Shown: positions 1 through 24,149 of the stretch, piece after piece
How positions within the stretch are numbered: position 1 is the stretch's first letter
How the letters are laid out: each line of letters opens with the position of its first letter
Virus record (IMG/VR): IMGVR_UViG_3300046817_000264
Location: 1-24,149 of that record
Length of the DNA: 24,149 nucleotides
DNA from: a virus
Direction: 5' to 3' (one strand)
Made by a program: the position numbers and the translations under genes
Notes under the pieces: generated by a model
Told to the model about the DNA's origin: nothing
Databases searched by the model: none
Seen by the model: only the letters and a program-made list of their open reading frames with translations

Positions 1-132
1 CACTCGCCGAAGCCGGCCGATCACCTCAAGTGGGCCTTGGAGAAGCCGCCGCATCCGGCTATGGTTGTTGGGGAGCCCCTGAAGACGTGTCCCTGCGGCC
101 GCCTGATCTGCAAGGTGTGCAAATGGCCCTAG
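1..132 (+). CDS. C-terminal fragment of a Cys-rich protein, 5' end outside window
   Basis: An open frame enters from the left edge in frame 1 and stops with TAG at 130-132, giving 43 residues. Its end carries four cysteines in a CxC...CxxC arrangement (TCPCGRLICKVC), which looks like a small zinc-binding knuckle. I do not recognise the family and the N-terminus is missing. It overlaps the start of the next gene (ATG at 123) by 10 bases, the same tight packing seen in the rest of the plus-strand block, which supports it being translated. It could instead be a chance open frame, since only 132 bases are visible. Confidence 0.45.
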   Translation, partial: HSPKPADHLKWALEKPPHPAMVVGEPLKTCPCGRLICKVCKWP

Positions 133-320
133 TCATCATCCTGTTCACGTTCCTCGCCGGCTGCGATGCCGCGTGGCATCTGCACCATGACGCGCCGCCG
201 AAGAGCCAGTCGTGGGACCAGGAAAATCTCAAGGCCGGCGACAACACTTGCCGCACGATGGTCTACCGGGTAAACCCGGCAACGAAGGAGCTCGAGCAAT
301 GCCCGCCGGATTCACTCTGA
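123..320 (+). CDS. small lipoprotein, possible Rz1-like outer-membrane spanin
   Basis: This is a 65-residue protein. The chosen start, ATG at 123, is preceded by AAGG at a 7-base spacing and gives a short hydrophobic leader (MALVIILFTF) followed by the lipobox LAGC at residues 11-14. Signal peptidase II would leave a mature chain of about 52 residues attached to lipid at Cys14. An upstream in-frame ATG at 30 would bury the leader and is less likely. The leader lacks the usual basic N-terminal residues. The mature part contains two further cysteines and two PP pairs but is not strongly proline-rich. Small phage lipoproteins are often the outer-membrane half of the spanin lysis complex (Rz1). 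That is an inference here, because no Rz partner or endolysin lies in the window. The next gene starts inside its last codons. Confidence 0.6.
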   Translation: MALVIILFTFLAGCDAAWHLHHDAPPKSQSWDQENLKAGDNTCRTMVYRVNPATKELEQCPPDSL

Positions 321-1024
321 TCGTTCCCTATTACCGCCAGCCGCTGATGCTGCAGCTGCAGATGACGCAGTGGCGACACTACCCGACCGACGTGAAGGTC
401 ATCTTGGTGGACGACGGCAGCCCGGAGGATGCGGAGCAGTACATCGACCATCCGCCGAGCCAGCTGAGCCTGTACCGCATCACCAAAGACATCCCGTGGA
501 ACCGCAACGGCGCGCGTAACCTCGGCGCCCATGTGGCGACAACCGAGTGGATCATGCACGTCGACATCGACCACGTCATGTCGGCGAACGTGATGGCTGA
601 GCTCATGCTGTGGCTGCCCGCGGCACACGATGACTGGTACCGCTTCCGGCGCTTCCGCGTGGGCATGGCCGACGAGACGCGCAACAAAGATAGTCTCCCA
701 CGAGACGCAGAACATGGGGAGATAAAGCCCCACATCGACAGCTACCTCATGAAGCGCAAAGCCTATCTCGATCTTGGAGGTTACGATGAACGTTATGCTG
801 GCTGCCTCGGTGGCGGCGGGGTATTTCTCCGGCGCGCTACTGAGGCGCTGGGCACGCCGCATGTGCTGGCCTTCCCGCTGGACGTCTACACCCGCAGCGT
901 TGTGCCAGACTCAAGCGAACACACTCTCTCGCGGGACACCGCAGAGTACGGCCGGCGCAAGCGCGCCTTCGGACATCTGAAGCCGATCAAGCCCCTCAAC
1001 TTCCCTTGGCATCAAGTGCTATGA
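299..1024 (+). CDS. GT2-family glycosyltransferase (GT-A fold)
   Basis: A 241-residue protein. The ATG at 299 has a GGAG ribosome site about 8 bases upstream and begins directly with the beta-strand FTLIVPYYRQ typical of GT2 enzymes. The nucleotide-binding motif VDDGS is at residues 37-41 and the metal-binding DXD-type motif HVDID at 87-91. GGYDE at 160-164 matches the acceptor-side GG(F/Y)DE motif of the family, but the ED pair that normally follows is replaced by a Gly run (GCLGGGG). The family transfers a sugar from a nucleotide-sugar donor to an acceptor; donor and acceptor cannot be predicted. It has no membrane segment, so it should act in the cytoplasm. It overlaps the preceding lipoprotein by 22 bases and the following methyltransferase by ATGA, placing it first in a four-gene coupled set. 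Confidence 0.85.
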   Translation: MPAGFTLIVPYYRQPLMLQLQMTQWRHYPTDVKVILVDDGSPEDAEQYIDHPPSQLSLYRITKDIPWNRNGARNLGAHVATTEWIMHVDIDHVMSANVMAELMLWLPAAHDDWYRFRRFRVGMADETRNKDSLPRDAEHGEIKPHIDSYLMKRKAYLDLGGYDERYAGCLGGGGVFLRRATEALGTPHVLAFPLDVYTRSVVPDSSEHTLSRDTAEYGRRKRAFGHLKPIKPLNFPWHQVL

Positions 1025-1587
1025 AAATCTTCTTAGACGTAGGCGCCCACGTCGGGCAGACTCTGAAGGCTGTCCGCGATCTGCCCTTCGATCGCATTCA
1101 TTGCTTCGAGCCCGTGCCCCAGCACTGGCCTATCCTGAGCAAACTGGCGCTTGGATACCCCGCCATCATCGAGAAGTTCGGGCTGTGGGGCAGCAACGCC
1201 AAGGTGCGGCTGTATGATCCGGGCTCTATGGGCGCGAGCCTCTGGCAGCGCGAGGGCCGCGGCACGCACTACACTACCTGCCAGATGCGAGACGCGGCCG
1301 ACTGGTTTGCCGCCAACATCGCCGATCACGACGAGGTATACATGAAGCTCAACTGCGAAGGCGCGGAGCTCGATGTCCTCGATAACCTGATCGACAACAA
1401 CTGCCTGCCGACACATACGTTGGTGATGTTCGACGCGCACAAGATCCCTGAATTGCACGGCCACTTGGCCGCCACGCGGGAGCGGCTTCTGGCCCACCCT
1501 AGCGTGCTGAGCTCAAAGCAGATCCAGCACGGCGCCACGCACGAGGCACGCATCCGCAACTGGCTGACGATGGTAGGCTTCTCATGA
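1021..1587 (+). CDS. FkbM-like SAM-dependent methyltransferase
   Basis: A 188-residue protein. The ATG at 1021 overlaps the previous stop as ATGA, so I prefer it to an in-frame ATG at 1006. Motif I of class I methyltransferases is clear: FLDVGAHVGQT at residues 4-14. It is followed by HCFEPVP at 27-33, which is characteristic of the FkbM family, and by YMKLNCEGAELDVLDN at 107-122, equivalent to the family's KxDxEGxExxVL segment. FkbM enzymes O-methylate sugars or related metabolites. Placed between glycosyltransferases, it probably methylates the glycan they build, a common way to cap or mask a sugar chain. It is shorter than typical FkbM proteins of about 220-280 residues but contains the whole core. 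It overlaps the next gene by ATGA. Confidence 0.82.
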   Translation: MKIFLDVGAHVGQTLKAVRDLPFDRIHCFEPVPQHWPILSKLALGYPAIIEKFGLWGSNAKVRLYDPGSMGASLWQREGRGTHYTTCQMRDAADWFAANIADHDEVYMKLNCEGAELDVLDNLIDNNCLPTHTLVMFDAHKIPELHGHLAATRERLLAHPSVLSSKQIQHGATHEARIRNWLTMVGFS

Positions 1588-2225
1588 AAGTCATGAGCGA
1601 ATTCGCCACGATACAGATGGCACTCGAGGGATGGTCGCTGTCCCGCTTCGGTGACGGCGAGATAAAGATGGCAGCGGGCACCGGCTACGTGCGCGAGCCC
1701 GGCAGCCCCAAGCTGGCCGCCGAGCTCAGCGCCATCCTGAAGCAGCCGCGGGCCCGGTGCCTGCCGTGCATCCCCACGTTCGACCCGGAGGGGCCAAAGG
1801 GCGGCAACTGGCAGCGGCACAAGCGGCGCTTCGAAGCCGCGATCGTGCCGGAGTACACCTACGGCTCAGCCTTCATCAGCCGCCCAGACAGCGCCCCGTG
1901 GATCAACACGCGCGCCTACTACAATCTGATTTCGCAGCTGTGGGCTGGCAAGACGGTGGCTGTGCTGGCCGAGCCCGCCAACTCCATCATGAAGGTGCTG
2001 GCCCTGACGGCGCGCAAGATCAAGCACGTCGAGTGCCCGCACCGGGAGTCATATGCCCGCATCGACGAATTCGAAAAGGCGCTGCGCTCCGGCAAGCCCG
2101 ACGTGATAATCATGTCGTGCGGCCCCACGGCTACCTGCCTGGCGAACCGCCTGTCGAAGTACCACCACGCGATCGACATTGGAAGTGCCGGCGGCTTCCT
2201 GCTGAAGCTGGCGTGCGCGCGATAG
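1584..2225 (+). CDS. GT-D fold (DUF1792-like) glycosyltransferase
   Basis: A 213-residue protein starting with ATG at 1584, in an ATGA overlap with the methyltransferase. The N-terminal motif LSRFGDGEIKM (residues 19-29) matches the RFGDGE signature of DUF1792/GT-D glycosyltransferases, where the Asp-x-Glu pair coordinates metal and nucleotide sugar. A second conserved-looking segment near the C-terminus, AIDIGSAGGF (196-205), fits the DxG element of that fold. The centre has a Rossmann-like strand GKTVAVLAEP (122-131). GT-D enzymes in bacteria extend O-glycans on surface proteins. The acceptor here is unknown; it could be the sugar laid down by the GT2 neighbour. The assignment rests mainly on the RFGDGE motif and length. 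Confidence 0.7.
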   Translation: MKVMSEFATIQMALEGWSLSRFGDGEIKMAAGTGYVREPGSPKLAAELSAILKQPRARCLPCIPTFDPEGPKGGNWQRHKRRFEAAIVPEYTYGSAFISRPDSAPWINTRAYYNLISQLWAGKTVAVLAEPANSIMKVLALTARKIKHVECPHRESYARIDEFEKALRSGKPDVIIMSCGPTATCLANRLSKYHHAIDIGSAGGFLLKLACAR

Positions 2226-2977
2226 TCACATGGCTCTGGGGCGGCACGCGCAACTTCGCGCCGGCCCACGTCAATATCATGGAGCGAATGATTAACCGCC
2301 ACATGAGCGGCGGCCCCTACAATTTCATCTGCATCACCGACTCACCCAAGGAACAATTCAGTGAACACGTCAACGTCCTTGCCACCCCTCCCGAAGCAGC
2401 CCTCTTGTCCGATCTGCGTTCCCCAGAGGGCCCTCGCTTTCCTTCGTGTTATAGACGACTTTGGATGTTCTCTGAAGCTGCTCGGCTTCTCGGATCACGA
2501 TGTCTACTCCTGGACATTGACGTCGTGGTCCTCGGCGATCTTTCGCCACTATTCGAACTGCAGGGTGAATTTGTCGGATGGTATCCGTACCGGGACTGGG
2601 GAGTGCGCCGCAAAAGATTTGGCGGAGGCATCTACATTATATCAACCGGAACGCGACTCAAAGTGTGGGACGGTTTCGTGGCCTCACCTCGCAACGCAAT
2701 CGCAGCTGCCCGCCGGGCGGGATACCGTGGTTCAGACCAAGGATGGATTAGCTACTGCCTCGCAGAGCGCGAGCCCTACATGTCGAGAGCCGCGGGAATC
2801 TACTCAGTCCGCGACCCCGGCATATCGAGACTGGCTCCCCCGGTAGACGCAAGACTCGTGCAGTTCAACGGCGGGACAAAGCCGTGGGCGTCCGACTGGC
2901 CGTGGGTCAGGGGCGCTTGGCAGCCAGTGCCGACGCTACGTCCACGCGATCTTGATTCTGCCGAAGCAGTATCGTGA
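2213..2977 (+). CDS. DXD glycosyltransferase, last gene of the cassette
   Basis: A 254-residue protein. The start is GTG at 2213, which overlaps the end of the previous gene by 13 bases and opens with IVTWLWGG, the usual beginning of this family; much longer in-frame reading to 1757 would only duplicate the upstream gene in another frame. Visible elements are HVNIM followed by FICITDS (residues 19-23 and 38-44), the metal-binding LLLDIDVVVLGDL (98-110), FGGGIYI (136-142), SDQGW (174-178) and VQFNGGTKPW (216-225). This order (WG..., TDS, DID, SDQ, final FxG...KPW) resembles GT8/GT32-like retaining transferases. The last 20 residues lie beyond the recognisable domain and overlap a convergent gene by 71 bases. 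Positions 2340-2900 are less GC-rich than the three upstream genes. Confidence 0.8.
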   Translation: MRAIVTWLWGGTRNFAPAHVNIMERMINRHMSGGPYNFICITDSPKEQFSEHVNVLATPPEAALLSDLRSPEGPRFPSCYRRLWMFSEAARLLGSRCLLLDIDVVVLGDLSPLFELQGEFVGWYPYRDWGVRRKRFGGGIYIISTGTRLKVWDGFVASPRNAIAAARRAGYRGSDQGWISYCLAEREPYMSRAAGIYSVRDPGISRLAPPVDARLVQFNGGTKPWASDWPWVRGAWQPVPTLRPRDLDSAEAVS

Positions 2978-3188
2978 GGATCTGGGTGTGGTTCGCTGAC
3001 ATCTGATCGGCGACTTCTGTCAGCCGGTCCGTTACAGCCGCCAGGGCGGTGTCGTGCTTCTTCCCGACTTCCGTGAACTGCTCGGAGTCGTGCTTCATGT
3101 GCGAGCGGCCGACCCACGCTACGATCATAGCCGCCGCAACCCAGCCGCCCTTTGCTATCTCCCAAAGGCTGAATCCCGTTGTATCCAC
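2907..3188 (-). CDS. single-helix membrane protein, holin-like
   Basis: A 93-residue protein from GTG at 3188, chosen because AGAGG lies six bases upstream and the stop of the previous gene is one base away. A GTG at 3203 would add five residues without a ribosome site. One hydrophobic segment (GGWVAAAMIVAWVG) lies near the N-terminus. It is followed by a polar helix with heptad-like spacing (TALAAVTDRLTEVADQM) and a basic tail. Small proteins with one N-terminal membrane span and a coiled coil at the end of a late operon are often holins or holin-associated proteins, but no signature proves it; it could be another small membrane protein. Its 3' end is antisense to the end of the plus-strand glycosyltransferase. 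Confidence 0.62.
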   Translation of the reverse strand: MDTTGFSLWEIAKGGWVAAAMIVAWVGRSHMKHDSEQFTEVGKKHDTALAAVTDRLTEVADQMSANHTQILTILLRQNQDRVDVASALAAKRP

Positions 3189-3189
3189 C

Positions 3190-3384
3190 TTAGACCTCTG
3201 CACCGGGCGGGGGCGGCGTGCTGGCTTGCGCCGGTGCCGCTGTCACGATGACAAACTCGCCCGACGCCAGGCACCGCAACATGTTCCGTGTTGCGATGAC
3301 GGCGTCGAGCGACTCGTCGTTTGCCGCGATCTGTGTTTTGGAAATCAGCTGAAGCGCTACGCTGGCGCAAGCTTTGACGTCCAT
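3190..3384 (-). CDS. small phage protein of unknown function
   Basis: A 64-residue protein whose ATG at 3384 shares one base with the stop of the preceding gene (TAATG), so translation is probably coupled. The first 45 residues look like a compact helical region with two cysteines (Cys6, Cys38). The end is a flexible tail with a PPPP run. There is no membrane segment or recognisable domain. It sits between a virion-protein-like gene and the holin-like gene, so it may belong to the lysis or structural set. The evidence for its being a gene is the start-stop coupling and the fit into an otherwise gapless operon. Confidence 0.6.
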   Translation of the reverse strand: MDVKACASVALQLISKTQIAANDESLDAVIATRNMLRCLASGEFVIVTAAPAQASTPPPPGAEV

Positions 3385-3704
3385 TAGATTATCGACACGT
3401 CAGCGTTGACCGTGATGGTCAGCTTGCTGGCGCTATCCGCGTAACCTTGGAAAATCTCACCGGCCTCGAGCGTGTAGTTCGCGTAGTCGTCGAAGTACCC
3501 ACCGTTGGCTGCGATCGTGGTGGTCATGTACAGGCGCGTGCCCGCGGCATCGGCGCCAATCGACAGCGTGAACGTATGACTTGCGGAGTCGGTGTTCACG
3601 ATATGGATGCGCTTCAGCGTGGCCTTCTGCCCCGAGCTAACGGTGTACAGGGTGCCGGCCGTATTACTCAGCTGAGTAGGACCGACGATTCGTTTCATGG
3701 TCAT
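3384..3704 (-). CDS. small beta-rich virion-associated protein
   Basis: A 106-residue protein with a strong ribosome site, AGGAGG, eight bases before ATG at 3704; a second in-frame ATG two codons in is less well placed. The sequence alternates short hydrophobic and polar strands (LYTVSSGQKATLKRIHIVN, then FTLSIGADAAGTRLYM). This type is common among small phage virion proteins and resembles a single beta-sandwich domain. No catalytic motif or membrane segment is visible. The family recurs next to tail fibres and may decorate or plug the fibre or capsid. That role is inferred from position and fold impression only. Confidence 0.72.
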   Translation of the reverse strand: MTMKRIVGPTQLSNTAGTLYTVSSGQKATLKRIHIVNTDSASHTFTLSIGADAAGTRLYMTTTIAANGGYFDDYANYTLEAGEIFQGYADSASKLTITVNADVSII

Positions 3705-3738
3705 GGAAAAACCCTCCTGGGGTCAGTGTATAGGAACG

Positions 3739-3933
3739 TCATATCGCTGTCGATGCCTGCCCGGTCCCGGTCACGGGCAGGGGGGCCACGGGGCTCATCG
3801 AGAAGCCCCCCTCCGGCAACGGCGTCGGCGGCGACACGCCGCCGCTACTCATTGTGGCGACAATGCCCGCAACGGCGGGCGACGCGGCTGTGCCAGTCGG
3901 AAACGGGGTAATCGGGGTGAACGTGTTGCTCAT
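3739..3933 (-). CDS. low-complexity small protein, unknown
   Basis: A 64-residue protein starting at ATG 3933, which overlaps the stop of the upstream gene as ATGA. The composition is dominated by Pro, Thr, Ser, Gly and Ala (for example TPITPFPTG and SPPTPLPEGG), with almost no charged residues, so it is probably extended or disordered. No domain is recognised. It lies between two virion-like proteins. A 34-base gap before the next gene holds that gene's ribosome site and no obvious terminator. Confidence 0.55.
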   Translation of the reverse strand: MSNTFTPITPFPTGTAASPAVAGIVATMSSGGVSPPTPLPEGGFSMSPVAPLPVTGTGQASTAI

Positions 3934-4889
3934 TGCCAGAGCCTCAGAACACCGTAACTGGTGAGGCCGAGGTTTATGCTGGCGATGGAGGTACTAGGCA
4001 CCTGCCCGCAGATATACGTCAGCGATGTGCTGCCGAGGATAGTCACCGTCACAGTGGACCCGAGCGAAACTTCAGTCAGGTTAGCCATTGCAAAAGCATT
4101 CGTTATGCCGGTTCCGGGCGCGCTGGCTGTAGGCGCATACTGCCAACACGGGAAAACATATCCGGCGGTTCCTACGATAGTGGAAAGCTGCGAGTTCGAC
4201 GTGCCCCACGGTACGGCACACCAGTTATTAGCGACCCATCCCGCGCCGCCGCCGCCGAGCGCGAGCCATGTGGTCGTGGCCGCGTTGTACCACTGGAACG
4301 GCATACCGCTATTGCCGTTGATCGTGTTGGCCGCCGCTGCTGCCGCCTGAAATCCTATGGCGGCTGAAGTCGGAGCGCCCGTGTTATCCACGCTGCGGAT
4401 AACCATGAAGGAGTACATGGACTCGTTAGCGACAGCCCCGTTCTGTTTAAAGTCTATCCACAGCACGCCCTGCGTCGCGTTGTAGCAACCGCGCGAAGTG
4501 TAGTTCGTTACGGTGCTGAGGGGGCCGGCGTTGACCGTGCAGGACGCGCGCGAGCTAAGGCCCGTTAGCGTGCCGGAGCCGTTAGAGCCTGTGCCCACCG
4601 TGACCCACAGCCCCGGAGACGTTGAGGTGCCGCCGGTGCCCGGCTCGATCTTTATGAAGATCGGCGTCGTGCTCTGGAGCGTGTCGTTGAACTTGAGGAT
4701 GTAGTACCCGGCCGCTGTGGTCGTGGCGGGACGCGTCGTCGCCGTCATCGGAAACGCAAGCTGGCCCGTGTCGGTCGTCTGCGTGAGGCCGAGCGTGGTG
4801 ATGAGCATGGTCATCAGCTCGTTGCCCCAAGTGCGGAAGCCCGCGTCTGAGGTGTGGTCGAAAACGGTGTTGGTTGATGCGGTGGTCAT
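3930..4889 (-). CDS. phage virion protein, fibre-associated type
   Basis: A 319-residue protein. The N-terminus has a motif frequent in phage structural proteins downstream of fibres (FDHTSDAGFRTWGNEL, residues 10-25). It continues with GLTQTTDTGQLAFP and a beta-rich stretch containing FNDTLQSTTPIFIKIEPG. The rest is rich in Thr, Gly, Ser and Ala and low in charge, as expected for an exposed beta-structured virion protein. There is no enzymatic motif. It follows the collagen-like fibre after a nine-base gap and is coupled by ATGA to the next small gene. I recognise the family by its N-terminal pattern but do not know an assigned function; a fibre tip, spike accessory or capsid fibre are all possible. 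Confidence 0.75.
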   Translation of the reverse strand: MTTASTNTVFDHTSDAGFRTWGNELMTMLITTLGLTQTTDTGQLAFPMTATTRPATTTAAGYYILKFNDTLQSTTPIFIKIEPGTGGTSTSPGLWVTVGTGSNGSGTLTGLSSRASCTVNAGPLSTVTNYTSRGCYNATQGVLWIDFKQNGAVANESMYSFMVIRSVDNTGAPTSAAIGFQAAAAAANTINGNSGMPFQWYNAATTTWLALGGGGAGWVANNWCAVPWGTSNSQLSTIVGTAGYVFPCWQYAPTASAPGTGITNAFAMANLTEVSLGSTVTVTILGSTSLTYICGQVPSTSIASINLGLTSYGVLRLWQ

Positions 4890-4898
4890 GGTGGTGCC

Positions 4899-6932
4899 TT
4901 AATTGAGCGCCCAATAGAGTGTGAGGGAGACGTTGTTAAACCCCTTGCTGGTGACAGTATTAGTCCAGCCCGTAAGGGAGCCGTTCTTGCGCACGCTGAT
5001 GGTGCCGCTGGATGCGACGTCAACAGAGACGATAGCCGCGGCCGTCAACTGCGAGCCGGCGTCGATGAAGCAAAAGGATGGCACTAGCTGTACCCAGTTT
5101 CGCGTAGGGGTTATCTCGGCGGGCAAACCAGTGAACGTCAGCGCGTTGCTGCCGCTGGTCATCGCCGCGAAAGCCGGAATCTGCATCATCACCACGTTGC
5201 CCATCTTCGCCCATACGGCCGTTACCGTGGGGGCAGTGGTGCCGCCAGTCTGCGTGAGCGTGGACGTGCCGGTGTCTGGGGTCATATCCACAGCGCCGCC
5301 TACCGTGGCGCCGTACCCGAGGATTGCGCCGTCACCGCGCACTTCGAAATAGTTTTTGGCTCCCGTGTAGTCTTGGCATATCAGGCTCCAGTCGGATGAA
5401 CTGTTACCGGCCTTGATCGCCACACCGTAAGCGGTGCTGCCACTCTTGACAGATACGACGGCTAGCGCGTTGTTGGCGCCGCTGCCGTTGAACGTGAAGT
5501 TGGAGATGCCGGTGCCCGTGGGCGGCCCGAAGGTGCCCACGCCGTCGCCGCGGATGTTGAAGTAGTCGTGGACGCCGGTATTATCCGCCACGTCGAACGC
5601 AGTGTCCGAGCTATTGGTGCCCGCGTTGATCTGAAGCCCGTCAGAGTGCCCCGTGGTGGCCGACCCTATGATCTGTACCGGCAGATCGGCAGCATTCTGA
5701 ACGTAGACGTTGTTGCCAGCGGTCGGCTGGAATGTCCACGAGCCAGTCAGCGTGGGCGAAGAGCCTTCGACCGCGGCGATAGCCCGCGCATCCGTGTAGC
5801 CATCCGAGGCAGTCGAGCCTACACGCTTGAGCGTCAGCAGGATGACGATGCTGGTAAAGATGCTGGTCGAATTGAGGTGGAACAGGACAGAGTCGCCGGC
5901 CGACAGCGCCACCGAGTTGAATTCGGTCAGCGCGGTATCCAGGTAATACTTGCCGCCGCTCACGAGTAGCGGCGAATTCATGATGGTGTTCGTCACCGTC
6001 GGCGGGTAGTTCGCCGAGCCCGAAGGCGTGCGCCAGATGTCGATGGAGCAGGAGCCCGTGCCGCCTTCGGTCAGGATGGCGGCGCTGGTAATCGTGCAGT
6101 CTTCGGCGATCGTGATAGGGATGTCGCTCGCCGGCACGGTGAGCGCGATGACGCTCGACCATGTACCGCCGCGCTGCTGAATGAGCGCCGAGGAGTTCAT
6201 GCCAGGGGGGCCCTGCTCGCCTTCCGCGCCAACGTCGCCCTCGAGCGGAGGGCCGGAAGGCCCCTGCGCACCGGGCGGGCCGTCAGCGCCGGCCGAGCCA
6301 GTAGCCCCAGTAGCGCCCGTAGCGCCCGTAGGGCCGGGCACCGGGTCGCCGTCCTGCCCAGCCGGGCCCTCATCGCCTGCGGGGCCTAGCGGCCCTGCGG
6401 GGCCCTGCGCGCCATCTGCGCCCGTAGCTCCTGTAGCGCCCGTAGCGCCGGTCGGGCCGGTAGGGCCGGGCACTGGGTCGCCATCCTGCCCGTCGGCGCC
6501 ATCCTCGCCTGCAGGGCCTGGAACGGCCGTGCCGGGCGGCCCGTCGTTGCCGGTGTCGCCCTTGGGGCCCTGAGCGCCCGGCGGGCCGGGGTCGCCGTCC
6601 GCGCCGTCACCGCCCGCGCCGCCTTCGACGATCGGGAAGTTCCGGGTATGGAAGGTGCCATCCGAGTCGCGCACCACCGCGCCCTGCCCGCTGAGGGCGG
6701 CCAGCTGGGTGATGTTCGGCGGGATATTGAGAATGCGTATCCACTGGACATTCTGGTCCGAGCTCGAGCTCGAGCCGACGCCCAGCAGGGCGGCCAGCTG
6801 CGCCACGGTCAGGACGCTGCCGCTGGGGCCGCGGAGGTCGACGCCAATGGTGGCACCGGCAGTGGCGCCCGAGTCGATGACGACTGACTTGTTGTTGCCC
6901 CCGACTATGGGGACTCGAATCCTACTCGCCAT
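4899..6932 (-). CDS. tail fibre / receptor-binding protein with collagen-like stalk
   Basis: A 677-residue protein. Residues 1-103 form a non-repetitive head that should attach to the virion. Residues 104-245 are collagen-like Gly-X-Y repeats, including GATGATGATG twice. Residues 250-375 look like a beta-sandwich. Two related beta-repeats follow, each ending in YF(N/E)(I/V)RGDG (457-464 and 528-535). Residues 566-677 have the strand pattern of a C-terminal receptor-binding domain (VWAKMGNVVMM, then NALTFTGLP). Collagen-like triple helices serve as trimeric stalks in phage fibres, so a trimer is expected. ATG at 6932 overlaps the previous stop by 11 bases. This is the best candidate for host recognition in the window. 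A secreted bacterial collagen-like protein is unlikely, given the neighbours and the lack of a signal peptide. Confidence 0.88.
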   Translation of the reverse strand: MASRIRVPIVGGNNKSVVIDSGATAGATIGVDLRGPSGSVLTVAQLAALLGVGSSSSSDQNVQWIRILNIPPNITQLAALSGQGAVVRDSDGTFHTRNFPIVEGGAGGDGADGDPGPPGAQGPKGDTGNDGPPGTAVPGPAGEDGADGQDGDPVPGPTGPTGATGATGATGADGAQGPAGPLGPAGDEGPAGQDGDPVPGPTGATGATGATGSAGADGPPGAQGPSGPPLEGDVGAEGEQGPPGMNSSALIQQRGGTWSSVIALTVPASDIPITIAEDCTITSAAILTEGGTGSCSIDIWRTPSGSANYPPTVTNTIMNSPLLVSGGKYYLDTALTEFNSVALSAGDSVLFHLNSTSIFTSIVILLTLKRVGSTASDGYTDARAIAAVEGSSPTLTGSWTFQPTAGNNVYVQNAADLPVQIIGSATTGHSDGLQINAGTNSSDTAFDVADNTGVHDYFNIRGDGVGTFGPPTGTGISNFTFNGSGANNALAVVSVKSGSTAYGVAIKAGNSSSDWSLICQDYTGAKNYFEVRGDGAILGYGATVGGAVDMTPDTGTSTLTQTGGTTAPTVTAVWAKMGNVVMMQIPAFAAMTSGSNALTFTGLPAEITPTRNWVQLVPSFCFIDAGSQLTAAAIVSVDVASSGTISVRKNGSLTGWTNTVTSKGFNNVSLTLYWALN
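6198..6623 (-). repeat. collagen-like Gly-X-Y coding repeat
   Basis: This stretch encodes residues 104-245 of the fibre with Gly at nearly every third position. It contains short tandem nine-base units coding GAT GAT GAT around 6301-6330 and 6421-6452. A longer near-duplicate codes GQDGDPVPGPTG at 6324-6359 and again at 6456-6491. The arrangement suggests expansion by internal duplication and makes the region prone to length variation. Confidence 0.9.
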
Positions 6933-9108
6933 TGGCGTCTGAAGCGCGCCGGGCGCTCCGCCGTGCTAATTCTTCGCCAAGCTGCCGCTTGGTCTTGCCG
7001 CCGTTCTTGGCGTTGGCCGCGTGCGCCCGCTCAGCGTCGCGCGCGACAGCCTCTTCGAACAGGCGCTCGGTCGCCGCGTCGCCGCCTTCGGGCTTGGCCT
7101 TCGGGCTTGGCGGGGCAGTCGACGGCAGGGGCTCGGAGCCGCCCCCACGCAGGAAGTCGCCCAGCCGGCGGGGCAGCTGGCCCTCTGGCGGCTGCACGCC
7201 TGCGGCCGGCACGGGCAGCGGCTGCGGGGCCGGCCCGGACGGCGGTGTAGGATTCTCGTCAACGTGAGGCGGCACGACCACACGCTGCGGGGGCACCGTG
7301 CCGCGGCCTTCCGGGGGCTGCTGCGCCACCGGCAGCCGGCCGGTGTTGCGCGCCAGCACGGCGCCCAGCGGAGGCGTGCCGACTTTGCCTGGCGGGGGCG
7401 CGAACGGCGACGGGCTACCACCATGCAGCGGCAGCGTCGTCTGGCCGCCGCGGTACTGGTCTATGCTGCCACCGGGCTCGAGCTCGAATTGATGTGGCGG
7501 GGGTACCGGCGGAGGCGCAGGCGGGGCCCGGCCCGAGTCATACACGTAGCTCAGCGCCGGATTGGTCGGGGCTGCCGCGGCCGCCGTCGGGTTGCCGCGC
7601 GTAGCGTAGCCGCGGATCGCCCCGCGAACGGCCGGGGCCGCCTGAGAGCCGATCACCGCGCCGGTCGTGCCGCCCATGCCGAAGCCGCCGCCGGCCGCGT
7701 GCTCGGCCGCTGCGCCGGCTACGCCGCCTATCAGCGCCCCCACGCCGCGCTGGGCCGCCTCGCCGCTGCCCGCCGGGAGTGCATTATGTATATCGGCCAC
7801 CACCTTGCCGCCGCCGGTAAGCAGGGTCGGGTCGGCCTGCGCCGCGCGCCCGTATACCGCGGGGTCGAAATGCTCGCCGCCCTTCAGCGCCTCTTCGGCG
7901 AGGAAGCTCTTGGCGAATTTCGTACGCGCCGCCTGCCAGTCTTCCAAGGTGACGGTGGAGTTTTTCGGGATATTGCGTCCGGCGAAATCCTCGTAGGCAT
8001 TCGCCAGCTGCCCGTAGGCGCGGCCGAGCGCAGCCTTGTCCGGGTCATCCGAAGCCAGCGCCGCGGCTGAGCGGGCGCGCGCCTCGCGGATGTTGGCGAA
8101 GAGCTCCTTGCTCGTGAGCTCTGGCTGATCGAGCATCGACTCACGCAGCGCGTCCACGTCCGGGGAGCGCGGCAGCTGACTGGTCGAATCGCCCACCGCT
8201 CTGAGGTCCGCGGTGAGGTTGTCGTCGTGCGTCAGCTTGGCCGGCATGGACGACTCCATGCGGTTATACACGCGGGCCGGGCCAATGGCACGGCCGTTCT
8301 GCACGGAGGCTACGTTGATCTTCGAGCCAGGGACCACACCGGCGTCATGCGCGATAAGCGAATCGGTAATGTTCTGGGCGCCGGGGGTCTTGAGGTCGGC
8401 GCGCGTCTTGAGCCCGGTGTAGCCGGCTTCCCGCGCCACGTCGGCGGCGCCGCGGGCTACCTGCGGTGCGGCCTCTCCTGCGATGCTGGCAGCGCGGGTC
8501 AGCCCACCGACTACCGGCAGCGAGCCAATAACGTCGTTGGCGGCGCCTGCGGTATTCTCGATACGCTGCGCGGCGCCGGGAACCGCGCGCTCGGCTGCGT
8601 TCTCAATGCCGCCGGCAACGCGCGCGACTGGCGCTGAGATAGCGCGCCCCGCGGCGCTCGCGTCGTTCTCTGTGGCCTGACCGCCGGGAGTGACAGCGTG
8701 GTACGTCCCGGTGGTATCGAAGAAGTGATGCACCGCGGCGGCGTCCGCATTCGGGTCGCGGCCGCTGATCGTCGCCAAGCCTCGAGCCGCCAGCGCGGTC
8801 GGCGGCGCGAGCACGCTAGATACGCCGTGCGAAACAGTGGTCGCCAGCGCGTCGGGCAAGTCGTGTATCGTGTTGCCGATAGTCTCGAGCGCGGATGGCG
8901 GCGGACGGCTTACCTGCGCCGGGGGCATCCCCTCGGTGCTGATGTTCGGCTGCGTCATCTTCGGGCCGAGCCCGATCTTCGCGGAGAACTGCTCATAAGG
9001 CATGTCCGCGTAGAATTTCTGGTGCAAGCCCTGCGCCAGTTGGTCATCTGACATGTCGTGATACTGCGGGTACTTCGCCCGCACATCAGCGATGGTGATG
9101 TCTGCCAC
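6922..9108 (-). CDS. large internal virion (DNA ejection) protein
   Basis: A 728-residue protein. The start is GTG at 9108, sharing one base with the stop of the preceding gene (TAGTG). Residues 1-48 match an N-terminal pattern that recurs in podovirus internal proteins (VRAKYPQYHDMSDDQLAQGL, then FYADMPYEQFSAKIG). The middle is Ala-rich and helical. Residues about 456-500 are Gly/Ala-rich and weakly hydrophobic, like a glycine-zipper membrane-active segment. Residues 528-675 are very proline-rich and probably unfolded, and the end is basic. In short-tailed phages such proteins leave the capsid before the DNA and build a channel across the cell envelope. No lysozyme or transglycosylase motif is visible, although many homologous systems carry one in an ejection protein. 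Confidence 0.75.
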   Translation of the reverse strand: MADITIADVRAKYPQYHDMSDDQLAQGLHQKFYADMPYEQFSAKIGLGPKMTQPNISTEGMPPAQVSRPPPSALETIGNTIHDLPDALATTVSHGVSSVLAPPTALAARGLATISGRDPNADAAAVHHFFDTTGTYHAVTPGGQATENDASAAGRAISAPVARVAGGIENAAERAVPGAAQRIENTAGAANDVIGSLPVVGGLTRAASIAGEAAPQVARGAADVAREAGYTGLKTRADLKTPGAQNITDSLIAHDAGVVPGSKINVASVQNGRAIGPARVYNRMESSMPAKLTHDDNLTADLRAVGDSTSQLPRSPDVDALRESMLDQPELTSKELFANIREARARSAAALASDDPDKAALGRAYGQLANAYEDFAGRNIPKNSTVTLEDWQAARTKFAKSFLAEEALKGGEHFDPAVYGRAAQADPTLLTGGGKVVADIHNALPAGSGEAAQRGVGALIGGVAGAAAEHAAGGGFGMGGTTGAVIGSQAAPAVRGAIRGYATRGNPTAAAAAPTNPALSYVYDSGRAPPAPPPVPPPHQFELEPGGSIDQYRGGQTTLPLHGGSPSPFAPPPGKVGTPPLGAVLARNTGRLPVAQQPPEGRGTVPPQRVVVPPHVDENPTPPSGPAPQPLPVPAAGVQPPEGQLPRRLGDFLRGGGSEPLPSTAPPSPKAKPEGGDAATERLFEEAVARDAERAHAANAKNGGKTKRQLGEELARRSARRASDANGE

Positions 9109-10556
9109 TATCGAATCCCCAGCGGATCAGCCGCCGCACCCGGCTTGGGGGCAGCTGCGCCCGGAGCCGCAGTCGCCGGTGCGCGCGCGCCGCCACGAGT
9201 CACTGGGCCATGCTTCTGCTCCCACTCGTCGAGTATGTCGGGGCTCAGCATATAGCGTCGGTTGAACCCGGCTACTTGCGCGTCAGTGCGAGCGCTCGGC
9301 GTGGAGTACGCCTTCTTGAGCGCGGCGAACTGACCACCCATGAGGTCGCGGGCTTCCTGGATATTGCTCTGAAGCTGCGTAGCACCCAGCGAGGCTTGGT
9401 TGAAGTGCCCCTGCATCTGCTTGCGCTCTGGCTCAGCGCCGCCCGTAGCAATGAGGAACGAGTTGAGCTCGTCGCCGACAACATGCGAGGCGAGCGCCGC
9501 GGTCGTGGCATCGTCAGCACCGACCTGAAAGCCAAGTTGGGCTGCGATCTTCTGGACCGTCGGCGCATCATGCGCCTGCTGCGCATCGTGCAACTGCTGC
9601 AGCAGTCCAAGGTGCGCCGTAAGCGCGTTACCGGCGCGGATCTTTCCACCCGGATCTGTCGGCTTGGTCGACGCGAATTGCAGATCCGACTGCCTGATTT
9701 CGGCGTGCGAATTGCCGCCCGGCGAAAGCGGCGGCAGAGCCGCGGAGCGTTCAGCTGGCGTAGGCGCAGCGCCGGGCTGCGGGCCGGCGACCGGGGCCGG
9801 GGCACCGCCGATCGGCGCCGGAGCGCGCGGAGCCGCACCGGGGGCCGGCGCAACGCCAGGGGGCAGCTTCGGAGCATCTTCAGGGAATGCGGCGTAGTAC
9901 GCTGCGTCCACTGCGGGGCCAGAAATTGAAGCACGGCTCGCGCTGCCCGGATCAATTACGCCAAGCTGCTCGAGTGCGCGCAGCTTCGCCGGATCAGCCG
10001 GGATATTGAGCGAGCTCTGCGGATGAAACAATTCCGGGTGCTGCGCCTGCATGTTGGTGAGCGCAGTACGCGCGTTGAGCAGCCGTACCTTCGGGTCAGT
10101 CTGCTGCGAAACGTCATTGGTTCTGGCTTCGAGAAAGGCCCGGTTCGCATCCGTGAGCGGGTTAGCCAAGCCGTTCGGGCTCAGCGCCTGAGCGCGAGCA
10201 ACGCGCGTCGCTTCGTCTGTCGCCGGATTCGCAATGTCCGCACGATAGCCCACGTCGTTCGCCGTGTTGACCGCTTCAAATTGCTGGTTCGGGTTGTAGC
10301 CCGCATTGCTGGCACCCGCGATAACTCCAGCGTGGCCGGCAGTCGTCGGGTCAGCCTTCAGCTTGGCTTCGTATGCCTGCTTGGCCTCGAGCTCAAACTT
10401 GCGCAGCTGCGCCTGCTCGATCGCATTCTGTGTGTTGGCGCCGAGCGATTCGCCCTGCGCCTCCGCGAACGCTGAGGGGAGCACGCCGCCGCCGGCAACG
10501 CCGCGGCCGCCTGCGTTCCAGCCCGCCAGCGATTCGCCCAAACCTGGAGTTGCCAT
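9108..10556 (-). CDS. internal virion (ejection-type) protein
   Basis: A 482-residue protein starting at ATG 10556, one base after the previous stop. Residues 1-200 are mostly helical, Ala/Gln/Asn-rich and rich in short repeats of polar residues. Residues about 213-275 form a Pro/Ala linker (for example PPGVAPAPGAAPRAPAP). The C-terminal part (about 280-450) is a predicted helical domain containing LGLLQQLHDAQQAHD and a terminal RRYMLSPDILDEWEQKHG segment, then another Ala/Pro tail. The domain order helical, linker, helical, linker fits proteins packed inside the capsid. No enzyme motif is seen. It is stop-start coupled to the 728-residue protein, and the two probably act together in DNA delivery. 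Confidence 0.68.
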   Translation of the reverse strand: MATPGLGESLAGWNAGGRGVAGGGVLPSAFAEAQGESLGANTQNAIEQAQLRKFELEAKQAYEAKLKADPTTAGHAGVIAGASNAGYNPNQQFEAVNTANDVGYRADIANPATDEATRVARAQALSPNGLANPLTDANRAFLEARTNDVSQQTDPKVRLLNARTALTNMQAQHPELFHPQSSLNIPADPAKLRALEQLGVIDPGSASRASISGPAVDAAYYAAFPEDAPKLPPGVAPAPGAAPRAPAPIGGAPAPVAGPQPGAAPTPAERSAALPPLSPGGNSHAEIRQSDLQFASTKPTDPGGKIRAGNALTAHLGLLQQLHDAQQAHDAPTVQKIAAQLGFQVGADDATTAALASHVVGDELNSFLIATGGAEPERKQMQGHFNQASLGATQLQSNIQEARDLMGGQFAALKKAYSTPSARTDAQVAGFNRRYMLSPDILDEWEQKHGPVTRGGARAPATAAPGAAAPKPGAAADPLGIR

Positions 10557-10557
10557 G

Positions 10558-11229
10558 TTAGAACCCCGCTCCTACTTGCTCCGCATAACTAAGGTCGCCG
10601 CCGGGAGTCTGAGCCCAGCCCGCTGGGGCTTTTGGCTTGCCGCCAGCATACGAGCCGTAGCCCGCCGCTGCACCGTTGAGCGTGGCGCCCAGCGCCTGCA
10701 GCCACGGATTCGCCTGTTCGCCCTTAATCTTGTTCTGCGTCAAAATGTCCTGATTCCTCGACGTGTCGCTCAGTATACCCAGTTTCCCGGCGGTGTCGCC
10801 AAGTTGCTGTTCGGTCTGCTGCTGCGTAAGCGCCGGGGCATCCGTGATGGAGGTCGTCTTTGCGAGGTCGCTGCCGAAGGCGGTATTGCCAGCTACGGCG
10901 TTGTTCACGCCCGCGGTGTAGCGCGCACTCGCGCCCGGCTGGGTGTTGAAGGCTGCGTCCTGCGTAGGCTTGGCGCGAGCCAGCGCCGCGGCATACTGCG
11001 CGTTCTCGGACTGCTGATTGCGCGCGATGCTCGCCGTGTTGTTCTTGGCGGTGTCGATAACGCCCTTCTGGACATTATTGTTCGCCTGCCGCTGGAGCTC
11101 GCCCTGCTTCAAAATGCCGGCGGCCGCGTCGCGGTCCTGCGCCCGCAGCTGCTGGTTTGTCGCCATACGGTTCGCGGCATACCCCGCCGTTGCGAGGCCC
11201 GCGCTGATTGCTACTGCTGCGCCTGTCAT
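10558..11229 (-). CDS. small internal virion protein, helical, Gln/Asn/Ala-rich
   Basis: A 223-residue protein. ATG at 11229 overlaps the cupin gene stop as ATGA and is preferred to an in-frame ATG at 11253. The N-terminus has an Ala-rich hydrophobic stretch (AAVAISAGLATAGYAANRM). A long polar helical region follows, rich in Gln, Asn and Ala with coiled-coil character (residues about 30-100), ending in a Gly/Pro-rich tail. The length and composition resemble the small ejection proteins of T7-like and P22-like phages, which embed in the outer membrane. The assignment is by composition and position, not by a recognised motif. Confidence 0.65.
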   Translation of the reverse strand: MTGAAVAISAGLATAGYAANRMATNQQLRAQDRDAAAGILKQGELQRQANNNVQKGVIDTAKNNTASIARNQQSENAQYAAALARAKPTQDAAFNTQPGASARYTAGVNNAVAGNTAFGSDLAKTTSITDAPALTQQQTEQQLGDTAGKLGILSDTSRNQDILTQNKIKGEQANPWLQALGATLNGAAAGYGSYAGGKPKAPAGWAQTPGGDLSYAEQVGAGF

Positions 11230-11681
11230 GCTACTTCCTCTAACAGTTTGCACTGCTGCGCCACCTCGGCGCCGAGTGCAAGCATTTCCTCGATCGGGTG
11301 AAAGATGTCCGCCTCGAGCGCGTCCTTGTCGCGGCTCTCGGTCGGATTGGGGTGGTACGTGCGGCCGACCACGTCGGTCAGCGCCACAAGTACCATGTGA
11401 AAACCAGGGCTCGTCTCGAGCTCGTGCGGAGCGTCCATCTCGACGTCGCCGCTCTCAAGGATAAGCCGCACCGAGCCGCTGACCAGTTCGCACTTGTGCC
11501 CGTAGCGGTGAGCCCGGCCGATAAAGACCGTGCCCTCCGGTATGAACATCTCACGGATATACACACCGGGCTCAAAGATGTGAGTTACCGGCGTGCTCGT
11601 GTCTTCGATCGGCTTGAACCGATACGTCAGAAGCGCCAGCTTCTCGTTCCACTTCAGGCCGGGAAGGCAGAGCTCTTTCAC
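11226..11681 (-). CDS. cupin-like protein in the ejection module
   Basis: A 151-residue protein starting with GTG at 11681 in a GTGA overlap. The central region reads as a small double-stranded beta-helix: VYIREMFIPEGTVFIG, then HRYGHKCELVSGSVRLI, ending in PGFHMVLVAL. The G(T)xxxG...H...GH...G.V order is that of a cupin barrel, with His78 and His82 (RAHRYGH) as possible metal ligands. Similar small proteins occur among the structural genes of short-tailed phages; whether they are enzymes or structural barrels is not known to me. A C-terminal helix (HPIEEMLALGAEVAQQC) follows. It lies between two internal-protein-like genes, both coupled by overlapping start and stop codons. Confidence 0.65.
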   Translation of the reverse strand: MKELCLPGLKWNEKLALLTYRFKPIEDTSTPVTHIFEPGVYIREMFIPEGTVFIGRAHRYGHKCELVSGSVRLILESGDVEMDAPHELETSPGFHMVLVALTDVVGRTYHPNPTESRDKDALEADIFHPIEEMLALGAEVAQQCKLLEEVA

Positions 11682-12280
11682 AGTGACCCCGGCTGCGCTT
11701 GCGCGTATGTCTGGCCCTTGAGCAAGCCGTTGCGGAGCGCCGAAGCGGTCTGCTCGTTCTGGTACGACTCGGTCGTCGCGCCGAACACGTCACCAAGACC
11801 TGAGGCCGCGTTGACGTTCTTGGCATTGCCGATATTGGAGCGTAACTGGTTAGCTGTCTGAATGGCCGCATTGCCAATGTCGCCGCCCGACTGCGCGAGC
11901 GAAATCATCTGCTGGCGCGTAGCCTCGTCCTGGTTCTGCAATCCAGCGACGCCACTGTTGACTGACTGCTCCGCCTTGACCGTACCCTGCGCCTCTTCCT
12001 GCCCGAGCAGCTTGCCAGCGTCCACCGCGGCCGAGCCGCCGGTCAGGCCGGAGCGCGCGAGCGCGAACTTCTGGTTGCGGCCAGCGATCGCCTGCTGCCG
12101 GTTGAGCTCAGTCTCGTACTGATGCTGTAGCGCCTGGCGGTACTGGTCGTACTCACCCTGCCGATCCGTGAACGCTGAATTGATGGCGTTGACGTTCGTC
12201 GAGATAGTGTTCTCGCGCTGAGCTTCCTGCGCAGCCGCAGCTTGCGCAGCTGCGTTACTTGGACTGCTGAAAAGACCCAT
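11678..12280 (-). CDS. internal virion / DNA transfer-like protein
   Basis: A 200-residue protein from ATG 12280, with GGGGAG six bases upstream. The first seven residues (MGLFSSP) are followed by an Ala/Gln-rich helix and a long coiled-coil-like segment (residues about 15-70, for example QYRQALQHQYETELNRQQA). A Gly-containing break (ARSGLTGGSAAVDAGK) and further Gln/Asn-rich helices follow. This pattern, first in the block after the nozzle, matches small internal proteins in podoviruses. No catalytic residues are visible. It is the first gene of the ejection-type set that runs down to 6922. Confidence 0.65.
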   Translation of the reverse strand: MGLFSSPSNAAAQAAAAQEAQRENTISTNVNAINSAFTDRQGEYDQYRQALQHQYETELNRQQAIAGRNQKFALARSGLTGGSAAVDAGKLLGQEEAQGTVKAEQSVNSGVAGLQNQDEATRQQMISLAQSGGDIGNAAIQTANQLRSNIGNAKNVNAASGLGDVFGATTESYQNEQTASALRNGLLKGQTYAQAQPGSL

Positions 12281-12315
12281 TTACCGCTCCCCGCCACATT
12301 CGGCCAATACTATCA

Positions 12316-14244
12316 TCACTTTGCCATCTTCGTATTTATGTACGCATTTAGGGCTTCCCACTCCCAAGCCTGCCCTGCGTCGAACGTCAACCGCACCTGT
12401 ATGGACGGCGCCGTGAGCTCGAAGGGCAGACCGCCCAGCCCCGGCAGCGTGTCGCCATCGAAGGCGAACGGCACGGTAGCTGCGTTGAAGTTCGTCTCGT
12501 CCCAGCCGACCGCCAGCGTGCCCGTTCCGGTGCAGACGATGTCGAAGCCCTCGAGGCCCTTGTCCTGGCCGAGCGTGCCGAAGTCCAGATACTGCCACTG
12601 CATCGTGCCGGTGAATGCCACCGAGTCTACGGTCTGGTTGCTGGGGTCTTGCACGTCGTCGAAGAGAGCATTTTCGCTGACTTCCCAGACGAGGTCGCCG
12701 GAGCGCAGGAACAGCACGCCGTCGGCCACGGTCCAGTAGTCGATGTCGCTGGGGAATTCGTACATGCCCCATGAATTGCTCTGACTGCCGTTGTTCGTCT
12801 GCACGTAGACCGTGTTGCCGAAGCACAGCCAGTACTGGCCGGTGCCGGGGTAGAACAGCCCGCGCGGGGTCAGCCCAGTGGCGATCGAGGCGATAACCAG
12901 CGGGTCGAGGTTCTTGCCGAACTGGCCCGCCTGAATGTTGCCGCTCTGGCCGGAGATGCCCAGCGAGCGGATACCGTAGTTGGTCAGGAACACGAGGTCG
13001 TTCTGCACCGGCGAAAGCGACTTCGGGTACTTGCTGCCGACCGGCTGCGCGTCGAGCAGCGCCATGTTGGCCGGGTCCGGGTCGATCTGCCACATCTGGT
13101 AGCCGAGTGAATTCATCGCCACGAGGTTCGACCGATACAGGCCGAGCGCGGCGCACGGCTCAGCGCCGTAGCTCTGCAGGCCGAACGGCAGGTAGCCGGC
13201 ATCGTTTGCCGTCGTCCAGTCGAGCGGATTTGTGGTCGCGCTGAACGGAATGGTGTCGGTGTCCGCGGCGTAAACTTTGCTCTGTGCGATCGCAACGATC
13301 TTCGACTGCGGGCAGTTGGTGTCTGTGACGCGGCCGTCTACCGCGACCCACGATATAGAGTGAGCCGTGCCGAGTGCGTCGACAACGTGCGAGCCGATTG
13401 TAGTCGGCCACGTCGGTTCGGTGTCGCCTGACTCGAGGATCGGGCTCGCCTGCCACACGATGCGCGAGGCAAACTCACCCTCCCACGTCACGCCGCCGTC
13501 GGTAACGGTCAGCCCCGACTCGAGCGGCCAAGCGGGCTCGGTGGCAGCGGAAGTCGCCGCATCCGCCTGCGTGGCAACGAAGACGAGGCCGGTCGGCAGG
13601 CCCTGATGCGTATAGTTCCAAGTGTAGGCGTCGACCCATACGGCGCCGCCGGTGTTGTTGGTGCGCAGTGCGATGCCGGCGGCCGCATACGCCGCATTCG
13701 CCGGAGCCGTACCCGTGCCCTTGCTGAGTACCCACGCATCGAATGGAGCCGAACCACCAACGAAGCCTGTAGGCGTGCCGTTCGGCGGCGGTGCGATGTA
13801 CGCACCAGGGTACGTGTCGGCTGCCGTGTAGCTGATGAACTGATGGCTCGAGTCGTACCAATAGATACGTGCGCCGCCGTCTGCTACGCCCGCTACGCTG
13901 CCCAAGGCGACGTTGGTACGCTGCAGGTAGCACTGGAATTTGATGACTTGCCCCGGCTTCACGTCCGCCATGAAGTCGTTCACGAGCTCGAGCAGCGCGG
14001 AGTCGCGCAGTTCCGGCCCGACGCCCGCGGTGAACTTGGCCGAGGTGCTGCCATCGAACGCGCGGTCCGTGGCCGCTGTAGCCGTACCGCTGCCGCCGCT
14101 GTCGACCGTCTGCGACCAGTGCGTCAGCCCATCTTCGAAGGAGTTGTTATGCGGCTGCTCCTGCGTGACGATATTCTGCGACCGGGGAACGACTACGTCG
14201 CCCGGATTGTAGAGTGTTGCTGGGGACCATTGCGGGATTGTCAT
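12316..14244 (-). CDS. tail nozzle protein, C-terminal cistron, with CBM-like insertion
   Basis: A 642-residue protein whose ATG at 14244 overlaps the stop of the preceding cistron as ATGA. Residues about 310-560 resemble the core of the T7 gp12 / P22 gp10 nozzle family: NPLDWTTANDAGYLPFG, GLYRSNLVAMNSLGYQMWQI, NDLVFLTNYGIRSLG and YWLCFGNTVYV. The N-terminal part differs. Residues 33-215 look like a jelly-roll carbohydrate-binding module (NNSFEDGLTHW, then FDGSTSAKF and KPGQVIKFQCYL). Residues 235-305 carry two TEPxWPxxxG...VxD elements. The nozzle sits below the adaptor and closes the tail. The carbohydrate-binding reading is an inference from pattern, and an alternative is a purely structural beta-sandwich. 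Confidence 0.75.
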   Translation of the reverse strand: MTIPQWSPATLYNPGDVVVPRSQNIVTQEQPHNNSFEDGLTHWSQTVDSGGSGTATAATDRAFDGSTSAKFTAGVGPELRDSALLELVNDFMADVKPGQVIKFQCYLQRTNVALGSVAGVADGGARIYWYDSSHQFISYTAADTYPGAYIAPPPNGTPTGFVGGSAPFDAWVLSKGTGTAPANAAYAAAGIALRTNNTGGAVWVDAYTWNYTHQGLPTGLVFVATQADAATSAATEPAWPLESGLTVTDGGVTWEGEFASRIVWQASPILESGDTEPTWPTTIGSHVVDALGTAHSISWVAVDGRVTDTNCPQSKIVAIAQSKVYAADTDTIPFSATTNPLDWTTANDAGYLPFGLQSYGAEPCAALGLYRSNLVAMNSLGYQMWQIDPDPANMALLDAQPVGSKYPKSLSPVQNDLVFLTNYGIRSLGISGQSGNIQAGQFGKNLDPLVIASIATGLTPRGLFYPGTGQYWLCFGNTVYVQTNNGSQSNSWGMYEFPSDIDYWTVADGVLFLRSGDLVWEVSENALFDDVQDPSNQTVDSVAFTGTMQWQYLDFGTLGQDKGLEGFDIVCTGTGTLAVGWDETNFNAATVPFAFDGDTLPGLGGLPFELTAPSIQVRLTFDAGQAWEWEALNAYINTKMAK

Positions 14245-15482
14245 AGCGACTTACTCGGTCCCGTGTATGGATTTGTGTACTTGGTGCCGGTGCCGGCCGA
14301 CGGCACGTTGGTCGCCGGCTGCGGCGCCGCACTGGCTACCACGTCGTTCCCGCCGACCGTCGTGTCTTCCGCCACGGTGGCCCCGGTGGATGTCGGCCAT
14401 GTCGGCTCGGTGGCGCCCGTCAGCGGGTTAGCGCCGTCGACTTCGATCACGGTGAAGTAGTAGCCGTTCGGTGTCGTAGGCTCTACGATATTGTCGATGA
14501 CTTCAGGCGTGTTCGCGGTCCAGCCCGGATTCGGCGAACTGATACGTGTCGCCATGTACTGAAAGCCGTTCGCCACCGTGGGGCTCACAATCTGCCCGAT
14601 CTGGTAAACCGTATCCGCGGTCCACTCGCCGCTCGTCTGAATCCAGTAGTGATACGTGTCGCCCCATGCTTCGCGCGTGGCGGAATCAACATCGAATTCC
14701 GCGGCCACGTACAGGAAGCCCATGAACGGCGCGGAGAAGTGAATCTCTTTGAGCGGGATAGGCGCGAATGTGCCGGGCGCCGTAATGCCGATAAGCGGTG
14801 AGTACGTGTGCGCCGCGAGCCAAACCGCGCCGCTGAGCACCCAGGACCAAGAGCTCGCCTGATTGGTGTCGTCTGTACCGTTGTACGTAGCCGCGGCCGC
14901 CGTCAGGGTGTGCGTGGTACCGCCCTGATCGACAATCGTGATGTAGTTGAACGTGGTCAGCTGCGGGATGTTTACGCCGGTGAGCGACAGCTTGAGCAGG
15001 AGCCCCGTGTTCTCGAGCACCATGCGGCACACAGTCCGCGTAACGCCGTTGCCGTCGACAAACGTCGGCGGGGTTAACGAGCCACAGGTGTAGGTGTCTG
15101 GCGGCACAGCATAGCCGGCGCCCGAGTTTGTGTTGCCCGCGACCAGCGTGAAATTCTTGATCTGCCCGGTGAGCTCCTGCTGCACAGCCGGGTGATTCAG
15201 GACGTGAAGCGTGTAGCCGTCGGGGATGTCCGACAACTCTTCCGACGCGAAGATGTGGAAGCTGCCATCGAAATAAGTTAAGCCGAAGGTTTTCCCCGCC
15301 AGCCCGGACGTAGCCCCAAGGTTCGTATGCCGGAACGTGCCGGGGCGCACCTTCACCGTCTGCGCGATCGTGACGTAGCCATTCGTCAGCTGATAGAGCG
15401 AGTTGCGCTGCGCCGCACCCTTGACGCGCAGCCGAGTCATACCGCCCCCAGCAACGGTCAATGGTACGGGCGGGGCTGTCAT
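14241..15482 (-). CDS. tail nozzle protein, N-terminal cistron
   Basis: A 413-residue protein. ATG at 15482 overlaps the adaptor stop as ATGA, so it is preferred to an in-frame ATG at 15524. Residues 26-80 (NSLYQLTNGYVTIAQTVKVR, PGTF, GLTYFDGSFHIF) match the N-terminal pattern of nozzle/stabilisation proteins, in which a VRPGT turn and a GLxxFxGxxxxF strand follow each other. Residues 284-375 contain sugar-binding-like elements, WTADTVYQIGQIV and TEPTWPTSTG, that recur in the next cistron. It lacks the second half of a nozzle, which the next gene supplies. The two together (about 1,055 residues) would be one nozzle larger than T7 gp12. Either the protein is naturally in two pieces or the family was split. 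Confidence 0.7.
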   Translation of the reverse strand: MTAPPVPLTVAGGGMTRLRVKGAAQRNSLYQLTNGYVTIAQTVKVRPGTFRHTNLGATSGLAGKTFGLTYFDGSFHIFASEELSDIPDGYTLHVLNHPAVQQELTGQIKNFTLVAGNTNSGAGYAVPPDTYTCGSLTPPTFVDGNGVTRTVCRMVLENTGLLLKLSLTGVNIPQLTTFNYITIVDQGGTTHTLTAAAATYNGTDDTNQASSWSWVLSGAVWLAAHTYSPLIGITAPGTFAPIPLKEIHFSAPFMGFLYVAAEFDVDSATREAWGDTYHYWIQTSGEWTADTVYQIGQIVSPTVANGFQYMATRISSPNPGWTANTPEVIDNIVEPTTPNGYYFTVIEVDGANPLTGATEPTWPTSTGATVAEDTTVGGNDVVASAAPQPATNVPSAGTGTKYTNPYTGPSKSL

Positions 15483-16666
15483 GCTTGGTTCGGTCCCAGC
15501 GGCAGGAACCGCGGCGGGGTCCAAGGTGACTGCGCCCGCGTGCGCGGGATGTAGCGGGCCGTGGCGTGCGAGCCGTGAACCAGCGCGCCGAAGTAGCTCG
15601 ACGCCTGATTCAGCACGTTGCCGGCGTCCTGCTGGCCGCGGGCCGCCTTGGCATTCGCCAGAGCGAGCAGGAAGACGAGCTCGCCGTCGAACGAGGTGTA
15701 GTTGTCATCCTCGTGCGAGCTACCGTCGACGAAGGGCATCAGGCCGAAGTAGCCCTTGATCCAGAGCGTGTAGGCCGCCTGCGGCGCCGGGAAAATCTCG
15801 ATGCACGACTTGATTTCGTACCGGGCCGGCCAGCCGAAGTTGATGTTGGCGCGCGTGTAGTACTCCGGCGGGATGCCTTCGATCAGGTTGTACCACGCCT
15901 GGTTAAGATCCTCGAAGCCGACCCACGTAATCTTGTAGGGGTCCAGCAGCAGCTGACAGCCGCCGTTCGGCGCGTTGAGCGCGTAGTAGCGCTGCCCCGG
16001 CACCATCGTCCAGCGGAAGAAGCGCTCCATGTTGCGGGCGCGGAATTTGACGTCCAGCTGCTTCTGCGCGTCGCTCAGAAACTCGTTGCAGAAGTCCACC
16101 ATGCCCGGCGGGGGGTTGTCGGCCTGCGCCGCGTACCCGAGGCGGATCAGCATACGGCGGCGCAGCGCGCCCAGCGTCTCGAGCTTGAACTGCTGCGCCA
16201 GCGTGCCCGTCATCAGGCCCGTCTCGCAATTGCAGTTGAAGTCGTCGGTCAGGTCTTCGATCGTTACCGACAGCGTGACCGACGCGGAGCCGAAAGCCGA
16301 CTCAGGAATCGACCACGACCACATCGACGAGCCCGGAATGGCCGTCAGCGAATATGTGGCGTCCAGCGCGTACAGCACATACGAGGTCGTAGTGAGGTCC
16401 GAGTTGACCGTCTCAAAACTGATGTTGTTGAAGAAGTTCTGCGGCTCAGCGTCGCTCGTAATCAAGTTGAGCGTAGCCGTGCCGCTCGCGTCCACGCTTT
16501 CGAAAAACGCGGCGATGTCCGTGCCGTCAAACGCGGGCGGCGAAGGACTGACAGACCCCAGCACGGGGCTGTTCAGATTGAACCCGTTGGTAGCTACGGC
16601 ACCCGGCAGGATGTTGTTTACGGTCGTGTACTCGGTCGTTACCGAGAGCACTGTCGGATTGGTCAC
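15479..16666 (-). CDS. head-to-tail adaptor (gp11/tail tubular protein A-like) with extra N-terminal domain
   Basis: A 395-residue protein starting with GTG at 16666 in a GTGA overlap. The C-terminal half (residues about 155-380) has the adaptor pattern: LRRRMLIRLGYAAQADNPPP, then DFCNEFLSDAQKQLDVKFR, FRWTMVPGQRYYAL, ITWVGFEDL and a helical LVFLLALANAKAARGQ. These proteins form the ring between portal and nozzle. Typical members are about 200 residues, so residues 1-150 are an additional domain; they are low in charge and beta-rich, with SVTTEYTTVNNILPG and SVTLSVTIEDL, and end in a short CNC motif. That domain could project from the neck or bind a neighbouring protein. Gene order, directly before the nozzle, agrees with the call. 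Confidence 0.78.
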   Translation of the reverse strand: MTNPTVLSVTTEYTTVNNILPGAVATNGFNLNSPVLGSVSPSPPAFDGTDIAAFFESVDASGTATLNLITSDAEPQNFFNNISFETVNSDLTTTSYVLYALDATYSLTAIPGSSMWSWSIPESAFGSASVTLSVTIEDLTDDFNCNCETGLMTGTLAQQFKLETLGALRRRMLIRLGYAAQADNPPPGMVDFCNEFLSDAQKQLDVKFRARNMERFFRWTMVPGQRYYALNAPNGGCQLLLDPYKITWVGFEDLNQAWYNLIEGIPPEYYTRANINFGWPARYEIKSCIEIFPAPQAAYTLWIKGYFGLMPFVDGSSHEDDNYTSFDGELVFLLALANAKAARGQQDAGNVLNQASSYFGALVHGSHATARYIPRTRAQSPWTPPRFLPLGPNQA

Positions 16667-16857
16667 TTGCCCGCCAGTGAGTCACCGAGCTTTGCCCGAG
16701 CCTTACCCTTTATCTCGGCTTCCTTCGAAGCAGAGATGTTGCCGGCGCGGAAAGAGCGCGTGGCGCCGCCAATGGCGAGCCGAGCGTGCTTCTTGTCGCC
16801 GATCGGGAAACCTTCAGCGCCCTTGGGGCCGCCGCCGACTGGTTCTGTACGAGCCAT
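16663..16857 (-). CDS. small basic phage protein
   Basis: A 64-residue protein from ATG 16857, one base after the stop of the 54-residue gene and with GGAG about nine bases upstream. An in-frame ATG at 16887 lies inside the upstream gene and is not needed. It is rich in Gly, Lys, Arg and Ala with no hydrophobic core, so it may be flexible or nucleic-acid binding. The C-terminus (AKLGDSLAGK) resembles that of its neighbour (KPLGEALAGSK). The family is not recognised. It is coupled by GTGA to the adaptor gene. Confidence 0.68.
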   Translation of the reverse strand: MARTEPVGGGPKGAEGFPIGDKKHARLAIGGATRSFRAGNISASKEAEIKGKARAKLGDSLAGK

Positions 16858-16858
16858 C

Positions 16859-17023
16859 CTACTTACTCCCGGCGAGTGCTTCGCCAAGTGGTTTACCTGT
16901 TACGGGCGCGACCCCCGGCTTGCGATGCGCATTATACGTCTTTGCGGCGATCGTCTTCGCTTCCTTGAGCGGGACGCCCTTGGCTACGTAACTATCCCGA
17001 ATGTGCTCGTACTGCGCAGGCAC
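16859..17023 (-). CDS. 54-residue basic phage protein, GTG start
   Basis: A short gene read from GTG at 17023 to TAG at 16859. A GGAG ribosome site at 17030-17033 is spaced six bases from the GTG. The sequence opens MPAQYEHIRDSYVAKG and continues KEAKTIAAKTYNAHRKPG, a helical, Lys-rich pattern I associate with small proteins in phage structural clusters. It ends in PLGEALAGSK. Without this gene there would be an unexplained gap of more than 220 bases in a gapless operon. Its ribosome site directly follows the T-tract of a terminator, so its expression may depend on read-through. Confidence 0.72.
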   Translation of the reverse strand: MPAQYEHIRDSYVAKGVPLKEAKTIAAKTYNAHRKPGVAPVTGKPLGEALAGSK

Positions 17024-17029
17024 CTGAGT

Positions 17030-17033
17030 CTCC
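17030..17033 (-). promoter_or_regulatory. ribosome binding site deciding the GTG start of the 54-residue gene
   Basis: GGAG on the minus strand is placed six bases before GTG 17023. It follows the five-T tract of the upstream terminator with no gap. An in-frame TTG at the end of the T-tract has no room for a ribosome site, which favours the GTG. Confidence 0.6.
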
Positions 17034-17061
17034 AAAAAGGCCCCGGCGATTAAGCCGGGGC
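17034..17061 (-). terminator. rho-independent terminator
   Basis: On the minus strand a perfect eight-base-pair stem (GCCCCGGC paired with GCCGGGGC, positions 17040-17061) encloses a six-base loop TTAATC. It is followed by C and five T residues (17034-17038). It lies 24 bases after the stop of the 118-residue gene, a classic position. It would end much of the capsid-side transcription before the small, adaptor and tail genes, unless read-through occurs. Confidence 0.82.
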
Positions 17062-17084
17062 AACTTACTCACCCACCCTCGAAA

Positions 17085-17441
17085 CTATGCGGTGGCTTCA
17101 CCGAGAAGCGCCTCAACTTCACCGGCGGGCTCACCGGCGACAGTTGCCTCGTCAATAGCGGCTTGCAGCTTTGGAATGCCGCCGCCATTGGCGTGACCGT
17201 AGATTGCAGCGACGAACGAGGAGCCCTTGCTCCCGTCTTCGTTGGTCGTCTGGCGATAGCGATTCTCGAGGCGTACGAATTCCTCTTCGGCAGACGGCGC
17301 CGCGCGGTCCATCAGGACTTCGCGGACGATGCTCGTCTCAGGGTGTACGGACTCAAGAATGTGGCGCTCCCAAGCAGGAAAAGCGGCCTCGATGGTCACG
17401 CTTTCATTGCGGCGAACGCGGAGAAGGTAGCCTTTAATCAT
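17085..17441 (-). CDS. phage protein of unknown function between capsid and neck genes
   Basis: A 118-residue protein starting at ATG 17441 with a CGGAGA ribosome site. It opens with MIKGYLLRVRRNESVTIEAAFPAWERHIL, shown here only as MIKGYLLRVRR and AFPAWERHIL, both of which look ordered. Acidic helical segments (SAEEEFVRLENRYRQ) and an Ala/Glu-rich C-terminal tail follow. No enzyme motif or membrane segment is visible. It lies between a strong hairpin on its 5' side and a terminator on its 3' side, so it forms its own small unit. Its place next to the capsid genes suggests a head-completion or accessory role, but that is a guess. Confidence 0.72.
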   Translation of the reverse strand: MIKGYLLRVRRNESVTIEAAFPAWERHILESVHPETSIVREVLMDRAAPSAEEEFVRLENRYRQTTNEDGSKGSSFVAAIYGHANGGGIPKLQAAIDEATVAGEPAGEVEALLGEATA

Positions 17442-17473
17442 TGTATGTCTCCGAGGTTTGGTGGTGAAGGAAA

Positions 17474-17503
17474 CCCTCGGTACTTATCGCTAAGTACCGA
17501 GGG
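17474..17503 (-). terminator. perfect 13-bp inverted repeat, likely bidirectional terminator or processing hairpin
   Basis: The arms CCCTCGGTACTTA (17474-17486) and TAAGTACCGAGGG (17491-17503) are exact reverse complements around a four-base loop. They lie 15 bases after the stop of the 87-residue gene. On the minus strand the stem is followed by TTTCCTT, a weak T-tract, so termination may be partial, or the hairpin may protect the 3' end of the abundant capsid mRNA. The symmetry would allow the same structure on the plus strand. Confidence 0.7.
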
Positions 17504-17517
17504 GTTGTTACATCGTC

Positions 17518-17781
17518 TTAGTTACCGAGCAGATACACCGTCTTGGCAGTCGAAACCTTGATGTAGCGGTTGTTCAGGTTAATGGACAGGAATCCATTGG
17601 CCGGAACGGTGCCAACCGAGGTGTACGAACTGTCATCCGGGCTCGTCTCGACTACGACCGTGCCCGAATCCGGGTTGAACGCGATCACGTCGTAATTCGG
17701 CTGAAATGGCGCAGGCTGCCCCGGAGGGGTGTTCTGCGGGACCAGATCGGTAGCCGTGTTGTTGATAACGAGAAGTCTCAT
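17518..17781 (-). CDS. small beta-rich protein next to capsid, decoration-like
   Basis: An 87-residue protein. ATG at 17781 has GGGAG about six bases upstream and is preferred to an in-frame ATG at 17826 that lies inside the capsid gene. The sequence is mostly short beta strands with a Pro-rich loop (PPGQPAPFQP), then FNPDSGTVVVETS, SYTSVGTVPANGFLSINL and YIKVSTAKTVYLL. A small beta-sandwich encoded straight after the major capsid protein is typical of capsid decoration or stabilising proteins, but I recognise no specific family. The gene lies 16 bases after the capsid stop and just before a strong hairpin, so it should be expressed together with the capsid. Confidence 0.68.
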   Translation of the reverse strand: MRLLVINNTATDLVPQNTPPGQPAPFQPNYDVIAFNPDSGTVVVETSPDDSSYTSVGTVPANGFLSINLNNRYIKVSTAKTVYLLGN

Positions 17782-17797
17782 GTTTGCTTGCTCCCTA

Positions 17798-18886
17798 TTA
17801 CGCCAGCGCCAGTACGGCATGCGCATTGCGCTTGCCGGTCGTGAACGCAGCCTTTGAGGTCAGGCCCCAGTAGTGTACATAGCGGTCGTACACGCGAGGG
17901 GGACGGCGCGAAACCATCCAGTGACCCGTAATCGGGCGCAGCTGAATGAATTTCGAGTTGAGGAAGTAGCAACGGCTCTTCCAGGGCACGGTCGGCGTGT
18001 CCAGGGTGTCGATGTCGTCAAACACCGGGTCCCAGATCACTTCGACGCCCTTGAAGTACAGGCCGGTCGAGGTCTTCGAGCCGACGCCGCCATCAAGAGT
18101 TGTGGCCTGCTTGTTGCCGGTGCTGCCACCGAGGAACACCTGACGCTGAATCGCGCCGCCCGGAGAACCGGCAGCTGCACGATAGGCGTCGATGAAGTCT
18201 TCACCCGCGAGGATGAAGTCGGGGGCCATGCCGCCAACGCGGATACAGAAACGCCATGCCTTTTCCATCGACTCCAGGAAGTCTGCAGCAGTCGACCCGA
18301 GGGTCAGATCGCTGTAATTCCTCCACCACGAGTTTGCGCTCGTGCTGGCGTCGATACCACCAACGGTCGTCTGCGCCGGCACCGTGCTGACCAGAAGGTC
18401 GAGGCCCGGAATGTCGGTCGTGGACTGCGTACCGTCGCGGTGGATCATGATGTCGAAGTTCTGGACAAAGCCCAGCTTCAACGTCTCGAGGTTCTCCTCG
18501 AGAAGATTCGTCAGCTGCACCTTCTCAGCATCCGTGGGGGTGCTGGACCGATCGTCGGTCATGATGATGCCGTTCTGCGCGAGCTCGTCCTCGTTCAGAC
18601 CGAAACCGTCGTGGAAGGCGCCCCAAACGTACTTGGCCTGCTGCAAAGTGCGCTTGCGGTTGTAGCTGACCTGGCTGTCGCCAAAGTAGCTCTGGAAGTT
18701 GCTATCGTTCTGATAGCGCAGCTGCTCTACAACGTACTGAAGACCGCCCGAATAGTCCTTTTTGGACCCCATGAACTTATTGAGCAACGGATGCGCAATG
18801 TTGTACTGGTCGATCGGGTCATTCTTCAGGAAGTAGTCAATCGCTGCCTTGCCGGCGTACGCCAGCTGTTCAGTGGTGAAAGGCAT
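17798..18886 (-). CDS. major capsid protein
   Basis: A 362-residue protein with a strong ribosome site, AGGAG, seven to eight bases before ATG 18886. The N-terminus (TTEQLAYAGKAAIDYFLKND, residues 4-23) and the GAFHDGFGLNEDELAQNGI segment are features I associate with capsid proteins of short-tailed phages. The length and the alpha/beta pattern fit the HK97 fold. The last third contains RCYFLNSKFIQLRP and a conserved-looking RYVHYWGLTSKAAFTTGKRN, typical of the capsid C-terminus. There is no protease domain or long N-terminal delta region, in keeping with a separate scaffold protein upstream. The gene is preceded by the longest non-coding stretch of the late operon, 123 bases, which may hold its own promoter. 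Confidence 0.85.
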   Translation of the reverse strand: MPFTTEQLAYAGKAAIDYFLKNDPIDQYNIAHPLLNKFMGSKKDYSGGLQYVVEQLRYQNDSNFQSYFGDSQVSYNRKRTLQQAKYVWGAFHDGFGLNEDELAQNGIIMTDDRSSTPTDAEKVQLTNLLEENLETLKLGFVQNFDIMIHRDGTQSTTDIPGLDLLVSTVPAQTTVGGIDASTSANSWWRNYSDLTLGSTAADFLESMEKAWRFCIRVGGMAPDFILAGEDFIDAYRAAAGSPGGAIQRQVFLGGSTGNKQATTLDGGVGSKTSTGLYFKGVEVIWDPVFDDIDTLDTPTVPWKSRCYFLNSKFIQLRPITGHWMVSRRPPRVYDRYVHYWGLTSKAAFTTGKRNAHAVLALA

Positions 18887-19009
18887 TGAAGTCTCCTGAA
18901 AGAAATGGGTTTAACCACTTGCTTTCAGGTCGACGAACCTGTGCTTACCCTGAACGACGGGGAGGCGCTGTGCAGCGCGGTTGATTTAACGTCTTACGTT
19001 CACCGCGGA
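18887..19009 (-). other. 123-base leader of the capsid gene with a short palindrome
   Basis: This is the longest non-coding gap in the late region. It contains the capsid ribosome site at its 3' end and a near-perfect palindrome, GCGCTGTGCAGCGC at 18965-18978. I see no convincing -35/-10 pair and no T-tract, so neither a promoter nor a terminator can be called with confidence. Confidence 0.4.
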
Positions 19010-19774
19010 TTAGACGGCAACAAGCCAGCCCTTGTCAAGTCCCGGCCTCGCCTCGGCCTGCGACAGCTGGACGACTTCACCGGCGTTGAGCGTGTCATTG
19101 GGGCGGAAAGTGTGCCCGTGGACCGCCTTGTAGCTCCGTATCGTCTGGTTGATTGCCTCCAAACGATAGGGGACTGCTTTGGGCCGTTCGAACGTCTCTT
19201 CTGGCGTCCAGAGCGGGAAGAATTCCTTGAGGGGGCCCGAAACCGGCCGAATGGGGTAATTTCGGCTCCAATTAGCCAATTCCTTCATCCGCTGCTTCGC
19301 ATAGTGGCTCGGAGGGCCGGTTTTCGGCCGCGGGATCTTGTTTCGCTGGTCCGCGTCGTGGAAGTACACGCGGCCGGTGCCGAAAAGGTCGATTCCGGTC
19401 ACTACGACCGGCCAGGCGCCTAACATGCACGCCACGGCGACTGCAGTCACGCCGGAGTTGGCCGCGAACTTCCACCCAACGAGCCGATAGTCCGCCCACG
19501 AGTGCTGGTTGATGATTGGGACGCCGTAGGGGCGCAGATACTCTTCCATGTGGATGCGGCGGGCACAGTGGATCTTGTCGACGTTCACGATGAAGTCGAC
19601 TTTGTAGTGCCCCTGATGAAAACCGTGCTCATTGGCCGAAATCACGATGCCCGGCTTGAATCCAGCTTCGTCCAGCTTCGGAAGATCGAGGCGCGCGGAG
19701 GGCCCGCCGCCGATTACAAGCGCCGGTTGACCAACATACGTCTCGAGTAGGTCAACTATAGTGCCCGGTGCCAT
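19010..19774 (-). CDS. DUF115/MptE-like Rossmann-fold protein, putative sugar or phosphotransfer enzyme
   Basis: A 254-residue protein from ATG 19774, overlapping the metalloprotease gene by 19 bases. A Rossmann-type start, PALVIGGGPSARL (residues 17-29), holds the GGGPS motif. It is followed by ISANEHG and FIVNVDKIH. A second block, ANSGVTAVAVACMLGA (105-120), leads to VVVTGIDLFGTG (123-134), matching the SGxxAxxxAxxLG and GxDL elements of the DUF115 / 6-hydroxymethylpterin pyrophosphokinase MptE-like family. Members include Maf glycosyltransferases that move nonulosonic acids onto flagellin. The last 35 residues (RPNDTLNAGEVVQL, then a Gly near the end) look like a small added phage domain. 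A sugar-transfer role in virion assembly is possible but inferred. Confidence 0.65.
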   Translation of the reverse strand: MAPGTIVDLLETYVGQPALVIGGGPSARLDLPKLDEAGFKPGIVISANEHGFHQGHYKVDFIVNVDKIHCARRIHMEEYLRPYGVPIINQHSWADYRLVGWKFAANSGVTAVAVACMLGAWPVVVTGIDLFGTGRVYFHDADQRNKIPRPKTGPPSHYAKQRMKELANWSRNYPIRPVSGPLKEFFPLWTPEETFERPKAVPYRLEAINQTIRSYKAVHGHTFRPNDTLNAGEVVQLSQAEARPGLDKGWLVAV

Positions 19775-20217
19775 TTGAGTTGAAAATACCGTGAGGTCAG
19801 CGTGAATTCTTTTTCGTCCATCACCCGATACTTCAGCAGAAGCTTGCGGTAGTACGCCATGAAGACCGGACCGTGGTCCTGAATCTTCGCACCGTACTTA
19901 TCGAAGCCGATCTGATGCGCGCACTCGTGCAGCACCGTCGCATAGTTCATCCCGCCCCGCCCGCGGCGGCTGGGGCCCTGCATCGAGATGGTCCGCATGG
20001 CCGGAACGTTCCAGCTGTAGCGGTTCGACGGGCCCTGAATGACCTTTACCGGCTTGCAGCGCTCGCCTGCGAGCGCTTCATCCGCGAGGGCTTGGCAATC
20101 AGCGAGTGTGAGGGTGCAGACGTTCCAGGTTTCATGGCTGGCTTCCCAACGATAAACCGAATCGCGCTGCGGGTCGCTCGCATCAGCTTTTGCCTTCGAT
20201 TTGCGCACCCGCTGCAC
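19756..20217 (-). CDS. SprT/WLM-type zinc metallopeptidase, HExxH
   Basis: A 153-residue protein. The zinc motif HECAH is at residues 97-101, within ATVLHECAHQIG, and a third ligand, His115, lies in DHGPVFMAYY, an HExxH plus HGxxF arrangement as in SprT-like proteins. The annotated start is GTG 20217; GTG 20208, with GAGG nine bases upstream, is an alternative that would remove three residues. Before the catalytic helix lie SNRYSWN and a basic segment. The protein is short and has no C-terminal zinc ribbon. Its place between scaffold and capsid suggests processing of scaffold or another head protein. That is an inference, because capsid proteases of tailed phages are usually serine enzymes. 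Confidence 0.78.
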   Translation of the reverse strand: MQRVRKSKAKADASDPQRDSVYRWEASHETWNVCTLTLADCQALADEALAGERCKPVKVIQGPSNRYSWNVPAMRTISMQGPSRRGRGGMNYATVLHECAHQIGFDKYGAKIQDHGPVFMAYYRKLLLKYRVMDEKEFTLTSRYFQLKWHRAL

Positions 20218-20225
20218 CCTCGCAT

Positions 20226-21380
20226 TTAGTTGCCGTCCCCCGCCAGCGAGAAGTCTATCGCTTCGCGCAGCGATTTGGGAGCCGCTTTTGCGCCACTCGT
20301 CCCACTTGGCGATACCGGCCTCATTGGCTGGCCTTTTTTCGCCGGGGCGAACTGGCCCGTGACGGGATCACGCACCATTGCCACGCTGCCAGGCGCGGCC
20401 GCGGGCGCCGGGGCCGCCGCAGGCGCCGGGGGCAGCTTCACGCTGGCCCAAGCCCGCTGAAAGGCCGCTTTCCACTGCCGGGGCGGCAGATCCTTGAACG
20501 CTTCGCTCAGCGGACCGACGATCAGGTCGTACTTGCGCTGGTAGTCCGGGTCGGACGCCTGCAACTGGTCGCCGAGCTCATTCATTTCGGAAATCGCGAT
20601 GTTGCGCTCTGCAGTGGCCTCTTGCTCGGACTTAGTGCGAGCCGCAGTCGCGGTATACGCCGCTGATGCGCGGTTGCGCGCCTCACGAGCGACCGCAATC
20701 TCCTGCGCGTGGTCCGTGGTTATCTGCCCGTAGCGCACCGCCTGCTGCAGATCCTCGTGCTTCGAGAGGAAATCCACACCAGGCACCGTCTTGCCCATGC
20801 GCAGCGCGACGCCCTCGAGCATCGTCTGCAGCGCCTGCTGGCAGCGATCGAGGCCGGCCGGGTCTTGCCCGTTGAAGTCGCGCAGGAACGTGATGATCCC
20901 GCCGAACTGCTCTGGCGTCGCGCCAGTGGACATCACAGCTTCGACAAGCTTGCCCTGATTCTCGATCGTAGCGTCTTTTTCCTTGACCGCAGAAACCAGA
21001 GAAGTGATACGCTCACGAGCGCGTTCACTCCACTCAGCAGGAACAGGATCGTTCACATGATCGGCAGCCTTTTTCTCGGTGCTCTTATCCTCGCCCTCTT
21101 TAGCAGCACCGTCCGCGGCATCCTTGGCGTCGTCCTTTTTCTCGTCCTTGCCTGCGCCGCTACCTTCTTCACCCTTAGCCTCGCCGGCAGCTTCATCAGC
21201 TGGCTTTTTGGGGCCGCGGGCGGGAGCTGAATCGACTCCGGCGCTGATCGCACTGAGCAATTCCGCTTTCGGATCTGCTGCCGGAGTCTCTACAGCCGGC
21301 GTCTCTACTGACGGCGTCGAATCGACACTAATGTCGCTTTCGAGCTCTGCTGCCGGTGTCTGATTTTCTTCTGTTGTCAT
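20226..21380 (-). CDS. scaffolding-like protein
   Basis: A 384-residue protein from ATG 21380. Residues 1-110 are disordered and extremely charged, with Glu/Asp/Lys/Ala runs such as KDEKKDDAKDAADG. Helical segments follow (RARERITSLVSAVKEKD at about 120-136, then a long helix at about 230-270). The C-terminal third has an Ala/Pro linker and a basic tail ending SLREAIDFSLAGDGN. Lying between portal and capsid, with high charge, coiled-coil helices and no catalytic motif, this is the usual profile of an assembly scaffold that binds coat through a basic C-terminal helix. The neighbouring metallopeptidase may cleave it. A tail or core protein is less likely in this position. Confidence 0.75.
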   Translation of the reverse strand: MTTEENQTPAAELESDISVDSTPSVETPAVETPAADPKAELLSAISAGVDSAPARGPKKPADEAAGEAKGEEGSGAGKDEKKDDAKDAADGAAKEGEDKSTEKKAADHVNDPVPAEWSERARERITSLVSAVKEKDATIENQGKLVEAVMSTGATPEQFGGIITFLRDFNGQDPAGLDRCQQALQTMLEGVALRMGKTVPGVDFLSKHEDLQQAVRYGQITTDHAQEIAVAREARNRASAAYTATAARTKSEQEATAERNIAISEMNELGDQLQASDPDYQRKYDLIVGPLSEAFKDLPPRQWKAAFQRAWASVKLPPAPAAAPAPAAAPGSVAMVRDPVTGQFAPAKKGQPMRPVSPSGTSGAKAAPKSLREAIDFSLAGDGN

Positions 21381-21395
21381 GGGTGGCTCTCTACG

Positions 21396-23729
21396 TTATT
21401 TCGAGGGTGGTCCGCCCGGCTTAGGGGGCGTGGGTCTGTCAAGCGAAAGCGGGGGCATGGGCACCGCGGTACCCGGAATGTGCGAAGGGAGGTTCAGCCC
21501 GGTATGCACGCCGGTCTTGTGGACGGCGCCCGGATGCGGAGGCGGTGCGCCGCCTGGCGGATGCGGGCCCGGAGGCGTGTTCGGGCCGGCGATCGGCGGC
21601 GGGCCGCCCGGCAGCGTCGGGCCGCCCGGAGGGCCAATACCTGAGTGCGCGGCCTCGGCGCCCATGAGCACCGCTTCCTGTTCCGGCGTGATGGTGCCCT
21701 TCAGCTGAATCGCCACAGTGGTCTTCGGGAGCTCCGGCGGCGGAGGATTCGGCTGGCCCTGCGGGATGAAATCGTCGATGTCGAGACGATCGTCCATGCG
21801 ATGCAGCGTCTCTTTCAGGATATTGATAAGCGCCTCGGCCATGCCTGGGTCTGACATCTGCGCGGCGCGGATCTTGCCGAGCGACTGCTCGAGCAGTGGC
21901 AGGATGGTGGCCCAGTTGGCCTTGTCCGCGGCGAAGTTCGGGCGGCCGGTCGAGCCCGCGTCGATCGACACCTCGGTCATCGTGAGCACGTCTTCGACGT
22001 CCATCGGGGGCGTACCCTTCTGGTCGTCCGGGCCGAGCCAGTAAGCGCCCTGGCCGCACACGCGCTGCACCCAAGACAGCGGGCATTCCTGCGTCGCTAC
22101 CTCGGCGGTGTACTGCGCCATGTCCGTGAGTGCTTCCTCGAGCGTATCGCGGTCCGCGCCGGTGCGCGAAGCGAAGCCCTGCTGCTCGATCTGCGCCTCG
22201 GTGGCCGTCTTGCGGTCCGCACCGGCCGCGTTCTGCTGCAGCGCTTCCTGCACGCCGGAGATTGACTCCATGTCGGCGCGGATTGGCTGCGTGTCGTACA
22301 GCATCGGGTTGTAGGTGCCGACCGGCTTGGCGATGAACGCATTCTGCAGCGGCTGATCCGCCGTCATGCGAACTTCAATGAGCTCCTGCTGGTTCGCGTC
22401 GCTGATCTTGCGCGCGTCCTGCGGGTCTACCGCGGCGCCGTTGAAGATGACACCCGTCACCGAGCGCTCGCGCGTGAGGCGCTGGTTGCTGCGGCATGAA
22501 CTGTACTCGTCCTGCAGCTTGCGCAGGCGCCACGACAGCGACTGCGGATGCCGCTTGCCCTCAACCGGGAAGAAGGCGAGGTAGAAGAAAGGATAAAAGC
22601 GCGTGCTCGCCTGCGGGGGCGGGAACGGCGGCGTGGCCCAGCACTTCAGGCCGTCCACGCAAGTCTTGACCATGTAGTCGCGGCGGTCCCACTTCTCGAT
22701 GATCTTGATGAATTCGACCGGCTTCGCGTTCGTGTTGCCGTCACCGCTGCCGCCGCCACCGGGCGCAGTCTTGGTGAACGTGCCTTCGCTGATCTGGCTG
22801 TCGCCCAGCACCGCTTCGGCCGCGGTGTCCATCGGCTTCAGGTCTTTCTGGTAGAACTTCGTCATCGCCTTGTAGTCTTCGGGCTTCAGGTCTGGGAATC
22901 GCTTCCGAGACTCGCAAGCCGGGACGTACATGTCGGTCGAAATCCAGTCCGCTTCCTTGTACTGCGCCAGATCCGACACGTTGAGCGACACCTGAATGTC
23001 TTCGGGGCGCACGTAGTCGACGATGAAGCCGTAGCGCTTCTTCTTCATCAGCCCGGCTTGCATCCCGCGAATCTTGATCTGCAGCGCCGCGGCCTGCTCT
23101 TCCTTGGACTCGTCGCTGTCGCCTTCCTGCATCTCCTGCTGGGCGGCCTGAATCGACGCAAGCTGATCCTGCGCGGTTTTCAGGCTCTGCTCGAGCTCCG
23201 GCGCCGGCACTTTCTGCGTCAGCATCGTGCCCTTGACCCAGCCCGGCCCGCACGTCAGCGCGGAGCGGACCCACTTCTTGCCGTTCAGCTTTAGGTGGCC
23301 GTCTTTCCAGAGCCGAGTGATAACCAGTTCCATTGTGTCGGCGAATTTGGTGGCCTGGTCGTTAGGCTGCTCGTCAACTTGCAACGCCGGCTTGACCCCA
23401 GGATCGGGGTTCTGTGCGTAGAGGAATGAAACGAGAATGTCGATGAAGGAGCCGATAAGGTTCGCGTCGCTCGCCCAGTTAGGATCAGCGAGGCCAGCAG
23501 CGTATTTGCGATCACGGTTGTACTGAATGCGCGCATCTTTGTCGAACTGCCGTGCGGTGTTGTATTCCTCGAAGAATGTCTTGACGAGCTCGAGCTCGCC
23601 CTCGTCGATTTCGTTGTCGGCGTCGGGGATCGAGTTTACGCCTACCTGCGCGGCCTGTCCCGCCGGGCTCGGAGCCGACGTGTTCGGGTCGGCGAAGGTG
23701 CCCAGCATTTCATTGACGTCGTCAGCCAT
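21396..23729 (-). CDS. portal protein
   Basis: A 777-residue protein starting at ATG 23729, sharing one base with the upstream stop (TGATG). It has the profile of large podovirus portals: an acidic N-terminus, VKTFFEEYNTARQFDKDARI (residues 49-68), a channel-proximal SFIDILVSFLYAQNPDP (94-110), and later SLSWRLRKLQDEYSSCRSNQ. A Gln/Glu-rich coiled coil occupies about 178-230. Residues 694-777 form a Pro/Gly-rich tail that is probably disordered. Twelve copies would form the DNA entry vertex, contacting the scaffold and later the adaptor. Terminase genes are not in the window and probably lie beyond the right edge. Confidence 0.85.
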   Translation of the reverse strand: MADDVNEMLGTFADPNTSAPSPAGQAAQVGVNSIPDADNEIDEGELELVKTFFEEYNTARQFDKDARIQYNRDRKYAAGLADPNWASDANLIGSFIDILVSFLYAQNPDPGVKPALQVDEQPNDQATKFADTMELVITRLWKDGHLKLNGKKWVRSALTCGPGWVKGTMLTQKVPAPELEQSLKTAQDQLASIQAAQQEMQEGDSDESKEEQAAALQIKIRGMQAGLMKKKRYGFIVDYVRPEDIQVSLNVSDLAQYKEADWISTDMYVPACESRKRFPDLKPEDYKAMTKFYQKDLKPMDTAAEAVLGDSQISEGTFTKTAPGGGGSGDGNTNAKPVEFIKIIEKWDRRDYMVKTCVDGLKCWATPPFPPPQASTRFYPFFYLAFFPVEGKRHPQSLSWRLRKLQDEYSSCRSNQRLTRERSVTGVIFNGAAVDPQDARKISDANQQELIEVRMTADQPLQNAFIAKPVGTYNPMLYDTQPIRADMESISGVQEALQQNAAGADRKTATEAQIEQQGFASRTGADRDTLEEALTDMAQYTAEVATQECPLSWVQRVCGQGAYWLGPDDQKGTPPMDVEDVLTMTEVSIDAGSTGRPNFAADKANWATILPLLEQSLGKIRAAQMSDPGMAEALINILKETLHRMDDRLDIDDFIPQGQPNPPPPELPKTTVAIQLKGTITPEQEAVLMGAEAAHSGIGPPGGPTLPGGPPPIAGPNTPPGPHPPGGAPPPHPGAVHKTGVHTGLNLPSHIPGTAVPMPPLSLDRPTPPKPGGPPSK

Positions 23730-23953
23730 CAGAATTTCTCACCGCGGGCGCGTCGAAGCTGCCACATGTACTGTTTCTTGACCGGGGTCGGCTCAACCGT
23801 GCGGGGCGCGATGACGTGCGGCGGCGGCGTACCGCTCGGCTTGCCGATCACAACGCGCTTGCCATCCGCGGCCGGCGGCGCCGGGGGATTCTGAATGACC
23901 GAGGCCGCAGATCCTGGCTTCGGCGCCGCCGGGTAGGCAGGCTTGAATTCCAT
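23729..23953 (-). CDS. small proline-rich basic protein upstream of portal
   Basis: A 74-residue protein starting at ATG 23953, three bases after the stop of the previous gene, and overlapping the portal start by one base. It is rich in Pro, Ala, Lys and Arg (for example APKPGSAAS and NPPAPPAADGKR) and ends in a basic helix (KKQYMWQLRRARGEKF). It has no fold signature. The start-stop coupling argues that it is real. A role in portal assembly or as a small DNA- or terminase-contacting peptide is only a guess. Confidence 0.65.
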   Translation of the reverse strand: MEFKPAYPAAPKPGSAASVIQNPPAPPAADGKRVVIGKPSGTPPPHVIAPRTVEPTPVKKQYMWQLRRARGEKF

Positions 23954-23955
23954 AG

Positions 23956-24149
23956 TTACTCGCCTTGGGCGTCTTGGACGCCTTTGCTGACGGCATCCAA
24001 CATGGATGCGCCGCCCTTCTTCTTGAGCGCCATCTTCTTCAGCTGCAGCGAAACGGTGTGCGCCTTCTCACCGTTCTGCGATTCGGTCTGGCTCGAGTCG
24101 ACCACATGGCCCTCGCCCGCCAGATGGAACACGTCGCCGACCTTCGGGG
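23956..24149 (-). CDS. C-terminal part of a small conserved phage protein, start beyond window
   Basis: The frame enters from the right edge and stops with TAA at 23956. The visible 64 residues start with PKVGDVFHLAGEGHVVD and continue to KAHTVSLQLKKMALKKKGG. The pattern KVGDxFxLxGxGxVxxxS...HxVxLQLxxM is familiar from small beta-barrel proteins encoded just before phage portals. I know no firm function, and the N-terminus is absent. It ends two bases before the next ATG. Confidence 0.62.
   Translation of the reverse strand, partial: PKVGDVFHLAGEGHVVDSSQTESQNGEKAHTVSLQLKKMALKKKGGASMLDAVSKGVQDAQGE

Follow-up and report, generated by a model that had tools for sequence, protein, structure and literature searches.

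The archaeal 6-hydroxymethylpterin diphosphokinase MptE and thiamin pyrophosphokinase transfer pyrophosphate, not sugar. Maf proteins, according to the accessible text of PMC11339370, glycosylate flagellin and are built of three domains, the central one of which (PF01973) resembles the sialyltransferase CstII. Phage particles can be glycosylated as well: the accessible portions of PMC11256854 and PMC12363180 describe mycobacteriophages that modify capsid and tail-tube proteins with glycosyltransferases of their own, and through them we also cite Freeman et al. (2023) for the virion glycosylation of Che8, Corndog and Myrna. In the open-access literature searched, we found no publication that describes a DUF115/MptE-like gene next to a phage capsid gene; PMC12839542 mentions DUF115 in an unrelated setting.

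The window, by which we mean the whole analyzed stretch of 24,149 nt, comes from an uncultured virus and carries a DUF115/MptE-like gene among the following features.

212-1024, plus strand: GT2 glycosyltransferase (E 1.1e-9, over the cut-off)
1006-1587, plus strand: FkbM-type methyltransferase (22.1 bits, cut-off 22.7)
1584-2225, plus strand: GT-D-fold glycosyltransferase (E 1.7e-19, over the cut-off)
2216-2977, plus strand: GT8-like glycosyltransferase (weak match, under the cut-off; a relative is fused to a DUF115-like domain in contig L015)
17518-17826, minus strand: possible decoration protein of 102 aa, its gene overlapping the capsid gene at the 3' end
17798-18886, minus strand: major capsid protein, candidate glycan acceptor (phrog_9953, E 3.2e-33, and phage homologues)
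19010-19774, minus strand: DUF115/MptE-like protein of GT42/Maf fold, 254 aa, a probable sugar transferase by sequence and predicted fold
19013-19147, minus strand: small C-terminal beta domain of that protein, residues 210-254 (GINS-B-like fold, weakly DUF7210-like)
19756-20217, minus strand: SprT-like metallopeptidase with a HECAH motif, second gene of the insert, upstream of the DUF115 ORF
20226-21380, minus strand: putative scaffold gene, named by position, at the upstream edge of the cargo slot
21396-23729, minus strand: putative portal gene (24% identity to the annotated portal of OP028995)

ORF 19010-19774 starts with ATG and translates into 254 codons with 0 internal stops. Its start overlaps the SprT-like ORF by 19 nt, and 123 nt separate its end from the ATG of the capsid gene, as expected from the original prediction, which had placed a DUF115-type ORF directly before the capsid gene. 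The capsid protein has homologues in Rhizobium, Microcystis and Myxococcus phage records, and the putative scaffold is 25% identical to the gene preceding the capsid gene in phage RHph_N65. Homologues of the DUF115-like protein with 31-56% identity occupy the same place in 14 further contigs of the capsid lineage. Comparison of the window gene with five relatives gave pN values (0.29-0.42) lower than pS (0.52-0.72) in all five pairs, and the genes of contigs L050 and L082 differ with a pN of 0.05 and a pS of 0.44. These homologues and the excess of pS over pN show that the ORF did not arise by chance and is a real coding sequence under purifying selection.

In Pfam, the sole family matched by the protein is MptE-like PF01973 (E 2e-4), with a score of 21.6 bits that lies below the 34.6-bit cut-off; we therefore regard it as a distant homologue and not as a member of the family. 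In PHROGs it matches phrog_4603 'alpha-2,3-sialyltransferase' (E 0.0034), which its relatives match with E-values down to 3.6e-9, and a phmmer search of the PDB returned CstII at E 0.087. PF01973 is matched by 23 of 29 relatives at E<=0.1 (best 2.7e-10). A profile of 15 members of the window lineage reached CstII in the PDB at E 5e-4 and did not reach MptE in the same list. When the 29-sequence profile was aligned by hhalign with 24 large PF01973 proteins from Pseudomonadota genomes, the probability was 94.4%, and GGPS, Asp66 and GxD129 were in register.

With the window protein alone as query, the sole named phage record found was MW202621, together with one identical viral contig, and no plasmid matched. 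Profile scans yielded 28 further public records with a DUF115-like gene (one named phage and 27 viral contigs); a first scan of bacterial genomes found none and a second found three loci. A PF01973 family search gave no match above the cut-off in nine virus records or three bacterial genomes.

An AlphaFold2 model from 29 sequences reached a pLDDT of 91.9 and a pTM of 0.91, and the conclusions on the fold are drawn from it. An earlier model, from a 15-sequence alignment without the window lineage, had a pLDDT of 73, was unsafe in regions 133-152 and 201-254, and ranked MptE level with Maf. The top match of the second model is Maf (PDB 5mu5; Z 12.8, 200 residues, 5.1 A), followed by CstI (Z 11.2, 173 residues, 4.0 A), CstII (Z 11.2, 169 residues, 3.8 A) and MptE/HPPK (Z 10.9, 145 residues, 3.2 A); GT29 sialyltransferases gave Z about 7-8 (6.8-7.8) and thiamin pyrophosphokinases Z 5-8. 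A match to SteA (Z 10.2) was set aside, the fold being held in common. This comparison, which the original prediction had proposed, bears out its assignment of the protein to a Rossmann fold of a family that includes sugar transferases. The PF01973 fold (Z 10.9-12.8 to 8sd5 and 5mu5) and its core motifs G-GPS, D and GxD are both present. Since the model matches Maf, CstI/CstII and MptE, the label "DUF115/MptE-like" is valid as a statement of distant homology; as a family assignment of the window protein alone it falls short, at 21.6 against 34.6 bits.

The last 45 residues fold into a separate unit similar to the B domain found in GINS replication proteins (1.8 A, Z about 6). DUF7210 is weakly matched at this domain in two relatives, and stand-alone copies of the domain lie 3' of the DUF115 gene in L004 and L006.

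The residues that can be compared with Maf, MptE and CstII are encoded as follows.

19697-19711, minus strand: GGGPS loop, residues 22-26 (compare GGPS in Maf and MptE, GNGPS in CstII)
19625-19633, minus strand: Asn48-x-His50, invariant in 29/29 relatives
19577-19579, minus strand: Asp66, 29/29, in register with the Asp of large PF01973 proteins
19451-19456, minus strand: Ser107-Gly108, aligned with CstII Ser132-Gly133
19388-19390, minus strand: Asp129 of GxD, aligned with CstII Asp154 and the PF01973 GxD
19364-19366, minus strand: Tyr137, in register with CstII Tyr162 and kept by 15/15 members of the window lineage

All 15 members of the window lineage have G23, G24, P25, S46, N48, H50, D66, R97, G108, G127, D129, Y137 and G180, and 14 have G22, S26 and S107. 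Across all 29 relatives, G23, S46, N48, H50, D66, G108, G127 and G180 are invariant; D129 is found in 27, G24 and P25 in 24 each, S26 in 20 and Y137 in 16, loop residues G24, P25 and S26 being variable in the second capsid lineage. The phmmer alignment places S107, D129 and Y137 on S132, D154 and Y162 of CstII. The GT42 fold (Z 11.2) is thus accompanied by the donor-site Ser-Gly, Asp and Tyr, with Tyr137 kept in the window lineage only. We take H188 to be the catalytic base of CstII, and the roles of the other CstII residues are likewise assumed. At the corresponding place (residues 140-180), where the alignment is gappy, histidine never exceeds 3 of 15 sequences per column in the window lineage, or 9 of 29 in the full set of relatives. 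The conserved histidine of the family is H50, which is absent from the large PF01973 proteins aligned, and Asn48-x-His50 is a family-specific motif. From the GGGPS loop and the cleft residues, the conservation of nucleotide-binding residues on which the original prediction depended is seen in the window lineage (G23, G24, P25, N48 and D66, 15/15) and is mixed in the other.

A capsid profile scan gave 326 matches, of which the best 80 were analyzed. Contigs with a capsid identity of at least 62% to the window make up its clade (n=49 after removal of duplicates), the values of six capsid genes of the clade being inflated because these genes are fragments. The 49 leave out the window itself (the same virus as L002), L110, L068 and L084 (with the same slots as L053, L067 and L083) and L052, L120, L121 and L123, in which the scaffold was not seen; 24 distant contigs with scaffold and capsid genes (capsid identity 27-45%) were used as comparison only. 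Among these best 80 of 326 matches, the gap between scaffold and capsid genes measures 489-3917 nt in the 49 clade contigs, compared to 13-238 nt in the 24 distant ones, which identifies the insert as a cargo slot of the window clade.

Within the best 80 of 326 matches, a DUF115 gene occupies 15 of the 49 slots and a GT2 gene 13 (Pfam E 3.3e-12 in L066), while GT2 or the adjacent phrog_1574 gene is present in 19/49 and together with DUF115 in 0/49. For this exclusion Fisher's test gave p 1e-4, or 0.0045 for GT2 alone, on contigs that are related and not independent samples; the 235-aa partner of the L066 type is GT-like by eye only, since phrog_1574 is of unknown function and Pfam gives no match. 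Mapped onto the capsid tree, the presence of DUF115 requires 6 changes, where shuffled labels require 13.5, and well-supported branches demand at least 4 of the 6; the trait is therefore clustered and has a history of few gains or losses. A SprT-like gene fills nine of the 49 slots (best 80 of 326), seven of them with DUF115; the peptidase thus partners DUF115 in 7 of 15 slots of the window lineage and is commoner there than a GT. One slot encodes a sugar-type C-methyltransferase (Methyltransf_13/14, E 4.6e-39), and other genes seen in single slots encode a PIG-L-like deacetylase, methyltransferases and a histidine phosphatase. The slot also holds non-sugar genes, namely those for the histidine phosphatase, an HNH-like protein and phrog_825.

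Several further slot genes were observed. The commonest one besides the sugar enzymes encodes a small phrog_825-type protein (for example L070:7290-7700), with 25 ORFs before duplicate removal in the best 80 of 326 matches and a function given as unknown in PHROGs. In the proteins encoded at L061:6245-7204 and L065:6703-7755, a methyltransferase domain precedes a CTP-dependent riboflavin-kinase-like one (PF01982, E 1.7e-12); their genes adjoin a PIG-L-like deacetylase and a DUF115 gene. In L053 (6817-7101) and L056 (7587-7877), an unrelated small HExxH protein (phrog_1233, HEVMH) stands in place of the SprT-like HECAH protein, a swap of peptidase type next to the capsid gene. L050:2313-2912 combines a hydrophobic N-terminus with a DFHTHP motif; it is JAB/MPN-type peptidase-like by eye and has no match in PHROGs.

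The DUF115-like gene was also found in another capsid lineage, in 28 records, four of which are cut upstream, leaving 24 informative. Gene boundaries in relatives are longest-ORF calls passed through a greedy overlap filter, and a gene map by similarity was used because shadow ORFs had masked some capsid genes in a first map. In 24/24 contigs with a readable upstream side, the gene is immediately preceded, in the same orientation, by a capsid gene of the Gp13-like/phrog_247 type. A methyltransferase or GT is adjacent or fused in 22 of these, a GT in 15, and 12 of the 15 are near-copies with the order capsid, methyltransferase, GT, DUF115, small DUF7210-like ORF, head-tail adaptor. The GT adjoining DUF115 in this arrangement matches phrog_1962 'glycosyltransferase' (E 6.4e-38); a GT2-like gene in L016 stays under the cut-off (Pfam E 0.004), and L013 and L017 have neither methyltransferase nor GT. 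All three bacterial loci (Xenophilus sp. Marseille-Q4582, a betaproteobacterial MAG and Lysobacter dokdonensis DS-58) show the capsid-then-DUF115 order and a methyltransferase, and two of them a GT; those of Xenophilus and Lysobacter are prophage-like. As the adjacency recurs in two capsid lineages that are unrelated, the capsid link is firmer than the single position from which it was originally drawn.

In L015, a GT domain and a DUF115-like domain share one 504-aa frame, and the GT domain is 43% identical over 257 aa to the GT8-like protein 2216-2977 of the window; this fusion, one frame in one contig, may be a sequencing slip joining two overlapping genes. Relatives of the GT8-like gene occur in 4 of 10 DUF115-bearing records (E 3e-71, 1e-66, 3e-23 and 3e-6) and in 0 of 19 DUF115-negative ones, which comprise 13 of the same clade and 6 distant records (Fisher p 0.009, rising to 0.024 against the same-clade negatives and to 0.068 when strong matches alone are counted). 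The gene is unseen in the other 6 of the 10, some of which are fragments, and the GT-D gene is found in 2/10 versus 0/19. The fusion, the adjacency elsewhere and the co-occurrence point to a DUF115-like protein that works with GT8-like transferases. Glycosyltransferases are thus encoded by these phages themselves, with GT2 and GT-D over the cut-off in the window, and GT2 and phrog_1962 beside the capsid gene in relatives. With GT2, FkbM-type, GT-D and GT8-like genes all present on the plus strand, it is fair to call the DUF115-like protein a fifth possible sugar-handling enzyme of the phage, as was originally suggested, provided that the methyltransferase is counted.

Two observations were made around this cassette. 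The GT8-like gene in the record of L054 (G013:2774-3493), 52% identical to that of the window, has one TAG within the matched stretch. A collagen-repeat protein is encoded near the cassette at 4899-6932 on the minus strand (E 9.5e-15) and is a possible alternative glycan acceptor.

We propose, with the chances for and against about evenly balanced, that the DUF115-like protein is a sugar transferase and belongs to a module that glycosylates the virion by modifying a head protein. From the observations above we infer its catalysis, sugar donor, acceptor, docking and selective benefit. As a small cytoplasmic enzyme with the Maf/GT42/MptE fold, it would draw on a nucleotide-activated sugar as donor. 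With the plus-strand GT2, FkbM-type methyltransferase, GT-D and GT8-like proteins as partners, it would build or cap a short glycan on a head protein. The major capsid protein would be a first candidate acceptor, along with the 102-aa protein behind the capsid gene as a possible alternative, and docking on head proteins may be the task of the C-terminal beta domain. Its gene is carried in a slot of exchangeable content next to the capsid gene, so that the transferase would be made along with the head proteins. The capsid proteins of the three cargo groups are alike in Ser+Thr content, and no Ser/Thr-rich clade-specific loop was seen in them, a result that is compatible with a glycosylated capsid as well as with an unmodified one. 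A sugar-transferase-like gene beside the capsid gene and the swaps of sugar enzymes in relatives suggest that these phages put sugars on their own virions. The capsid glycosylation hinted at by the original prediction therefore gains from family, fold, residue conservation in the window lineage and capsid adjacency, while sugar transfer and the capsid as its acceptor stay a proposal.

The module might instead serve acceptors outside the head, either host cell-surface glycans, whose change would mean receptor change or superinfection exclusion, or the phage tail or collagen-like fiber; the place beside the capsid gene would then be a tolerated insertion site in the late operon. The collagen-repeat protein adjoining the plus-strand cassette fits this idea, as do the non-sugar genes taken up by the slot and the accessible part of PMC12363180, in which tail-tube as well as capsid proteins of mycobacteriophages are glycosylated. 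Against a virion module also count the 6 of 10 records without the GT8-like gene and the presence of GT-D in just 2 of 10. However, a random insertion site would not be expected to recur beside the capsid gene in 24 of 24 contigs of an unrelated capsid lineage, and on the opposite side of that gene, and the slots listed showed neither a flippase nor a membrane-bound partner. We consider a non-head acceptor rather unlikely.

The protein might also transfer nucleotidyl or pyrophosphate groups as MptE or thiamin pyrophosphokinase does, for example in a small-molecule modification during infection. Sugar transfer has against it the lack of a conserved His at the GT42 base position, the sub-cut-off Pfam score and a fold common to these pyrophosphate-transferring enzymes; the sole Pfam family matched is MptE-like, MptE structures give Z 10.9-12.7 and thiamin pyrophosphokinases Z 7-9, and the invariant D66 is aligned with the PF01973 Asp. 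With the better model, however, Maf and the GT42 sialyltransferases match equally well or better, the sequence profile finds CstII and not MptE, and pterin, folate and thiamin genes are absent from the neighborhoods seen, which hold glycosyltransferase and methyltransferase genes. We regard such an activity as improbable. Least probable of all, in our judgment, is a helper of head assembly, in which a catalytically idle domain, the SprT-like peptidase and the C-terminal beta domain would form a capsid chaperone or processing factor. Seven of nine SprT-like slots do carry DUF115, an unrelated HExxH protein replaces SprT in L053 and L056, and the G24-P25-S26 loop varies in the second lineage; but the cleft residues N48, H50 and D66 are invariant in 29/29, and among the best 80 of 326 matches DUF115 is missing from 34 of 49 same-clade slots and hence dispensable for assembly.

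Returning to virion glycosylation, a broader and more tentative reading, to which we give appreciably less than an even chance, takes the slot of the clade as a dedicated 'glycan cassette' and the DUF115-like family as phage single-domain Maf-like capsid glycosyltransferases. The scaffold-capsid gap of a soil-type podovirus clade would swap alternative enzyme sets in and out, either a DUF115/Maf-fold transferase or GT2 paired with another GT-like gene, with a methyltransferase or deacetylase as a further addition, so that sister phages would have similar heads with chemically different sugar coats. The DUF115-like family would modify the major capsid protein, and two capsid lineages would each have acquired it on their own, one before and the other after the capsid gene. 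If true, heads of environmental Caudoviricetes would often be sugar-coated by capsid-adjacent enzymes, the coat being an exchangeable trait, and an insert between scaffold and capsid genes would be a simple genomic sign of glycosylated virions. Scattered phage genes annotated as 'hypothetical' or 'MptE-like' would become testable virion-modification genes, and the Maf/GT42 fold would extend from flagella and lipooligosaccharide to phage heads.

The phage protein shares with Maf (PDB 5mu5) the fold (Z 12.8), the GGPS loop, the conserved Asp and GxD, and Maf modifies the subunits of a self-assembling surface structure, as we propose for the phage protein. Maf, however, transfers nonulosonic acid to its protein acceptor and has three domains and, in the Pseudomonadota genomes analyzed, about 830 aa, whereas the phage protein is one domain with a small C-terminal beta domain: its residues 1-250 match 259-593 of a 632-residue chain, the central domain only, and the Asn-x-His motif is its own. 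With CstI and CstII, the Campylobacter GT42 enzymes, it shares the fold (Z 11.2) and the aligned Ser-Gly, GxD and Tyr (CstII S132, G133, D154 and Y162); it differs in that H188 of CstII has no conserved His counterpart and Asn9 of GNGPS is Gly. MptE (PDB 8sd5), which uses ATP to pyrophosphorylate a pterin, is alike in fold (Z 10.9) and gives the Pfam family its name, but the phage protein scores under the cut-off of that family and, circumstantially, no pterin genes are among the neighbors seen. A further parallel is mycobacteriophage virion glycosylation, which likewise relies on phage-encoded glycosyltransferases. Those of Maravista reportedly lie near the 3' end of the genome, whereas the enzyme described here is of the DUF115 type and sits in a swap-in slot beside the capsid gene. 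Phage virion glycosylation was already known; the enzyme type, the repeated capsid adjacency in two lineages and the exchangeable slot look new.
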